64,000 nucleotides of DNA from contig NZ_JAHVIT010000001.1 in the NCBI RefSeq assembly GCF_019801605.1, positions 1,364,001-1,428,000 on the forward strand. Direction: 5' to 3'. Each line of letters opens with the position of its first letter. Within the stretch, counting starts at the first letter, position 1. The translations under genes and the position numbers were made by a program. This DNA comes from Maritimibacter alkaliphilus. Its GTDB lineage: Bacteria > Pseudomonadota > Alphaproteobacteria > Rhodobacterales > Rhodobacteraceae. The notes beneath the pieces were generated by a model. It had not been told where the DNA came from and searched no databases. It worked only from the letters and a program-made list of their open reading frames with translations. Positions 1-64,000 of the stretch are shown here, piece by piece.

Positions 1-184
1 TGAGGGAGAAGAGCTCCCCCGTGCCGCCGGCCACGATCAGGCCGGCCACCGGATAGGAGGAAAGCCAGTCGAGATGCGCGGCGAAAGGCTTGGGCGCAAA
101 GCGGTCCTGATCGTCGAAGGGCGTCACCGGGAAGGACAGCAGCCCGGTGCGGATCGTTTCACGCAGGTCGTTCGGTGCAATCAT
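1..184 (-). CDS. kdgD: 5-dehydro-4-deoxyglucarate dehydratase, N-terminal part (cut by window edge)
   Basis: Only the first 61 codons are present. The translation opens MIAPNDLRETIRTGLLSFPV and continues with a TPFD segment and the GGTGE(L/F)FSL loop typical of KdgD in the DHDPS/NAL superfamily. The enzyme dehydrates and decarboxylates 5-dehydro-4-deoxy-D-glucarate to 2,5-dioxopentanoate (2-oxoglutarate semialdehyde). The catalytic lysine lies outside the window. The gene starts 10 nt after the stop of the dehydrogenase that would consume its product, so the two are almost certainly co-transcribed. Family is well supported by the conserved opening; the truncation is only the window edge. Confidence 0.88.
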   Translation of the reverse strand, partial: MIAPNDLRETIRTGLLSFPVTPFDDQDRFAPKPFAAHLDWLSSYPVAGLIVAGGTGELFSL

Positions 185-194
185 CGTACCGCTC

Positions 195-1724
195 TCACTT
201 CATGTCCGCAGGCAGGATCGAGGCCGGCACGTTCTGGTAGCTCACCGGGCGCAGGAAGCGGCGGATCGACATCGTGCCGACGCTGGTCGCGCCGAAGTTG
301 GTGGAGGCCGGGTACGGACCACCATGGACCATGGCATCGCAGACCTCGACACCGGTCGGGAAGCCGTTGACCAGCACGCGACCGGCCTTGCGTTCCAGCA
401 CCGGCAGCAGGCGGCGGGCGTCGTCGGCGTCCCCATCGTCCATGTGGATCGTCGCAGTCAGCTGGCCCTCGAACCCCTTGGCGAGGCCGACCATCTCGTC
501 GATCGAGTTCACCCGCACCACGAGGCCGAGCGGGCCGAAGACCTCCTCGCCGAGCGCGTGATCCTGCAGGTAGGTCTCGGCGTCGGTTTCATAGAGGTTC
601 GGCAGTGCACCGCGGGTGCCGGCATCCTTGGTCAGCAGCGGGCGCACGGCGTTGCGACCGTCGAAACGGGCCTTGCCGTCGCGATAGGCCTTGGCGATGC
701 CGTCGGTCAGCATGACCTGTTCACCCACCTGATCCAGCGCGACGCGGGCGGCGTTCACGAAGGCATCGCCGGCGGCGCCCTTCTCGACCACGGCGATGCC
801 GGGATTGGTGCAGAACTGGCCCGCGCCCATGGTCAGCGACCCGGCCCAGCCGGCCCCCATTTCGGCAGAGCGGGCCTTGACCGCTTCGGGCATCATGAAC
901 ATCGGGTTGACCGAGCCCAGTTCCCCGAAGAAGGGGATCGGCTCGGGCCGCTGCGCGCAGAGGTCGAAGAGCGCCCGGCCCCCGGCCAGCGAACCGGTGA
1001 AGCCCACGGCCTTGATCAGCGGGTGCTGGACGAGCGCGCTGCCGACCTGGCGGTTGCCGCCCTGGATGAGCGAGAAGACACCGGGGTGCAGCTTGCAGCG
1101 TTCGATGGCGGCGTGGATCGCCTCGGCCACGATCTCGCCGGTGCCGGGATGGGCGGAGTGGCCCTTGACCACAACGGGGCAGCCCGCGGCGAGGGCGGCG
1201 GCGGTGTCGCCCCCGGCGGTGGAGAAGGCCAGCGGGAAGTTCGAGGCGCCGAAAACGGCGACGGGGCCGATCGGGCGCTGCATCAGCTTGATGTCGGGAC
1301 GCGGCAGCGGCTCACGGTCCGGCAGCGCCTTGTCGTGGCGGATGTCGAGGTAGGCGCCGTCGCGGATGTGCTGCGCGAAGAGACGCAGCTGACCGGTGGT
1401 ACGGCCACGCTCGCCCTGCATCCGGGCCACGGGAAGACCGGATTCGCGGTGCCCGATCTCGGTGATCTGCTCGGCGCGGGCTTCCATCTCGTCGGCGATG
1501 GTCTCGAGGAAGATCGCGCGTTCCTCGCGGGTGGAATAGCCGTAGGTCCAGAAGGCCTCTTCCGCGGCTTCGCAGGCGGCATCCACATGGTCCACGGTGC
1601 CGACGGAGAAATCGTGCTGCGGCCCCTCGAAGGGCTCGTTCTTGAAGTGCGACGGGCCCTCGACCCAGTCGCCTGCGATCAGATGCTTGCCGTGCGGTGT
1701 GAAGTGAAGTGCGTTTCCGTCCAT
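195..1724 (-). CDS. 2-oxoglutarate semialdehyde (2,5-dioxovalerate) dehydrogenase
   Basis: This 509-residue aldehyde dehydrogenase has the family length for alpha-ketoglutaric semialdehyde dehydrogenase, which oxidises 2,5-dioxopentanoate to 2-oxoglutarate with NAD(P)+. Visible signatures are the cofactor lysine in VVVKGHS (about K187), GFTGS at 241-245, the general-base glutamate in FGELGSVNP (about E268) and the nucleophile in GQFCTNPG (about C305). The start follows a GGGAGGGG ribosome site. It is the first gene of a leftward operon with kdgD just downstream, giving the last two steps of aldarate breakdown to the TCA cycle. A GntR gene is divergent. The preferred sugar acid cannot be read from the sequence. 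Confidence 0.92.
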   Translation of the reverse strand: MDGNALHFTPHGKHLIAGDWVEGPSHFKNEPFEGPQHDFSVGTVDHVDAACEAAEEAFWTYGYSTREERAIFLETIADEMEARAEQITEIGHRESGLPVARMQGERGRTTGQLRLFAQHIRDGAYLDIRHDKALPDREPLPRPDIKLMQRPIGPVAVFGASNFPLAFSTAGGDTAAALAAGCPVVVKGHSAHPGTGEIVAEAIHAAIERCKLHPGVFSLIQGGNRQVGSALVQHPLIKAVGFTGSLAGGRALFDLCAQRPEPIPFFGELGSVNPMFMMPEAVKARSAEMGAGWAGSLTMGAGQFCTNPGIAVVEKGAAGDAFVNAARVALDQVGEQVMLTDGIAKAYRDGKARFDGRNAVRPLLTKDAGTRGALPNLYETDAETYLQDHALGEEVFGPLGLVVRVNSIDEMVGLAKGFEGQLTATIHMDDGDADDARRLLPVLERKAGRVLVNGFPTGVEVCDAMVHGGPYPASTNFGATSVGTMSIRRFLRPVSYQNVPASILPADMK

Positions 1725-1863
1725 GGTCCCCTCCCGAGAGATGGTATCTTGCGTTTCATGTGCACTAATATTTTAATTCACCCAATCCGTCAACCGGCGG
1801 GGTCACGTTGCGCCGCCCTGCGGCACGGGTTAGCGTATCGGGCGAGCATGAGGGGACAAGGCA

Positions 1864-2559
1864 ATGACAAATCTGGGTTTTCTGGCGCCTGAACGACCTG
1901 CGGGCGGCTCTGCCGCGACCCGTGTCTTCGAGGATTTGCGCCGCCGGATCATCGCGCTGGAGCTTCCGCCGGGCACGCCCTTCCTGCGCGCGGAGCTGGC
2001 GCAGCGCTATGACGTGAGCCAGACGCCGATCCGCGAGGCGATGCAGCGGCTGGAGCAGGAAGGCCTCGTGAAGGTCTATCCGCAGTCCAAGACCGTGGTG
2101 ACCAAGATCGACGTGCCGCAGATCTACGAGGCGCATTTCCTGCGCACGGCGGTGGAGATCGAACTGGTGCGCCGGCTCGCCGAAGAGCCGCCGAAGGAGA
2201 CCTTGGCCCGCGCCCGCTCGCTCCTGCGGATGCAGGACGCGGTGAAAGGCGACCCGGCGCAGATGGCGGTGTTCCAGGAGCTGGACGAGGTCTTTCACCA
2301 GACGCTCTTCGACGGGATCGGACAGGGCGGCATCCACGCCCTGATCCGCGCGCGCTCCGGCCACCTGAACCGCTTGCGGCGGCTCGATCCGCCCTCGGGC
2401 GAGAAGATCGCCTATATCCTGCGGGGCCATGGCGAGATCCTCGACGGGATCGAGGCCCGCGACCCGGCGGCGGCGATGGTCGCCATGCGCGATCACCTCA
2501 GCCGCACGGTGGCACGGGTCGAGGAGCAGCGGGCCGCGCATCCGGATTTCTTCAGCTGA
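1864..2559 (+). CDS. GntR-family (FCD) transcriptional regulator
   Basis: A 231-residue repressor-type protein. The N-terminal winged helix is at about 20-85, with SQTPIREAMQRLEQEGLV as the recognition segment, followed by an all-helical FCD ligand domain to the C-terminus. FCD regulators usually sense organic acids and bind palindromic operators. It is divergent from the semialdehyde dehydrogenase/kdgD operon across about 139 nt, the classical position for a local repressor. It is paralogous to the GntR protein 5 kb downstream: both share PQSKT after the wing, FQELDE(V/L)FHQ, and an ending of the form A(H/Y)PD(F/Y)F(S/G). The ATG is preceded by GAGGGGACAAGG. Confidence 0.92.
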   Translation: MTNLGFLAPERPAGGSAATRVFEDLRRRIIALELPPGTPFLRAELAQRYDVSQTPIREAMQRLEQEGLVKVYPQSKTVVTKIDVPQIYEAHFLRTAVEIELVRRLAEEPPKETLARARSLLRMQDAVKGDPAQMAVFQELDEVFHQTLFDGIGQGGIHALIRARSGHLNRLRRLDPPSGEKIAYILRGHGEILDGIEARDPAAAMVAMRDHLSRTVARVEEQRAAHPDFFS

Positions 2560-2672
2560 GGCTGCGGCGCCCGGCAGGGCGCAGCGGTCCACCGGGATAA
2601 CAGGAAAGATGAAACGGCAGGGCGCACCCGCCCTGCCCTTTGTCTGCCAATCGGTCCTGTGCGGGATCCGAT

Positions 2673-3443
2673 TTACGGCTTGAGCCGCGACACCAGACCG
2701 TCCATCTCGCGCGCCAGCAGCCAGGCGTCACCCGCGATGGCCACGAATTCGATACCATCGTCGAAGAACTTGCGCGCCACCGCCTCGCCGTAGCCGAGGA
2801 TGCCGGCGGCCTTGCCGCCTGCGTGGATCGCCGCGACCGCCTCCTTGATCAGCGCCTGCACCGGCTCGGCCCCCACCTGCCCGGCATAGCCCATGGCCGC
2901 CGACAGGTCGCCCGGCCCGATGAAGATCGCATCCACGCCGGGCACGGCGGCGATCTCGGGGATATTGGCGACGGCCTCGGGGGTTTCGACCTGCACGATC
3001 ACGCAGATCTCGTCGGCGTAGCGTGTCAGGTAGTCGCCCTGCCGCGCGTAGTCGTTGGCGCGGATCGTGGCCGAGATACCCCGCACGCCATGGGGCGGGT
3101 AGCGCGTCCAGCTGACCGCGCGGGCGGCGTCCTCGGCGGTCTGGATCATCGGGAACATGATATTGCGCGCCCCGATGTCGAGCAGCCGCTTGGTCATGGT
3201 CTGATCCGAGGACGGCGGGCGCACGATGACCTCGGCGGTGGAGGTGCCGGCAGCCCCCCGGGCGGCGCGCAGCTGATCGGTGATCTGGCTCAGGTCGTTG
3301 GGCGCGTGCTCCATGTCCACCAGCAGCCAGTCCACGCCCGATCCCGACGCGATCTCGGTCACAGTGGACGAACAGAGCGACAGCCAGATCCCGGGCAGGC
3401 GCGCCCCCGGTTTCAGTACTCCCTTGAGCGGTTGCGACGGCAT
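2673..3443 (-). CDS. HpcH/HpaI-family class II aldolase (2-keto-3-deoxy sugar-acid type)
   Basis: A 256-residue protein with the family's length and metal-site motifs: LLVDMEHAPND, VIVRPP, IVQVETPEAV (metal Glu) and IFIGPGDLSAAMG (metal Asp). Members perform reversible retro-aldol cleavage of 2-keto-3-deoxy acids (such as KDR, 5-keto-4-deoxyglucarate or HKHD) to pyruvate plus an aldehyde, using a divalent metal. A strong GGAGGAGA ribosome site precedes the start. It is divergent from the arabinonate-type dehydratase, and the shared 139-nt promoter region holds a palindrome also found upstream of the UxaA gene. It probably offers an aldolytic branch beside the oxidative route. Exact substrate unknown. 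Confidence 0.86.
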   Translation of the reverse strand: MPSQPLKGVLKPGARLPGIWLSLCSSTVTEIASGSGVDWLLVDMEHAPNDLSQITDQLRAARGAAGTSTAEVIVRPPSSDQTMTKRLLDIGARNIMFPMIQTAEDAARAVSWTRYPPHGVRGISATIRANDYARQGDYLTRYADEICVIVQVETPEAVANIPEIAAVPGVDAIFIGPGDLSAAMGYAGQVGAEPVQALIKEAVAAIHAGGKAAGILGYGEAVARKFFDDGIEFVAIAGDAWLLAREMDGLVSRLKP

Positions 3444-3495
3444 CTGCGGTTCTCCTCCAATTCAGGTCGGGGCAGATCGCCCCTCGACAATCCAC

Positions 3496-3515
3496 CTGAT
3501 ACGGTAATATATCAG
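3496..3515. promoter_or_regulatory. Candidate GntR/FCD operator, CTGATA-N8-TATCAG
   Basis: A perfect 6+6 inverted repeat with an 8-nt spacer lies between the divergent aldolase and dehydratase starts. Its right half, including TAATATATCAG, recurs upstream of the UxaA/GarD gene next to the second GntR gene. That pairing suggests both promoters answer to that regulator. This is inference from sequence only. Confidence 0.5.
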
Positions 3516-3582
3516 TTCGGGCAAGCACCGAGTCGCCGGTCCCGGACCGGCCCCCGCCAGCAGGCGAAAGAGGGAGGAATTC

Positions 3583-5322
3583 ATGGGCGATACCCGCAAA
3601 ACCCCGGCTGATCTGCGCTCCGCGCGCTGGTTCGCGCCGGATGACCTGCGCAGCTTCGGACACCGCAGCCGCATGATGCAGATGGGCCTCGCGCCCGAGG
3701 ACTGGGAAGGCAAGCCGATCATCGGCATCCTGAACACATGGTCCGAGATGAACCCCTGCCACCTGCACTTCCGCCAGCGGGCGGAAGAGGTGAAGAAGGG
3801 CGTGGCCCAGGCCGGTGGCCTCGCGGTCGAGATCCCGACGATCTCCATCGACGAGAGCTTCACCAAGCCGACCTCGATGCTCTACCGCAACATGATCGCC
3901 ATGGAGACGGAAGAGACGATCCGCTCCCACCCGCTTGACGGCGTGGTGCTGATGGGCGGCTGCGACAAGTCCACCCCCGGCCTGACCATGGGCGCGATCA
4001 CCGCGGGCGTGCCCTTCATCTACCTGCCCGCCGGGCCCATGCTGCGCGGCAACTATGCGGGCAAGATCCTCGGCTCCGGCTCCGACGCGTGGAAATTCTG
4101 GGATGAACGCCGCGCGGGCAATATCTCGGACCAGGAATGGCTGGGCGTCGAGGGCGGCATCGCCCGCTCCTACGGCCACTGCATGACCATGGGCACAGCC
4201 TCCACCATGACCGCAATCGCGGAATCCATGGGCCTCTGCCTGCCCGGCGCCTCCTCGATCCCGGCGGCGGATGCGGGGCACAAGCGGATGTCGGCGGCCT
4301 GTGGACGGCGTGCGGTCGAAATGGTCTGGGAAGACCTGACCCCCGAGAAGATCATCACCCCCGAGGCGGTGAAGAACGCCGCCGTCGTCGCCATGGCGAC
4401 CGGCTGTTCCACCAACGCCGTCGTCCACCTGCTGGCCATGGCGCGCCGCGCCGGCGTGGCGCTGACGCTCGACGACCTCGACGCGCTCGGCCGCTCCACG
4501 CCGCTGATCGCCAACATCCGCCCGCTCGGCGATACCTACCTGATGGAAGACTTCTTCTATGCAGGTGGCCTGCGCGCGCTGATGAACCAGTTGGGCGACA
4601 AGCTCGACCGCACCGCGATCACCGTCACCGGCAAATCGCTGGACGAGGGCATCAAGGACGCGGTGGTCTACAATGACGACGTGATCCGCCCGCTCGACAA
4701 CCCGGTCTACCACGAGGGCTCGCTCGCCGTGCTGCGCGGCAACCTCTGCCCCGACGGCGCGGTGATCAAGCCCGCCGCCTGCAATCCCAAGTACTACCAG
4801 CACGAGGGCCCGGCACTGGTCTTCGACAGCTACCCCGAGATGAAGAAGGCGATCGACGACGAGGACCTCGAGGTCACGCCGGATCACGTGCTGGTCCTGC
4901 GCAACGCAGGTCCCCAGGGCGGTCCCGGCTTCCCGGAATGGGGCATGCTGCCGATCCCCAAGGCGCTGATCAAGCAGGGCCACCGCGACATGCTGCGGAT
5001 CTCGGACGCGCGGATGTCCGGCACCTCCTATGGGGCCTGCGTCCTGCACGTGGCGCCCGAAAGCTTCATCGGCGGCCCGCTGGCGCTGCTCAAGACCGGC
5101 GACATCGTACGCCTCGACCTCGAGAACCGCTCCCTCGACATGCTGATCAGCGACGAGGAACTTGCCGCGCGCAAGGCGGCCTGGGTCGCCCCTGCCCCGC
5201 GCTATGACCGTGGCTATGGCTACATGTTCCAGCGCCACGTCGGTCAGGCCAACGAGGGCTGCGACTTCGACTACCTGACCCACGACTTCGGCGCCAAGGC
5301 GCCCGAGCCCGACATCTTCTAA
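3583..5322 (+). CDS. IlvD/Edd-family dehydratase, L-arabinonate dehydratase type
   Basis: A 579-residue [2Fe-2S] dehydratase that removes water from an aldonate to give a 2-keto-3-deoxy aldonate. The cluster cysteines are C59 (NPCHL), C127 (GGCDKSTPG) and C200 (SYGHC). D128 and K129 (the carbamylated metal lysine in relatives) and a catalytic serine near residue 479 (RMSGTS) are also present. These positions match from memory the structurally studied Rhizobium L-arabinonate dehydratase, so this subfamily is favoured over DHAD or phosphogluconate dehydratase. GAGGGAGGA precedes the ATG. It leads an operon with a DHDPS-family enzyme 10 nt downstream. D-xylonate, D-fuconate or L-arabinonate all remain possible substrates. 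Confidence 0.88.
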   Translation: MGDTRKTPADLRSARWFAPDDLRSFGHRSRMMQMGLAPEDWEGKPIIGILNTWSEMNPCHLHFRQRAEEVKKGVAQAGGLAVEIPTISIDESFTKPTSMLYRNMIAMETEETIRSHPLDGVVLMGGCDKSTPGLTMGAITAGVPFIYLPAGPMLRGNYAGKILGSGSDAWKFWDERRAGNISDQEWLGVEGGIARSYGHCMTMGTASTMTAIAESMGLCLPGASSIPAADAGHKRMSAACGRRAVEMVWEDLTPEKIITPEAVKNAAVVAMATGCSTNAVVHLLAMARRAGVALTLDDLDALGRSTPLIANIRPLGDTYLMEDFFYAGGLRALMNQLGDKLDRTAITVTGKSLDEGIKDAVVYNDDVIRPLDNPVYHEGSLAVLRGNLCPDGAVIKPAACNPKYYQHEGPALVFDSYPEMKKAIDDEDLEVTPDHVLVLRNAGPQGGPGFPEWGMLPIPKALIKQGHRDMLRISDARMSGTSYGACVLHVAPESFIGGPLALLKTGDIVRLDLENRSLDMLISDEELAARKAAWVAPAPRYDRGYGYMFQRHVGQANEGCDFDYLTHDFGAKAPEPDIF

Positions 5323-5332
5323 GGAGCAGATC

Positions 5333-6247
5333 ATGACCCACGACCTGCAAACTGCCCTGCGCGGCATCTCCGGCATCCTCGTGACGCCCTATGACGACAA
5401 GGGCGAGATCGCGCCCGCCAAGCTGGCCCCGATCCTCGACCGCGTGGTTGCGGCCGGTGTCCACCTGCCCGTGGTGAACGGCAACACCGGCGAATTCTAC
5501 GCGCTCACCACCGACGAGGCCTGCACCATGGTGCGCGAGGTGGCCGCCCTTCTCGACAACCGTACCCCGCTGCTGGCCGGCGTCGGGCGCGGCATCCGCG
5601 ATGCCTGCCGACTGGCGAAAGAAAGCGCCGAGGCCGGGGCCGCCGCGCTGATGATCCACCAGCCGCCCGATCCCTTCGTCTCGCCCCGCGGGACCGAGGA
5701 GTACATCAAGGCCGTGCGCGAGGCCTCCGGCGGGCTGCCGGTGATGCTCTACCTGCGCAACGACGCCATGGGCGCCGCCGGCATCGCCCGGCTCTGCGAG
5801 ATCGAGGGCGTGCAGGGCGTCAAATGGGCCACGCCCAACCCGATGATGCTGGCGCGCTGCATCGACATCTGCCCCGACCACATCGTCTGGGTCGGCGGCC
5901 TGGCGGAGGTCTGGGCCCCGCCGCTCTACGCGGTCGGCGCACGCGGCTTCACCTCCGGCCTGATCAACGTCTGGCCGGAACGCTCCATGGCGATCCACGC
6001 CGCGCTGGAGGCCAGCGACTATGCGCTCGCCAACCGGCTCATCTCCGAGATGCGAGTCTTCGAGGACATCCGCGCGGAAGAGCTGAACGGCACCAACGTG
6101 ACGGGCGTGAAGGCCGCTCTGATCGCGCAGGGCCACGACTGCGGCCCGACCCGGCCGCCTTCGGCCTGGCCGCTGACGGAGAAGCAGCAGACGGCGCTCG
6201 ACGCCTTCATGAAAGCCAACGGTCTGGCAAAGGGAGAGGCCGCATGA
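5333..6247 (+). CDS. DHDPS/NAL-family enzyme, probable 2-keto-3-deoxy-L-arabinonate dehydratase or aldolase
   Basis: A 304-residue (beta/alpha)8 Schiff-base enzyme. It has the pyruvate-binding loop NGNTGEFYALT (about 50-60), the tyrosine in MLYLRN (about Y140) and the Schiff-base lysine in GVKWATPNP (about K164). In L-arabinose pathways such proteins dehydrate 2-keto-3-deoxy-L-arabinonate to 2-oxoglutarate semialdehyde; relatives instead cleave it to pyruvate and glycolaldehyde. Position directly behind an arabinonate-type dehydratase, in a region that also encodes a semialdehyde dehydrogenase, favours the dehydratase. AAGGAG precedes the start. The stop overlaps the next start by 4 nt (ATGA). 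Confidence 0.82.
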   Translation: MTHDLQTALRGISGILVTPYDDKGEIAPAKLAPILDRVVAAGVHLPVVNGNTGEFYALTTDEACTMVREVAALLDNRTPLLAGVGRGIRDACRLAKESAEAGAAALMIHQPPDPFVSPRGTEEYIKAVREASGGLPVMLYLRNDAMGAAGIARLCEIEGVQGVKWATPNPMMLARCIDICPDHIVWVGGLAEVWAPPLYAVGARGFTSGLINVWPERSMAIHAALEASDYALANRLISEMRVFEDIRAEELNGTNVTGVKAALIAQGHDCGPTRPPSAWPLTEKQQTALDAFMKANGLAKGEAA

Positions 6248-6954
6248 ACCCGCAAACCAAGGAAAAACTGATGCAGGTCTCGGTGGCGACGCTGGCCACC
6301 GCGCTCTACAAGCGCGGGTTGCGCAGCCAGGTGATCCAGGGCGTCCACCCGGTGGGGCCCAAGGGCCGCAACATGGTCGGCCCCGCCTTTACCCTGCGCT
6401 ACATGCCCGCCCGGGAGGACCGCAACCAGCTGGTCGAATTCCGCAACCCCGAGCATCCGCAGCGCGTCGCCATCGAGACCTGCCCCGAGGGCCATGTCTT
6501 CGTGATGGACAGCCGCAAGGACCCCCGGGCGGCCTCGGCGGGCGACATCCTGCTGACCCGGCTGATGATGCGCGGCGGCGCCGGTGTCGTCACCGACGGC
6601 GGGTTGCGCGATGCCGCCACGATCGCCCAGCTGGACATGCCCTGCTACCATCAGCGCCCCTCCAGTCCCACGAACCTGACGCTGCACGAGGCGATCGAGA
6701 TCAACGTGCCCATCGGTTGCGGTGACGCCCCGGTCTTCCCCGGCGACATCATCGTGGGCGACGACGACTGCGTCATCGTGATCCCTGCGCATCTCGCCGA
6801 GGAAGTGGCCGACGAGGCTACCGAGATGACCGCCTACGAGGATTTCGTGGTGGAGCAGGTCAAGGAGGGCGCCGCGATCATCGGCCTCTATCCCGGCACC
6901 AAGCAGGAGAACCTCGACAAGTTCGCCGCCTGGCGCAAGGCCAACAACCGCTGA
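6244..6954 (+). CDS. RraA-like protein (HMG/oxaloacetate aldolase superfamily)
   Basis: The start overlaps the previous stop (ATGA), giving 236 residues. Signatures are GGAGVVTDGGLRD, with the Arg-Asp pair used for metal-linked substrate binding, and PGDIIVGDDDCVIVIP near the C-terminus. The fold is shared by RNase E regulator RraA and by 4-hydroxy-4-methyl-2-oxoglutarate or oxaloacetate decarboxylating aldolases. In a sugar-acid operon a metabolic role on a 2-oxo acid is far more likely than RNase regulation, though automatic pipelines often name it RraA. Its exact reaction cannot be told from the sequence. Confidence 0.8.
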   Translation: MNPQTKEKLMQVSVATLATALYKRGLRSQVIQGVHPVGPKGRNMVGPAFTLRYMPAREDRNQLVEFRNPEHPQRVAIETCPEGHVFVMDSRKDPRAASAGDILLTRLMMRGGAGVVTDGGLRDAATIAQLDMPCYHQRPSSPTNLTLHEAIEINVPIGCGDAPVFPGDIIVGDDDCVIVIPAHLAEEVADEATEMTAYEDFVVEQVKEGAAIIGLYPGTKQENLDKFAAWRKANNR

Positions 6955-7292
6955 GCATCTTTCGCTCCGAAATATCCTTGGGGGGTGTCGCGCAGCGACA
7001 GGGGGGCAGACAGCCCCCCTTCTTCGTTCTCCTACCAGCGCCTCAGCTCCCCCCCCGGAACACCAAGAATTTTAAGAAAAATTCTTGGGAAAAGTCTTGT
7101 TTCAAGACTTTTCGGCGCCGCTCTCAGCCACACCGCAGTCCACTTCCGCCGCCCCCCGGAAAATTCGAATTTTCCGGACCGGATTTTTCGAAAAATCCGA
7201 AGCGCGCCTCCTGCGGGGGCGCGTCGGGGGCTCTGCCCCCGGGCGCCGCGATGCGGCGCCTCCCCCGGAGGTATTTGGGGAAAGATGAAGGA
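6955..7292. repeat. Intergenic array of perfect hairpins between convergent genes
   Basis: This 338-nt gap holds no gene. It contains successive perfect inverted repeats: arms 7063-7073/7078-7088 (11 bp), 7089-7099/7103-7113 (11 bp), a loopless 22-nt palindrome 7156-7177, a 20-nt palindrome 7180-7199, a G5C/GC5 stem 7226-7240 and an 8-bp GC stem 7242-7260. Both borders carry inverted copies of a CATCTTTC...AAATA motif (about 6956 and 7270-7288). It is probably a bidirectional terminator built from a mobile-type intergenic palindrome. I recall similar hairpin clusters in Rhodobacteraceae genomes but cannot name a family. Confidence 0.75.
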
Positions 7293-8069
7293 TCAGCCGA
7301 AATAATCCGGGTAGGCCGCGCGCTTCTCCGATATCCGGTCCACCGTGCGTTGAAGGTGGGCCCGCAGCGCCGTGGTGGCCGCGCTCACGTCCCCGGCCGC
7401 GATCCCGTCGAGAATGTCGGCGTGGCCGCCGAGCACCGCGTCCATGCGCACCGGTCCCGTATCCGTGGGCGCGCCGTCATCGGGCAGGAAGATGCGCCGC
7501 AGCCGGTCGAGGTGACCGGCGCGGGAGCGCATGACCCGCTGGCTCTGCTCGTGCCCCGCTGCGGCGAAAAGCGCCTGGTGGAAAAGCTCGTCGAGTTCCT
7601 GGAAGGTCGGCACGGCGGCAGCATCCCCGGCCAGGCTCTCCTGCAGCGCGTGGATCGAGCGCAGCCGCGCCAGATCGGCGTCGGAGATCCCCTCGGAGGC
7701 CAGCTGGCGCACCACTTCCGTCTCCAGCGCCAGCCGCAGGAACTGCGCCTCGCGCACCTGCGGCACGTCGATCGGCGCGACCAGCGTCTTGGACTGCGGG
7801 AAGATCCGCACCAGGCCCTCCTCGGCCAGCTGTTGCAGCGCGTCGCGCAGCGGCGTCAGGCTGACCCCGAAGGTCTTGGCAAGCTCCGCCCGGGGCAGCG
7901 AGGTGCCCGGCGGCAGGTCCAGCCGCACGATCCGCGTCCGCAGCACCTCGTAGACGGTGCGTCCCGCGGGCCCGCCCTCGAAGAGCCCCGCCCCCGTGTC
8001 CGAGAGCCCGAAGCTTTCCGCAAGCCCGCTGGTGCTGCGGCTCATCGCCGATCCGATCAATTCCTGCAT
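7293..8069 (-). CDS. GntR-family (FCD) transcriptional regulator, paralogue of the first
   Basis: A 258-residue protein with a winged helix at about 35-100 (GVSLTPLRDALQQLAEEGLV) and a helical FCD domain. It has an N-terminal extension of roughly 25 residues compared with its paralogue; an internal ATG eight codons in would shorten it. AAAGGCGG lies before the chosen ATG. It is divergent from the UxaA/GarD-type gene with a CTGATA...TATCAG palindrome between them, and the same element sits in the aldolase/dehydratase promoter. It is therefore the likely repressor of both units, with a sugar acid or 2-keto-3-deoxy acid as probable inducer. Confidence 0.9.
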   Translation of the reverse strand: MQELIGSAMSRSTSGLAESFGLSDTGAGLFEGGPAGRTVYEVLRTRIVRLDLPPGTSLPRAELAKTFGVSLTPLRDALQQLAEEGLVRIFPQSKTLVAPIDVPQVREAQFLRLALETEVVRQLASEGISDADLARLRSIHALQESLAGDAAAVPTFQELDELFHQALFAAAGHEQSQRVMRSRAGHLDRLRRIFLPDDGAPTDTGPVRMDAVLGGHADILDGIAAGDVSAATTALRAHLQRTVDRISEKRAAYPDYFG

Positions 8070-8087
8070 TGCCGCCTTTCCGACTGA

Positions 8088-8108
8088 CTGATAGATCTAA
8101 TATATCAG
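8088..8108. promoter_or_regulatory. Candidate GntR/FCD operator, CTGATA-N9-TATCAG
   Basis: A 6+6 inverted repeat with a 9-nt spacer lies 19 nt upstream of the second GntR start and 58 nt upstream of the divergent dehydratase start. It shares the 11-mer TAATATATCAG with the site at 3505-3515. The spacer differs by one base between the two, so true contact positions are uncertain. Confidence 0.5.
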
Positions 8109-8166
8109 ATGGGCAGCCCCTGTCGATTCCCTTGTCGACAGCCACGCCACCCAGAGGGAGGACACC

Positions 8167-9714
8167 ATGACCGAGACGCTGGCCGAGACCGAGCCCAGAT
8201 CCCCCGTATTGCGCCTGAGCCCCGGCGACAACATCGTTGTCGCGATCCGCGAGATCCCGGCCGGCACGGCGCTGCCCACGGAGGGCGTCACCGCCAACCA
8301 CGACGTGCCCCAGGGCCACAAGGTCGCCACGCGCCCGATCCAGGCCGGCGCGCCGATCCTGAAGTTCGAGACCGTCATCGGCTATGCCGCCCATGACATC
8401 GCGGCGGGCGACTGGCTGCACAGCCACAACATCAAGTTCGACGCGGTCGAGAAGGACTATGCCTTCGCCCGCGACTACGTCCCGACCGAGATCCTGCCGC
8501 CCGAGCAGCGCGCCACCTTCCAAGGCATCAAGCGCGCGAACGGCAAGGTCGGCACGCGCAACTACATCGGCCTCTTCGTCACCGTGAACTGCTCCGCCAC
8601 CGTGGCACGCAAGATCGCGAACTATTTCGACGAAGAGCGCATGGAAGACTGGCCCAACGTCGACGGCGTCATCCCCTTCATCCATGAAAGCGGCTGCGGG
8701 ATGGAACTGACCGGCGAGCCGATGGACCTGCTGCGCCGCACGCTGGCAGGCTATATCCGCCACCCCAACATGGTGGGCGCGGTGGTCTGTTCGCTGGGCT
8801 GCGAGCGCAACAACCTGGTGCAGTTCTTCGAGGAGCAGAGCCTCGCCGAGGGCAAGATGCTGCACACGGTGACCATGCAGCACGTGGGCGGCACCGCCCA
8901 GGCGATCAAGGACGGCAAGGCCGCCGTCCGCACGATGCTGGACGAGGCCAACAAGATCGAGCGTGAGCCCTGCTCGGCCGAACATATCACCATCGGGATG
9001 CAATGCGGCGGCTCCGACGGGCTGTCGGGGCTGACGGCGAACCCGGCGCTGGGGCGTGCGGCGGATATCCTGATCCGCAACGGCGGCACCGCCATCTTGT
9101 CGGAAACGCCCGAGATCTTCGGCGTCGAACACCTGCTGACCCGGCGCGCGCGCAGCGAGGCCGTGGGCCGCAAGCTGGTCGAGCGGATGGACTGGTGGCT
9201 GGAGTACACCAAGGGCAAGGACACCCAGATCAACGGCGTCGTCAGCCCCGGCAACAACGCGGGCGGCCTCGCCAACGTGCTGGAGAAATCGCTGGGCGGC
9301 TCCAAGAAAGGCGGCACCACCGGGCTGATGGAGGTCTATCGCTACGCCGAACCGGTGGTCGAGAAGGGCTTCGTCTTCATGGACACCCCCGGCTTCGATC
9401 CGGTCTCGGCCACGGGGCAGATCGCCGGCGGCGCGAACCTGATCTGCTTCACCACCGGGCGCGGCTCCTGCTTCGGCTCCTACCCCTCGCCGACCATCAA
9501 GCTGGCCTCGAACACGCCGATGTTCACCAAGATGGTCGAGGACATGGACATCAACTGCGGCGAGATCGTCGACGGCACCAAGACGCTGGACGAGATGGGC
9601 GAGGATATCTTCCAGCACATCCTGCGGATCGCTTCGGGCGAGAAGAGCAAGTCCGAAGCGCTCGGCGTGGGGGAAGAGGAATTCGCCCCCTGGCCGATCG
9701 GCGTGACGGGCTGA
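8167..9714 (+). CDS. UxaA/GarD-family dehydratase (altronate or galactarate type), full length
   Basis: A 515-residue protein joining an N-terminal SAF domain (about 15-90) to the UxaA catalytic part. Conserved stretches are NGKVGTRNY, ESGCGM, SLGCERNN, MQCGGSDGLSGLTANPALG and FTTGRG. The family uses Fe2+ to dehydrate D-altronate to 2-keto-3-deoxygluconate (UxaA) or galactarate to 5-keto-4-deoxyglucarate (GarD). The sequence resembles UxaA more from memory, but the nearby kdgD and semialdehyde dehydrogenase would suit a galactarate product. A strong AGGGAGGA site precedes the ATG. It is divergent from the second GntR regulator. Confidence 0.82.
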   Translation: MTETLAETEPRSPVLRLSPGDNIVVAIREIPAGTALPTEGVTANHDVPQGHKVATRPIQAGAPILKFETVIGYAAHDIAAGDWLHSHNIKFDAVEKDYAFARDYVPTEILPPEQRATFQGIKRANGKVGTRNYIGLFVTVNCSATVARKIANYFDEERMEDWPNVDGVIPFIHESGCGMELTGEPMDLLRRTLAGYIRHPNMVGAVVCSLGCERNNLVQFFEEQSLAEGKMLHTVTMQHVGGTAQAIKDGKAAVRTMLDEANKIEREPCSAEHITIGMQCGGSDGLSGLTANPALGRAADILIRNGGTAILSETPEIFGVEHLLTRRARSEAVGRKLVERMDWWLEYTKGKDTQINGVVSPGNNAGGLANVLEKSLGGSKKGGTTGLMEVYRYAEPVVEKGFVFMDTPGFDPVSATGQIAGGANLICFTTGRGSCFGSYPSPTIKLASNTPMFTKMVEDMDINCGEIVDGTKTLDEMGEDIFQHILRIASGEKSKSEALGVGEEEFAPWPIGVTG

Positions 9715-10104
9715 GGCTGGCAGGGTGAAGGCCTTGGGACGGAAGACCGCGGCCTAAAAATCTGGGGCTGAAAATTTGGGGCTACGACACCCGGCCCGAG
9801 ATGAACGGCCCGACAGATACAGCCTGAGAGAAGCGGGCCGAAACACGGGGTCGAGACACCGGGGCGAAACACCGGGGCGACAGGCAGGGCCGAGACACCG
9901 GGGCCCAGACACCGGGGCCCAGACACCGGGGCCCAGACACACGGGTCCGCTGCGGCGGGCCCTTCGATCCGCGTTCGGGAGGAGCGGGGCCCGCAAAGGT
10001 CCGGCACGGACGGCGGATCAAGCGGACGGGCGGGCAGCCGGGGAGTGGTCTCGGCCCCGCCCGGCTCTGCGACACGAGGATATGGGTCTAGGGAGGATCG
10101 GACC
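9715..10104. repeat. Intergenic region with degenerate short tandem repeats
   Basis: The 390-nt gap encodes nothing convincing. It contains three exact head-to-tail copies of the 14-mer ACACCGGGGCCCAG (9895-9936) and two 13-nt relatives ACACCGGGGCGA(A/C) just upstream (9856-9881). Part of the unit, CCCAGACACCGGGG, reappears at 43721-43734. The last 20 nt hold the AGGGAGGA ribosome site of the next gene. Confidence 0.7.
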
Positions 10105-11439
10105 ATGCTGGACGGCGCGAAACCGAATTACGTGAAACTGGTCGAGGACACGGTGCTGCCGCGCATCGTGCTCTGCAAGCAGACCTTCCCCGCCACCCGG
10201 ATCGACGACCCGGCGGCCGCGGTGCGCGACGCCATGGCCGGGGCCGACTGCGTGGGCAAGATCAAGCCCGGCATGTCCATCGCCGTCACCGCCGGCAGCC
10301 GCGGCATCGCTGTCTTTCCCGAGCTGCTGCGCGCGCTGATCGACGAGATCAAGGCCCGCGGCGCCCATCCCTTCATCGTGCCCGCCATGGGCAGCCACGG
10401 CGGTGCCACCGCCGAGGGCCAGGTCAAGGTGCTGGAAAAGCTGGGCGTGACCGAGGCCTCGATGGACTGCGAAATCCGCTCCTCGATGGAGACGGTCGAG
10501 GTCGGCACGCTGGAAAACGGCATGGTCGTGCGGATCGACAAGCGCGCCTACGAGGCTGACGGCATCGTGCTCTTCAACCGGATCAAGCCGCATACCTCCT
10601 TCCGCGCCCCGAACGAGAGCGGGCTGGCCAAGATGCTCTCCATCGGGCTCGGCAAGCAATCGGGCGCGGAAAGCTGCCATTCCCGCGGCATCGACAACGT
10701 GCCGATCTACGTGGACATGCAGGCAAGGGTGAAGCTGGCGACCTGCAAGGTGCTCTTCGGGCTAGGCTCGATCGAGAACGCCTATGACCAGCTGGCCAAG
10801 GTCGTGGTGCTGGACAGCGAGGGGCTGATCGAGGCGGAACAGCCCTTCCTTCAGGAGGCGATGGCCAACATGCCCCGCCTGCCCCTCGGCGATCCCGAGG
10901 CACCAGTGGCTGAGGGCGAGCTGGACGTGCTCGTCGTGGACATGATCGGCAAGGAGTTCTCCGGCACCGGCATGGACCCGAACATCACGCACCGCTTCTC
11001 CTCGCAGAAGATGCAGCGACAGGCGACGATCAACATCAAGCGGCTTGCCGCGCTGGAACTCTCGCCGCAATCCGCCGGCAACGGCAATGGCGCGGCGCGG
11101 GCCGACGTGGTGACCGAACGGCTGGAGGCGGCCTTCGACCGCGAGGCGGTCTATGCCAACTCGCTCACCTCCACGGTGCTGATGCAGGCCAAGATGCCCA
11201 TGGTCATGCCCGACGACCGCTCTGCCATCCAGGCGGTGGTGAAGACCTGCGAGGCGGCGGACCTGCGCATGTGCAAGCTGATCCGCATCCCGAATACGCT
11301 GCACCTGGGCTATCTCTACGTCTCCGAGGCGATGCTGCCCGAACTGGAAGGCCGCCCCGGCTTCGAGGTGGTGGGCGAGCTGGAGGAGATGCGCTTCGAG
11401 AACGGGCGGATCGCGAACCCCTGGCCCGAGACCCATTGA
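10105..11439 (+). CDS. LarA-like nickel-pincer-dependent racemase/epimerase
   Basis: A 444-residue LarA-superfamily protein. L. plantarum lactate racemase uses H108, H174, K184 (covalent pincer link) and H200. Here H98 (MGSHGG), H163 (IKPHTS), K176 (GLAKML) and H192 (SCHSRG) are in the same order, and the K-to-H spacing of 16 is identical. That supports binding of the nickel-pincer nucleotide and proton-coupled hydride transfer at an alpha-hydroxy carbon. The DxxR substrate motif of lactate racemase is replaced near SRGI, so the substrate probably differs. An adjacent LarC gene and sugar-acid enzymes point to a sugar-acid C2 epimerase or racemase. The start was chosen for its AGGGAGGA site. 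Confidence 0.82.
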   Translation: MLDGAKPNYVKLVEDTVLPRIVLCKQTFPATRIDDPAAAVRDAMAGADCVGKIKPGMSIAVTAGSRGIAVFPELLRALIDEIKARGAHPFIVPAMGSHGGATAEGQVKVLEKLGVTEASMDCEIRSSMETVEVGTLENGMVVRIDKRAYEADGIVLFNRIKPHTSFRAPNESGLAKMLSIGLGKQSGAESCHSRGIDNVPIYVDMQARVKLATCKVLFGLGSIENAYDQLAKVVVLDSEGLIEAEQPFLQEAMANMPRLPLGDPEAPVAEGELDVLVVDMIGKEFSGTGMDPNITHRFSSQKMQRQATINIKRLAALELSPQSAGNGNGAARADVVTERLEAAFDREAVYANSLTSTVLMQAKMPMVMPDDRSAIQAVVKTCEAADLRMCKLIRIPNTLHLGYLYVSEAMLPELEGRPGFEVVGELEEMRFENGRIANPWPETH

Positions 11440-12869
11440 TGCGGGACCTCGGCATGGGCGCGCGTCTGCACCTCCATCTCGATCCGCTCGGCGGAGCGGC
11501 GGGCGACATGTTCGTGGCCGCGCTGCTGGATGCCTTCCCCCATCTCACCGCCCGCGTGATGGCCGATTGCGCCGCCGTGCTGCCCGCCGAGGCAGGCCAT
11601 GCCCAGCTGGACACCGGCATGAGCGGCGGCATGGCGGTGAAGCGTTTCGGGCTGGACACGGGCGCGTCGGACGCAGGGGCACAGGACCATCCCCACGGTC
11701 ATGGCCATGCGCAGGCGGAGGCGCACGGGCATGATCACGTGCATGATCACGGGCACGGGCATACGCATGATCACGGGCATGAACATGGCCACGAGCACGA
11801 CGGGGCCCACCACCCGCATCACGCGCACGGCCCCGCAGAGGGACATGACCACGGTCATTCCCATGCCCACGCACATGCACATGGCCATTCCCATAGCCAC
11901 TCCCACGACACCACATACCGTGCCCTGCGGGCCCGGATCGAGGAGGCACCGCTCGCCTCCGGCACCGCGGCCGCGGCCTGTGCCATCCTGCACCGCATCG
12001 CCCTCGCAGAGGCCGCGGCCCATGACCTGCCGCTCGAGGAGGTGCATTTCCACGAACTGGCCGACTGGGACAGCCTGATGGATGTCACCGCCGCGGGCTC
12101 CATCGCGGCGGCGCTGGAGGGCGCGACATGGTCCGTGGCGCCCCTGCCCCTTGGCGCGGGCCTCGTGAAGACGGCCCACGGGATGCTGCCGGTCCCGGCC
12201 CCGGCGACGGCGAAGATCCTCGAAGGTTACGACTGGATCGACGATGGCGTGGCGGGCGAGCGGGTCACGCCCACCGGTGCTGCGATCATTGCCCATCTGA
12301 CGGCGGGCGCCCACGGCAGCCGTCCGCCGGGCCGGCTGACCACCAGCGGCATGGGCGCGGGCACGCGCACCCTGCCCGACCGGCCCAATGTCCTGCGCGT
12401 CACCGCCTTCGAGACAACCGCTCCAGCAATCACGGTTCCCGAGGGCGCGGGCGGACCGGACAGCGACCGCGTGGTGCAGCTGGCCTGCGATCTGGACGAC
12501 ATGACCGGCGAGGAAATCGGCTGGGCGGTGGAGGCGTTGCGCGCCCTGCCCGGTGTCGTGGACCTGACGCTTTTGCAGGCGCAGGGCAAGAAATCCCGCC
12601 CGGTCACCCGGATGGAAGTGCTGCTCAGCCCGCGGGCAGAAGCCGACGTGAGCCGGGAAATCTTTGACAGGACAAGCACTTTGGGCTTGCGCCGGACCGA
12701 GGTGACGCGCCTGATCCTGCCGCGGGATGCGGGCGTGGCCCCCGATGGCGCGCGCCGCAAGACCGCCACCCGCCCCTCGGGCGCAACCACCAAGGCCGAA
12801 AGCGACGATCTCGCCACGGCGTCCACGCTGGCCGAGCGCCGCAGGCGCGCCCGCGACGCCGAGACCTGA
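11439..12869 (+). CDS. larC: LarC-type nickel insertion protein with large His-rich segment
   Basis: The start overlaps the preceding stop (TGATG), giving 476 residues; an alternative ATG lies 15 nt on. The LarC (DUF111) N-terminus reads HLHLDPLGGAAGDMF and the C-terminal half is intact, including CDLDDMTGEE and TLGLRR. LarC is a CTP-dependent cyclometallase that inserts Ni into the pincer cofactor made by LarB and LarE. Residues about 84-157 hold 33 histidines, largely in alternating HxH pattern, which fits a nickel store. Translational coupling to the LarA-like gene argues they form one functional unit. No larB or larE is present in this window. Confidence 0.9.
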   Translation: MRDLGMGARLHLHLDPLGGAAGDMFVAALLDAFPHLTARVMADCAAVLPAEAGHAQLDTGMSGGMAVKRFGLDTGASDAGAQDHPHGHGHAQAEAHGHDHVHDHGHGHTHDHGHEHGHEHDGAHHPHHAHGPAEGHDHGHSHAHAHAHGHSHSHSHDTTYRALRARIEEAPLASGTAAAACAILHRIALAEAAAHDLPLEEVHFHELADWDSLMDVTAAGSIAAALEGATWSVAPLPLGAGLVKTAHGMLPVPAPATAKILEGYDWIDDGVAGERVTPTGAAIIAHLTAGAHGSRPPGRLTTSGMGAGTRTLPDRPNVLRVTAFETTAPAITVPEGAGGPDSDRVVQLACDLDDMTGEEIGWAVEALRALPGVVDLTLLQAQGKKSRPVTRMEVLLSPRAEADVSREIFDRTSTLGLRRTEVTRLILPRDAGVAPDGARRKTATRPSGATTKAESDDLATASTLAERRRRARDAET

Positions 12870-13149
12870 CACCGCAGGGCGGCCCGCACCGGGCCGCCGC
12901 AGGACCGGGACCGCGAGGCCGCTGTCCCGATCCGCTCCGCAGAGGCCGGACTGCGGACCAAGGGCGGCCCCGATCACGGGCTCTATCAGGGGCGCTTTCA
13001 GGGCCTCGACCGAGAGGCCCGACCATCGGCCGGCACGCCGGCCAAAAACTGCCGGACCAGAATATCGGCCCCAAAAGACCGGCCACCACACTGGCCACCA
13101 CCCCCATGCGCTGCCCCGGCGCGCCCAGGCACCAGCCAAGGAGACCCTC

Positions 13150-14103
13150 ATGAAACCCCAGGTGCTCATCATCGCCCCGCTGCTCCCCAACCAGATGGCC
13201 CAGCTGGAGGCCGCCTATGACCTCCACCGCCTCGACAAGGCCGCGGACAAGGCCGCCTTCCTCGCGGAGGTCGGCCCCCGGATCGAAGCCGCCGTGACCG
13301 TCGGCTCCGTCGGTTTCACCCGCGCGCAGGCCGAGGCGCTGCCGAAGTGCAAGATCGTCTCCACCTCCTCGGTGGGTTACGACAAGATCGACCTCGCCGC
13401 CTGCGCCGAGCATGGCATCGCCGTGACCAACACCCCCGACGTGCTGACCGATGACGTGGCCGATACCGCGCTGATGCTGCTGCTCGCCGCCGCGCGCCAA
13501 CTGCCACAGGGCGAGGCGCACGTCCGCTCCGGGGCCTGGGCCAAGGGGCCGATGCCGCTGACCATGGCGCTGAAGGGCAAGACGCTGGGCGTCGTCGGGC
13601 TGGGCCGCATCGGTCAGGCCATCGCCGACCGGGCCGAGGCCTTCGGCATGACGATCGCCTATTCCGGTCGCAGCCCCAAGGACGTGCCCTACGCCTATTA
13701 CCCCACGCCCGAGGCGCTTGCCGCCGAGGCCGACGTGATCGTTGCCGCCGCTGCCGGCGGGCCGGAGACCAAGGGCCTCGTCAGCCGCGCCGCGCTGGAG
13801 GCGCTCGGGCCCAAGGGCATCTTCGTGAACATCGCCCGCGGCTCTGTCGTGGACGAGGCGGCGCTGATCGAGTTGCTGCAATCGGGCAAGCTGGGGGCCG
13901 CGGGCCTCGACGTCTTCGAGAACGAGCCCACCCCCGATCCCGCCTTCGCGACGCTGGCCACGGCCGTGCTCTACCCGCACCACGCCTCCGGCACGGTGGA
14001 AACGCGCGAGGCCATGTCGCAGCTGGTGGTGGACAATCTCGCCGCGCATTTCGCGGGCCAGCCCCTGCCGACGCCGGTGCCGCTGCCGAAGGCCGCTGCC
14101 TGA
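13150..14103 (+). CDS. D-isomer-specific 2-hydroxyacid dehydrogenase
   Basis: A 317-residue NAD(P)-dependent enzyme. The Rossmann motif GLGRIG is at 150-155, with the catalytic arginine in NIARGS (R230), glutamate in ENEP (E259) and histidine in YPHHAS (about H277). The sequence resembles glyoxylate/hydroxypyruvate reductases of the GhrB group. AAGGAGA precedes the start. It follows larC after a 280-nt non-coding gap that contains GC-rich inverted repeats around 13020-13055. In this island it could oxidise or reduce a 2-hydroxy/2-keto sugar acid, perhaps the product of the LarA-like enzyme, but this is inference. Confidence 0.85.
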   Translation: MKPQVLIIAPLLPNQMAQLEAAYDLHRLDKAADKAAFLAEVGPRIEAAVTVGSVGFTRAQAEALPKCKIVSTSSVGYDKIDLAACAEHGIAVTNTPDVLTDDVADTALMLLLAAARQLPQGEAHVRSGAWAKGPMPLTMALKGKTLGVVGLGRIGQAIADRAEAFGMTIAYSGRSPKDVPYAYYPTPEALAAEADVIVAAAAGGPETKGLVSRAALEALGPKGIFVNIARGSVVDEAALIELLQSGKLGAAGLDVFENEPTPDPAFATLATAVLYPHHASGTVETREAMSQLVVDNLAAHFAGQPLPTPVPLPKAAA

Positions 14104-14135
14104 TCCCTCCCGACCGTCGCCCCCGCGGGCGGCGG

Positions 14136-15020
14136 TCAGCCCTCCAGTCCCGCGCCCAGATGGTCGAGGAAGAGCCGTACCCGCCGGGCCTCGTAGGCGC
14201 GCGACGGAGAGACGGCATAGAGGTTCGTGGCCTCGCGGGTGAAGCCCTCCAGCACCGGCTCCAGCCGCCCGGCGGCGATGTCGGCGGCCACGTCGAAGCT
14301 GGACTTCAGCGCAACCCCCGCCCCCGCCACGGCCCAGTCCCTGAGCGCCATGCCGTCGTTCACATGGCGGTCGCCCGAGACCCGGACCCGGAACCGCTCG
14401 TCCCCCGCCCGAAACGCCCAGAAGGCCTGCTGCCCGGTCAGCGTCGACAGGACGAGGCAATTGTGCCGCTCCAGATCGCGGGGATGCTCCGGCCGACCGT
14501 GGGCGTTCCAATACGACGGTGCCGCCACCACGACCTTGGTCCCGCGCAACAACAGCCGCGCCTTCAGGTCGCTGTCCTGCAACGGGCCGGTGCGGATACC
14601 GACGTCGAAACCACCCTCCACGAGATCCACCAGCGAGTCCCCGAGGAAGAGCTGCACGGTCACCCCCGGATGCGCCCGCATGAACCTGTCGGTCAGCGGC
14701 GCGATCTGCGCCCGGCCAAGGTCATTCGTCGCCGTCACCCGGATCGGACCGGACAGCGGCCCCGCGTCCGACAGCCCGCGCATCGCCTCGTCCATGTCGG
14801 CGAGGATGCGCCGCGCCCGGTCGCGGAAGGCCTCGCCCTCCGCCGTCAGCGAGAGCTGCCGGGTCGTGCGCACGACCAGTTGCGCCCCCAGCTGCTCCTC
14901 CAGCCGTTTGAGCCCGTGGGTGACTGTGGAAGGCGAGACGCCCCAGTCCCGCGCCACGGCGGAAAGATTGCCCGTATCGGCGATGGCGACCAGCAGCCGC
15001 ATCATCCGCAGAGTGTCCAT
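14136..15020 (-). CDS. LysR-family transcriptional regulator
   Basis: A 294-residue LTTR. The winged helix occupies the first 60 residues (NLSAVARDWGVSPSTVTHGLKRLEE without interruption is the helix-turn-helix stretch), followed by a two-lobed effector domain. It is divergent from the PRISE/VOC/SDR/AKR operon across 170 nt and most likely activates it. A TTCGAG-N3-CTCGAA palindrome (15023-15037) lies against its own start and overlaps the ribosome site, so it could serve autoregulation. Confidence 0.9.
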   Translation of the reverse strand: MDTLRMMRLLVAIADTGNLSAVARDWGVSPSTVTHGLKRLEEQLGAQLVVRTTRQLSLTAEGEAFRDRARRILADMDEAMRGLSDAGPLSGPIRVTATNDLGRAQIAPLTDRFMRAHPGVTVQLFLGDSLVDLVEGGFDVGIRTGPLQDSDLKARLLLRGTKVVVAAPSYWNAHGRPEHPRDLERHNCLVLSTLTGQQAFWAFRAGDERFRVRVSGDRHVNDGMALRDWAVAGAGVALKSSFDVAADIAAGRLEPVLEGFTREATNLYAVSPSRAYEARRVRLFLDHLGAGLEG

Positions 15021-15190
15021 TCTTCGAGTTCCTCGAAAGGTGTTTACCTCACCTAAGCCATTTTATCCGGCTGTCGAAAGTTATCTTCCTGTGAGCAAGC
15101 GAGACACCGCGCTGTATAACCCCCACCCCGCGATCCGCGTGGAGGGGCGGCACAGCAAGGCGAAGAGCAGAGAACAGAGTAGAGCACAGA

Positions 15191-16240
15191 ATGACGACAC
15201 CCCATGCACTGGTCGCAGGCGGCCTTGGCGTGATCGGGCGCAGCCTTGCCACCTACCTTGCCGATGATCTCGGCTGGCGGGTCACGGCGCTGTCCCGGCG
15301 CAGCCCGGACTTCGAGACCTCCGCCACCTACCTGCCCGTCGACCTCGAAGATGCGCAGGCGACCGAGGCCGCGCTGAAACAGGCGGGCCCCTTCAGCCAC
15401 GCCTTCTATGCCGCCTATCAGGAACACGCCGACCCGAAGGCGCAGGTCGAGGTGAACCTCGCCATGCTGCGCCACTTCACCCTCGGGGCCGAGGCGGCCT
15501 CGCCCGATCTGAAGCGCGTGGTCCTCTACGAGGGCGCGAAATACTACGGTGCCCACCTCGGCGCCTTTCCGACCCCGGCACGGGAGGACGATCCCCGGGT
15601 CATGCCGCCGATGTTCTACTATGACCAGCAGGACTGGCTCGCGGCCCATGCGGAGGGCAAGAGCTGGGATCACGTGGTGTTGCGCCCGGACGTGGTCTGC
15701 GGCTTTGCGGTCGGCAACCCGATGAACCTCGCCATGGTGATCGCCGTCTATGCGGCGATCTGCAAGGAACTGGGCCTGCCGCTGCGCTTCCCGGGCTCGG
15801 CCACCTGCTATGGCAAGCTGGCGCAGGTCACCGACAGCGCGCAGCTGGCGCGCGGGTCGGCCTGGGCGGCACGGGAGGCCACCGGCGGCGCAGCCTACAA
15901 CCTCACCAATGGCGATATCTTCCGCTGGTCGCACCTGTGGAAGCGCATCGCCGCCCACCTCGACATGGACCCGGGCGAGCCGATGCCGATCTCCCTGACG
16001 GAGATGATGGCGGACAAGGGCCCGCTCTGGGACCGGATCAAGCTGAAGTACGGGCTGCAGGACATTCCCTTCGAGAAGGTCGCGGCCTGGGGCTTTGGCG
16101 ATTTCATCCTGAACTGCGACTGGGACGTCATCTCCTCCACCACGAAGATCCGGCAGGCCGGGTTCAATGACACGGTGGACAGCGAAGAGATGATGATCCG
16201 GCTTATCGACGACTTCAAGGAAAGGAAGGTCATCCCATGA
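15191..16240 (+). CDS. PRISE-type short-chain reductase (progesterone 5-beta-reductase/iridoid synthase-like)
   Basis: A 349-residue atypical SDR. Features of the PRISE family are a GGLGVIG nucleotide loop, the EGAKYYG motif with catalytic K117, MFYYDQQDWL with Tyr at about 143, and CKELGLPLRFPGS. Family members catalyse NAD(P)H-dependent 1,4-reduction of enones. It is first in a rightward operon with ATGA-type overlap to the VOC gene, and is divergent from a LysR regulator. The bacterial substrate is unknown. The presence of a full PRISE signature in an operon with two other oxidoreductases suggests degradation of an unsaturated carbonyl compound. Confidence 0.83.
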   Translation: MTTPHALVAGGLGVIGRSLATYLADDLGWRVTALSRRSPDFETSATYLPVDLEDAQATEAALKQAGPFSHAFYAAYQEHADPKAQVEVNLAMLRHFTLGAEAASPDLKRVVLYEGAKYYGAHLGAFPTPAREDDPRVMPPMFYYDQQDWLAAHAEGKSWDHVVLRPDVVCGFAVGNPMNLAMVIAVYAAICKELGLPLRFPGSATCYGKLAQVTDSAQLARGSAWAAREATGGAAYNLTNGDIFRWSHLWKRIAAHLDMDPGEPMPISLTEMMADKGPLWDRIKLKYGLQDIPFEKVAAWGFGDFILNCDWDVISSTTKIRQAGFNDTVDSEEMMIRLIDDFKERKVIP

Positions 16241-16797
16241 CATCTCCCGCCCACGCCCGCATCCGCGGGATCGAACATATCGGCATCACCGTGCCCGACC
16301 ACGACGCCGCCGTCAGTTTCTTCCGCAAGGCCTTCGGGGCCGAGTTGCTGCTGTCCCAGACCCGAACCAACGGCGGCCCGATAAGCGCCGAGGAGGTCGG
16401 CGCCAAGAACGGGCTGCGCGCCGGCACGCGGATGATGAAGGTCTCCATCCTGCGCCTCAAGAACGGCCCCAACGTCGAGATCTTCGAGATCGACCTGCCG
16501 CAGGGCACGCCCGTGGACAATGTCGCCAACTACGGCATCAGCCACTTCAGCGTGACGGTCGAGGACATCGACGCCATGTCCGAGGCCTTCGCCGGCGCGG
16601 GGGGCACACTGCTGGAGGGGCCCTATGACCTTGGCGCGCCCGAGGACGGACCGGGCAACCGGGGCCGCTTCGGCCGCACCCCCTGGGGCCTGCTGATCGA
16701 GTTCGAACAGTTCCCCGCGCCCATCAGCTATGCCGCGGAGGCCACCAGCACCCGCTGGCTGCCGGAGACGGTGCGCGAGACGGAGGACTCGGAATGA
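16237..16797 (+). CDS. VOC-family (glyoxalase/dioxygenase fold) protein
   Basis: A 186-residue single-chain VOC protein with two beta-alpha-beta-beta-beta modules. Metal ligand candidates are His in GIEHIGITVPD, His in GISHFSVTVED and Glu in LLIEFEQFP. The fold serves glyalase I, methylmalonyl-CoA epimerase and extradiol dioxygenases, so the reaction cannot be assigned. It overlaps both neighbours by 4 nt (ATGA), implying translational coupling with the PRISE reductase and the SDR. Confidence 0.83.
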   Translation: MTSPAHARIRGIEHIGITVPDHDAAVSFFRKAFGAELLLSQTRTNGGPISAEEVGAKNGLRAGTRMMKVSILRLKNGPNVEIFEIDLPQGTPVDNVANYGISHFSVTVEDIDAMSEAFAGAGGTLLEGPYDLGAPEDGPGNRGRFGRTPWGLLIEFEQFPAPISYAAEATSTRWLPETVRETEDSE

Positions 16798-17501
16798 GAC
16801 GACTGAACGGCAGCAGCATCCTCGTCATCGGCGGTTCCTCGGGCATCGGCTTCGGCGTGGCCAAGGCCGCCCGTTCGGTCGGCGCCGATGTCACCATCGC
16901 CTCGCGCGACGCGCAGAAGGTGGCCGATGCCACCACCCGCACGGGCGGCGGCGAAGGCGTGACCCTCGACACCTCCGATGCCGAGGCGCTGGAGGCCTTC
17001 TTTGCCACGCGCAGCTTCGACCATGTCTTCTGCTCCGCCGCCAGCACCAAGGTGGCCGCGGTGAAGGAGCTCCCGCTGGAGGCGGCCTATGCCTCGTTCA
17101 ACTCGAAGTTCTGGGGCGCCTACCGGGTGGCCCGGGCCGCGCAGGTGAACGCGGGCGGCTCGATCACGCTGGTCTCGGGCTTCCTCTCGGTCCGGCCCAA
17201 GCCGGGCGCCGCGATCCAGGGCGCGATCAACGCGGGGATCGAGGGGCTGACCCGGGGGCTGGCGCTGGAACTGGCGCCGGTGCGGGTCAACTGCATCTCC
17301 CCCGGGCTGATCAAGACCGAGATGTACGACGGCCTCGATGGCGACGGGCGCAAGTCGATGTTCGACGGCGCCGCCGAGAAGCTCCCCGTGCAACAGGTCG
17401 GCACCCCCGAAATGATCGCCATCCAGGCCATGGCACTGATGGAAAACCCCTACATGACCGGCTCCACCGTCTTCGTTGACGGCGGCGGGGCCATCGCCTG
17501 A
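16794..17501 (+). CDS. SDR-family oxidoreductase lacking the YxxxK motif
   Basis: A 235-residue classical-length SDR. The cofactor loop GGSSGIG (13-19), the SGFLS serine (S128), VNCISPG and the C-terminal GSTVFVDGGG are present. At the place of the catalytic Tyr-x-x-x-Lys the sequence reads IQGAINAGIEGLTR, so by alignment Tyr becomes about Q142 and Lys about N146. It may therefore be a divergent reductase using other residues, a binding protein, or a non-redox enzyme. It overlaps the VOC stop by 4 nt and is followed 17 nt later by the aldo/keto reductase. Confidence 0.83.
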   Translation: MRRLNGSSILVIGGSSGIGFGVAKAARSVGADVTIASRDAQKVADATTRTGGGEGVTLDTSDAEALEAFFATRSFDHVFCSAASTKVAAVKELPLEAAYASFNSKFWGAYRVARAAQVNAGGSITLVSGFLSVRPKPGAAIQGAINAGIEGLTRGLALELAPVRVNCISPGLIKTEMYDGLDGDGRKSMFDGAAEKLPVQQVGTPEMIAIQAMALMENPYMTGSTVFVDGGGAIA

Positions 17502-17518
17502 AGAGAAAGGACAGACAG

Positions 17519-18466
17519 ATGAAAAAGGCCACCCTCGGCAGCACCGGCTTCGAGATCGCACCGATCGTCTTTGGCGGCAACGTCCTCGGCTGGACGACCA
17601 ACGAGAAGGAAAGCTTCCGCGTGCTCGACGCCTTCGTGGATCACGGCTTTGACGCCATCGACACGGCGGATGTCTATTCCGCATGGGTCGACGGGCACAG
17701 CGGCGGCGAGTCCGAAACCGTGCTCGGCAAGTGGTTCTCCGCCCGGCCCGGGATGCGGGACAAGGTGAAGCTCTTCACCAAGGTCGGCTCCGACATGGGC
17801 GGTGACGGCGAAAAGGGCCTCGGCGCCGCATGGATCGGCAAGGCGGTGGAGAACTCGCTGAAGCGGATGCAGGTGGAGAGCATCGACCTCTACTTCTCCC
17901 ACTGGCCCGATCCCACGGTGCGCCACGAGGAAACGCTCGGCGCCTATGCGGAGCTGATCAAGGCGGGCAAGATCAAGGCCATCGGCGCCTCGAACTACGA
18001 CGCCGCCCTGCTGCAAGCGGCACTGGAGGCCTCCGAGAAAAACGGCCTGCCCGCCTACCAGGTGATCCAGCCGGAATACAATCTCTATGACCGCACCGCC
18101 TTCGAGGGCGACCTGCGCGATCTCTGCCTCCGGAAGAACATCGGCGTGGTGACCTACTTCAGCCTCGCCGCCGGGTTCCTCTCCGGCAAGTACCGCAGCG
18201 AGGCGGACCTCAAGGGCCGTCAGCGCGGTGGCATGGTCGAGAAATACCTGACCGAACGCGGGATGAACCTGCTCGACGTGCTGGAAGACGTGGCCTCGGC
18301 CCATTCGGCGAAACCGGCGGAGGTTGCCCTCGCCTGGCTGATCATGCGCGACGGCGTCACCGCCCCAATCGCCAGCGCCACCTCCGTCGAACAGGTCGAG
18401 AGCTTTGCCAAGGCAGCCGCGCTGACGCTCAGCGAAGAGGACATGGCCCGGCTCACCGCGGCCTGA
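17519..18466 (+). CDS. Aldo/keto reductase
   Basis: A 315-residue AKR with an intact tetrad: D48 and Y53 in DTADVY, K88 in FTKVG and H128 in FSHWPD. It reduces carbonyls or oxidises alcohols with NADP(H). The sequence resembles the YajO/YhdN branch of bacterial AKRs. AAAGGA precedes the start. It is the last gene of the LysR-linked operon, and a rho-independent hairpin lies about 150 nt downstream. Confidence 0.9.
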   Translation: MKKATLGSTGFEIAPIVFGGNVLGWTTNEKESFRVLDAFVDHGFDAIDTADVYSAWVDGHSGGESETVLGKWFSARPGMRDKVKLFTKVGSDMGGDGEKGLGAAWIGKAVENSLKRMQVESIDLYFSHWPDPTVRHEETLGAYAELIKAGKIKAIGASNYDAALLQAALEASEKNGLPAYQVIQPEYNLYDRTAFEGDLRDLCLRKNIGVVTYFSLAAGFLSGKYRSEADLKGRQRGGMVEKYLTERGMNLLDVLEDVASAHSAKPAEVALAWLIMRDGVTAPIASATSVEQVESFAKAAALTLSEEDMARLTAA

Positions 18467-18618
18467 GGCCAAAGGCAGGGACCGGACGGCATCCCCCGGC
18501 AACGGCCCCAGCATCCCGGCGCCCGCGCCCCTTCGCTCCGGCCCGTCCGGTTCTGCCCGTCCGTTTCCGCGCCTCCGCTTTGGCCCGTACGGGTCTGGAT
18601 GTGTTCCCCGGAAACGGC

Positions 18619-18648
18619 AAACCCCGCAGATCGCTCTGCGGGGTTTTT
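18619..18648 (+). terminator. Rho-independent terminator after the PRISE/VOC/SDR/AKR operon
   Basis: A perfect 12-bp stem (18619-18630/18635-18646) with a TCGC loop is followed by five T. The preceding A-rich arm lets it also act leftward on the convergent transporter gene. The rest of the 269-nt gap is GC-rich and contains no gene. Confidence 0.85.
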
Positions 18649-18735
18649 CTCTGCGTTCCGATTCAACGGGCGTCATCTGCCCCGTCTTTGTCTATTTCCC
18701 GGCGACGGGCCGCTGCGTGATGGGCTCCGCCCCCC

Positions 18736-19704
18736 TCAACGGGACGTCGCCCGCGCCGGGACTGGCTTTTCCACGAGGCTCTCCCCCGCATCGGAAATGC
18801 GCGACATGTACCGGTCCCAGCCGCGCCGCGCCCGCGGCGAGTTCTGGTCGTAGATCAGGTAGAGCCCGGCGGCGATCACCACGGCCACGCCGAAGTAGAT
18901 ATAGGTGCCCGGCACCTCGCCGAAGAAGATCGCGCCGATCAGCACCATCCAGACGAACTGCATGTTCATCAGCGGCGTCACCGCGTAGGCCGGCAGCTTG
19001 CGCAGCGAGACGACGAGGATCCAGCGCGCCCCGAAGAGGCAGAAGGCATAGGCCACCGCCCAGAGGACATCGGTGATCGGCATCGGCTTGAACACGAAGG
19101 GCAGCGCCGCGCCCATGCAGATCATGATCGCGAGGTTCGGATAGAAGACCTGCGCCAGCGAGTTGCTTTCGAACTTGCCGATGTAGCGGGCCATCACCAT
19201 CGAGAGGGTGCCGGAGAGCGAGGCGACGAGCGCCACCGCGTGGCCGAGCGTCACCGAATGCAGGCCCTCGGGGAAGATCATCAGGACCCCGATGAACCCC
19301 GCAGCGAGCGCGAGCCAGACCTGAAGCCGGACATGTTCCCGCAGGATCAGCCCTGAGAAGACGCCGGCAAAGATCGGCACCATGCCGATGAAGATGAAGA
19401 CCTCCGCGAAGGGCAGAAGCCGGAACGAATAGAAGTAGCAGATGGTGGAGAGCACGGTCATCGCCGCGCGCAGGGCCATGGCCCCGGGCTTGGTGGTGCG
19501 CATGCCTTCGCTCTGCGGTTTCACCCGGTCCGCCAGCAGGGTGAACAGAACGACGAGCCCCCCTGAAATAGCGTAAAGCTGGGGGGCCGCATAACCGCCC
19601 GCCAGCAACTTGGTGATCCCATCGGCCGTCGAGATGATGGCCGTATATATGAGGACAAGGAGTGTGCCGCTGAGCGCGGCAGACTTCAGTATCTTTGCCT
19701 TCAT
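18736..19704 (-). CDS. DMT-superfamily (EamA) transporter
   Basis: A 322-residue integral membrane protein with about ten hydrophobic helices in two EamA halves, the second repeat beginning near residue 155. Proteins of this group export amino acids, metabolites or drugs. Its ATG overlaps the stop of the unrecognised 370-residue gene by 4 nt, so it is translated as part of the repeat-protein operon. That makes it a candidate exporter for whatever the operon makes. The short hydrophilic C-tail is rich in Arg/Ser and unlikely to be functional. Substrate unknown. Confidence 0.87.
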   Translation of the reverse strand: MKAKILKSAALSGTLLVLIYTAIISTADGITKLLAGGYAAPQLYAISGGLVVLFTLLADRVKPQSEGMRTTKPGAMALRAAMTVLSTICYFYSFRLLPFAEVFIFIGMVPIFAGVFSGLILREHVRLQVWLALAAGFIGVLMIFPEGLHSVTLGHAVALVASLSGTLSMVMARYIGKFESNSLAQVFYPNLAIMICMGAALPFVFKPMPITDVLWAVAYAFCLFGARWILVVSLRKLPAYAVTPLMNMQFVWMVLIGAIFFGEVPGTYIYFGVAVVIAAGLYLIYDQNSPRARRGWDRYMSRISDAGESLVEKPVPARATSR

Positions 19705-20813
19705 CCCGCACTCCCCGTCGGTCGCAGGGGCAGGCCCGCGTTCAGCCCGGTGCGGGCGAAGCCGGCGAAGAAGGCATCGAAATCATCGCAGGCGGCCTCG
19801 GCCTCCAGCAGGATGTCGCGGCTGGTCTCGCTCAGCGTCTCCAGCAGGTAGGGACGCATCAGCCCCCAATCGCTGCTGCGGCGATCGTCCAGCCGGAACA
19901 TGCACTCCGACATTTCGCGCAGCGGCGCCGCGCGGTCGTCCATCCGGTGGAAACTGACGCTGTCGGCAACCACGGGATGAACGAACGCTTCGCCCCCCGC
20001 AGCGGTCGCGACCGCCCAGTTACACACGAGATACTCGTGGTAGTCGTCTTGTTTCACTGCCTTGTCTCCCTGTGCGACCTTGAAGCCGCTTGTCACGCCG
20101 CTCAGCCAGTCCACCCACTTCGCCGGAGGGTTGTAGCCTGCATAGGTCATTGCCACGCAAACTTCGGACAGGAGATCGGCGTTACGCTCAAGGTAGCTTA
20201 GAGTTCCGGCAAAGATAAGGCTTTCTTTTGTCCCGTTGGACAAAAGCGGGTCCTTGCGGCCATACTCGCTTAGGTAGAACACGATATGGGTGAGTTCATA
20301 GGCAGCTTTCTTGTTCGGCATAGCGAAAGTCTGGGACCTGGCGACGAAGGCGCGCAGCCGATCGTCGAGCCCGGCATCGTCGGTTCGCGGCGACACACCG
20401 CGGCGCTGCATCAGGCGACGGCCCTCGCCCCGCTGCAGGTCGGAAAGCTCTGCATCCACGAGCCCCTGATCCGCCACCCAGCGGGCCAGGTATTCGCCCT
20501 TGCCCTCGGCGCCCTGAGCCAGGCCCAGATCCTCGAGATCGAGGCAGATCGACAGAAGGAAGCGATAGTACTGCGGGAAGAAGCCCATCCGCTTCTCGAC
20601 ATTCGCGTAGAAGCCGGCGTGGGACTCCAGCGCCTCGGGCTCCAGCGCGGTGCCGGTGCATTCGAGGATGTTCAGAAGTTCCGCGTTTTCCTTCAGCCAG
20701 AACACGTCGTCGCCGTAACGACGGTTCCTGGCGAAGTTTTCCAGCAGGGCGGCATGACGCACCGCCCTGCGCTGACGACGGGAGGGGAGGTTCAGCTGGA
20801 TGACATTGGACAT
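19701..20813 (-). CDS. Uncharacterised 370-residue protein, partner of the repeat protein
   Basis: I do not recognise this family with confidence. The protein is soluble, mostly helical by composition, without signal peptide or membrane segment. It has a basic N-terminus (SRRQRRAVRH) and a motif AYELTHIVFYLSEYGRKDP near the middle, faintly like uncharacterised proteins carrying THxVFYxTDFG. It lies 66 nt after the repeat-protein gene and overlaps the transporter gene by 4 nt. The ATG is preceded by GAAAGGAA. About 20030-20330 the GC content falls to roughly half, well below its own ends and its neighbours, which suggests a mosaic origin. Confidence 0.75.
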   Translation of the reverse strand: MSNVIQLNLPSRRQRRAVRHAALLENFARNRRYGDDVFWLKENAELLNILECTGTALEPEALESHAGFYANVEKRMGFFPQYYRFLLSICLDLEDLGLAQGAEGKGEYLARWVADQGLVDAELSDLQRGEGRRLMQRRGVSPRTDDAGLDDRLRAFVARSQTFAMPNKKAAYELTHIVFYLSEYGRKDPLLSNGTKESLIFAGTLSYLERNADLLSEVCVAMTYAGYNPPAKWVDWLSGVTSGFKVAQGDKAVKQDDYHEYLVCNWAVATAAGGEAFVHPVVADSVSFHRMDDRAAPLREMSECMFRLDDRRSSDWGLMRPYLLETLSETSRDILLEAEAACDDFDAFFAGFARTGLNAGLPLRPTGSAG

Positions 20814-20879
20814 GGGTTCTTTCCTTTCGTCACCGGGGCTGACCGCCCCGTCCCGGTCGATGTTGGAGCGCGCCGCGGC

Positions 20880-21647
20880 TTACGAGCCGGACGAGAACAT
20901 GTGGGTGCCTTCACCCGCGTCGGTCTTGGCCGAAGCAACCGGAGCGGAGCCCGAGGAGAACATCTCCACCGCGTCGCCGGTGGTGGCTTCCGAGGTCACG
21001 GGTGCGGAGCCCGACGAGAACATCTCGACCGCGTCGCCGGTGGTGGCTTCCGAGGTCACGGGAGCCGAGCCCGAGGAGAACATCTCGACCGCGTCGCCGG
21101 TGGTGGCTCCCGAGGTCACGGGTGCGGAGCCCGAGGAGAACATCTGGACCGCGTCGCCGGTGCGGGCGTCGGAGGTCACGGGTGCGGAGCCCGAGGAGAA
21201 CATCTCGACCGCGTCGCCGGTGGTGGCTTCCGAGGTCACGGGTGCGGAGCCCGAGGAGAACATCTCGACCGCGTCGCCGGTGGTGGCGCCCGATGCCATC
21301 GGAGCCGAGCCCGAGGAGAACATGTGGACCGCGTCGCCGGTGCGGGCGTCGGAGGTCATCGGGGCGGAACCCGAGGAGAACATCTCCACTGCGTCGCCGG
21401 AGGTGGCAGCCGAGGCGACGGGGGCCGAGCCCGAGGAGAAGAGGTTCAGGCCTTCACCAGCCGTGGCAGCGGCTGCGGTGAGGGGCGCGGAACCCGACGA
21501 GAACATCTCGGTGGCGTCGCCGCCGAAGAGATCGGATGCCATCGGGGCCGAGCCCGAAGAGAACATCTCGGCGCCCAGGCCGTCGTGCATCGAGAAGCTC
21601 TCGGAGACGCGTTCGACCGGGGCGAATTGTTTACGAAGTGCGGACAT
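20880..21647 (-). CDS. Repeat protein with twelve (M/L)FSSGS motifs, candidate multi-core precursor
   Basis: Unrecognised. The start was set at ATG 21647 because GGGAG lies eight bases upstream; an in-frame extension has no such site. The 255-residue product has a short N-terminal segment of about 27 residues (MSALRKQFAPVERVSESF...) followed by repeats of about 20 residues. The consensus is EMFSSGSAPVTSEATTGDAV and the last copy ends exactly at MFSSGS-stop. Eleven copies have Met and one Leu before FSSGS. There is no signal peptide, cysteine in the repeats or membrane segment. It is first in an operon with a 370-residue protein and a DMT transporter. A leader plus repeated cores resembles multi-core peptide precursors, but a structural repeat protein is equally possible. 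Confidence 0.8.
   Translation of the reverse strand: MSALRKQFAPVERVSESFSMHDGLGAEMFSSGSAPMASDLFGGDATEMFSSGSAPLTAAAATAGEGLNLFSSGSAPVASAATSGDAVEMFSSGSAPMTSDARTGDAVHMFSSGSAPMASGATTGDAVEMFSSGSAPVTSEATTGDAVEMFSSGSAPVTSDARTGDAVQMFSSGSAPVTSGATTGDAVEMFSSGSAPVTSEATTGDAVEMFSSGSAPVTSEATTGDAVEMFSSGSAPVASAKTDAGEGTHMFSSGS
20883..21569. repeat. In-frame 60-bp tandem repeat array (about 11.5 units)
   Basis: The array codes for the (M/L)FSSGS repeats. Units at 21001-21060 and 21181-21240 differ by one base. A 180-bp higher-order period is visible: the DARTGDAV unit, then a unit starting H/Q-MF, then an EATT unit occur twice in that order. Two units near the N-terminal end are one codon longer. High identity in the middle and decay at both ends indicates recent expansion by slippage or unequal crossing over. 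Confidence 0.92.
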
Positions 21648-22090
21648 TTGGTGTGCTCCCAACAAGTGAACCAAGGTGCATAAACGCTTGCACGCAATCC
21701 GGGTTTTGCAAAACAATTTTTCAAGCTAACCGTGTCCAATTTGAGGCAAAGCGCGTGAGCCATTGCGCGCAACCAATTGATATTGCTTGATTAGATAAAA
21801 TTTAAGCGCGCCCCATTTTGAACACATTTGGGTCCCACTTTGACCCGGATTCCAGTCGGTTAGCCCCTCCCCCACCCTCCGAATCGGGCGTCTCACAGCC
21901 GCTCTCGGTGCCGTGAGTCGTCCCTCCATCGTCGCCAACCAGCGTCCGTCCGACTCGCATCCGCCCCGGCATCGGACCGGCTCCGACGCCGCTCCGCGTC
22001 CCGATACGGCGCCGTTCCGCTCCACCCTCCGGTGCATTGCTGGACAGTGTCCCGGGGATCGGCGATGAAGGGGCAACAGGGGGCCGGACC
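21648..22090. other. AT-richer promoter region of the repeat-protein operon
   Basis: The 443-nt gap between the divergent repeat-protein operon and xthA has no gene. About 21660-21830 is clearly AT-richer than the rest of the window. It includes a perfect 12-nt palindrome GTTTTGCAAAAC (21703-21714) about 56 nt upstream of the repeat-protein start, placed where an operator could lie. I cannot assign a -35/-10 pair with confidence. The part near xthA returns to high GC. Confidence 0.5.
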
Positions 22091-22870
22091 ATGAAAATCG
22101 CGACGTTCAACATCAACGGGATCAAGGCACGGGCGCAGGCGCTGCTCGACTGGCTGGACGAGGCGCAGCCCGATGTGGCGGTGCTTCAGGAGATCAAGTC
22201 CGTCGATGAGGGTTTCCCGCGCGAGCTTTTCGAGGATCGCGGCTATCAGGTTGAAACCCATGGGCAAAAGAGCTTCAACGGCGTCGCCATCCTGTCCAAG
22301 CTGCCGCTCGAGGACGTGACACGCGGCCTGCCGGGCGATGACACCGACGAACAGGCCCGCTGGATCGAGGCCACGGTCGTGGGCAAGCAGGCGGTGCGGA
22401 TCTGCGGGCTCTACCTGCCCAACGGCAACCCGGCGCCGGGCCCGAAGTACGAGTACAAGCTGGCCTGGATGGAACGGCTCAAGGCGCGCGCCGAAGCTCT
22501 CCTGGAGGCTGAGGAACCCGCGCTAATGGCCGGGGATTACAACATTATTCCACAATCCGAAGACGCCGCGAAGCCGGAGCAATGGACCGAGGATGCGCTC
22601 TTCCGCCCCGAAAGCCGCGCCGCCTTCCGCCGCATCCTGAACCTCGGCTTCACCGAAGCCTTCCGCGCCCGTGATGCCGCGCCGGGGAACTACTCGTTCT
22701 GGGACTACCAGGCGGGCGCCTGGAACCGGAACAACGGCATCCGCATCGACCACCTGCTGCTGACGCCGCAATGCGCCGACCTGATGACCGACTGCGGCAT
22801 CGACAAGGACATCCGCGGACGCGAAAAACCCTCGGATCACGTGCCGGTCTGGATTGAAATCGACGCGTGA
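22091..22870 (+). CDS. xthA: Exodeoxyribonuclease III
   Basis: A 259-residue AP endonuclease/3'-5' exonuclease of base-excision repair. The start MKIATFNINGIKAR is diagnostic, and the motifs LQEIK (metal Glu), GDYNIIP (catalytic Asp) and SDHVPVWIEI (catalytic His) are intact. An upstream in-frame ATG would add 18 residues, but the family N-terminus fixes the start here. It is monocistronic, with the FAD monooxygenase gene convergent 24 nt away. Confidence 0.96.
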   Translation: MKIATFNINGIKARAQALLDWLDEAQPDVAVLQEIKSVDEGFPRELFEDRGYQVETHGQKSFNGVAILSKLPLEDVTRGLPGDDTDEQARWIEATVVGKQAVRICGLYLPNGNPAPGPKYEYKLAWMERLKARAEALLEAEEPALMAGDYNIIPQSEDAAKPEQWTEDALFRPESRAAFRRILNLGFTEAFRARDAAPGNYSFWDYQAGAWNRNNGIRIDHLLLTPQCADLMTDCGIDKDIRGREKPSDHVPVWIEIDA

Positions 22871-22894
22871 GGAACGCGGCGTAACAATTTGATA

Positions 22895-24073
22895 TTACGC
22901 CAATTTGTTTCCGTGCGTCACGTCGTGGGCATAGATCCAGTCGAACTGGTGCACCATCGCGTCCGGCGCGAAACGCCCCGCCAGCCGCAGCGCCATATGC
23001 CCCGCCATGCGCAGCGGTGGAAAGCGCAGATGGTACTTCCACGCGTTCTTGGACGCCGTGTCGATCACCTTCGCCGTCCGCGCCGCACGCCGCGCCTGAT
23101 AGAGCGCCAGCCCCGCCTGGCGGTCGGGCGCATCGGCGAGCGCATCGGCCAGCACCCAGGCGTCTTCCAGCGCCATGGCCGCGCCCTGTGCCATGAAGGG
23201 CAGCGTGGGATGCGCGGCATCGCCCAGCAGGGCCACGCCCTCGCCGGTCCAGCGCCGGGCCACGGGATGCCGGAAGAGCCCCCAGAGATGCACCTGCTCT
23301 ACCCGTGAGAGGAGATCGCGCACCTCGGAACCGAAGCCTGCGAAGACACGGCGCAGGGCCTCGGGATCGTCCTCCTGGGACCAGCTCTCCTCGATCCAGC
23401 GGCGCTGTTCGCGCACCGCGACGATATTGGTCAGGGCGCCGTCGCGCAGCGGATAGGTCACCAGGTGCCGCCCCGGCCCCATGAAGAGCCGCGCCTCTGC
23501 AGGTTCGCCAAGGCCGGGAACGGTCGCACGCCAGGCGACCTGACCGGTGAAGAACGGCTCCGCGGCGCCGTTCAGCGCGGGCCGCAGACGGGAGTGGAGA
23601 CCATCTGCCCCGATCACCAGATCGGCCCGCAAGCGGGTCCGGTTGCACAGCGCGACCTCGGGCTTCTCGCCCTCGGTCACGCCCTCGACCCGTTGCAGCA
23701 GGCGAATGCGGGCGCCCGCATCGCGCGCCCCATGGCCGAGGACCGAGATCAGGTCGGCGCGGTGCACCAGGCGGTACTCCTGCCCCTTGAGACGGCCGAG
23801 ATCGAGGCGCAGCACCTCGCTGCCGGACTGGTCATGCAGGACGACCGCGCGGGCCTCGACAGCCCCGGTGGCACGCAGTTGCGGCAGCAGGCCGAGCCCG
23901 TCCATGACCGCAAGCGCATTGGGACTGAGCTGAAGCCCCGCGCCCACTTCCCGGATCTCGGGCGCCTGCTCCAGCACCGTGACCTCGGCGCCGCGCAGGG
24001 CAAGGGCCCGGGCTGCTGCCAGCCCGCCGATCCCGGCGCCGATCACCGCCACTTTGAATCCGGTCAATTTCAT
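22895..24073 (-). CDS. FAD-dependent aromatic monooxygenase (salicylate hydroxylase-like)
   Basis: A 392-residue class A flavoprotein monooxygenase. The ADP-binding GAGIGGLAAA is near the N-terminus, followed by GADGLHSRLR (DG motif) and LLGDAAHPTLPFMAQGAAMALEDA (GD motif, here split from longer context). Relatives hydroxylate salicylate, 3-hydroxybenzoate or 6-hydroxynicotinate with NAD(P)H and O2. The start used is the ATG after weak upstream TTG/GTG codons. It lies directly behind the dksA terminator. No ring-cleavage genes are near, so the substrate cannot be inferred. Confidence 0.87.
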   Translation of the reverse strand: MKLTGFKVAVIGAGIGGLAAARALALRGAEVTVLEQAPEIREVGAGLQLSPNALAVMDGLGLLPQLRATGAVEARAVVLHDQSGSEVLRLDLGRLKGQEYRLVHRADLISVLGHGARDAGARIRLLQRVEGVTEGEKPEVALCNRTRLRADLVIGADGLHSRLRPALNGAAEPFFTGQVAWRATVPGLGEPAEARLFMGPGRHLVTYPLRDGALTNIVAVREQRRWIEESWSQEDDPEALRRVFAGFGSEVRDLLSRVEQVHLWGLFRHPVARRWTGEGVALLGDAAHPTLPFMAQGAAMALEDAWVLADALADAPDRQAGLALYQARRAARTAKVIDTASKNAWKYHLRFPPLRMAGHMALRLAGRFAPDAMVHQFDWIYAHDVTHGNKLA

Positions 24074-24088
24074 CGCGCCTATGGACAC

Positions 24089-24119
24089 CAAAAAACGCCG
24101 GGGGAAAACCCCCGGCGTT
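24089..24119 (-). terminator. Rho-independent terminator of dksA
   Basis: An 11-bp perfect stem (24094-24104/24109-24119) with a four-base loop is followed by a T-run on the minus strand. It sits between the dksA stop and the monooxygenase start, so the latter probably has its own promoter or depends on read-through. Confidence 0.88.
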
Positions 24120-24180
24120 CAAAAATCAGGCAGGCGCGCAAGGATTATGCCTAACGCGCAATCAACGACGCTCTCCGGCG

Positions 24181-24603
24181 TCAGTCGTCGCGGTGGACCT
24201 TCTCGCGGCGCTCGTGACGCTCCTGCGCCTCAAGGCTCATCGTCGCGATCGGGCGGGCATCGAGGCGCTTCAGCGAAATCGGCTCCCCGGTGACTTCGCA
24301 GTAGCCGTATTCGCCCTCGTCGATCCGGCGCAGGGCGGAGTCGATCTTGGACACCAGCTTGCGTTGACGGTCACGGGTGCGCAGCTCCAGAGCCCGGTCG
24401 GTCTCTTCGCTGGCGCGGTCGGCGATATCGGGGATATTGCGCGTGTTGCCCTGCAGGCCCTCAATGGTGTCGCGGCTTCCCGCGAGCAATTCGTCCTTCC
24501 AATTCAGCAATTTGCGGCGAAAATACTCGACTTGCCGCTCATTCATGAAAGGTTCGTCTTCAGCCGGCCTATAATCATCAGGCAGGAAAGTTTCGGCTTT
24601 CAT
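24181..24603 (-). CDS. dksA: RNA polymerase-binding transcription factor DksA
   Basis: A 140-residue protein starting MKAETFLPDDYRPAEDEPF, with AGGGAG seven bases upstream; an ATG six codons earlier lacks a site. The coiled-coil segment is followed by GEYGYCEVTGEPI and RPIATMSLEAQE. Only one cysteine remains of the four-Cys zinc site of E. coli DksA, as is known for alphaproteobacterial DksA such as that of Rhodobacter sphaeroides. The protein inserts in the RNA polymerase secondary channel and acts with ppGpp on stringent promoters. Confidence 0.95.
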   Translation of the reverse strand: MKAETFLPDDYRPAEDEPFMNERQVEYFRRKLLNWKDELLAGSRDTIEGLQGNTRNIPDIADRASEETDRALELRTRDRQRKLVSKIDSALRRIDEGEYGYCEVTGEPISLKRLDARPIATMSLEAQERHERREKVHRDD

Positions 24604-25149
24604 CACAGGCTCCCTAGACATGGCCCTGGCCCACCGACCTCACTTTGTCCATGGGCGAAGGCACCCCATGGGGGCAGCAGATAGCGGTTTCCCCCCGCCT
24701 TGTCACTACACAATCTCCCCTTGTCCGGCGGCCCCGGAAAAGCCGAGAGCGGGACGAATGCTTTGCCCGCTCCGCAGGCAATACAGGCAGAATTGCCCAT
24801 TCAGCAGGCAAAACAAGGATCATTTGCCGCCTTTTTTCCCGGTTCAGTACCGCTCGCGACCGCCGCTTTTCCACGCAATGGCGCGCTCCGAAATTCCGGG
24901 CGGGCCCGGCACCGGGCAGGCAATACGCGCCCGCCGGGGCGGATCCGCACGCCAGACACGCCCTCCCGCGGGTCCCGGCCTGCGGCGATGGCAGCCCCCC
25001 AGACACGACACCGGGCGCGTTTTTCCGGCGCCCGCGCCCGGCCCGTCCCGGATCGCGCCGCTTTGACCACGCCGCGCGGCCCCGCCGCTTGCACAGGCGG
25101 CGCCGGAACTTTATCCCCAGAGGGAAGAGGCAGGAGGGAGCAGCGCCAC
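24604..25149. other. Divergent intergenic region between dksA and the moxR operon
   Basis: The 546-nt gap has no convincing gene. It carries the paired TTGCC-N9-GGCAA palindromes described separately, a C/T-rich segment around 24830-24842, and an AGGAGGGA ribosome site at its right end. It must hold promoters for both dksA and the MoxR operon, but I could not fix their hexamers. Confidence 0.6.
24763..24811. promoter_or_regulatory. Two TTGCC-N9-GGCAA palindromes 30 bp apart
   Basis: The first site spans 24763-24781 and the second 24793-24811. Both have identical arms and spacer length, and a further TTGCC half-site follows at 24824-24828. A 30-bp phase equals about three helical turns, as expected for cooperative binding of a dimeric regulator. 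Regulator unknown; it may control dksA, the moxR operon or both. Confidence 0.5.
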
Positions 25150-25992
<843 letters not shown>

Positions 25993-26017
25993 TGCCGCGC
26001 GGCACGGAGCGGCCGGC

Positions 26018-27424
26018 ATGATCGGACCCCTGCGGCTGGTGCTTGCCGCGTCGCTCCTTGGGCTCCCCCTTGCGGGGTGTTCGGACCTGCCCGCGGGCAG
26101 CCTGCCGCCCGCGCGGGTGCCGTCCGGGGCGATGCAGCCCCTGCCCGCGATGAAGAGCTTTGCCGCCGCCTCGCCCGAACCCGCCCGGCGCTCGAACCGG
26201 GACATGGCGCGCGATTTCCTCGATCTCAGCTTCGAACTGGAGTCGGGCCGGAGCCTGCCAGTGATGACCCGGTTCGAAGGCCCGATCCGCGTCCGGCTGA
26301 CGGGTGACGTGCCCAAGGGCATGGCGGGCGAGCTGGAAAACGTGCTGGGACGCATGCGGAGCGAGGCGAAGCTCGATATCGGCCGGACCGACAGCGCCGA
26401 TGCGCAGGTGACGATCCAGGCGGTCTCGGGCGACGAGATCCGGCGCTTCCTGCCGCAGGCCGCCTGCTTCGTGGTGCCCAACATCACCTCGCTGAAGGAA
26501 TACCCCTCGGCCCGGCGCAAGGGGCTGACCGACTGGGCGCAGCTCACCACCCGGGAACACATGGCGATCTTCGTGCCCGCCGACGTGGCCCCGCAGGAGA
26601 TGCGCGACTGCCTGCACGAGGAACTGGCGCAATCGCTGGGCCCGCTCAACGATCTCTACCGCCTGCCCGACAGCGTCTTCAACGACGACAATATCCATAC
26701 GGTGCTGACCGGGTTCGACATGCTGATGCTGCGGGTGACCTACGCGCCCGAACTGCACTCCGGCATGACGCGGGGCGAGGTTGCGGCCGTGCTGCCCGGC
26801 ATCCTGCGCCGGATCAATCCGGCCGGCGAGGCGAAAGCTTACGCGGGCCTGCCCTCCACGCCGCGCGACTGGATCGATGCCGTGCAGGAGGCGCTTGGCC
26901 CCGGGGCCGCTGCCGGTGCACGCCAGCGGGCCGGCCAGAAGGTGCTGCAGATCGCAGAGCGTGAGGGCTGGCGCGATCATCGCCTTGCCTTCTCGCTCTA
27001 TGTCTACGGGCGGCTGGTGCAGGGCAGCGATCCGACCTCGGCCCGCGCCGCCTTCGAGACCGCTCGCGAGATCTGCGCCCGCAGCCCGGAGACCCGCATT
27101 CACGGCGCCTTCTCCTCGGCACAGCTGGCCGCCCATGCGCTGACACGGGGCGACGGGCAGCGGGCGCTGGACTACCTGCAGGGCCAGCCGGAACTGGCGC
27201 TGCAATACCAGAACGCCGCCCTGCTCTCCTCGCTGCTGATGCTGCGGGCCGAGGCGCTGGACCAGCTGAACCGCCCGCAGGAGGCCGCGACCGTGCGGCT
27301 GGACAGCCTCGGCTGGGCGCGCTACGGCTTCGGCCCGGATTACGCGGTGCGCGAGAAGCTGGGCGAGATCGCGGCGCTCAGCCCGCAGACCGTGACGCGG
27401 GCCGCACAGCCCGTGACGCCCTGA
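26018..27424 (+). CDS. DUF2927 lipoprotein
   Basis: A 468-residue protein with a lipoprotein signal peptide (LPLAGC, lipidated Cys21). A DUF2927 core includes CFVVPN and a histidine-glutamate motif CLHEELAQSLGPLND reminiscent of a metallopeptidase helix. The C-terminal 150 residues look like helical repeats (TPR-like by pattern). It should sit on the periplasmic face of a membrane. Function is unknown; the position between moxR and the VWA gene suggests a link to the process those serve. Only 25 nt separate it from moxR. Confidence 0.83.
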   Translation: MIGPLRLVLAASLLGLPLAGCSDLPAGSLPPARVPSGAMQPLPAMKSFAAASPEPARRSNRDMARDFLDLSFELESGRSLPVMTRFEGPIRVRLTGDVPKGMAGELENVLGRMRSEAKLDIGRTDSADAQVTIQAVSGDEIRRFLPQAACFVVPNITSLKEYPSARRKGLTDWAQLTTREHMAIFVPADVAPQEMRDCLHEELAQSLGPLNDLYRLPDSVFNDDNIHTVLTGFDMLMLRVTYAPELHSGMTRGEVAAVLPGILRRINPAGEAKAYAGLPSTPRDWIDAVQEALGPGAAAGARQRAGQKVLQIAEREGWRDHRLAFSLYVYGRLVQGSDPTSARAAFETAREICARSPETRIHGAFSSAQLAAHALTRGDGQRALDYLQGQPELALQYQNAALLSSLLMLRAEALDQLNRPQEAATVRLDSLGWARYGFGPDYAVREKLGEIAALSPQTVTRAAQPVTP

Positions 27425-27445
27425 CGGGGCCAGAGGAGGAACGGA

Positions 27446-27613
27446 ATGATCGTCTTGATTGGCGCCCTGATCGGCGCCCTCATCGGGGGCAGCCTCGCCG
27501 CGCGGCGCAAGGGCAAGCGCGCCGACATTTTGCAATACGCCTTTGTCTATGCGATGATCTTTGCCATGCTTGGCGTCTTCGCGACGATCTTCATCCACCG
27601 CATGTCCGTCTGA
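27446..27613 (+). CDS. Small 55-residue membrane protein
   Basis: It starts MIVLIGALIGALIGGSLAAR and has two hydrophobic helices (about 1-18 and 33-50) around a basic cytosolic loop RRKGKR. GGAGGAACGGA precedes the ATG. Spacing is 21 nt to the DUF2927 stop and 40 nt to the VWA start, so it belongs to the operon. Its coding signature (glycine-patterned first helix, positive loop, clean ribosome site) supports a real gene despite its size. Function unknown; a membrane anchor or assembly factor is possible. Confidence 0.78.
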   Translation: MIVLIGALIGALIGGSLAARRKGKRADILQYAFVYAMIFAMLGVFATIFIHRMSV

Positions 27614-27653
27614 CCGCGCCTCCGGGCCATCGGGCGGGACAGGGAGGCCCGCG

Positions 27654-28838
27654 ATGTTCATCCCCTTCTTCGAGAATCTGCGCAAGGCCGGCGTGCCGGT
27701 GTCGCTGCGCGAGTACCTGACCTTCCTCGAGGCGATGAAGGCGGGGCTGGCGACCTATGATGTCGAGGCGTTCTACTACCTCGGCCGCAGCGCCATGGTG
27801 AAGGACGAGCGCAACATCGACAAGTTCGACCGCGCCTTTGCCGCCACCTTCGAGGGGCTGGAGCAGATCGCGCTCGAGCAGGTGCTGGAGGCGGTGGAAC
27901 TGCCCGCCGACTGGCTGACCAAGATGGCCGAGAAGCACCTCTCGCCCGAGGAACGGGCCGAGATCGAGGCGCTCGGCGGCTTCGACAAGCTGATGGAGAC
28001 GCTGAAGAAGCGGCTCGAAGAGCAGAAGGGCCGTCACCAGGGCGGCAACAAGTGGATCGGCACGGCCGGCACCTCGCCCTTCGGCGCCCATGGCTACAAC
28101 CCCGAGGGCATCCGCATCGGACAGGACAAGAGCCGCCACCAGCGGGCGGTGAAGGTCTGGGACAAGCGCGAATTCCGCAATTTCGACGACACGGTCGAAC
28201 TGGGCACCCGCAACATCAAGGTGGCGCTGAAGCGGCTGCGGAAATGGGCCCGCGACGGGGCGATGGACGAGCTTGACCTCGATGGTACGATCCGCGCCAC
28301 GGCCGAACACGGCTACCTCGACGTGAAGACCCGGCCCGAGCGGCGCAATGCCGTGAAGGTGCTGCTTTTCATGGACGTGGGCGGCTCGATGGACCCGCAT
28401 ATCAAGGTGATGGAAGAGCTCTTCTCCGCCGCGCGGGCCGAGTTCAAGCACCTCGAATATTACTATTTCCACAACTGTCTCTACGAAGGTGTCTGGCGCG
28501 ACAACCACCGCCGCTGGCAAGAGCAGACCCCGACCTGGGAGGTGCTGCGCACCTACGGCTCGGACTACAAGTGCATCTTCATCGGGGACGCCTCCATGAG
28601 CCCCTACGAGGTCGCCTATCCCGGCGGCGCGAACGAGCACTGGAACCCCGAGGCCGGGCAGGTCTGGCTGGAGCGCGCCCGCGAGCAATGGCCCGCGCAT
28701 CTCTGGATCAACCCGGTGCCCGAGAAATACTGGGGCTACACCCAGTCGATCACGATGATCCGCGAGATCTTCGAGGAGCGCATGGTCCCGATGACGCTTC
28801 AGGGGCTGGAAGCGGGGATGCGGGAACTTACCAAGTGA
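27654..28838 (+). CDS. VWA-domain protein, CoxE-like partner of MoxR
   Basis: A 394-residue cytosolic protein. The N-terminal half is helical, and the VWA domain begins near residue 235 with the metal site MDVGGSMD (D241, S245). The usual DxSxS is DxGxS, as seen in this subfamily. A later threonine/aspartate-rich part (YGSDYKCIFIGDASMSPYE) completes the site. Together with MoxR it probably remodels or loads metal into a client, as CoxD/CoxE do for CO dehydrogenase, but no client is encoded nearby. Confidence 0.9.
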   Translation: MFIPFFENLRKAGVPVSLREYLTFLEAMKAGLATYDVEAFYYLGRSAMVKDERNIDKFDRAFAATFEGLEQIALEQVLEAVELPADWLTKMAEKHLSPEERAEIEALGGFDKLMETLKKRLEEQKGRHQGGNKWIGTAGTSPFGAHGYNPEGIRIGQDKSRHQRAVKVWDKREFRNFDDTVELGTRNIKVALKRLRKWARDGAMDELDLDGTIRATAEHGYLDVKTRPERRNAVKVLLFMDVGGSMDPHIKVMEELFSAARAEFKHLEYYYFHNCLYEGVWRDNHRRWQEQTPTWEVLRTYGSDYKCIFIGDASMSPYEVAYPGGANEHWNPEAGQVWLERAREQWPAHLWINPVPEKYWGYTQSITMIREIFEERMVPMTLQGLEAGMRELTK

Positions 28839-28911
28839 ACCGAGGCGTTTCCGGGAACCTCCGCGCCGATGGTGCGCGCGCCCTTGCGCGCCCCGCGGCG
28901 GGCCTGCCCGC

Positions 28912-29469
28912 GTGATCGAGACGCCGCGCTGTCTGATCCGCCCGGTTCAGGGCGGCGACGCCGTGGAGGTCATGGACTTCTACGACCGCAACCGCGCCCA
29001 CCTCGCCCCGTGGGAGCCGCTGCGGGATGACGCCTTCTACACGCTCTCCGGCACGATCGCCCGGATCGGGGCGCAGAAGACCGCCATGGACGGCGACCGC
29101 GCCCTCCACCTGCTGGCTTTCGGGCCCGACGGACGGGTGCTGGCGATCTGCAACTTCGCCAATATCACCCGCGGCGCGTTTCAGGCCTGCACCCTCGGCT
29201 ACGCGGTGGATGGCGCCACGCAGGGCCGCGGGCTGATGGCCGAGGTGCTGGAAGCCACCCTGCCCCATGCCTTCGGGCCGCTGGGACTGCACCGGGTCAT
29301 GGCCAACGTCATGCCGCGCAACACCCGCTCGCGCGCCCTGCTGGAGCGCATGGGCTTCGAACGCGAGGGGCTGGCGCGGGACTATCTGAGGATCGCGGGC
29401 CGGTGGGAGGATCACATCCTCACCTCCCGCATCGCCCCGCAGGCTTCGGACCGGGCTGACCGAGCGTAA
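28912..29469 (+). CDS. GNAT-family N-acetyltransferase (RimJ-like)
   Basis: A 185-residue GNAT protein starting at GTG. The acetyl-CoA loop is in GATQGRGLMAEV, and the C-terminal NTRSRALLERMGFEREG is typical of RimJ/RimL relatives that acetylate protein N-termini or small amines. It follows the VWA gene after 73 nt. The high-scoring GTG is the first start compatible with the IETPRCLIRP opening. Substrate unknown. Confidence 0.85.
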   Translation: MIETPRCLIRPVQGGDAVEVMDFYDRNRAHLAPWEPLRDDAFYTLSGTIARIGAQKTAMDGDRALHLLAFGPDGRVLAICNFANITRGAFQACTLGYAVDGATQGRGLMAEVLEATLPHAFGPLGLHRVMANVMPRNTRSRALLERMGFEREGLARDYLRIAGRWEDHILTSRIAPQASDRADRA

Positions 29470-29553
29470 GCCGTTCCACAATATCTCCGCCGCGCGGGAA
29501 CGCGGATCGGTTGGCCGGCGTTGAGCAGGTGAACAGGAACAAGGAGACATCCC

Positions 29554-29982
29554 ATGATCCGCAAAACGGGTTCCGCGAAGTGGTCCGGCGGCCTCAAGGA
29601 CGGCAAGGGCGAAATCTCGACCCAGTCCGGCGCGCTGACCTCCCAGCCCTACGGCTTCAACACCCGGTTCGAGGACAAGCCCGGCACCAATCCCGAAGAG
29701 CTGATCGGTGCGGCCCACGCGGGCTGCTTCTCCATGGCGCTCTCGAACATCCTCGGTGAGAGCGACCTCGTGGCAGACGAGATCGCGACCAAGGCCACGG
29801 TGATGATGGACAAGGGCGATGCCGGCTTCACGATCACCAAGATCCATCTCGACGTGACGGCCACGATCCCCGGCGCGACCGCCGAGCAATTCGCCGAGGC
29901 CGCCCAGACGGCCAAGGAGAACTGCCCGGTCTCCAAGGTGCTGGCCGGCGCCGAGATCACGATGGAGGCCGTATTGGCCTGA
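29554..29982 (+). CDS. OsmC-family peroxiredoxin
   Basis: A 142-residue thiol peroxidase of the OsmC branch. Its two redox cysteines are C58 (AAHAGCFSMAL) and C124 (KENCPVSK). It detoxifies organic hydroperoxides. AAGGAGA precedes the start and a strong terminator follows 38 nt after the stop, so the gene is probably monocistronic. Confidence 0.94.
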   Translation: MIRKTGSAKWSGGLKDGKGEISTQSGALTSQPYGFNTRFEDKPGTNPEELIGAAHAGCFSMALSNILGESDLVADEIATKATVMMDKGDAGFTITKIHLDVTATIPGATAEQFAEAAQTAKENCPVSKVLAGAEITMEAVLA

Positions 29983-30020
29983 TCCGACCCGTCCCCCGAA
30001 GCACATCTCAGAGTGCGCAG

Positions 30021-30056
30021 AACCGGTCCGCAACCCGCGGGCCGGTTTTGTTTTTT
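30021..30056 (+). terminator. Rho-independent terminator of the OsmC gene
   Basis: The stem AACCGG-CCGC pairs with GCGG-CCGGTT (one internal mismatch) and is followed by a long T-run. A second 8-bp hairpin without T-run (30067-30086) lies behind it. Confidence 0.88.
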
Positions 30057-30201
30057 CTGATCATTCTCGCGGCAGTCTTGCCGCGAACCCGGGGCGATCC
30101 TTGCCATCTCACCCGCATTTCCTCCCGACGGAGTGACCGACGCTTCCCATCCTCCCTGCACGATTGTACCCAAGATCAATCAAGTACAGACGAGCCCCCC
30201 C

Positions 30202-31599
30202 ATGTCCGACTTCCCCGCCCTCGCCGATCTGCAGGCCGCCTTCGGCCCGGAAACCCTCCGCCTCGCCGCCGATATCCCGGAGCGCAACTGGGTCGACTGC
30301 TCGCTGGAGCCGCCCTGTCGGCCGCGCGCCCTGCTGCTGCCCCGCAGCACCGAGGAGGTCTCCCGCGCGCTCGCGATCTGCCATGCCCATGGCCAGACCG
30401 TCGTGATCCAGGGCGGGCTCACCGGGCTTGCGGGCGGCGCGGTGCCCGGCCCCGACGAGGTGGCGCTCTCGCTCGAGAAGATGCGCGGCGTCGAGGAGGT
30501 GGACCTCAAGGCGCGCAGCCTGACCGCCCTTGCCGGCACCCCGCTGGAGGAGGTGCAGCAGGCCGCAGAGGCCGCCGGGCTGCACTGCGGCATCGACCTT
30601 GGCGCGCGCGGTTCCTGTTCCATCGGGGGCAATATCGCGACCAACGCGGGCGGCAACCGGGTGATCCGCTACGGCATGGCACGCGCCAACCTGCTGGGGC
30701 TGGAGGCCGTGATGGCCGACGGCACGGTGCTGCGCCACCTGAACAAGATGCAGAAGAACAACACCGGCTACGACTGGCCGCAACTGGTCGCAGGCTCCGA
30801 GGGGACGCTGGCCGTGATCACCCGCGTCACGCTCTCGCTCCATGCGCCGGTGCAGCAGATCGGGACCGTGGCGCTCTCGCTGCCCGATTTCGACGCGGCG
30901 CTGGCCACGCTGGGACGGCTGCAGACCCATTTCCCCGGCCAGATCCAGTGTTTCGAGGTCATGTGGAAGCCCTTCATGACCGCCGCCCGGGACATCGTGG
31001 GCCTCACCCTGCCCTTCGATCCGGTGCCCGAGGTGATGGCGCTGGTGGAACTCGACCTGCCGCAAGATGCGGACGCGGGCGACGGCATCATGACCGCGCT
31101 GGAGGACCTCTTTGCCGAGGAGGTGATCACCGACGCCGTGCTCGCAACTTCGCAGGCGCAGGCCGACAAGCTCTGGCAACTGCGGGAATCCGCTGTCGAA
31201 TACCGCGCCCATGGCTACCGGATGCTGGGCCTCGACATCTCTCTGCCGCTGGACCGGATGCGCGAGGCGGTCGAGACGCTGCACGCCGACATGGACGCCG
31301 CGCTGCCCGACGTCCCGGTGATCGTCTTCGGCCACGCGGCGGACAGCAACATCCATGTCTGTGCCCTGCTCACCGGCCCCGAGGACCCGCGCGGGGCCGA
31401 GGTCAGCCGCGTCACCTACGACATCGTCGCGCGCTATGCCGGTTCGGTCTCCGCCGAACATGGAATCGGACGCCACAAGCGGCCCTACCTGCACCTGTCG
31501 CGCAGCGCGGAACAGATCAGCGCCATGTCGCTCCTGCGTCGGGCATGGGATCCGGCGGGCATCCTGAACCCCGGTCGGGTGCTGCCTGACGCCGTTTAG
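30202..31599 (+). CDS. FAD-binding oxidoreductase, GlcD/D-2-hydroxyacid dehydrogenase type
   Basis: A 465-residue flavoprotein of the GlcD/D-lactate and D-2-hydroxyglutarate dehydrogenase group. The FAD-binding PCMH part carries VIQGGLTGLAGGAVP, SIGGNIATNAGGN and AGSEGTLAVIT. The cap domain has FGHAADSNIH and SAEHGIGRHK, whose His and Glu line the active site. It oxidises a D-2-hydroxy acid and passes electrons onward. The start MSDFPAL was chosen because it matches family length; an upstream GTG would add 23 residues and no clear ribosome site supports either. A TGTAC-N14-GTACA palindrome lies upstream of the chosen start (30165-30188). Confidence 0.85.
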   Translation: MSDFPALADLQAAFGPETLRLAADIPERNWVDCSLEPPCRPRALLLPRSTEEVSRALAICHAHGQTVVIQGGLTGLAGGAVPGPDEVALSLEKMRGVEEVDLKARSLTALAGTPLEEVQQAAEAAGLHCGIDLGARGSCSIGGNIATNAGGNRVIRYGMARANLLGLEAVMADGTVLRHLNKMQKNNTGYDWPQLVAGSEGTLAVITRVTLSLHAPVQQIGTVALSLPDFDAALATLGRLQTHFPGQIQCFEVMWKPFMTAARDIVGLTLPFDPVPEVMALVELDLPQDADAGDGIMTALEDLFAEEVITDAVLATSQAQADKLWQLRESAVEYRAHGYRMLGLDISLPLDRMREAVETLHADMDAALPDVPVIVFGHAADSNIHVCALLTGPEDPRGAEVSRVTYDIVARYAGSVSAEHGIGRHKRPYLHLSRSAEQISAMSLLRRAWDPAGILNPGRVLPDAV

Positions 31600-31636
31600 C
31601 GGCAGATTCCCTGCATTTCTTCAGGTCAAAAGCCGG

Positions 31637-32512
31637 TCAGCTTTCGAGTGCATTGGTCAGGGCGCGTGTCTTTTCGAGGTGCCGGTACAACAGCAGAGAG
31701 GCAATCTGCTGGTCGCCCTGCTCCAGCCGGTCGAGGATCTCCATGTGCTCGAAGACCACCGTCTCGACCCGGCCATAGCCATGGTGCCAGTCGTAGTTCA
31801 GCAGCCGCCGCATGTGGTTCTGACGGCGTACCGCGTCGACGAAGTAGCGGTTGCCCGAAGCAAGCGCGAGCCCCTCGTGGAAGGTCGCGTTCATCTCGAA
31901 GAGCTTGATGGAGTCGCTCTGTTTCCACTCGGTCGTGAGGAAGGCATTGTGCCGCTCGCGCATCTCGGCAACCCAGGGTTCCGAGAGCTTGAAATCAGGC
32001 TCCAGCAGCATCGCCGGTTCGAGGATCAGGCGGAAGTTGTAGCTCTCGCGCCGGGCCGCCGCATCGCGGATGCCATCGAGAAAACGCCAGCCATAGCCCA
32101 GTTTGCGCTCCAGAACGCCATAGGCCGCGAGCCGTTCGAGAAGGCGGTTGGCCTCGTTCCGGCTGATCTCGTAGAGCCGCATGACCTCGGTCTCGGTGAT
32201 CTCCTCGCCGAGGTTTCCAAGGTGCCGGTCGTGGGAAATCCGCACCAGCAGATCGTCCTCGCGGGCGGCGGGCACCTCCTCCACCGGCATCTCCGGCAGG
32301 CGGATCAGCTCGACCCCGCGGTTCTTGACCCGGCGCAGGTAGCCGTCCCCGGCCAGCTGGTCCAGCACCGCGCGCACCGGCGTTCTGGACACCCGCAGCC
32401 GATCCGCGATTCGACTTTCCACGATCCGGTCCCCGGGCTGCAGCCCGTCTTCCCGCATCAGGCGGAGCACCCCGTCGAAAACGTCGTCATGTAGCCGCGA
32501 AACTGAACTCAT
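31637..32512 (-). CDS. GntR-family (FCD) regulator of the peptide-uptake region
   Basis: Counted from MSSVSRLHDDVFDG the protein has 291 residues. GAGGG is eight bases upstream of this ATG, whereas an extended reading would run through the operator. The winged helix is at about 15-75 (RLRVSRTPVRAVLDQL), with a second winged-helix-like segment before the helical FCD domain. It is divergent from the C45 hydrolase gene. An ATATTGTACATAAT site in the shared promoter recurs in similar form before the ABC importer and racemase operons, suggesting one regulon. Confidence 0.88.
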   Translation of the reverse strand: MSSVSRLHDDVFDGVLRLMREDGLQPGDRIVESRIADRLRVSRTPVRAVLDQLAGDGYLRRVKNRGVELIRLPEMPVEEVPAAREDDLLVRISHDRHLGNLGEEITETEVMRLYEISRNEANRLLERLAAYGVLERKLGYGWRFLDGIRDAAARRESYNFRLILEPAMLLEPDFKLSEPWVAEMRERHNAFLTTEWKQSDSIKLFEMNATFHEGLALASGNRYFVDAVRRQNHMRRLLNYDWHHGYGRVETVVFEHMEILDRLEQGDQQIASLLLYRHLEKTRALTNALES

Positions 32513-32540
32513 CCACACCCTCAATTGTTTTAAATCGCCA

Positions 32541-32555
32541 TTATGTACAATATTC
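32541..32555. promoter_or_regulatory. Candidate GntR/FCD operator, ATATTGTACATAAT-like
   Basis: An imperfect palindrome centred on TGTACA lies between the regulator and the C45 hydrolase gene. The minus-strand core ATTGTAYAT is shared with sites at 40877-40888 and 43614-43625. FCD regulators often recognise TTGTATACAA-like sequences. Confidence 0.5.
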
Positions 32556-32652
32556 ATGGCAAACACATCAGGGCTGATTGTATTCTCGTGCAGAAAGCAA
32601 AGCAACGCGGATCGCCCGATTGCCGGGTGACCAGACGTAAGAGGACAGCCCC

Positions 32653-33822
32653 ATGCCCGAACAGACGCCCGCCTCCGCCCCCGAGGTCATCCCAAGCCCG
32701 CTGATCGAGGTCACGGGCCCGCCGCGCGAGCGTGGGCGCCAGTACGGCGAACAGGCCGCCGACCGGATCAGGCGTGGCATCGAACACTACTCGGAACAGC
32801 TGATTGCCAAGGCGCTGACATGGGCCGACATCGCGGACCTGGCCCAGACATTCGAGCCGACGGTCGCGGCCTTCGATCCGGCCTATGTCGAGGAGATGAA
32901 GGGCATCGCCGAGGGGGCGGGCGTGGACTACGCGGCCATCATGATGCTGAACGCGCGCACCGAGATCCTCAAGCTGGCCGACCGGCGCGAGGCCGGCCCC
33001 AGCGATGGCTGCACGGGGCTGATCGCCCTGCCCTCCGCCACCGCCGATGGCCGGCTGATCCATGCCCAGAACTGGGACTGGAAGGCCGAATGCGCCGAGA
33101 CCACCGTGGTGCTGAAGGTGACCCGCGACGACGGGCCGGACTTCCTGACCTATACCGAGGCGGGCGCGCTCGGCCGCTCGGGCATGAACGCCGCCGGGAT
33201 CTCGATCACCGCGAACTACCTCGAGAGTGACCGGGACTACCGTGACCTTGGCGTGCCGCTGCCCTTCATCCGGCGCAAGGTGCTGGAATGCGCACAGCTG
33301 GTCGATGCGATGAAATGCGTCTACGTGACCCGGAAGTCCTGCGCGAACAACATGATGATCTCTCACGTGGGGGGCGTCGCGATCAACTTCGAATGCGCCC
33401 CGGACGAGACCTTCCCCGTCAAGGCCCGTGACGGGCTGCTGGTCCATGCGAACCACTTCCAGAGCCCCGTCGCCCTTGGCAAGCTGGTGGAATGCGGCGT
33501 GCGCAACATGCCCGACTCGCTCTACCGCGACATGCGGGTAGATGGGGCGCTGCGTCCGCAGATCGGCACGATCACCCGCGAGGCCGTGGCCGAGGCGCTG
33601 CTGGACGACTTCGAGACCCCCTTCTCGGTCTGCCGCCCGCCGCGGCCGAACAGCCAGAACAACCTGACGGCCACGGTGGCGACGGTCCTGATGGAGCCCG
33701 CGAAGGGCCGGATGTACGTGGCAATGCTGCCGGCGTTCAAGCCGGAGTTCGTTTCCTACGCGCTGGAGATGGAAGTGCCGGAGGCCAATGCCGGCGGACC
33801 GCGCGCGGTGTTTCCGGACTGA
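32653..33822 (+). CDS. C45-family self-processing hydrolase/acyltransferase (isopenicillin N acyltransferase-like)
   Basis: A 389-residue Ntn-hydrolase. The family cleaves itself to expose an N-terminal cysteine, here C120 in PSDGCTGLIAL. Other conserved parts are the opening GPPRERGRQYGEQ, AQNWDW and the C-terminal NSQNNLTATVATVLM. No signal peptide is seen, so it is likely cytosolic. Relatives hydrolyse or transfer acyl groups on amides such as penicillins or acyl-amino acids. AGAGGA precedes the start. It is divergent from a GntR regulator whose operator-like site lies in the shared promoter. Confidence 0.87.
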   Translation: MPEQTPASAPEVIPSPLIEVTGPPRERGRQYGEQAADRIRRGIEHYSEQLIAKALTWADIADLAQTFEPTVAAFDPAYVEEMKGIAEGAGVDYAAIMMLNARTEILKLADRREAGPSDGCTGLIALPSATADGRLIHAQNWDWKAECAETTVVLKVTRDDGPDFLTYTEAGALGRSGMNAAGISITANYLESDRDYRDLGVPLPFIRRKVLECAQLVDAMKCVYVTRKSCANNMMISHVGGVAINFECAPDETFPVKARDGLLVHANHFQSPVALGKLVECGVRNMPDSLYRDMRVDGALRPQIGTITREAVAEALLDDFETPFSVCRPPRPNSQNNLTATVATVLMEPAKGRMYVAMLPAFKPEFVSYALEMEVPEANAGGPRAVFPD

Positions 33823-34124
33823 CCCCTGACAGAGGTTCGGAGCGATGGCCCCGGCGGCGCAAGCGGCCGGGGCCTTTGGTTTTGAGGGCGTGGGGTGCGC
33901 CCCCGTTGGGGGATGGCGGCACACGCGACCTTTGTGCGTCACGTCTTACCCCATTGACCTGAACCGGGAACGGCAGCGCGGGGCGGCATGCAGGCGCGGG
34001 TGTCCATCGGTTCGGGCCGCTGGGACGCCAGAGGCGAAAGAAAAAGGACACGCAGCCGAAACCGCGTGCCCAGTGGGATATCCGGCCCAATGACACCGGA
34101 CATCGGGGAGTGGTTCAGCCGCGC
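33823..34124. other. Convergent intergenic region after the C45 gene
   Basis: Apart from the terminator at its left end, the 302-nt gap shows nothing convincing. Short GC stems are present (for example around 33896-33914), and a 7-bp hairpin overlaps the stop of the minus-strand deacetylase at 34118-34135, without a T-run. Confidence 0.5.
33847..33880 (+). terminator. Terminator of the C45 hydrolase gene
   Basis: A 9-bp stem GGCCCCGGC/GCCGGGGCC with a ten-base loop is followed by TTTGGTTTT. It lies 25 nt after the stop codon. Confidence 0.75.
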
Positions 34125-34919
34125 TCAGGCGCGGCAGAAGAGCGTGCCGTCCTCGATGCAGCCGAGCGCCTCGGCACAGGTGACGATGCGCACATCCGGC
34201 AGGGCACGGATCTCGTCCAGGAAGTCCTTCAGCACCGCCAGCCGCGAGGCCCGGGCCGAGCCGAAATCCGCCCGTGGCGTCAGGGTGAACTGGACGTAGA
34301 TGCGCTCCTCGTAGGCCGCCATGAACTCCTCGCGCCACCATTTCCTCAACTTGGAATGGGTGGCCCGGCGGGAGTAGAGCTCCGCGTCGATGAGGATCTC
34401 GGTCTGCGGCAGTTCGATCATCCCCGGCGCGCCGTCGGCCTCCAGACGATAGGGGAAATCGTCATCCTGGTTCGAGGCGTCGTAGGCATAGCCGAGGCCG
34501 GCAAGCGCGGCCAGGGTCTCGTGCTCAAGAAGTCCCGTCGGCGCGCGCCAGCCCCTGGGCGCGGCACCGGTCAGATCGGTGAGGATGCCGTGGGTCTTCG
34601 CCAGCAGGTCGGCCTCGCCCGCGGCGTTGGTGTAGTCCTCGTGGGCATAGCCATGGGCCGCGATCTCGTGGCCCTCGGCGGCGATGGCCCGGACCAGTTC
34701 GGGGTGTTGCTCGGCCTCCCAGCCGGGCACGAAGGTGGTTGTCTTCAGCCCCTCGGAGCGGAAGAAGCCATACATCCGCTCCGCCCCGATCGAGGCCATG
34801 TAGCGACCGTGGGCCTTGCCGCCGAAATGCTTCGCCGGGTTGTCGCCATGCAGGGCGCGGTCCACGCTCATGCCTTGCAGGTTCACCGTGAAGGTGACGA
34901 AACAGGTGCCCTCAGCCAT
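34125..34919 (-). CDS. CE4/PuuE-like deacetylase homologue with altered metal site
   Basis: A 264-residue NodB-fold protein starting MAEGTCFVTFTVNLQG. It is paralogous to the gene just upstream. The two histidines are present (H89, H93 in AAHGYAHE), but the Asp-rich motif DFDGD of its paralogue reads NLQGM, so the catalytic base and metal aspartates are missing. It may be a pseudoenzyme, a regulatory subunit of its paralogue, or use another mechanism. The start overlaps the upstream stop by 8 nt, implying coupled synthesis. It is the last gene of the Dpp-type operon. Confidence 0.83.
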   Translation of the reverse strand: MAEGTCFVTFTVNLQGMSVDRALHGDNPAKHFGGKAHGRYMASIGAERMYGFFRSEGLKTTTFVPGWEAEQHPELVRAIAAEGHEIAAHGYAHEDYTNAAGEADLLAKTHGILTDLTGAAPRGWRAPTGLLEHETLAALAGLGYAYDASNQDDDFPYRLEADGAPGMIELPQTEILIDAELYSRRATHSKLRKWWREEFMAAYEERIYVQFTLTPRADFGSARASRLAVLKDFLDEIRALPDVRIVTCAEALGCIEDGTLFCRA

Positions 34920-35790
34920 GGGTGCCTCCGATGTTCTCCTGCTCCCAGTCGCGGGCAAAGGCGTCGCGGCGCGCGATGCACCAGTCGGCCAGTTCCTCCA
35001 GCGTGACGAAGGTCACGTCGCCGCTGTCCTGCATGTGTTTCACGAGGTCGCGGATGATCCCCACCCGCGCCGGAGAGCCCGAGCCGTAGCCGACACGCGG
35101 GTGCACCGTGAGGTCGAAGAAGCCGTTCTCCGCGCGGATCGCCTCCCACTCCTCCTTCCAGTGCGCCAGCACCTCGGAGGGCGGCGTGTAGCTGACCCGG
35201 TAGAACGGGTAGTCATCCAGCGAGGAGACATTGTTCGGCAGGGTGATCAGCTTGTTCTCGCGGTCCGCCGGGCCATGGGCCGTGAAGGGCAGATCGTAGT
35301 CCTTCTCGGAGCTGTCGTAGACATATCCGAGATCGATCAGCGTGCGCATCGTGACCTCGGTCTTCGACCCGCCCGGAGAGCGCCAGCCGCGCGGCGGCTT
35401 GCCCATCAGCGGGGTCAGGATGTCGTGACTCTTCTTCAGCAGCGCCGGCTCCTGCTCGCCCGGGTCCCAGCCCTCGTGGACATAGCCATGGGCCGCGATC
35501 TCGTGCCCGCGCGCGATGATCTCGCGCACGAGGTCGGGATGCTTCTCCGCGTCGTAGCCGGGCACGAAGTAGGTCGCCTTGATCCCCAGCTCATCGCAGA
35601 GATCAAGGTAGCGCGGCACCCCGCATTTCGCGGAGTAGCGCCCGTGGGAGTTCTTCCCGAGCGGCGTTTCCTTGCGGCCCACCTCGCGGCAGTCACCGTC
35701 GAAATCGACGGTGAGCACCGCGACGCAGCGTTTGCCGCCGGGCCACTCATGGGTGCGGGTGGTGATCCCGCTGTCCAGACGTCCGCTCAT
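34912..35790 (-). CDS. CE4/PuuE-like polysaccharide deacetylase-family amidohydrolase
   Basis: A 292-residue NodB-fold protein with the metal triad complete: VDFDGD (D29/D31/D33), AAHGYVHE (H101, H105) and GWRSPGG. It resembles the HpPgdA/PuuE branch, whose members act on cyclic imides, allantoin or peptidoglycan rather than secreted polysaccharides. It has no signal peptide, so a cytosolic small amide or imide is the likelier substrate. It overlaps the solute-binding-protein stop by 4 nt and the second deacetylase start by 8 nt, tying it to imported substrate. Confidence 0.85.
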   Translation of the reverse strand: MSGRLDSGITTRTHEWPGGKRCVAVLTVDFDGDCREVGRKETPLGKNSHGRYSAKCGVPRYLDLCDELGIKATYFVPGYDAEKHPDLVREIIARGHEIAAHGYVHEGWDPGEQEPALLKKSHDILTPLMGKPPRGWRSPGGSKTEVTMRTLIDLGYVYDSSEKDYDLPFTAHGPADRENKLITLPNNVSSLDDYPFYRVSYTPPSEVLAHWKEEWEAIRAENGFFDLTVHPRVGYGSGSPARVGIIRDLVKHMQDSGDVTFVTLEELADWCIARRDAFARDWEQENIGGTHG

Positions 35791-37343
35791 TCTGCCACCG
35801 TCACGCCCCAGAAGCGCGGCTTGCGGCCGACCCAGGTGGAGAAGCCCTCGACCTTGTCGGAATAGGCATCCGTGGCCTGGGCGGAGGACCAGATCAGCAT
35901 CGGCGCGTCTTCGGCGAACTGGGCCTGGATCTCGTCATAGACCGGCTGGCGGTCCGCCACGGGGGTGGCAAGCAGCTTGCCCACCAGCTCGCGGCCTTTG
36001 TCCGTGTCCCAGATCTTGGAGGCCGTCGCCTCCTTCGAGCCGGTCACCCGGTCGAGGATCAGCGCCGGGTCCAGCGTGGGCGCGTAGTTCCATGTCATCA
36101 TCTGGTAGTCGCCGCTGTAGTACTTCGGCAGCTGGGTAGCGAAGTCCATCACCTCGATCTTGGCGTTGAAGCCCGCGGCCTGCAGGAAGGCATGGACCAT
36201 GACACCGGTCTCGTACATCGAGGCGTAGTTCTTGTTGGTGGTCACGACGATCTCTTCGCCGTCGTAACCCGCTTCCTTCTTCATCTCCTCGACCTCGGCG
36301 GGGTCATAGGCAAAGACATCTGCGAACTCCGGCTTGAAGAAGTCGGAGGACGCCGGGATGATCGAGGAACTGGGCTGCGCATAGCCCTGCGAGATCGCCT
36401 GCACCATGCCGCCACGGTCGATGGCATAGCTCACCGCGCGGCGCAGCGCGGCATTGGCCAGAGGGCCGGAAGCGGTCTGGAAGGCCATCGTGTTGATCGA
36501 GGGGATCGCGATGGTGTCGACGGTGAAGCCCTCCTTGGCCTCGATCTGCTCGGCGTAGGAGAGGTTGATGGCGGCCCAGAAGTCGGTCTCACCGGCCATC
36601 AGCGCGCTGAAGTTCGCCGCCGGATCGGGGATGACCATGAAGGTCAGCTTGTCGACGAGGGCTTCCTTCTTGCCGGCGTAGCCGTCCATCGGCTCGTCCC
36701 GGGCGGCGTAGTCCGGGAAGGGCACCAGCACCGTGCGCTGACCGGGGACGATCTCGTCGAACATGAAGGGGCCGGTGCCGATCGGCTTGGACGTCTCGCC
36801 ATCGGCGTAGACGGCGGGGGCCATGATGCCCCCCTCGCCACAGTCGGCGCGGGCCATCTGGGCCAGGAAGGCAGGCGCGGGCTGCGCCAGCGTGAAGCTC
36901 ACCTCCATGTCGCCGGTGGCCTCGATGGACGCCACCTCGACCGAGCCGGAGCCGTTGAAGTACTGGCGGCAGGGCCAGCCGGTCGCCTCGTCGAGCAGGT
37001 GGGTCCAGCTGCCCACCACGGAGTCCGCGCTGAGCGGCGTGCCGTCATGGAAGGTCACGCCCCCGCGGATCTGGAACACGTAGGCGGTGCCGTCCTCCGA
37101 GACCTCGGGCAGGTCGACGGCCAGCATGGGGGCCACGTCGCCGTTCTCCTTCCAGGTCACCAGCCCCTCGTAGGCGTGCTGCTGCATGGTGAGTGAGGCA
37201 TCGGCGGTGGACCCGGCCGGGATGGCCGAGCGCAGGTCGCCCGCGATCCCGACGGTCAGGTCCGCCGCAAGCGCGGTGGTGCCCATGAGGCTGACAGATA
37301 CGGCGCCGGCGAGGACACCGGCCTTGGCCAAGTAATGCGTCAT
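35787..37343 (-). CDS. ABC importer solute-binding protein, peptide/opine family (SBP_bac_5)
   Basis: A 518-residue periplasmic binding protein. The Sec signal peptide ends near ALA26. The family body includes AYEGLVTWKENG, FHDGTPLSADSVV, KPIGTGPF and RRAVSYAIDRGGM. It delivers peptides or peptide-like amides to the membrane components. ATGA overlaps link it to the ATPase upstream and a deacetylase downstream. AAAGGAAT precedes the ATG. Confidence 0.92.
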   Translation of the reverse strand: MTHYLAKAGVLAGAVSVSLMGTTALAADLTVGIAGDLRSAIPAGSTADASLTMQQHAYEGLVTWKENGDVAPMLAVDLPEVSEDGTAYVFQIRGGVTFHDGTPLSADSVVGSWTHLLDEATGWPCRQYFNGSGSVEVASIEATGDMEVSFTLAQPAPAFLAQMARADCGEGGIMAPAVYADGETSKPIGTGPFMFDEIVPGQRTVLVPFPDYAARDEPMDGYAGKKEALVDKLTFMVIPDPAANFSALMAGETDFWAAINLSYAEQIEAKEGFTVDTIAIPSINTMAFQTASGPLANAALRRAVSYAIDRGGMVQAISQGYAQPSSSIIPASSDFFKPEFADVFAYDPAEVEEMKKEAGYDGEEIVVTTNKNYASMYETGVMVHAFLQAAGFNAKIEVMDFATQLPKYYSGDYQMMTWNYAPTLDPALILDRVTGSKEATASKIWDTDKGRELVGKLLATPVADRQPVYDEIQAQFAEDAPMLIWSSAQATDAYSDKVEGFSTWVGRKPRFWGVTVAE

Positions 37344-39022
37344 GCGTGTATTCCTTTCGACCCTGTTGGTTCTTGTGCGCCTGCAGTGCGTGCAAGCATT
37401 GGCGAGGCGGCGATCAGCTGCCGCGTGTAGTCGTGCTGCGGGTTGGCAAAGACCTCCCGGCAGCTGCCTTCCTCGACGATCTCGCCCTCGTGCATCACCA
37501 CGATGCGCTGCGCGATCTGCTGCACGGCGGCGAGGTCATGGGAGATGAAGATGCAGGCAAAGCCGAGCTGGGACTGAAGCGTCTCGAAGAGCTCCAGCAC
37601 CTGTTTCTGGATCGTCATGTCGAGCGCCGAGATCGGCTCGTCCGCGACGATCAGCGCGGGCCGCGAGACCACGGCGCGGGCGATGGCGACGCGCTGACGC
37701 TGGCCGCCCGACAGTTCGTGCGGGAAGCGGCGCAGGTGATCGGGCAGCCCCACGTCGATGAGCGCCTGCCGTGCCCGGTCCATCCGCTGCGTCTTGGTCA
37801 GCGCGGGATCATGGCGCAGCGCCTCGGCCACGATGGCGCCGATCCGCATCCGGGGATTGAGCGAGGAGAAGGGATCCTGAAACACGATCTGGCAGTCACG
37901 GCGGAAGGCGCGCAGCGCGCGGTCGCCCTGCCCCGTGATGTCCTGACCGCGGAACAGCACTCGGCCGCCCTCGGTCTCGGCCAGCCGCAGCATCGCGCGT
38001 CCCAGCGTCGTCTTGCCCGAGCCGGAGCCGCCGACGACGGCGACGATCTCGCCCTTCCTCACGGCCAGAGAGACGCCCTTGAGCACCTTCTTGCGCGGCT
38101 TGGCCGTCAGCAGCGTCCGGCCCTGCCCGAAGGAGAGCTCCACCTTCTCCGCCTCCAGCACCACCTCGCCGAGGTCCTGCCCGCGCGCGCTCTCCGTCTC
38201 CAGCGTGGGCACGCTGTCGAGCAGGCGGCGGGTGTAGTCCTCCTGCGGGGCGGCGAGGATCCGGGCCGTGCTGCCGCGCTCCACCGTCTCGCCCTGCCGC
38301 AGCACGACAACATCGTCGGCGTATTTCGCCACCAGCCCGAGGTTGTGGGTGATCAGCAGCACCGAGGTGCCCTGATCCCGGGCCAGTTCGATCATCGTCT
38401 CCAGCACCTCCAGCTGGCTGAGCGTGTCGAGCGCCGTGGTCGGCTCGTCCGCGATCAGCAGGCCGGGTTTCAGCAGCATGACCGAAGCCAGCATGATCCG
38501 CTGCCGCATCCCGCCCGAGAACTGGTGCGGATAGGCCTCCAGGCAGCCCTCGGGATCGGTGATGCGGATGCGGCGCAGCATGTCGATGGAGCGCTTCCGG
38601 ATCTCGGCCTCGCCCAGATCGGTGTGCAGGCGCATCCCCTCGGCCATCTGGGTGCCGATCTTCATGGCCGGGTTCAGCGAAACCAGCGGCTCCTGGAACA
38701 CCATCCCGATGGAGCCGCCGCGCAGGTCGCGCATCCGGCGGTCCGGGGCGGTGACGAGGCTTTCGCCGTTGTAGAGGATCTCGCCCGCCGTGGGGGCGAT
38801 CACATCGGGCAGCAGCCGCAGGATGGACCGCCCGATCATCGTCTTGCCCGAGCCGCTCTCGCCCACCAGCGCCAGCACCTTGCCGGGCGCCACGTCGAAG
38901 CTGACGCCCTTCACCAGCTCCGGCCCGCGGTTCACGGCAATCCGCAGGTCGCGGATGGACAGGCCCGTCTTCGCGGCCCCGGTCGGCCCGGTCGCCCTCT
39001 TCTGTCGCGTCGCCATCTGCAT
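37340..39022 (-). CDS. Fused two-domain ABC ATPase (DppD-DppF/GsiA type)
   Basis: A 560-residue protein with two complete nucleotide-binding domains. The first carries GESGSGKT, FSGGMRQRI and LLIADEPTTALD. The second carries GGSGSGKT, LSGGQRQRV and LIVADEPISALD. Peptide importers usually encode these separately, and the fused arrangement is like GsiA. The ATG overlaps the permease stop (TGATG), and the stop overlaps the binding-protein start. Confidence 0.94.
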   Translation of the reverse strand: MQMATRQKRATGPTGAAKTGLSIRDLRIAVNRGPELVKGVSFDVAPGKVLALVGESGSGKTMIGRSILRLLPDVIAPTAGEILYNGESLVTAPDRRMRDLRGGSIGMVFQEPLVSLNPAMKIGTQMAEGMRLHTDLGEAEIRKRSIDMLRRIRITDPEGCLEAYPHQFSGGMRQRIMLASVMLLKPGLLIADEPTTALDTLSQLEVLETMIELARDQGTSVLLITHNLGLVAKYADDVVVLRQGETVERGSTARILAAPQEDYTRRLLDSVPTLETESARGQDLGEVVLEAEKVELSFGQGRTLLTAKPRKKVLKGVSLAVRKGEIVAVVGGSGSGKTTLGRAMLRLAETEGGRVLFRGQDITGQGDRALRAFRRDCQIVFQDPFSSLNPRMRIGAIVAEALRHDPALTKTQRMDRARQALIDVGLPDHLRRFPHELSGGQRQRVAIARAVVSRPALIVADEPISALDMTIQKQVLELFETLQSQLGFACIFISHDLAAVQQIAQRIVVMHEGEIVEEGSCREVFANPQHDYTRQLIAASPMLARTAGAQEPTGSKGIHA

Positions 39023-39846
39023 CAGTGCGCCATCCTCGGGTCCAGCCAGTCGCGCAGCGCGTCGCCCAGCAGGTTGATCGAAAGCAGGGTCATGGCGATG
39101 AAGGCACCGGGAATGACCGAGAGGTAGGTGTGCGTGGCCAGATGCGGCCGCGCGGCAGAGAGCATATTGCCCCACGTCGCCGCTGGCGGTGGCACGCCGA
39201 GCCCGAGGAAGGAGAGCGCGCTTTCCGCCAGGATCACCCAGCCGAACATGGAGGTCGCAAAGACCGCGATCGGCGCGATGGCATTGGGCAGCACATGGCG
39301 CAGCATCGTGTAGGTCGCGGAATTGCCGAGCGCACGGCTGGCCTCGACGAATTCCCGCTGGCGCAGCGACATCACCGTGCCGCGCACGATCCTGACCACC
39401 TTGGGCGTATAGGCCACGCCGAGCGCCAGCACGATGCCCATCTTGGACGGCCCGATCACCGCCACGAGGCCAAGCGCCAGCAGGATGCCCGGGAAGGCCA
39501 GCAGCGCGTCGTTCAGCAGCATGACGATCCGGTCCACCCAGCCCCGGAAGAACCCGGTAACGAGGCCGATGGCGGTGCCGACCACGACCGAGAAGGCCAC
39601 CGTCATGAAGGCCACCGAGATCGAGGTCCAGGCCCCGGTCATGATCCGGCTCAGCACGTCGCGGCCGAATTCGTCGGTGCCGAAGGGATGGCCTGCACCG
39701 GGCCCGTTCAGCCGGTGGATCACGTCCATCTGCAGCGGGTTCATCGGGGTCCAGACCAGCGCCAGCAGCGCCATGGACAGCACGATCACACCCAGCACGA
39801 GGCCGATGAGGAAGTTCAGTCTGATCTTCATGGGGCTGATCTTCAT
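39022..39846 (-). CDS. ABC importer permease, DppC type
   Basis: A 274-residue inner-membrane protein with an N-terminal helix and a five-helix BPD_transp_1 core. GTDEFGRDVLSR at about 56-67 is the DppC/OppC hallmark. The EAA loop is in EASRALGNSATYTMLRHVLPN. It pairs with the DppB-type permease 10 nt upstream to form the translocation pore. Confidence 0.94.
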   Translation of the reverse strand: MKISPMKIRLNFLIGLVLGVIVLSMALLALVWTPMNPLQMDVIHRLNGPGAGHPFGTDEFGRDVLSRIMTGAWTSISVAFMTVAFSVVVGTAIGLVTGFFRGWVDRIVMLLNDALLAFPGILLALGLVAVIGPSKMGIVLALGVAYTPKVVRIVRGTVMSLRQREFVEASRALGNSATYTMLRHVLPNAIAPIAVFATSMFGWVILAESALSFLGLGVPPPAATWGNMLSAARPHLATHTYLSVIPGAFIAMTLLSINLLGDALRDWLDPRMAH

Positions 39847-39856
39847 TGGGGCGTCC

Positions 39857-40801
39857 TCAGTCCAGCGTCACGCGGGGGTCGAAAATCGGGTAGAGCAGGT
39901 CCACGATCAGGTTCAGCACCACGTAGCCGACCGCGATCATCAGCAGGCAGCCCTGCACCACCGGGTAGTCCCGCTGGTAGATGCTCTCGACCAGCAGCCG
40001 CCCGAGGCCCGGCAGGGTAAAGACCGTCTCGATCACCGCGATGCCCCCCAGCAGCGTGCCCATGACGATGCCGATCAGTGTCAGCGTCGGACCGAAGGCA
40101 TTGGGCAGCACGTGACGCAGCAGCACCGCGCGGTTCGACAGCCCCTTGGCCTTGGCGTGGGAGATGTATTCCAGCCGCAGCACCTCGATCGCCGAGGAGC
40201 GCGCCATGCGGGTCAGCACACCCACCTCGATCACCCCCAGCGTCAGCACCGGCAGGGCGAGGTAGCTGAGCGATTTCAGCGGGTCCTCGGCGAAGGGCAC
40301 GAAGCCCACCACCGGCGCCCAGCCGAGGTCGATGCCGAAGTACATCAGGAACATCAGGCCGAGCCAGAACGACGGGATCGACAGCGCCAGCGTCGCCAGC
40401 CCGACGATCAGCAGGTCGACGCCCTTGTCCTGCTTCCAGGCCGCAAGGATGCCGAGAGGAACCGCGATCAGCGCTGCCACGCCGACCGACAGCAGAATGA
40501 TCGTGGCGCTGAGCCGGAAACGTTCGAACACGAGCGCCAGCACCGGCTCGCGCGTGATGATCGAGGTGCCCAGATCGCCCCGGAAGAGGTTCTGCACCCA
40601 GATCAGGAATTGCACCGGCAGCGGCTGGTCCAGACCCAGCCGCGCGTTGATCGCCGCGATACTGGCCGCATCCGCGCCCTCGCCCAGCAGGACGGAGGCG
40701 GGATCGCCCGGGATCATGCGGACCAGCAGGAAGACCATCAGCGAGACGAGGAAAAGCGTCGGCAGGGCCAGCAGGCTGCGTTTGAGAATGAAGTTCAGCA
40801 T
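39857..40801 (-). CDS. ABC importer permease, DppB type
   Basis: A 314-residue inner-membrane protein. FILKRSLLALPTLFLVSL is the typical first helix, followed by RMIPGDP and six core helices. The EAA loop reads YISHAKAKGLSNRAVLLRHVLPN. It is first in a six-gene leftward unit: permease, permease, ATPase, binding protein, two deacetylases. A candidate operator lies about 75 nt upstream. Confidence 0.94.
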   Translation of the reverse strand: MLNFILKRSLLALPTLFLVSLMVFLLVRMIPGDPASVLLGEGADAASIAAINARLGLDQPLPVQFLIWVQNLFRGDLGTSIITREPVLALVFERFRLSATIILLSVGVAALIAVPLGILAAWKQDKGVDLLIVGLATLALSIPSFWLGLMFLMYFGIDLGWAPVVGFVPFAEDPLKSLSYLALPVLTLGVIEVGVLTRMARSSAIEVLRLEYISHAKAKGLSNRAVLLRHVLPNAFGPTLTLIGIVMGTLLGGIAVIETVFTLPGLGRLLVESIYQRDYPVVQGCLLMIAVGYVVLNLIVDLLYPIFDPRVTLD

Positions 40802-40876
40802 CGGGGTCCTTCAGGGGCCGTTCTGCATCCGCGCCAGTGGCCCGCACCGGCGCTTCATTTGTTCTTTCACTCAACC

Positions 40877-40888
40877 ATATACAATAAA
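40877..40888. promoter_or_regulatory. Shared ATATACAATAAA element upstream of the ABC importer operon
   Basis: The exact 12-mer occurs here and upstream of the racemase gene. On the minus strand it reads TTTATTGTATAT, matching the ATTGTAYAT core at the GntR/C45 promoter. It is a candidate operator of the FCD regulator at 31637-32512. Confidence 0.5.
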
Positions 40889-40971
40889 TTCAGATCAAGG
40901 CGCGTTTTTTCGGTTTTACGTCGAAAAAACTGCGCAATTGCCCAATCCGGCACCCGTCGCAGGCATCTTGA

Positions 40972-42792
40972 TCACGCCGCGGGCACAGGCCGCGTCCCGA
41001 GGAAGGCATCGAGCGTCGCGGTCGCCTCGCGCAGGCCGTCGCAGGCGCGGTTTCGCTGTCGCAGCAACTCGGTCCATTGCAGCTTGTAGGCCGCCTCCTC
41101 CGGGTCGAGCCTGGCGAGCTTTTCGATCCCGTAGAGCCCGGGCAGCACGGTCTTCAGCGCTGTCAGCCCATAGGTGTCCTGATCCCAGCGACCACTCACC
41201 GTGCTGGCGACCGAGGTCAGCTGACGCGACAGCTTCAGCACGAGGTCGTTGAAGGCGATGCAGGCCTCGGGGCTGCCCTCGTCTGCGATCTCGGCGCCGC
41301 GCTGCTTCAATTGGCCGGCCTTCTCGTTCAGCGTGGTGGCGAGGGTGACAAGCCCCCCGATCTCCAGCCCCATGTCACCGAAAGCGGCAAGCGCCTCGGC
41401 CCGGTCCTTCACCTGAGCGGTGAAATCCGCGATCTCGAAGGGCAGCGTGGGCCGGTTGATCAGCTCGTAGGTATAGGCCGCATGCATCATGAGGCTGTCC
41501 TTGAGCAGCGCGGGATCGACCCGTTCCATCGTGTCCAGCGTCGAGTGGTACCACCACCCCAGCGTCGCGCCGCGCCACGCCTTTTGCTGCTCGGGCGAAT
41601 GCTTGTGGCTGGCGTACATCGCAGGCACACCGACGCCGAAGAAGGACATGTCTCCGGTGCGCGCCACGGGCGTCGTCTTGACGTTGTCGATCCCCAGCAG
41701 TTCCTTGCAGAGGTCGCGGTGGAACTGCGCCACCTGGTAGGAGGCGGTGGCCTGGAAATGGGTCGCATCCTGCATCGCCACGCTGTCGACGTTCAGGTAG
41801 AGGATGCCGCCGCGGTCCAGCTTGTCCCAGAACTTGTCCACGAACCAGCTGGAACCCTCCATGATGCCGCTCTCATGGGCGGCCCAGAAGGCGAAGAGCA
41901 CCGAGCGTTTCAGCTTGCCCTTGTGCTGCGCCAGAACGCGGGCGATCTCGATCACCTCGGAATTCCCGGCGGCATTGTCCGAGGCCGCGGGCCCCCAGGC
42001 GTCGTAATGGCCGCCGACGATGACGAATTTCTCCGGCTCCTCCGCCCCTTCCAGCCAGGCCATCGGCTGGATGATCTTGCCCCAGCGGTTCTCGACCTCG
42101 GAATGCAGCCGGATCGTGACCGGCCCCTTGCGGCAGGCCTCGGCCAGCCAGAGCCCGTCCTGCAACCGGATGCCCACGGCAGGGATCTGCGGCAGGTCGG
42201 CGAAGTTCTTCTGGGTCGGGTTGCCCCACATCGGCTTGCAGGTGCCCATCGGCAGCGTCTCGTGCTCGGGCAGGCCCCAGTTCATCATGATCTGGCCGAT
42301 GGAGCCGAGCTCGGTGGCGATCCGCACCTTCTCGGGGCGCGGCGGCGCGTAGGAGAGCTCCGACAGCGTGATCTTGCCCGCCGCCTCCACGCCCTCGTAA
42401 TCGTCGTAGCCGCCCGGGCCGACATGGACCAGCTCGGCCTCCAGCCCTTCGGGCGGGGTCTGGACCGACTGGGCAAAGGTGTTCGCCTCGATGGTGCGCA
42501 GCACCGCGCCCTGCGCGTCCAGCACCTCGATCCGGGCCTTGCCGGGGAAGCTGACGTAGCCGTCGAGTTCATGCAGCTCCATCGGGATGCCGATCTCGTC
42601 GAACTGGCTCTTGATATAGGCCGCTGCCTTGCGCTCCATCTCGGTGCCCGAGAGGCGGTGCGGGCACTCCTCGGCGAAGTAGCGTGCGTCGCGCAGCACC
42701 CGCTCGGTGGAGAGGGCCGCGAGGATCTCATCGCGAAGCGGATCGGCGGAAGACGTCGTGGAAGGATCGGCGGACGGCGCGGCGGACGACAT
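40972..42792 (-). CDS. M28-family metallopeptidase with PA-like insert
   Basis: A 606-residue cytosolic-looking protein. It has an N-terminal part, a protease-associated-like insert (about 100-235), then the M28 core and a helical C-terminal extension as in glutamate carboxypeptidase II/transferrin-receptor relatives. Metal ligands visible are H262 (GGHYDAWG), D272 (ASDNAAGN) and a histidine in WWYHSTLDT. The usual Glu-Glu pair reads H306-E307 (AAHESG), so the general-base position is altered. The start is preceded by GAGG and lies 8 nt after the racemase stop. It probably trims imported peptides or N-acyl amino acids. Confidence 0.85.
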   Translation of the reverse strand: MSSAAPSADPSTTSSADPLRDEILAALSTERVLRDARYFAEECPHRLSGTEMERKAAAYIKSQFDEIGIPMELHELDGYVSFPGKARIEVLDAQGAVLRTIEANTFAQSVQTPPEGLEAELVHVGPGGYDDYEGVEAAGKITLSELSYAPPRPEKVRIATELGSIGQIMMNWGLPEHETLPMGTCKPMWGNPTQKNFADLPQIPAVGIRLQDGLWLAEACRKGPVTIRLHSEVENRWGKIIQPMAWLEGAEEPEKFVIVGGHYDAWGPAASDNAAGNSEVIEIARVLAQHKGKLKRSVLFAFWAAHESGIMEGSSWFVDKFWDKLDRGGILYLNVDSVAMQDATHFQATASYQVAQFHRDLCKELLGIDNVKTTPVARTGDMSFFGVGVPAMYASHKHSPEQQKAWRGATLGWWYHSTLDTMERVDPALLKDSLMMHAAYTYELINRPTLPFEIADFTAQVKDRAEALAAFGDMGLEIGGLVTLATTLNEKAGQLKQRGAEIADEGSPEACIAFNDLVLKLSRQLTSVASTVSGRWDQDTYGLTALKTVLPGLYGIEKLARLDPEEAAYKLQWTELLRQRNRACDGLREATATLDAFLGTRPVPAA

Positions 42793-42800
42793 GGGCAACC

Positions 42801-43493
42801 TCAGGTCTCTTTCGGAAAGGGATAGGCACTGCGCCCGTGGGTAAGCCCCATGGCAACCATGGTCTCGGCCATGTGCAGCGCGGCGGTGGCAGGGTCGATC
42901 ACGGGGACCGGCGCCGCCAGCGTCTCGGAAAGGCCGTAGAGCGCCATGCAGGCGAGGACGACGGCATCGGCCCTGTCCTCCTCCACGCATTTGGCGATCT
43001 CGGCGCGGATCAGGGTGCGGGTCGCGTCGAGGTCGGCGCGCAGTTCCAGCACGGGCTTGCGCAGGATGCGGGCCGAGGCGAGCTGCCCCTCCAGCCCCAT
43101 GGCGCGGACCCGGGCGCGCACCACGCGCGGATCGGTATTGGGCGAGACGACGGAGAAGCTGTAGCCCAGCAGGTTGGCCAGGGCGCAGGCGGATTGCATC
43201 GGGCCGACCACGGGCACGTCGACCCGCTCGCGCCCCGCGATCACGCCCGGATCGCCCGCGCACCACGGGATGAACGCATCATAGCCCTGCCCCTGCAACC
43301 GCAGCATGTGCCGCACGATCTGGGTGCTGGCCTCCTCGCTTTCGAAGACGGATTCCATCGAGGCGGGGCCCTCGGTATTGCAGAGCACCTCGACCTGCGT
43401 GCCGGGTCGGGCGCGGGCCATGAGGAAGGCGCGACGCGCCTCCAGCGCCGCATGCGTCATGCCCACGTTGGCGATGATGACCCCGATCTTCAT
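42801..43493 (-). CDS. Asp/Glu/hydantoin racemase-family protein
   Basis: From MKIGVIIANVGM the protein has 230 residues. The two cysteines expected to act as acid and base are in PWCAGDPG and VLACMALYG. The family contains aspartate/glutamate racemases, hydantoin racemases and maleate isomerases. It is co-transcribed with the M28 peptidase, which fits stereo-inversion of an amino acid released from an imported compound. The start with GGAAGGG upstream was preferred over an in-frame extension. Confidence 0.83.
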   Translation of the reverse strand: MKIGVIIANVGMTHAALEARRAFLMARARPGTQVEVLCNTEGPASMESVFESEEASTQIVRHMLRLQGQGYDAFIPWCAGDPGVIAGRERVDVPVVGPMQSACALANLLGYSFSVVSPNTDPRVVRARVRAMGLEGQLASARILRKPVLELRADLDATRTLIRAEIAKCVEEDRADAVVLACMALYGLSETLAAPVPVIDPATAALHMAETMVAMGLTHGRSAYPFPKET

Positions 43494-43613
43494 GCAATCC
43501 CTTCCCTGCCCTGCGTCCTGCAAAGCCGTCGCGTCGCCCTGCCCCGGCGAGACAGAATCGCGACGGGTGACCCTGCGTCGCTATGCGCTGTATGATTGCA
43601 CCTCAATCCCACA

Positions 43614-43625
43614 ATATACAATAAA
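43614..43625. promoter_or_regulatory. Shared ATATACAATAAA element upstream of the racemase operon
   Basis: This is an exact copy of the 12-mer at 40877-40888, about 120 nt upstream of the racemase start. The 275-nt gap also contains CCCAGACACCGGGG at 43721-43734, matching the tandem repeat unit at 9895-9936. Confidence 0.5.
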
Positions 43626-43768
43626 ATGCAGCAATGCCCTCTGGATTTTGTCCTGAAGATCAATTCTGCACAAAAGCCATGCAAGACGGACGCCCCCGTC
43701 CAGACGCCTCCCAGACGTCTCCCAGACACCGGGGTGCAGCCTTTCCGCCAGTCAGGCAGCGTTGGGGA

Positions 43769-44677
43769 TCAGAGCGTCTGGCTGTAGGCCAGTTGCCGCG
43801 CCAGCCTGTTCATGTTGGACACGAAACGCTTCTGCAGGCGGCGGTCGCGCTTGTAGATTAGCGTATAACGCCGCGCGACCTCGGGCTCGCCAAGCGGGCG
43901 GCACACCAGTTCCGGCGGCAGCATCTTCAGCGTGGCGATGCGGGGCACGATGGCAAAAGCCTGCCCGGCCAGCACATGCCCCATCAGGGTCTGGTGGTAG
44001 TTCGCGGTGCAGCTTGGCGCGAAGCGCAGCCCATGGGCCAGCATCGTGCGCTCCACGCTTCGGAAGGTCTCGGAGGTGGGCTCGTAAAGCGCATAGGGCT
44101 GGCCTTCCAGCTCGGCCCAGGTGACCGTGTCCCGCGCGGCCCAGGGGTGGCTTGCGGGGATCACCAGCGACAGCGGGTCCGAGAAGAGCGCGATCTGGCC
44201 GAAGACCTCGGGGTCATAGAGCCCGGCCCCGATGCCCGCATCGGCGCGTTCCTCGCGCACGAGCGTCTCCATCGCGTCACTCTCGACGTCGATCAGCTCC
44301 ATCCGCAGGGCCGGTTCGCTGCGGTCCAGCCGGGCGAGCGCCTGCGGCAGCACCGAGGCCGAGATCGACGGCACCGCCGCCAGCCGCAACACCTGCCGCT
44401 TGGAGGCCACCACGTCGCGGATGTCGTCCTCGATCCGCGCGGCATTGACCAGCGCCACCTCCACCACCGGCAGCAACTCCCGCCCCTTGGGCGTCAGGGT
44501 CACCGCGCGGGTCGAGCGGTTGAAAAGCTTCACCCCCAGCTCGTCCTCGAACTCCCGGATCGCGACCGAGAGACCGGGCTGGGAGACGCCGCAGGTCTCT
44601 GCGGCCCGGGTGAAACTGCCGCTCTCCGCGAGCGCCTGAAAGAAGACCAGATGGCGGATATTGAGAAACGCGGTCAT
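43769..44677 (-). CDS. LysR-family transcriptional regulator
   Basis: A 302-residue LTTR. The helix-turn-helix is near residues 18-45 (SFTRAAETCGVSQPGLS), and the effector domain is of CysB/CbbR type. It is 46 nt downstream of the M20 amidohydrolase gene on the same strand, so it is probably co-transcribed with it. That is unlike the usual divergent LTTR layout. Targets may include the amidohydrolase itself or the divergent Pot-type importer. Confidence 0.9.
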   Translation of the reverse strand: MTAFLNIRHLVFFQALAESGSFTRAAETCGVSQPGLSVAIREFEDELGVKLFNRSTRAVTLTPKGRELLPVVEVALVNAARIEDDIRDVVASKRQVLRLAAVPSISASVLPQALARLDRSEPALRMELIDVESDAMETLVREERADAGIGAGLYDPEVFGQIALFSDPLSLVIPASHPWAARDTVTWAELEGQPYALYEPTSETFRSVERTMLAHGLRFAPSCTANYHQTLMGHVLAGQAFAIVPRIATLKMLPPELVCRPLGEPEVARRYTLIYKRDRRLQKRFVSNMNRLARQLAYSQTL

Positions 44678-44723
44678 GGACGGCCCCTCGACACTGCGCC
44701 GGACCGCCCGGAGAGGCGGGCGG

Positions 44724-46028
44724 TCAGGTGCGCTTCAGCAGATGTTGCGCCACATTGTGAAACAGGCTGATCCCCTGCTCCAAGGCGGTTTCGTCGAAAT
44801 CGAAGGTCTTGGCATGGTGGATTGCGTCGATGTCGCTGCCGATGAGGCAATAGCAGGCCTTCCCGCCCCGGTCGCGCACCCGTTTGATCATGAAAGAGGC
44901 ATCATCCCCCCCGCCGATGGGCCAGGAGGGCACGACCTCCTCGATCCCGGCCACCTGTGCCGCTGCGATGCCGATGATCTCGGCCGCCTCGGGGCTGTTC
45001 TCGTTGCCCAGCATCTCGGGGCCGGTGTTGATGTCGACCTCGCAGCCATGCATCACGGCGGCGCCCTGGATCACCTCCAGCGCCCGGCGGTGCATGTATT
45101 CGCGGGCCTCCTGCGTCGCGCCGCGCACGTCGCATTCCAGCAGGCAGCTCTCGGCCACGATGTTGCGCGCGGCGCCCGAGACCATCTTGCCCACGTTGAT
45201 GAAGGTCGCCTCTTCGCCATGCCGTGCGATCGCATGCATCCCGAGGGCGGCCGTCGCCCCCGCCAGCAGCGCGTTTGCGCCGTTCTGCGGGCCCATGGCC
45301 GCATGGGCGGCCTTGCCGGTGTAGGTCACGTCGAAGCGGATCGAGGAGAAGAAATCGGAGGCCTCCATGGCAATCTTGCCCGAAGGCAGCAGGCAGCCGA
45401 GATGCCCGACGAAGAGGTAGTCGAGGTCATCGACCACCCCCGCCGCGATCATCGGCTTGGCCCCGCGGCCGCCCTCCTCGCCGGGCTGGAAGATCAGCTT
45501 CACCGTGCCCTGCCAGTCCGGATCAGCCATCAGACGCTGCGCCAGAACGACCCCGATCGCGGTGTGCCCGTCATGGCCGCAGGCGTGCATTTCCCCTTTG
45601 AAGACAGAGTTGTAGCCACGCACGAAGGGGCGGTGGCTGTCGTCCTCCACCTCGGTCACGGGCAGCGCGTCGATGTCGAAGCGGAAGCCCACCCTCGGCC
45701 CCTCGCCCCGGGTCAGGGTCGCCACGACGCCGGTCAGTCCGCCCTCCATCTTTGCCACCCACTCCGGGTTCGCCCCGTGGGCGAGCGCACGCTCCCGGCC
45801 CTTGGCGATGCTGTCGGGCTTGGGCGGCCAGATGATCGCGGCCGGATCCATCACGTCGCGCCCGGTCTGCACCGCGTAGCCCAGGTCGTCGAGGTACTCC
45901 GCCACCAGCGACGCGGTGCGGAACTCGTGGAAGGCGATCTCGGGGTGGCGGTGCAGGTCCTCGCGGATGGTCTCGACCGGGCTGTTGGAGCCGGCGAAGA
46001 AACTGGCGAAGGTGGCGGGTCGAGTCAT
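44724..46028 (-). CDS. M20-family amidohydrolase (N-acyl-amino-acid/aminobenzoyl type)
   Basis: A 434-residue protein starting MTRPATFASFF, with AAGGA upstream. Metal-site motifs are FDIDALPV, MHACGHDGHTA, PGEEGGRG and TGKAAHAA, with the dimerisation domain between. Relatives such as hippurate hydrolase, AbgA/AbgB and aminoacylases cleave N-acyl amino acids. It is divergent from the Pot-type importer over 321 nt. It may act on the compound that this importer brings in. Confidence 0.92.
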   Translation of the reverse strand: MTRPATFASFFAGSNSPVETIREDLHRHPEIAFHEFRTASLVAEYLDDLGYAVQTGRDVMDPAAIIWPPKPDSIAKGRERALAHGANPEWVAKMEGGLTGVVATLTRGEGPRVGFRFDIDALPVTEVEDDSHRPFVRGYNSVFKGEMHACGHDGHTAIGVVLAQRLMADPDWQGTVKLIFQPGEEGGRGAKPMIAAGVVDDLDYLFVGHLGCLLPSGKIAMEASDFFSSIRFDVTYTGKAAHAAMGPQNGANALLAGATAALGMHAIARHGEEATFINVGKMVSGAARNIVAESCLLECDVRGATQEAREYMHRRALEVIQGAAVMHGCEVDINTGPEMLGNENSPEAAEIIGIAAAQVAGIEEVVPSWPIGGGDDASFMIKRVRDRGGKACYCLIGSDIDAIHHAKTFDFDETALEQGISLFHNVAQHLLKRT

Positions 46029-46349
46029 CGAGGGTCCTTCCGGAGGCAGGGTGGATTGTGCAGAAAGCGCCCAAAAAACGATCAAGGCACTTGGCTCTGC
46101 GTGCGTAAAAAGCGCTAGCGCCCCGGCGCGTTCAGGTCAATATCCCTGCGGCAATCGCGGGATGCATGATTTTTCCACGTCAAATCAATGCCCTGCACCG
46201 CGACACCTCTCCGCCGTATATGATTTCAGCATGGGGTCATAAGGACGAAGTATTTCTCTCGTGCCCAAATCGATTGCTAGCGTCGCCCCACAGACGCGAT
46301 CCGGCGCAGACCGGCGCTCAGCTTCTTCTCACCAATCGGGACACTTTCC
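46029..46349. other. Divergent promoter region between the M20 gene and the Pot-type operon
   Basis: No gene is present. An AT-richer stretch around 46160-46275 probably holds the promoters. It contains GTATATGATTT (46216-46226), loosely like the GntR sites in this region, but I would not call it an operator. The ribosome site of the binding-protein gene is weak (GGGAC). Confidence 0.5.
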
Positions 46350-47366
46350 ATGTCGAACACATTCCTCGCCACGACCGCCGGCCTCGCGCTGACGGCGCTC
46401 GGCTCCGTTGCCTCCGCCCAGGACCTGACCATCTCGATCTATGGCGGCGGCTATGCCGAGGACCTGAAGAAGACCATCATCGAACCCTTCGAGGAGAAAT
46501 ACGGCGTCACGGTCGCGATGGAATCCGGCTCCTCCTCGGACCGGATGGCCAAGATAATCGCCACCAAGGGCCGCGGCACCGACCTGATGTACATCGTCGA
46601 CTACCAGATGGCCGACCTGAAGCAGCGCGGCATCCTCCAGCCGGTCGAGCCAGGCTCGATCACCGCGATGGACGATCTGGAGGACTGGGCCAAGGATCCG
46701 CTCGGCGACGGCATGTGCCCCGCCTTCACGGTGAACGCCGTGGGCCTCTCCTACTCCACCGCGCTTGAAACGCCGCCGACCTCCTGGGCCGACCTGATGA
46801 AGCCCGTTGACGGGCTGAAGACCGGCTTCCCCGACATGTCGATCTCCTACGGGCCCTTCGTCATGTCCGAGGTCGCAGGTCTGAACGGCGGCGGCATCGA
46901 GGACCTCGATCCCGGCATCGCGGCGGTGAAGGACATCCTGCCCTCGCTGCAGATCTACACCCGCGGCTCGCAGGCGCTGGAAGCGATCCACCAGGGCGAG
47001 ATGTCCATGGCGCCGAACCTGAATATCTTCGTCTCCAAGGACGCCGACGCGCCCTCGGCCTTCGTCTACCCCGAGGAAGGCGCCATCGGCCTGTTGAACC
47101 TCGTCTGCGTGGTCAAGGGCTCGGCCAACGCGGAACTGGCGCAGAAGCTGATCGACTTCCACCTCTCGCACGACATCCAGCAGGAGTTGCTGAACCTCTA
47201 CGGCGAGGCGACGGTGCGCACCGACGTGGAGACGCCCACCGATGCCAACCCCACCGTGATCCCGCCCGAGCAATACGGCAAGCTGCACTTCCTCGACGCG
47301 AACAAGGTCTATGAGGCGCGCCCGGCGCTGATGGACAAATGGCAAGAGGACGTCATCGCGCAATGA
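46350..47366 (+). CDS. ABC importer solute-binding protein, PotD/spermidine-putrescine type
   Basis: A 338-residue periplasmic protein. The signal peptide ends after SVASA (about residue 23). The body starts DLTISIYGGGYAEDLKK and is of the extracellular solute-binding family 1/PotD-like group. It overlaps the ATPase start by 4 nt. Family members bind polyamines but also many other small molecules. Linkage to adenine deaminase and an amidohydrolase makes a nitrogen-rich substrate other than a polyamine plausible. Confidence 0.9.
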   Translation: MSNTFLATTAGLALTALGSVASAQDLTISIYGGGYAEDLKKTIIEPFEEKYGVTVAMESGSSSDRMAKIIATKGRGTDLMYIVDYQMADLKQRGILQPVEPGSITAMDDLEDWAKDPLGDGMCPAFTVNAVGLSYSTALETPPTSWADLMKPVDGLKTGFPDMSISYGPFVMSEVAGLNGGGIEDLDPGIAAVKDILPSLQIYTRGSQALEAIHQGEMSMAPNLNIFVSKDADAPSAFVYPEEGAIGLLNLVCVVKGSANAELAQKLIDFHLSHDIQQELLNLYGEATVRTDVETPTDANPTVIPPEQYGKLHFLDANKVYEARPALMDKWQEDVIAQ

Positions 47367-48445
47367 CTTCGGACCTGACGACCGACGGCGGCAGCAGCGA
47401 TGCTGCCGCCGTCGCCCTGCAAGACATCGGCAAATCCTTCGGCGAGACGGAAGTCCTCAAGAAGGTGAGTTTCCACGCCCGCAAGGGGGAATTCCTGACG
47501 CTTCTGGGCCCCTCGGGCTGCGGCAAGACCACTTCGCTGCGGATCATCGCGGGCTTCGAGGAGGCCACCAGCGGCAACGTGATGTTCGGCCAGACCTCGG
47601 TCAACGACCTGCCGCCGTGGCGCCGCGACATCGGGCTGGTGTTCCAGAACTACGCGCTCTTCCCCTACATGACCGCGGCCGAGAACGTGGCCTTCGGCCT
47701 CAAGATGCGCCGCGTGCCCAAGGCCGAGACCGCGACGCGGGTCAAGGCGGCCCTCGCGCAGGTCGGGCTGGCGGGCTACGAGACCCGCCATCCGCGCCAC
47801 CTCTCCGGCGGGCAGCGGCAGCGCGTGGCCCTCGCCCGCGCCCTCGTGATCGAGCCGAAGCTGCTGCTGCTGGATGAACCGCTCTCCAACCTCGACGCCA
47901 AGCTGCGCGGCGAGATGCGGTACGAGCTGAAGAACTTGCAACGCGCCACCGGCGTCACCACGATCTTCGTGACCCACGACCAGGAGGAGGCGTTTTCGCT
48001 CTCCGACCGGATCGTCCTGATGCGCAGCGGCGAGATCGTGCAGTACTGCGCCCCGGATGAGCTGTGGTCGCGGCCAGCCACCGCCTTTGCCGCCGATTTC
48101 ATCGGGGTCGAGAACCTGATCCCCGCCCATGTGACCGCACCCGGTCAGCTGACCTGCGCCGGGGGCCTTGCGGTGACGCCCACGACGGTGGGCTTTGCGC
48201 CGGGCGCCGAGGTGATCCTCGGCCTGCGGGCCTCCGACGTGGCGATCCAGCCCAGGGGCAGCACCGGCCTGCCCGCGACGATCCTCGACGGGGAATACCG
48301 CGGGCGCGAGCGGCTCTACCGCCTTGCCGTGCCGGGGCTGGAGCGCCCCGTGCTGGCCTCCGCCCCCTCCGACATCGCCTTTGACGGCGAGGTGACGCTC
48401 TGCCTGCCGCCCGAGAAGATGATGGTGCTGCACGATGACCGGTAA
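47363..48445 (+). CDS. ABC importer ATPase, PotA type
   Basis: A 360-residue ATPase with Walker A GPSGCGKTT, signature LSGGQRQRVALARAL and Walker B LLLDEPLSNLD. A C-terminal TOBE domain begins near residue 270. It energises uptake with the two permeases that follow. It overlaps the binding-protein gene by 4 nt and the first permease by 11 nt. Confidence 0.94.
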   Translation: MTSDLTTDGGSSDAAAVALQDIGKSFGETEVLKKVSFHARKGEFLTLLGPSGCGKTTSLRIIAGFEEATSGNVMFGQTSVNDLPPWRRDIGLVFQNYALFPYMTAAENVAFGLKMRRVPKAETATRVKAALAQVGLAGYETRHPRHLSGGQRQRVALARALVIEPKLLLLDEPLSNLDAKLRGEMRYELKNLQRATGVTTIFVTHDQEEAFSLSDRIVLMRSGEIVQYCAPDELWSRPATAFAADFIGVENLIPAHVTAPGQLTCAGGLAVTPTTVGFAPGAEVILGLRASDVAIQPRGSTGLPATILDGEYRGRERLYRLAVPGLERPVLASAPSDIAFDGEVTLCLPPEKMMVLHDDR

Positions 48446-49277
48446 GCGCGACATCCCGTGGCTGCTGGCCAGCCCCGGCATCCTGCTGGTGACGCTGGTG
48501 GCGCTGCTGCCCGCCGCGATCCTGATCGTGAAGGCGTTTCAGGACGTGGACACCGGCGCCCTGACACTGGAGAACTTCCAGGCGATCTTCGACAGCAAGA
48601 TCTTCGGCCAGGCCTTCTGGCGGACCCTGCGGATCGCCTTCTTCGTCACCCTTGTCTCGGTCATCGGGGGCTACCCGCTGGCGCTGCTGATCGCCCGGGC
48701 CAACCCGCGCTATTCGCTGGTGATCTTCGTCATCGTGCTCTTCCCGCTCATGGTCTCGGTCGTGGTGCGGACCTTCGGATGGGTCGTCATCCTCGGCCCG
48801 GCAGGCATCGTGAACGAGGCGCTCATGGGGATCGGGCTGATCTCGGAGCCGCTGACCATGACGCAGAACGAATTCGGCATCGTGGTGGGCGAAACGCACC
48901 TGCTGATGCCCTACATGGTCCTCGCCCTGCTCTCGGTCCTGCGCAAGCTGGAGCCGCAGCTGGAAGAGGCCGCGCTCTCCCTCGGCGCGAACCCCTTGGT
49001 GGCCTTCTTCCGGGTGATCCTGCCGATGACAGTGCCGGGGCTGCTGTCGGGCGTTCTGCTGGTCTTCTCGCTGGCGATCACGGCCTTTGCCACGCCCCTC
49101 GTCATGGGCGGCGCGCGCACGCCGCTGCTTTCGACGCTGGTCTACCGCTATGCGCTGACCTCCTATGACTGGGCCTCTGCCGCCGCCGTGGCCTTCGTGC
49201 TGGCGGTGATCGCCGTGGCCTTCGTCGCCGTGCAGAAGACCGTCGCCTGGATGTGGATGAGCCGCCATGAATTCTGA
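48435..49277 (+). CDS. ABC importer permease, PotB type
   Basis: A 280-residue membrane protein with six predicted helices and the EAA loop EEAALSLGANPLVAFFRVILP. It forms the pore with the next permease. It overlaps both neighbours by 11 nt, so the importer genes are strongly coupled in translation. Confidence 0.93.
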   Translation: MTGKRDIPWLLASPGILLVTLVALLPAAILIVKAFQDVDTGALTLENFQAIFDSKIFGQAFWRTLRIAFFVTLVSVIGGYPLALLIARANPRYSLVIFVIVLFPLMVSVVVRTFGWVVILGPAGIVNEALMGIGLISEPLTMTQNEFGIVVGETHLLMPYMVLALLSVLRKLEPQLEEAALSLGANPLVAFFRVILPMTVPGLLSGVLLVFSLAITAFATPLVMGGARTPLLSTLVYRYALTSYDWASAAAVAFVLAVIAVAFVAVQKTVAWMWMSRHEF

Positions 49278-50106
49278 TCGCTTCCTCCTGCCCGCCCCCG
49301 TCGAGGCCCTGCTGTGGAAGCTGGGCCGCCTGCTCTTCCATGGGGTGGGCCTTGCGTGGCAGCTCTTCATGGTGGCGCCGCTGATCATCGTGGTGGTGGT
49401 CTCCTTCACCTCGGCCAGCTACCTGATGTTCCCGCCGCCGGGCTATTCCCTCGACTGGTATCGCGAGGTGCTGTCGCTCAGCTGGATCCGCAGCGCGGTG
49501 ACCTCCTCGCTGATCATCGCCACCTGCGCCACGCTGATCGCCGTGGTGATCGGCGTGCTGGCGTCGCGCGTGCTGGCGAAGCGCCCGTTCCGGGGACGCG
49601 GTCTGGTGGAATACCTCGTGCTCTCGCCGCTCTTCCTGCCCGGCGTGGTGATCGGCTTTGCCATCTTCAACGTGCTGGTGATGATCCAGGTGGACCGGGT
49701 GGCGATGCCGCAGATGATCATCGCGCATGTGATGATCACCCTGCCCTTCGTGATCCGCTCGGTCTGGGCCTCCATGGCGGGGGCCGACATCTCGCTGGAG
49801 GAAGCCGCGCAGTCGCTCGGCGCAACGCCCGCGCAGACCTTCTGGCATGTCGTGCTGAAATCGGCCCGGCCCGGTATCCTTGCGGGTGCGATCCTCGCCT
49901 TCACCTTCTCCTTCAACGATGTGACGATCTCGATCTTCCTGACCTCCTCGCGGGTCACCACCCTGCCGGTGCAGCTCGTCTCCCACATCGAATACAACCC
50001 GGACCCGAGCCCGGCTGCGATCTCGACCCTGATGATCGCGATCACGCTGGCGCTCTTCGTCTTCCTCGCGCGGATCGGGGGGCTGAATGCCTTCCTCGAA
50101 CGCTGA
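49267..50106 (+). CDS. ABC importer permease, PotC type
   Basis: A 279-residue membrane protein with six predicted helices and the EAA loop EEAAQSLGATPAQTFWHVVLK. Twelve bases after its stop the adenine deaminase gene begins, so importer and enzyme form one transcription unit. Confidence 0.93.
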   Translation: MNSDRFLLPAPVEALLWKLGRLLFHGVGLAWQLFMVAPLIIVVVVSFTSASYLMFPPPGYSLDWYREVLSLSWIRSAVTSSLIIATCATLIAVVIGVLASRVLAKRPFRGRGLVEYLVLSPLFLPGVVIGFAIFNVLVMIQVDRVAMPQMIIAHVMITLPFVIRSVWASMAGADISLEEAAQSLGATPAQTFWHVVLKSARPGILAGAILAFTFSFNDVTISIFLTSSRVTTLPVQLVSHIEYNPDPSPAAISTLMIAITLALFVFLARIGGLNAFLER

Positions 50107-50118
50107 TCGGAGCCTGAA

Positions 50119-51918
50119 ATGACGTTGAAATCCCCCATGTTCGCCCGCACGCCCGTGGACCGCGCCGCCCTTGTCGAGGCCGCCCGGGGCCTGCGGGACC
50201 TCGACCTTGCGGTCACCAACGTGCAGCTGGTCAACGTGCTGACCTGCGAGGTCTACCCGGCCGATATCGGCGTCTACGATGGGCGCATCGCCGTGGTGGG
50301 CCCGGCGGGCGCCTATGACCTGACGGCGAAGGAGACCATCGACGGCACCGGCAAATGGGCCTGCCCCGGCTTCTTCGACAGCCACCTGCACATCGAAAGC
50401 ACCATGGTCACGCCCGCCGGTTACGCCGCCGGTGTGCTGCCGCTTGGAACCACCTCCGCCGTGGTGGACCCGCACGAGATCGGCAACGTCATGGGCAAGG
50501 AGGGCGTCCGCCTGATGATCGAGGGCAGCGAGGACCTGCCGCTGCGGGTCTATTTCGCGATCCCCTCCTGCGTGCCCTCCGTCGAAGGCAAGGAGACGGC
50601 GGGCGCCTTCTTCGGCCCCGAGGAAGTGGCCGAGATGATGAGCTGGGACCGCGTCGTCACGCTGGCCGAGGTGATGGACTTCATCGGCGTGATCCGCAAC
50701 GATCCCCGGATGCGCGGCATCGTCGATGCGGGGATCGAGGCCGGTGTCGCCATTCAGGGCCACGCGCCCAAGCTGATGGGCCGCGACCTCTGCGCCTATA
50801 TCGCCGCAGGGATCGACAATGACCACGAAAGCCGTCTGGGGCCGGAGGTGCTGGAGAAACTGCGCCTCGGCCTCCTGCCGCTGATCAAGCTCGGCTCCCC
50901 CGGCAACCACCTGCCCCGACTGATGCCCGACCTGCTGAAGGCGGCTTACGTCGACGTGGCGCTCTGCACCGATGACGTGGAGCCCTCGGACCTGCGCACC
51001 AACGGCCACATGGACCGCGTCGTACGCGGTGTCATGGAGTACGGCGTGCCGGTGGAGCGTGCGATCCGCTGGGCCTGCTACATCGGCCCGCAGCACTATG
51101 GCCTGCGCGACTACGGCGCGATCGCCCCGGGGTTCATCGCGGATTTCCTGCTGCTGGACGATCTGCAAACCGTTTCGGTCAACGATGTCTTCGTGGGCGG
51201 CAAGCAGGTGGTCGCGGACAAGGAGATGTGCGTCGAGATCACCGATCCGCTGGCGGGCCGCGAGTTGGCCAACACCGTGCTGATCCCCGAGATCACGGCC
51301 GAGAGCTTTGCCATCCAGTCGCCCTCCAACAGCCCGACCGTCACGATGCACGGGCTGCACCTGCTGCCCACGCGGATGACGGACCTCGCGACCTTCGAGG
51401 CGGCGGTGACCGATGGCAGGATCACGCCCGAGAGCCTGCCCGAAGGCTATGTCATGTCCTCCGTCGTGCCCCGCCACGGCCAGAACACGCCCCCCGTCTG
51501 CACGCCGCTGACCGGCCTCGGCCTGACCTCCGGCGCGCTCGCCCACACGGTGGCGCATGATTGCCACAACGTGCTGGTCGCGGGGACCAATGCGCCCGAC
51601 ATGGCGCAGGCGGTGAACCACCTGAAGGAGATCGGCGGCGGTTTCGTCCTCGTCGACGGGGGCGAGGTGATCTGCGAACTGCCGCTGCCCTTCGCCGGGC
51701 TGATGTCGTTTGAGAGCTGCGATGCGCTGACCGCGCAGTTGAGCGTCTTCAACGAGGAACTGGGCAAGCGCGGCATCGTGCCGGGCAACGTGCGCCAGAT
51801 CTTTGCCCTGACCGGGCTGGCACTTGCGGTGATCCCGGAATACCGCCCGACCGACCTGCACCCGATCCTCAACGTCACGACACAGGACCCGGTGCCGCTC
51901 TTCCCGGAACACGCCTGA
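50119..51918 (+). CDS. ade: Adenine deaminase
   Basis: A 599-residue amidohydrolase of the adenine deaminase family. It starts with a small beta domain, then the metal motif DSHLHIESTM, PHEIGNV and QGHAPK, and ends in the typical C-terminal domain. It converts adenine to hypoxanthine with release of ammonia using two divalent metals. Close homologues have other substrates (for example isoguanine or N-methyladenine), so the exact base is open. GGAG precedes the start. It is the last gene of the Pot-type operon and is convergent with a phosphoribosyltransferase gene. Confidence 0.92.
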   Translation: MTLKSPMFARTPVDRAALVEAARGLRDLDLAVTNVQLVNVLTCEVYPADIGVYDGRIAVVGPAGAYDLTAKETIDGTGKWACPGFFDSHLHIESTMVTPAGYAAGVLPLGTTSAVVDPHEIGNVMGKEGVRLMIEGSEDLPLRVYFAIPSCVPSVEGKETAGAFFGPEEVAEMMSWDRVVTLAEVMDFIGVIRNDPRMRGIVDAGIEAGVAIQGHAPKLMGRDLCAYIAAGIDNDHESRLGPEVLEKLRLGLLPLIKLGSPGNHLPRLMPDLLKAAYVDVALCTDDVEPSDLRTNGHMDRVVRGVMEYGVPVERAIRWACYIGPQHYGLRDYGAIAPGFIADFLLLDDLQTVSVNDVFVGGKQVVADKEMCVEITDPLAGRELANTVLIPEITAESFAIQSPSNSPTVTMHGLHLLPTRMTDLATFEAAVTDGRITPESLPEGYVMSSVVPRHGQNTPPVCTPLTGLGLTSGALAHTVAHDCHNVLVAGTNAPDMAQAVNHLKEIGGGFVLVDGGEVICELPLPFAGLMSFESCDALTAQLSVFNEELGKRGIVPGNVRQIFALTGLALAVIPEYRPTDLHPILNVTTQDPVPLFPEHA

Positions 51919-51926
51919 TCAAAGGC

Positions 51927-51956
51927 GACGGGCCGCCCCTGTGGGCGGCCCGTCTT
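51927..51956. terminator. Bidirectional hairpin between ade and the phosphoribosyltransferase gene
   Basis: A perfect 12-bp stem GACGGGCCGCCC/GGGCGGCCCGTC with a CTGT loop lies 8 nt after the ade stop. The T-run is short (TT), so termination may rely on the stem, and both convergent genes can use it. Confidence 0.75.
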
Positions 51957-51983
51957 AATCTTCCGGCATATGTGGTCGCGGGC

Positions 51984-52703
51984 TCAGCCCGCCATCGGCC
52001 GCCAGCGGGGCGCTGCATCACTGGTGCCCGGCACGAGGTCGAAGAGCGGCGTCTTCAGCGGTGCGACCACCGGCACCTCGGGGAAGTCGGAGGCCGCGAT
52101 GGCCTCCTTCCAGCGGTCGCTCTGCAACATGGCAAAGCCGAGCGCCACGGGCGCGACGCCCGCCTTCTTCAGCAGCCGCAGCACGGCGACCATGGTCTTG
52201 CCGGAGCTTGCCACGTCATCCACCAGCGCCACCCGCTTGCCCGCCAGCACCGGCAGCATACGGGGATCGAGGTAGATCGTCTTGGTCTGGTCCGGGCTGG
52301 TGATCGAGGACATCGGCTCGGACAGCGCGGGGTCGTACCAGAACTTGCGGCTGGTGGAGAGCGGCACCATCCGCGCATGCGCCAGCCGGCGCGCGGTGCC
52401 ATTGGCCAGCGGCAGGCCCAGCGTCGGCACGCCGATCACCACCTCTGGCTCATGGGGCGCCAGCTGCTGTGCCAGCAGATCGCAGAGCGCGTCCTCCACC
52501 TCGAACCCCGCCTGGTTCAGGATCAGCGAGGAGACCGCGCGCGGCGTCTCGCCCGGAAGGCGGCGCAGCGGCAGGACGATCTGGCGGCCATCGGCCAGCG
52601 TCGCGGGGAAGCAGGTCTCGAAGCCCGCGTCAGGCGTCTCGAAGGTGCCCGCGGGGAAGACGTGCTGCCACATGGCCTCGGGGGCGAAATCGGAAAGCTT
52701 CAT
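51984..52703 (-). CDS. Phosphoribosyltransferase-family protein
   Basis: A 239-residue type I PRTase fold protein starting MKLSDFAPEAMWQH. The PRPP loop reads VALVDDVASSGKT, with the paired aspartates intact. It probably salvages a purine or pyrimidine base, which would suit its position against ade, although it is not close to Apt or Hpt in length or sequence. An in-frame upstream extension is proline-rich and unlikely to be translated. Confidence 0.86.
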   Translation of the reverse strand: MKLSDFAPEAMWQHVFPAGTFETPDAGFETCFPATLADGRQIVLPLRRLPGETPRAVSSLILNQAGFEVEDALCDLLAQQLAPHEPEVVIGVPTLGLPLANGTARRLAHARMVPLSTSRKFWYDPALSEPMSSITSPDQTKTIYLDPRMLPVLAGKRVALVDDVASSGKTMVAVLRLLKKAGVAPVALGFAMLQSDRWKEAIAASDFPEVPVVAPLKTPLFDLVPGTSDAAPRWRPMAG

Positions 52704-53166
52704 CGCATCTCTCTTCTGCGGCGGGGGTGGAAGTGGCATGACATGGGGCGGCGGCGGGCTCAAGCCTGCGGGTTAGCGTGAATGGGCGCGGCGCATCAGG
52801 CACCGCCCGCCACGGGCACCGTCTTGCAGACCCTCGCCCCAACCGCGGAGGGCAGCGCCGTCCCGCGGGGTGGCGCATAAGCGCCGCCCCAGGGGGGCGG
52901 GTCGGCGCTGCCCGGCCTGACGGCCGGGCGGGTGGTGGATGGAGAATATGACACTGCGTAGTGCAGCCCTCTCGGCAACTGCTGGATCAAGAGCGGGCAC
53001 TAGATGGTCCGCGTACCCAGTTGATCGAGCGCGTAACCAGTAGATAGCGCGCGTAGCCAGCCGGTCGGTGATGCGATGGGTGATGGAGTGTCTGACACGC
53101 GCATCCGCAGCCTGCCCGGCGAGCCTCAGCTGGCACGCGCCAGCCTGCCCCCTTGCAGCGCCCGCC
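52704..53166. repeat. Non-coding region with palindromic and short tandem repeats
   Basis: The 463-nt gap has no gene. It contains GC-rich stems such as GCCCGGC/GCCGGGC around 52911-52929, in a palindromic context of a kind I recall from Rhodobacteraceae intergenic DNA. It also has three 20-nt units starting GCGTA(C/A/G)CCAG at 53011, 53031 and 53051. A 197-codon open frame across it has shadow-like composition and was not accepted. Confidence 0.6.
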
Positions 53167-54330
53167 TCAGTACGCCTTCCCGCGCGCCGAGACCGGCCAG
53201 ACGCATTCCACCCGGCCGTTGCGCACGCCCACGTACCAGTCGTGGATATTGCAGGTCGGATCGCAGTGCCCCGGCACCAGCCGCAGCTTCTCGTTGATCT
53301 CCAGCACGTTGCCCGGGTCCTTGATCGTGCCGTGCTCGTCGGAGCAACCGACGTAGTCCACGTCATCGCGCCCGAAGATCACCGGCAGCCCGCTGTCCAC
53401 CGACTGCGACTTCAGCCCCGCGTCGCAGACCGCCTGCCCGTCCCGTGCCACGCTCATCACCGAGGTCAGCAGGAAGAGCGCATTCTCCCATTCGCCCTGG
53501 TCGATCCGCTGGCCGTCCTTGTCGAGGATACGACCATAATCCGCGTCCATGAAGGCGTAGGAGCCGCACTGCAGCTCGTTGTAGAGGTTCGAGTTGCTCT
53601 CGAAGTAGTAGGACCCCGTCCCGCCCCCGGTGATCAGCTCGCATTTGAACCCGGCCTGCGCCAGCACGTCGCGCGCCTCGGTCACCTGCGCAATGGCCTT
53701 GGACAGCTGCACCTCGCGCTCGCCATACGCGCTGATGTGCTGCATGGCACCGTGGTAGGCCTGGATACCTGCGAAGGTCAGGCCCGGGGCCTCGGCCGTG
53801 GCGCGGGCGATGGCAAGGATGTCGCCCAGATCGGTCACGCCACAGCGCTTGGCACCGCAGTCGATCTCCACCAGCACGGCAAGCTCCGTCCCGTGGCGCT
53901 GCACGGCATCGGAGAGCTGCTGGATATTGGCCACGTCATCGACACAGACCAGCACCCGCGCGGCCAGCTTCGGCAGCTGCGCCAGCCGGTCGATCTTGAG
54001 CGGATCGCGCACCTGGTTGGAGACGAGGATGTCCTGGATGCCGCCCCGGGCGAAGGCCTCGGCCTCGGCCACCTTCTGGCAGCAGACGCCGACCGCGCCG
54101 CCGATGCGTTCCTGCAGCTTGGCCACGTCCACCGACTTGTGCATCTTGCCGTGCACCCGGTGACGCATCCCGTGCGCCTTGGCGTAATCGCCCATCTTCA
54201 CCACGTTGCGCTCCAGCGCATCGAGGTCGAGGATCAGGCAGGGCGTCTGGATCTCCGCCTCCGCCATGCCGGGCTTGGCGGGGATGTCATAACCGACCTC
54301 GTAGTGGGACAGGTCCGTCTCGGCGCTCAT
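53167..54330 (-). CDS. bhcC: 3-hydroxy-D-aspartate aldolase (beta-hydroxyaspartate cycle type)
   Basis: A 387-residue fold-type III PLP enzyme, the same length as Paracoccus D-3-hydroxyaspartate aldolase. From memory it is very similar along its whole length: start YEVGYDIPA, then SHG/VHGKMHKSVDV with the PLP lysine near K62, GGGTGSYYFESNS, ELQCGSYAFMDADYG, and the metal site PGHCDPTCNIHDW. BhcC makes (2R,3S)-beta-hydroxyaspartate from glycine and glyoxylate, or runs backwards. AAGGAGATC precedes the ATG. The aminotransferase, dehydratase, reductase and regulator normally grouped with it are not in this window, so it may act alone in 3-hydroxy-D-aspartate or D-threonine breakdown. Confidence 0.88.
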   Translation of the reverse strand: MSAETDLSHYEVGYDIPAKPGMAEAEIQTPCLILDLDALERNVVKMGDYAKAHGMRHRVHGKMHKSVDVAKLQERIGGAVGVCCQKVAEAEAFARGGIQDILVSNQVRDPLKIDRLAQLPKLAARVLVCVDDVANIQQLSDAVQRHGTELAVLVEIDCGAKRCGVTDLGDILAIARATAEAPGLTFAGIQAYHGAMQHISAYGEREVQLSKAIAQVTEARDVLAQAGFKCELITGGGTGSYYFESNSNLYNELQCGSYAFMDADYGRILDKDGQRIDQGEWENALFLLTSVMSVARDGQAVCDAGLKSQSVDSGLPVIFGRDDVDYVGCSDEHGTIKDPGNVLEINEKLRLVPGHCDPTCNIHDWYVGVRNGRVECVWPVSARGKAY

Positions 54331-54490
54331 GGGGATCTCCTTGTCTTGCGGAGGCAGTCCCTCCGCGCAACGGGATAGCGCCTTTGCCCCACATAGGTGA
54401 AGAGAGCATGTATTTTCCCCGCCCCTTTTTCGCGGGCCGGCCCGGGCCTGCCGAAAACTGCGGCGCTGCCGCGGCCCGGGCGGGAAACGC

Positions 54491-54514
54491 AAAACGCCGC
54501 CTCGGGGGGCGGCG
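54491..54514 (-). terminator. Terminator of the ialB-type gene
   Basis: A 7-bp stem CGCCGCC/GGCGGCG with a six-base loop is followed by TTTT on the minus strand. It lies 25 nt after the ialB-type stop. Confidence 0.7.
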
Positions 54515-54538
54515 CCTGAGATCGCGATGCGGGGCGGT

Positions 54539-55186
54539 TCAGCGCTCCTGCACGGTGGCCTTCTCGTAGCCGGCGGTGAAGCCGATGAGGGAGACCTTGA
54601 GGGACACTTTCACGTCCGGGGCCGCGAAGGGCACGATGGTCAGCGTGGCTTCCTTGCCGCCCTTGAAGGCGTCCACGTCCGCCTGGGTCAGGCCGATGCG
54701 GGCAAAGCAGCCAACCTGGTTGCAGAAGAGGAAGGGATAGCGCTTGCCCTGGGTCCCGTCGACGCCCAGCATCATGCCGGCGGGCAGCAGGGTTTCCAGC
54801 GGCACGACCACGGTGGCACCGGCAACGGCCTCGCCCTGGTTGGCAGCGCGGAACAGGCTGAACTCGGCGACGGAGTTGCCGTCCTCGTCGCGCAGCAGCT
54901 GGTAGAGCTCGCAGGGGTCTTCGCCCTCTTCGACCTTGATGCACTGCAGCTGCCAGTCGCCGATCTCTTCCTTCACGTAGGTCTGGCCCACGTTCGGGTC
55001 CTGACCGGCGGTCACGCCCATGGCAAGGTCGGGCGCCAGTGGCGTCCGGTTGGCCTCGCCCTGCGCGGGGGCGGCATCGGCGGCGGGTGCGTCGGTCGTC
55101 TCGGCGGGGGTCGTGTCCTGCGCGGCGGCTGCGCCGGCGAAGGCGATCATGGCCGCGGTGGCCAGAAATCCGGAAATACGGGTCAT
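54539..55186 (-). CDS. Invasion-associated locus B (IalB) family periplasmic protein
   Basis: A 215-residue secreted protein. The signal peptide is at 1-22 (AGAAAAQ), followed by an Ala/Pro/Asp-rich linker (about 23-48) and the IalB domain with its cysteines (LQCIKVEEGEDPC, FCNQVGC). IalB proteins are widespread in alphaproteobacteria, including free-living ones, and their biochemical role is not settled. AGGAAAA precedes the ATG. A candidate small RNA or attenuated leader is encoded on the same strand 170 nt upstream. Confidence 0.88.
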   Translation of the reverse strand: MTRISGFLATAAMIAFAGAAAAQDTTPAETTDAPAADAAPAQGEANRTPLAPDLAMGVTAGQDPNVGQTYVKEEIGDWQLQCIKVEEGEDPCELYQLLRDEDGNSVAEFSLFRAANQGEAVAGATVVVPLETLLPAGMMLGVDGTQGKRYPFLFCNQVGCFARIGLTQADVDAFKGGKEATLTIVPFAAPDVKVSLKVSLIGFTAGYEKATVQER

Positions 55187-55352
55187 GCTTTTCCTGTTTG
55201 TTCGCAGAGGAGACTTGGCCTGCGTCTAACATGTGCTCCGGGCCTTGTCAGGCCCCAAACCCGGCAGGCGCCCTGTGACAAAACAATGATGGGAGACCGT
55301 AAGCTGGTTTCCGCACACGCGAAAACATGGGCAGAACCACGGGCAGAACAAA

Positions 55353-55427
55353 AGCAAAAAGGGGCCCGCAACAGGCCCCTTTTCTATTTGGTTTTCTCCC
55401 CGTCGGACTGGCCGACTTAGTTCTTGT
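55353..55427 (-). ncRNA. Candidate small RNA (about 75 nt) upstream of the ialB-type gene
   Basis: The predicted transcript begins a few bases after a -35/-10 pair. It contains a perfect 5-bp hairpin GTCGG/CCGAC (55402-55416), an A-rich single-stranded stretch and a 10-bp terminator stem (55357-55366/55374-55383) followed by TTTTT. No open reading frame of note is inside. It could also be the terminated leader of the downstream gene (attenuator). The 597-nt divergent gap 55187-55783 contains this and a second candidate RNA. Confidence 0.5.
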
Positions 55428-55432
55428 GAGGG

Positions 55433-55461
55433 ACGCTATGTGGAATGTAACGGATCGTCAA
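55433..55461 (-). promoter_or_regulatory. Sigma-70-type promoter, TTGACG-N17-TAGCGT
   Basis: On the minus strand the -35 hexamer (55456-55461) has five of six consensus bases. The spacer is 17 nt, and the -10 (55433-55438) keeps the first T, A and last T. It reads toward the small RNA candidate and the ialB-type gene. Confidence 0.5.
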
Positions 55462-55625
55462 CAGGAAAAACCGGCTAAAAACCGCCTACTTTTTTCGACA
55501 CCCCCGGCCCTGCTGTTTTTCGCATCATGCAGAGGGTCCCGCAGGGTCACGTGACGCGCCTTGGCGTCCGATCCGAGCCCGGGACGCCCGAAGCATCACC
55601 CGAAGCATCGCCCGAAGCATCGCCC

Positions 55626-55720
55626 AAAAAAAGGCCGTGCCCGAAGGCACGGCCAGTCTGACAGGGAGGAAGTCACCCGCCCCCGCGAGGACATGCGGCG
55701 GGCGGATGAATTGATACTGG
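55626..55720 (-). ncRNA. Candidate small RNA with anti-Shine-Dalgarno loop and UUCG terminator (5' end not defined)
   Basis: The 3' part is a textbook terminator on the minus strand: 9-bp stem (55633-55641/55646-55654), UUCG loop and seven U. Just upstream is a TGAC/GTCA hairpin (55659-55675) whose loop reads TTCCTCCCT, complementary to ribosome-binding sites. This layout is like alphaproteobacterial sRNAs with CCUCC loops. The only rightward gene starts 130 nt away and leftward no gene precedes it, so the terminator otherwise has no transcript to end. The promoter was not identified. Confidence 0.45.
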
Positions 55721-55783
55721 CACGCAGAGGTTAAGGTTGTATTTTCCCTCTGTAACCAAGGGGAAAACAGGGGCGGCAGGCAT

Positions 55784-57322
55784 ATGGACCAGGACATCTT
55801 CATCGGCGGCGGCGGGCCGGACTATGCGGAGGCGCAGTGGCTCAAGCTGGGCTATGCCAACCGCCACGGCCTGATCGCGGGCGCCACGGGCACCGGCAAG
55901 ACGGTGACGCTGCAAATCATGGCGGAAAGCTTCTCGGCGCGCGGGGTTCCCGTGGTGCTGGCGGACGTCAAGGGTGATCTCTCCGGCCTCGCCGCCGCGG
56001 GCTCTGCCACCGCCGGAACCCATGCGCCCTTCACCGAACGCGCGGAAAAGATCGGCCTGCAGGACTATGACTATACCGCCTTCCCGGTGATCTTCTGGGA
56101 TCTCTTCGGCCAGCAGGGCCACCCGGTGCGCACCACGATCTCCGAGATGGGGCCGCTGATGCTGTCGCGCCTGCTGGAGTTGAGCGAGGCGCAGGAGGGC
56201 ATCCTGAACATCGCCTTCCGCGTGGCCGACGGACAGGGGCTTGCCCTGCTCGACCTGAAGGACCTGCAGTCACTGCTGGTCTGGCTGGGTGAGAACCGCG
56301 CCGACCTGTCGCTGCGCTATGGCAACATCTCGACCCAGTCGATCGGGGCGATCCAGCGCCGCCTTCTGGTGCTGGAGACCGAGGGGGGCGCGAACTTCCT
56401 CGGCGAGCCGGCGCTGGAGCTGTCGGACATGATGCGCACCGATACGGACGGGCGTGGCGTGATCTCGATCCTCGCTGCCGACAAGCTGATGGCCGCGCCC
56501 CGGCTTTACGCGACCTTCCTGCTCTGGCTGCTCTCCGAACTCTTCGAGGAGCTCCCGGAGGTCGGCGATCCGGACAAGCCGCGGCTGGTCTTCTTCTTCG
56601 ACGAGGCGCACCTGCTCTTCGACGATGCCCCCAAGGCGCTCGTGGACAAGGTGGAACAGGTGGCACGGCTGATCCGCTCGAAGGGGGTGGGCGTCTATTT
56701 CTGCACCCAGAACCCCGCCGATGTGCCCGAGGATATCCTCGGCCAGCTCGGCAACCGGGTGCAGCATGCCCTGCGCGCCTTCACCGCCCGCGACCGCAAG
56801 GCGCTGAAACAGGCCGCCGAGACCTACCGCGACAACCCGCGCTTTTCCATCGAGCAGGCGATCCGGGAGGTGGGCACCGGCGAGGCGGTGACCTCCTTCC
56901 TCATGCGCAAGGGCATCCCCGGCATGGCCGAGCGGACGCTGGTGCGCCCACCCTCCTCGCAGCTGGGACCGCTGGACCCGGCCCTGCGGCGCGCGGCGAT
57001 CAACGCCTCGCCGGTGGCGGGGAAATACGACACGACGCTTGATCGGGAATCCGCCTACGAGATCCTTGCCAAGCGCGCGGCCGATGCCGCCAAGGCCGCA
57101 GAACAGGCCGAGGCGGCGGAAGAGGCGCAGCCCGTGGCGCAGCGCGAATATGCCTCGGCGCGGCGCTACACCGGGACGCGCGTCCCCCGCTCCTCGTCGA
57201 AACGGGTGTCGCAGGACACCTTCGGATCGGCGCTGCAGGATGCGGTGATCAAGGAACTGAAAGGCACCACCGGGCGGCGGATCGTGCGCGGCATCCTCGG
57301 CTCGCTCTTCAAGGCCCGCTGA
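55784..57322 (+). CDS. HerA-like ATPase (DUF853 family)
   Basis: A 512-residue P-loop NTPase of the HerA/FtsK clade, often annotated YjgR. Walker A is GATGTGKT (about residue 33) and Walker B is [10 protein letters not shown]. The sensor segment reads [12 protein letters not shown], and a C-terminal tail rich in Ala/Lys/Arg follows. It is cytosolic and hexameric in relatives; its role is unknown. No NurA nuclease is adjacent, arguing against a repair pair. GGGGCGG lies before the ATG. Confidence 0.9.
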
Positions 57323-57405
57323 GCGGGCCCACCTCGCCCCTCCGGCCCGGGCGCCTGCCCGGCCTCGGCGGGCCCGCGACGTGGCTATCGCCCTGCCCCC
57401 AAACG

Positions 57406-57436
57406 AAAAACACCGGCACGTCAGGGACGGCCGGTG
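57406..57436 (-). terminator. Terminator of the DUF882 gene
   Basis: A 7-bp stem CACCGGC/GCCGGTG extended by CGTC/GACG around a three-base loop is followed by TTTTT on the minus strand. It lies about 90 nt downstream of the DUF882 stop. Confidence 0.82.
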
Positions 57437-57524
57437 AACAGGTCTTCTCAGGTAATCGACCGCAGAAATCCGTGGCGGGCATGGAACCCACCGGGCTTCA
57501 CGGCGTTGAAGTCTTGACCGGGGC

Positions 57525-58097
57525 TCAGGAGCCCCAGTGACGCACAGGACCGCAATCCATATGCACGAAGTTCGACCGCGAGTACTTGCCGACGCCGCCG
57601 CCATGGCAGGCCGCCGCGGCCTTGTACATCTGGTTGACCGAGCGCGACTTGAGCCGCAGGTCGGCCGCCTGGCCCTTCATGTGGAGCGAGTTCTTGGCCA
57701 CACCGCTGGAGCGGGAGCGCAGCATCGCGTTGGTCTCGGGCGACCGGTAGCCGGAGAGCAGCATGTAGGGCTCGCCGGGATCAAGCAGGCGATGCGCGGC
57801 AGCCATGACATCCATGGTGCGGCCGTCGATCGTGAGGTGCTTGTCGTTGCGCCAGTCGCGCATGAAGTGGGTCACTTCCTGCATCGCCTCGGGGATGTAG
57901 TCCCCCTCGATCCAGTAGATCATGTTGAGGCGCTCGCCGGTGCGCGGGCTGTACATGTGCAGGCGGCGAACGTCGCCTGCGCCACGCAGAAATCCGGCTG
58001 CTTGTGAATAGGTCGGGGCTGCAACTACAGCCGTGGCCGCGAACGCACCCAGTAGGGCGCGCCGCGAAAAGCTCTTCGAGCCGTTCGTGGTCGTCAT
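57525..58097 (-). CDS. Tat-exported DUF882 (M15A-like, YcbK) protein
   Basis: From MTTTNGSKSFSRRALLGAFA the protein has 190 residues. The twin-arginine signal ends near residue 33. The domain carries LSGYRSPETN, SLHMKGQAADLR and NFVHMDCGPVR, with the H-x6-D and H ligands of M15A peptidases. It should act on peptidoglycan in the periplasm. It is divergent from an L,D-transpeptidase gene, and a CtrA-type box lies between them. The extended in-frame start lacks a ribosome site. Confidence 0.88.
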   Translation of the reverse strand: MTTTNGSKSFSRRALLGAFAATAVVAAPTYSQAAGFLRGAGDVRRLHMYSPRTGERLNMIYWIEGDYIPEAMQEVTHFMRDWRNDKHLTIDGRTMDVMAAAHRLLDPGEPYMLLSGYRSPETNAMLRSRSSGVAKNSLHMKGQAADLRLKSRSVNQMYKAAAACHGGGVGKYSRSNFVHMDCGPVRHWGS

Positions 58098-58301
58098 TGG
58101 TGGTCTGTCCCGTCTCTTACCTGTTGCCGCGATGTTACGCGGGCTCTGCCAAATATTCCCCAAGTGCGATTGTTATTGCACGCACGACTGCCCGGCCCAA
58201 GACGAAATTCCTTGGCATCCCACGGATCGGCGGAATTCGGCGGATTTTTGCTGGGTTTCCTCAGCTTTTCGCCCAGAATGGAATCATTCCGAGGGCGTTC
58301 C

Positions 58302-58316
58302 TTAAGGCCCCGTTAA
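58302..58316. promoter_or_regulatory. CtrA-type box TTAA-N7-TTAA
   Basis: The perfect full site TTAA-GGCCCCG-TTAA lies 129 nt upstream of the L,D-transpeptidase start and 205 nt upstream of the divergent DUF882 start. CtrA is the alphaproteobacterial cell-cycle and motility regulator. In DNA this GC-rich such a site is unlikely by chance. The remainder of the 347-nt gap shows only a short GGAATCATTCC palindrome (58280-58290). Confidence 0.55.
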
Positions 58317-58444
58317 GCTTCATCGGCTCCGTAGTGGAAATACATCAAGTTCCGGAGAAATTTAGCTTTCCGCGCGCCACCGCTGGACAGTCCGCCTGCG
58401 CCTCAGCAGGCTTGTCCCAACCACATTCGAATGAGGTTTCCCAA

Positions 58445-60073
58445 ATGCCCTTTTTGCCCGCGTCTCTCCGGGTCCGCCGCCTTCAGACCGCCGTTCTTGC
58501 TCTCGCCGTAGCACTTCCCCTCGCCATGACCGCCCCTTCGGCAGGCCATGCCGATGTCTCCCTCGCCTTCCGTCAGGCCGTCGCCGAGACCGCGTCGCGG
58601 GATCGCGAAATGGCGGCCTTCTACCGCGAAAACGGGTTCGCACCGATCTGGACCGGCACCGACGCGGCGGCGCAGGCGCGGCGGCAGGCACTGGTGCAGG
58701 CAATCTCCGGGGCGAGCGATCACGGGCTGCCGGTGGGCGACTATGACCTCGACGGGTTGCTGGACAAGGCGCGCGCGGTGCGCAGCGAACGGGACCTCGG
58801 GCTCGTGGAGGTGGGTTTCTCCAAGCTCTTCCTGCGCTACGCCCGCGACGTGCAGACCGGCATGGTCACGCCCTCGAAGATCGATCCGCTGATCGTGCGC
58901 GAAATCCCCCATCGCGACCATGCGGAACTGCTGGCCGGCGTGGCGGGCAACGATCCGTCGGCCTTCATGCGCTCCCTGCCCCCGCGCACCCATGAATACC
59001 TGCGCCTGATGCGCGCCAAGCTGGACATGGAAAAATCCGTGGCCGCGGGCGGCTGGGGCCCCGTCGTGCCCGTGGGCAAGCTGGAACCCGGCGCACAGGG
59101 GCGCAACGTCGTCCTGCTGCGCAACCGGCTGATCGCCATGGGCTACATGGAGCGCTCGCTGAGCGACCGCTACGACAGCACGATGACCGACGCGATCCGC
59201 GCCTTCCAGGCCGATCACGGCCTCGCCGAGGACGGCGTCGCCGGGCCCGGCACCCTTGGCGAGATCAACGTCTCCATGGCGGACCGCCTGCGCTCGATCA
59301 TGGTGGCGATGGAGCGGGAACGCTGGATGAACAAGGAACGCGGCGATCGCCATGTCCTCGTCAACCTGACCGACTTCCACGCCAAGATCATCGACCACGG
59401 GATCACCACCTTCGAGACACGCTCGGTCATCGGCAAGAACATCCCCGACCGCCGCACGCCGGAGTTCTCGGACGAGATGGAATACCTCGTCATCAACCCG
59501 ACGTGGAACGTGCCCCGCTCCATCGCGGTCAAAGAATACCTGCCGATGTTCAAGAAGAACCCGAACGCGGCCTCGCACCTCAACCTGATCAACGCACGCG
59601 GCCAGGTGGTGAACCGGGCGGCGGTGAACTTCTCGGCGCTGAATGCCCGGAACTTCCCCTTCGACATCAAGCAGCCGCCGTCCTCGCGCAATGCGCTCGG
59701 GCTGGTGAAGTTCATGTTCCCCAACAAGTACAACATCTATCTGCATGATACGCCGTCGAAATCCCTCTTCGACCGCGAGGTGCGGGACTTCAGCCACGGC
59801 TGTATCCGCCTGCAACAGCCCTTCGATTTCGCCTATGCGCTGCTGGCGCTTCAGGAGGACGATCCCGAGGCCTTCTTCCAGTCCAGGCTGCGGACCGGCC
59901 GCGAGACCCGCGTGACCCTGGAGACGCCGGTGCCGGTGCACCTGATCTACCGCACCGCCGTCACCGAGGCGACCGGCAAGGTCACCTACCGCCGGGACAT
60001 CTATGGCCGGGATGCGCGCATCTGGGAGGCCATGCAGGCGGCAGGGGTGGCGCTGCGCGGCGTTCAGGGGTAA
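58445..60073 (+). CDS. L,D-transpeptidase with peptidoglycan-binding domain (YcbB-like)
   Basis: A 542-residue periplasmic protein starting MPFLPASLRVRRLQ; the signal peptide ends near GHA (about residue 36). It has an N-terminal helical domain, a PG_binding_1 module around 215-280 (AIRAFQADHGLAEDG), then the YkuD domain with the catalytic motif SHGCIRLQ. It forms 3-3 peptidoglycan cross-links or anchors proteins to the wall. GAGG precedes the ATG; upstream in-frame codons run through the promoter. It is first in an operon with lpxD 28 nt downstream. Confidence 0.92.
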   Translation: MPFLPASLRVRRLQTAVLALAVALPLAMTAPSAGHADVSLAFRQAVAETASRDREMAAFYRENGFAPIWTGTDAAAQARRQALVQAISGASDHGLPVGDYDLDGLLDKARAVRSERDLGLVEVGFSKLFLRYARDVQTGMVTPSKIDPLIVREIPHRDHAELLAGVAGNDPSAFMRSLPPRTHEYLRLMRAKLDMEKSVAAGGWGPVVPVGKLEPGAQGRNVVLLRNRLIAMGYMERSLSDRYDSTMTDAIRAFQADHGLAEDGVAGPGTLGEINVSMADRLRSIMVAMERERWMNKERGDRHVLVNLTDFHAKIIDHGITTFETRSVIGKNIPDRRTPEFSDEMEYLVINPTWNVPRSIAVKEYLPMFKKNPNAASHLNLINARGQVVNRAAVNFSALNARNFPFDIKQPPSSRNALGLVKFMFPNKYNIYLHDTPSKSLFDREVRDFSHGCIRLQQPFDFAYALLALQEDDPEAFFQSRLRTGRETRVTLETPVPVHLIYRTAVTEATGKVTYRRDIYGRDARIWEAMQAAGVALRGVQG

Positions 60074-60101
60074 GCCTGCCCCTGCACGACAGGGGGACCC
60101 C

Positions 60102-61193
60102 ATGCGCCACAGCATCGAGAGCATTGCCGCCGCCCTTGGCACCACCGCCCTTGGCGACGGCTCCATCACCGTGACCGGCGTGGCCGAGCCCGCCGCCGCA
60201 GGGGCCGACGACCTCGCCCTCGCGATGAAGCCGGACTACGCCGACGGCCTGAGCAAGGGCCAGGCCCGTGCCGCCATGGTCTGGGAGGGCGCCGACTGGG
60301 AGGCCCTCGGCCTGAAGGCCGCCATCGTCGCACCGCGCCCGCGCATGGCCATGGCCGGCCTGACACGCGCCTTCTACCCCGGCCCCGGCTACCCCGAGGG
60401 GATTGATCCAAATGCTTCCGTCGATCCGACGGCCATCCTGGCCGAGGGCGTCAGCGTGGGCGCCTTCGCGGTGATCTCTGCCGGCGCCGTGATCGGCGAA
60501 GGCACCGTCATCGGGCCGCAGTGTTTCGTCGGGCAGGACGCGCGCATCGGCGCAGGCGGCCTGCTGAACGCGCAGGTCCGTGTCGGGCCGCGCGCGCAGA
60601 TCGGCGACCGGTTCCTTGCGCAGCCCGGTGCCACCATCGGCTTCGACGGCTTCTCCTATGTGACGCCCGAGGTGAACGCGGTCGAAAAGGCCCGCCATAC
60701 CCTCGGCGATGCCTCGGGCACCGAGGCGCAGGGCTGGGTCCGCATCCACTCGCTCGGCGGGATCATCATCGGCGACGACGTGGAGATCGGCGCGAATGCC
60801 TGTGTCGACGCGGGCACGATCCGGCCCACGCAGGTCGGCAACGGCACCAAGATCGACAACCTCTGCATGGTCGGCCACAATGTCGTCATCGGGAACGAGT
60901 GTCTCTTTGCCTCGATGGTCGGCATCGCGGGCTCGACCAGGATCGGCAACAACGTCGTGCTCGGCGGCCAGGTGGGGGTGTCGGACAACATCACCATCGG
61001 CGACAACGTGGTCTGCGGAGGCGGTTCTGCCATCCGCACGCGGGTTCCGGCGGGTCAGGTGATCCTCGGCAACCCGGCGATCAAGATGGAAACCCAGCTC
61101 GAAGGCTACAAGGCACAGCGCCGCCTGCCCCGTCTCTTCCGCGAGGTCGCGGAGTTGAAGAAAGCGGTTTTCAAGGACGGCCAGAGCGACTAA
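60102..61193 (+). CDS. lpxD: UDP-3-O-acylglucosamine N-acyltransferase (LpxD)
   Basis: A 363-residue left-handed beta-helix acyltransferase. The N-terminal uridine-binding domain is at about 1-100, followed by hexapeptide repeats, with catalytic H259 in MVGHNVVIG and a C-terminal helix. LpxD transfers a 3-hydroxyacyl chain from ACP onto UDP-3-O-acylglucosamine in lipid A synthesis. In most genomes lpxD sits with bamA, fabZ and lpxA. Here it lies between an L,D-transpeptidase and a dedicated ACP/KAS pair, so it may be a second copy or a paralogue for another acylation. Confidence 0.86.
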   Translation: MRHSIESIAAALGTTALGDGSITVTGVAEPAAAGADDLALAMKPDYADGLSKGQARAAMVWEGADWEALGLKAAIVAPRPRMAMAGLTRAFYPGPGYPEGIDPNASVDPTAILAEGVSVGAFAVISAGAVIGEGTVIGPQCFVGQDARIGAGGLLNAQVRVGPRAQIGDRFLAQPGATIGFDGFSYVTPEVNAVEKARHTLGDASGTEAQGWVRIHSLGGIIIGDDVEIGANACVDAGTIRPTQVGNGTKIDNLCMVGHNVVIGNECLFASMVGIAGSTRIGNNVVLGGQVGVSDNITIGDNVVCGGGSAIRTRVPAGQVILGNPAIKMETQLEGYKAQRRLPRLFREVAELKKAVFKDGQSD

Positions 61194-61227
61194 ATCAGCG
61201 GCAATCGCACAAGGGGAGTAGCCCGGC

Positions 61228-61491
61228 ATGACCAGCGTGAAGGACAGGGTGATCGCGATCATCGCGGAGCAGGCGGTTCTGGAACCGGGCGACGTGTCCA
61301 TGGACCAGACCCTCGAGGACCTCGGCATCGACTCGCTCGGCCTCGTGGAGAGCATCTTCGCCATCGAGGAAGCCTTCGACATCCAGGTGCCCTTCAATGC
61401 CAACGAGCCGCAGGAGAGCGATTTCGACATCTCCAGCGTGGCGACCATCGTGGCTGGGATCGAGAAGCTGGTGGCGGAACAGCACGCGTGA
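61228..61491 (+). CDS. Acyl carrier protein
   Basis: An 87-residue ACP with the 4'-phosphopantetheine serine S36 in DLGIDSLGLVES. It is neither the housekeeping AcpP nor clearly AcpXL by sequence. Its stop overlaps the GTG start of the ketoacyl synthase, and lpxD is 34 nt upstream. The unit therefore looks like a private acyl-chain supply for the LpxD-type enzyme or a related lipid. Confidence 0.9.
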   Translation: MTSVKDRVIAIIAEQAVLEPGDVSMDQTLEDLGIDSLGLVESIFAIEEAFDIQVPFNANEPQESDFDISSVATIVAGIEKLVAEQHA

Positions 61492-62696
61492 AGAGAGTCG
61501 TCATTACCGGTGCCGGCACGATCAACGCGATCGGCCATTCTGTTTCCGAGACGTTCGCTTCCATGCGCGAGGGCCGCTGCGGCATCGGCCAGCTCGAGAT
61601 CCAGGACGTGGAGCGGCTGTCGATCCAGATCGGCGGTCAGGTCAAGGGCTTCGAGGCCGAGGGCGAGTTCAACCGCCAGCAGATGGCGCTCTATGACCGC
61701 TTCACCCAGTTCACCCTCTTCGCCGCCCGAGAGGCGATCCAGCAGTCCGGGCTCGAATTCATCGGCGAACTGGCGGCGCGGTCCGGCGTGGTGCTCGGCA
61801 CCGCCGGCGGCGGCGTCTCGACCTGGGACGAGAATTACCGCGCGGTCTACGAGGCGGGCAAGAACCGGGTCCATCCCTTCGTCGTGCCCAAGCTGATGAA
61901 CAACGCGGCCGCCAGCCACGTGAGCATCGAGTACAACCTCAAGGGCCCGAGCTTCACCGTCTCCACCGCCTGTGCCTCGTCGAACCACGCCATGGCGCAG
62001 GCCTTCCAGATGGTGCGCCTCGGCATGGCGCCGGCGATGGTGACCGGTGGGTCGGAATCCATGCTGTGCTTCGGCGGCGTGAAGGCCTGGGAAGGGCTGC
62101 GCGTCATGTCCAAGGACGCCTGCCGCCCGTTCTCCATGAACCGCAACGGCATGGTGCAGGGCGAAGGGGCCGGCGTCTTCGTCTTCGAGGAGATGGAACA
62201 CGCCAAGAAACGCGGTGCCGAGATCCTCGCGGAAGTCGTGGGCTTTGCCATGACCTCGGACGCCTCCGACATCGTCATGCCCTCCAAGCAGGGCGCGGCC
62301 CGGGCGATTGCAGGCGCCATGAAGGACGGCGGCATCAACCCCGAGGAAGTGGGCTATATCAACGCCCATGGCACCGGGACGGCGGCCAATGACAAGACCG
62401 AATGCGCGGCGGTGGCGGATGCCTTCGGCCAGCATGCGGACAACCTGATGATCTCCTCGACCAAGTCGATGCATGGCCACCTGATCGGCGGCACCGGCGC
62501 GGTGGAGCTGCTGGCCTGCATCATGGCGCTGCGGGACGGGGTCATCGCGCCGACCATCGGCTACGAGGAACCGGACCCGGAATGCGCCCTCGACGTGGTG
62601 CCCAACGAGGCCCGCGAGGCCAAGGTGAACGTGGCGCTGTCGAACGCCTTCGCCTTTGGCGGGCTGAACGCGGTGCTGGCCCTGCGCAAGGTCTGA
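61488..62696 (+). CDS. Beta-ketoacyl-ACP synthase, FabF-like
   Basis: A 402-residue KAS II-type enzyme. Catalytic triad: C162 (STACASSNHA), H294 (NAHGTGT) and H331 (KSMHGHLIGG). It condenses malonyl-ACP with an acyl chain. The start is a GTG overlapping the ACP stop (GTGA), so the two are made in step. It is shorter and more divergent than a typical FabF, which fits a specialised carrier and product. Confidence 0.9.
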   Translation: MKRVVITGAGTINAIGHSVSETFASMREGRCGIGQLEIQDVERLSIQIGGQVKGFEAEGEFNRQQMALYDRFTQFTLFAAREAIQQSGLEFIGELAARSGVVLGTAGGGVSTWDENYRAVYEAGKNRVHPFVVPKLMNNAAASHVSIEYNLKGPSFTVSTACASSNHAMAQAFQMVRLGMAPAMVTGGSESMLCFGGVKAWEGLRVMSKDACRPFSMNRNGMVQGEGAGVFVFEEMEHAKKRGAEILAEVVGFAMTSDASDIVMPSKQGAARAIAGAMKDGGINPEEVGYINAHGTGTAANDKTECAAVADAFGQHADNLMISSTKSMHGHLIGGTGAVELLACIMALRDGVIAPTIGYEEPDPECALDVVPNEAREAKVNVALSNAFAFGGLNAVLALRKV

Positions 62697-62718
62697 CGAC
62701 GCGCCGATTGTATCGCGG

Positions 62719-62744
62719 AATGCCCGGCCATGGCCGGGCATTTT
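62719..62744 (+). terminator. Terminator of the L,D-transpeptidase/lpxD/acp/KAS operon
   Basis: A perfect 24-nt palindrome AATGCCCGGCCA/TGGCCGGGCATT is followed by TT(C)G and begins 22 nt after the KAS stop. The remaining part of the 336-nt gap up to 63032 shows no gene, only a strong double GGAGGA ribosome region at its right end. Confidence 0.8.
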
Positions 62745-63032
62745 CGTCTGCGGGCACCGGCGGGGGCGGTCACCTCACGGCGCCTCCGCACCCGATCACG
62801 CGGCGCCCGATCTCCCGCTTCGCGGCACCGACACGCCGCAGCGCAGGCGGTTCCGCGCGGCGGGACCATCGGCACGCGATCCCTGACCCACACCGCCGCT
62901 TCGATACGCACGCAACGCCCGCAATTTCCGCGCCGCGGAAGAGCGCTGCGTCACCCTCCGTCGCCTAGGCCGAGGCCCTTCCGCCGCCCGCTTCCGCATG
63001 GTTAACAGGACGGGAGGAGACAGGAGGACGAG

Positions 63033-63818
63033 ATGACATCACTGGCCCAGATCATAGCCGGCATGACCGCCGATGGCGCCGCACAGCAGGCGCATATCCC
63101 CGAGACATGGATGCAGGGCCGGACGGTCTTTGGCGGGCTGGTCGCCGCGCTCGGGCTCGAGAGCGCCCTGCGGGCCGATCCGGAGCTGCCGCCGCTGCGC
63201 TCGGCCCAGATGATGTTCATGGCGCCGCCCGCCTCCGAGGCGCGGTTCGAGGCTCAGATCCTGCGCAGGGGCCGCTCCACCGGCTTCGTCGGGCTGACCT
63301 GCGAGAGCGCGGGCAAGACCTGTGCGCGCGGCACCTTCGTCTTTGGCGCACCGCGCGAGAGCGAGGTGCGCCATGATCGCTTCCCCCTGCCCGGCCACCT
63401 GCCCGGCCCCGAGGACAGCCGCCTCGTCCCGCCCCGGGACAATGGCCCGGCCTTCTTCCACAACTTCGAGGTCCGCCGCGCGGCGGGCGCCCTGCCCGTC
63501 TCCGGCGCGACCGAGCCGGAGTTCCATCTCTGGGTCCGCCTGAACGACCGCGCCGACCTTGCGCCGGTCATCGCCATGACCTGCATCGCCGATTGCCCGC
63601 CGCCCGCCGCGCTGACCGCCATGACGGCGCCCGCGCCTGTGGCGACGATCTCGTGGCAGCTGGACGTGGCGCGTATCCCCGAGCGGGTGGAATGGGTGCT
63701 GCTGCACTCCACCTCGCAGGCGGCGGGCGACGGTTACTCGGTGCAGAACATGGACCTCTGGTCGCCCGAGGGCTACCGGATCGCGGGCGCGCGGCAGATG
63801 GTGGCGATCTTCGGCTGA
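63033..63818 (+). CDS. TesB-like acyl-CoA thioesterase-family protein
   Basis: A 261-residue double hot-dog protein. The N-terminal half has GRTVFGGLVAALGLE, and the C-terminal half has HSTSQAAGDGYSVQN, the region that holds the TesB-type catalytic residues. It hydrolyses acyl-CoA thioesters, chain-length unknown. GGAGGAGACAGGAGG precedes the ATG. It stands alone and converges with the partial CobW gene. Confidence 0.86.
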   Translation: MTSLAQIIAGMTADGAAQQAHIPETWMQGRTVFGGLVAALGLESALRADPELPPLRSAQMMFMAPPASEARFEAQILRRGRSTGFVGLTCESAGKTCARGTFVFGAPRESEVRHDRFPLPGHLPGPEDSRLVPPRDNGPAFFHNFEVRRAAGALPVSGATEPEFHLWVRLNDRADLAPVIAMTCIADCPPPAALTAMTAPAPVATISWQLDVARIPERVEWVLLHSTSQAAGDGYSVQNMDLWSPEGYRIAGARQMVAIFG

Positions 63819-63859
63819 GGCCGGGTGCGCGACAGGGCAGAACGCAACGGGTGCAGACC

Positions 63860-64000
63860 TCAGCAGAGGTCCAGCACCTCGCGCGCGCCCTCGGCATCGA
63901 ACTCCCCCGCCCGGCCGATCAGGACAAGGCGGCAGCCCTCAGGCCCCGCAGGATCGCCCTGCGAGACGGCGGCGCGCCGGCCGACCAGCTGAAAGATGAG
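63860..64000 (-). CDS. CobW/COG0523-type GTPase, C-terminal fragment (cut by window edge)
   Basis: The last 46 codons are visible. They carry FQLVGRR and CRLVLIGRAGEFD, the end of the CobW_C domain, before the stop. These metal chaperones deliver Zn or Co by GTP hydrolysis. Assignment rests only on the C-terminal pattern, since the GTPase core is outside the window. Confidence 0.7.
   Translation of the reverse strand, partial: LIFQLVGRRAAVSQGDPAGPEGCRLVLIGRAGEFDAEGAREVLDLC

Follow-up and report, generated by a model that had tools for sequence, protein, structure and literature searches.

We found a conserved pair of genes, a repeat protein gene and the DUF6902 gene directly downstream of it, that we read as a multi-core RiPP-like system in which DUF6902 is the putative modifier, with a probability of roughly two in three judging from the sequence evidence. 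The pair was analyzed in a stretch of 64,000 nucleotides from Maritimibacter alkaliphilus (the window) and in its relatives across the order. In these genomes, the two genes are linked and co-occur, the core copies of the repeat protein are alike with an excess of synonymous differences, and the cores covary with DUF6902. Epimerisation is the leading, though not secured, candidate for the chemistry of DUF6902, and we place it slightly below even odds. The features of the locus are as follows.

20880..21647, minus strand: repeat protein and putative multi-core precursor, 255 aa (ORF reading and relatives upstream of DUF6902)
21567..21647, minus strand: non-repeated N-terminal 27 residues, a putative short leader, with an M-x-A start common to many relatives
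19701..20813, minus strand: DUF6902 protein, 370 aa, putative peptide-modifying enzyme (Pfam, conserved residues, structure model)
18736..19704, minus strand: EamA/DMT-type transporter, 322 aa, optional putative exporter (Pfam, linkage)
21684..21693, minus strand: conserved GTGCAAGCGT box, possible promoter or regulatory element, about 45 nt ahead of the precursor start

Reading the ORFs again returned exactly the repeat protein of the initial annotation (255 residues, a 27-residue start and twelve (M/L)FSSGS copies in units of about 20 residues), and all its coordinates for the rest of the operon were borne out: a 66-nt gap between the repeat ORF and the 370-residue partner, whose stop overlaps the DMT transporter ORF by 4 nt. 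Eleven of the FSSGS copies stand behind M and one behind L, spaced by 20 residues (nine times) or 21 (twice), and the last copy forms the C-terminus. These cores mostly stand behind a G-(D/E)-x-x-x-(M/L) stretch. At the nucleotide level, TRF reports a 60-nt array at 20944-21440 (score 740, 87% matches). Two antisense ORFs over this array on the plus strand (20286-21683 and 20800-21669) were set aside because the minus frame has a pN far below pS in relatives. The GTGCAAGCGT box was matched with at least 8 of 10 letters in 58 out of 71 upstream regions, compared to about 1.7 expected from mononucleotide shuffles. We scanned four neighbours in the window (aldo/keto reductase, SDR, exo/endonuclease and FAD-binding) and found a linked protease neither among them nor among the three operon genes (Pfam, NCBIfam); the lasso B protease and C cyclase were likewise absent from these seven genes. 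Family searches with the repeat protein gave two weak NCBIfam matches far below the cut-offs (E 0.019 and 0.72), and 16 repeat proteins gave scattered Pfam matches with no family in more than two of them; we read both results as chance.

To establish how firmly the two genes are linked, we compared the DUF6902 loci of relatives. A repeat gene lies upstream of DUF6902 in all of the best 80 of 187 confirmed matches, which argues that the repeat gene did not arise by chance; all 80 pair DUF6902 with a linked candidate precursor that has an N-terminal part and cores, as RiPP systems do. A strict rule (last four residues present at least three times) caught 71 of these repeat genes, and the other nine were recognized by eye (L006, L012, L023, L029, L037, L051, L058, L059 and L080, of which L080 has a stretch of N letters within its repeat gene). 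Among 292 genomes of the order, 81 contain DUF6902 (80 of them above cut-off). The repeat profile matched 67 genomes, every one of which belongs to these 81 (Fisher 1.6e-52, genomes taken as independent). The initial annotation had named repeat proteins occurring apart from their partner as a finding that would refute its proposal, and the 292 genomes yielded no repeat-profile match without DUF6902. Conversely, 12 of the 14 DUF6902 genomes lacking a profile match carry a divergent repeat gene by eye; that of G274 has two units only, with differing cores. G117 has no repeat gene within 700 nt of DUF6902, and G177 has a sub-threshold DUF6902 match with a stop.

The surroundings of the pair were followed in 97 loci, comprising 79 of the first 80 (best 80 of 187) and 18 from fetched genomes. 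EamA follows DUF6902, as a same-strand match starting at most 600 nt from its end, in 70 of the 95 loci with room and is missing from 25, so the conserved unit consists of the repeat gene and DUF6902, with EamA as an optional member. Thus, the proposed layout of leader, cores, partner and exporter holds for the N-terminal part, the cores and the partner, but not for an obligatory exporter. In 18 of the 25 loci without EamA, the next gene run holds a gene read by eye as a dGTPase. The xthA gene, counted at any distance upstream within the available locus sequence, lies on the opposite strand in 94 of 97 loci; two had no room and one lacked it. DUF6902 had no match in the plasmid collection, and none of the 44 stretches in viral contigs that matched a pattern was confirmed. 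An anti-phage defence system was rejected as a reading, as the PADLOC models were unmatched by all three proteins (0 families).

Within single precursors, the core copies differ mostly by synonymous changes: pS is 0.56 and pN 0.05 in cores that were allowed no more than one difference to the terminal core, a choice that lowers pN by design, and pN lies below pS in 67 out of 67 precursors. The flanks of the same 67 precursors have a pS/pN of 0.61/0.29 before the core and 0.63/0.41 after it. When units were instead anchored on the preceding G-x motif, leaving the core unused, pN was 0.09-0.22 at the five core positions (65 precursors, 536 units), 0.30 and 0.20 at the two positions after the core, and 0.47-0.55 at positions 7-11. 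The two positions after the core, usually A-P, thus appear to be part of the conserved block. Every anchored unit is identical in 36 of the 65 precursors, and most of the other 29 contain only misplaced anchors. True mixed cores were seen by eye in L002, L005, L007, L025, L037, L043, L045, L051, L057, L058, L117 and L187. Specifically, L005 mixes FTSGS with FTTSA, L002 mixes FSSCS with VSSCS, L007, L025, L043 and L045 mix F and Y within their cores, and L037, L051 and L058 have FSSGS beside FSTSC-type cores.

Between genomes, the copies mostly change together, as expected if the cores encode one product. This coordinated change suggests that the product matters to the cell, perhaps as a signal. 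We counted 29 core versions among 105 loci, with Ser or Thr at position 3 in 104 loci and Cys in one; we chose the register for the odd cores MPTSN, STSSF, MTSVA and AQSFS, so that S/T at position 3 is partly built in there. The repeats had been described as lacking Cys, which is true in this window, but several relatives carry Cys in the core (FSSCS, FTTSC, FTTGC and VSSTC). A quick tree built from 95 DUF6902 proteins, with 30 out of 92 inner branches open and several long branches, requires at least 34 core changes; it leaves out L057, which is truncated, L023, which was still without a label, and L138, which lacks a core. Core labels were assigned by eye for 27 loci in the tree and for nine more in the core-distance test and the 105-locus count, with one label per locus even for mixed cores.

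Core distance follows DUF6902 distance when xthA distance is accounted for (partial r 0.298, 0/2000 permutations, n=93). The xthA control is not clean, as a partial r of 0.145 (11/2000, n=93) is left for xthA once DUF6902 is accounted for. Restricted to the first set (76 loci), the values were 0.287 (0/2000) for DUF6902 given xthA and -0.026 (1325/2000) for xthA given DUF6902, and in the 65 loci with EamA they were 0.398 (0/2000) and 0.132 (95/2000), respectively. For these 65 loci, DUF6902 given EamA had a partial r of 0.174 (28/2000) and EamA given DUF6902 one of 0.159 (59/2000), which makes EamA a competitor of DUF6902 in this comparison, with distance correlations of 0.856 between DUF6902 and EamA and 0.550 between DUF6902 and xthA. 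We consider this covariation of core and DUF6902 to be suggestive, given that the permutations ignore phylogeny.

The 370-residue partner, which the initial annotation left unrecognised, belongs to Pfam family DUF6902 (PF21843; 524.4 bits against a cut-off of 27, profile positions 1-351 of 351). It also matches DUF6895 (PF21836; 69.2 bits against a cut-off of 23.8, 5e-19, profile positions 15-236 of 289 only) and is a relative of that family rather than a core member. The two families are homologous at 15-20% identity and have Y172, H176, F179, G185, D213, E217 and H259 in common in 21 out of 21 sequences; in a wider set of 78, each of the seven residues is kept in 77 or 78. The sole DUF6902 lacking Y172, H176 and D213 is that of L138 (G117), also the one without a repeat gene. 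A DUF6895 member is named as an epimerase in lasso peptide modification in the title of one paper (Shi et al., ACS Catal. 2026, cited in PMC13352647), and it is on this title that the epimerase role of the family member rests. The earlier statement that no known modifying enzyme family is recognisable is wrong in view of that title, from which, through the relation between the families, the epimerase idea for DUF6902 derives.

In addition, small leader-like ORFs of about 65 to 143 aa lie just upstream of DUF6895 in six out of nine loci (L114, L115, L142, L143, L144 and L189), which come from two Alphaproteobacteria, one other class-level lineage of the same phylum, one Bacillota and two Actinomycetota. 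By-eye alignment gives them a stretch h-x-x-(S/A)-G-h-h-(D/N)...L-h, usually followed by a Trp/hydrophobic tail; in a MAFFT alignment only the Gly is invariant. The shared stretch is missing from L145, L146 and L147: L145 has a 62-aa ORF without it, separated by one gene from the first of two DUF6895s, and L146 and L147 have no clear precursor ORF at the DUF6895 locus. Matches below the DUF6895 cut-off (L120, L121 and L179-L181) were left out; a plasmid survey gave eight DUF6895 records, of which six were read, all scoring above the cut-off.

The precursor and modifier logic could also hold with DUF6902 doing something other than epimerisation. It might dehydrate or cleave the Ser/Thr-rich core, transfer an acyl or glycosyl group to it, or act as a binding or processing partner. 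We consider this possible, yet less probable than epimerisation, since the residues conserved over DUF6902 and DUF6895 favour a shared chemistry, and no other enzyme family matched DUF6902 in Pfam or NCBIfam at E <= 1. The structure model of DUF6902 is confidently predicted and all-helical; sequence searches gave no solved relatives at E <= 1, and the best Foldseek hit, importin alpha at E 0.049, missed the limit of E <= 0.001.

A more distant alternative sees the repeat protein as a beta-repeat with a structural or surface role (a scaffold, an adhesin or an ice-binding-like protein) and DUF6902 as its chaperone or binding partner. Across relatives, the spacing is 20 or 21 in 456 out of 508 intervals, and AlphaFold2 models the window protein as a regular beta-repeat with two strands per 20-residue unit and a mid-array pLDDT of about 70-83. 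The overall confidence of this model is low (mean pLDDT 66.7, pTM 0.59), and AlphaFold2 is known to invent beta-solenoids for perfect repeats. Foldseek found no PDB match at E <= 0.001, and although its five weak matches include phage tail fibre or spike and adhesin chains, all have E 5.9 or worse. Moreover, 39 of the 508 intervals are down to 8 residues and 18 out of 71 loci show a spacing variation of 3 or more, which speaks against a regular solenoid, and the repeat proteins carry anywhere from 3 to 20 copies. No N-terminal hydrophobic stretch was seen by eye, and the spacer residues are variable, in contrast to the cores, which change in concert from species to species. Taken together, we find a scaffold role unlikely. 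Against our own reading stand this beta-repeat model, the lack of a linked protease, the loci without EamA, the mixed cores and the N-terminal part, which would make a short and poorly conserved leader. Finally, FxS-type three-residue cyclophanes (triceptides), with F-x-S cross-linked by an FxsB-kind radical SAM enzyme and DUF6902 as an accessory, were suggested by the C-terminal F-x-S-x-x but rejected as highly improbable, because the window's own 99.7% complete genome has no match to SPASM (PF13186; present in 8 of 14 controls) and position 1 is other than Phe in 9 of 105 loci; our searches found no literature joining cyclophane and FxsB.

We propose that the repeat protein serves as a cytosolic precursor in which one short core (FSSGS in the window) recurs many times, every copy preceded by a similar G-(D/E)-x-x-x-(M/L) stretch for recognition. 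DUF6902 would bind this precursor and modify all of its cores. The most plausible target would be the Ser/Thr of position 3, and the most plausible reaction epimerisation of the alpha-carbon, with His, Asp and Glu forming the acid-base site. Some protease would then free the cores as short peptides, and the adjacent EamA protein, a kind of exporter that would suit a small product, would export them at about three quarters of the loci. Our findings suggest that many marine Roseobacter-type bacteria make an undescribed modified short peptide. In a literature search that mostly covered papers outside subscription (DUF6902/DUF6895, RiPPs of Roseobacter/Rhodobacteraceae, and multi-core epimerase RiPPs), the system was not described. 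If our reading is right, more than a quarter of the sampled genomes of the order (80 of 292 above cut-off) carry the peptide system, usually at one conserved chromosomal place. DUF6902, an unassigned family, would gain a testable function, the recently reported peptide epimerase family would be extended, and nature would offer an example of a single enzyme acting on many short cores that are nearly identical. We speculate, as a rather improbable extension, that this is a new RiPP class in Rhodobacteraceae, in which DUF6902 makes short peptides with a D-residue from up to 20 copies per precursor and the clade-specific cores, uniform inside each genome, are a bacterial counterpart of multi-copy peptide pheromones.

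Among known systems, the closest is the DUF6895 family, whose profile DUF6902 matches, whose conserved residues it keeps and which likewise has small precursor-like genes beside it. In contrast, DUF6902 has no counterpart of the second helical region seen by eye after DUF6895 in L142-L144 and is paired with a many-copy precursor, and unlike in lasso peptide systems, the B and C genes are absent from the three window genes. Multi-core RiPP precursors are known from the cyanobactin, graspetide and dikaritin types. The repeat protein resembles them in its N-terminal part, its near-identical cores behind a repeated recognition-like stretch, the adjacent putative modifier and, often, a transporter; it differs in that its operon has no known maturation enzyme family and in the number and size of its cores, as many as 20 across relatives and each about five residues long. 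With FxSxx-COOH precursors of FxsB triceptides it shares the F-x-S-x-x end, but neither the SPASM-domain match nor an invariant Phe. The yeast alpha-factor precursor carries many copies of one short peptide with species-specific letters. The repeat protein differs from it in having no secretion signal or dibasic sites (by eye) and a partner of another family, but resembles it, by analogy only, in encoding many copies of one short species-specific peptide.

The gene for the putative multi-core peptide precursor is preceded by a short box that is also found in its relatives:

21684-21693, minus strand: GTGCAAGCGT box, about 45 nt ahead of the precursor start

Across homologous loci, we found this box in 58 of 71 precursor-gene upstream regions (at least 8 of 10 letters matching), compared to about 1.7 expected from shuffled sequences. 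In addition, 41 of the 71 regions contained an exact TGTGGATAA, which resembles a DnaA box. This element frequently occurs as two copies at fixed positions, about -186 and -110 in L002, L004, L005, L008, L009, and others, and DnaA might control the operon in genomes that carry it upstream. TTATNCACA had no match in the whole 64-kb window.

At several loci, DUF6902, the putative peptide-modifying partner, departs from the common pattern. At L138/L188 (genome G117), no repeat gene was present within 700 nt upstream of DUF6902, and the protein lacked the conserved residues Y172, H176, and D213, the sole such case among 78 aligned; a GCAAGCGT-like box is still present ahead of this gene. In a Roseovarius (L057, 5001-6074), DUF6902 looks decayed, judging by an in-frame stop following residue 140 and an Asn at the position occupied by H259 in others; the reading frame of its repeat gene remains open. 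Both genes seem to be decaying jointly at L131 (G150), where DUF6902 matches only as five separate fragments next to a degenerate repeat gene.

Loci of the related family DUF6895 (L142-L144) encode a second helical region, either as the second half of DUF6895 or in the next gene, with a QQxxGxFG-like pattern by eye. Judged likewise by eye, this region, which DUF6902 lacks, resembles the repeats of alpha/alpha toroid proteins.
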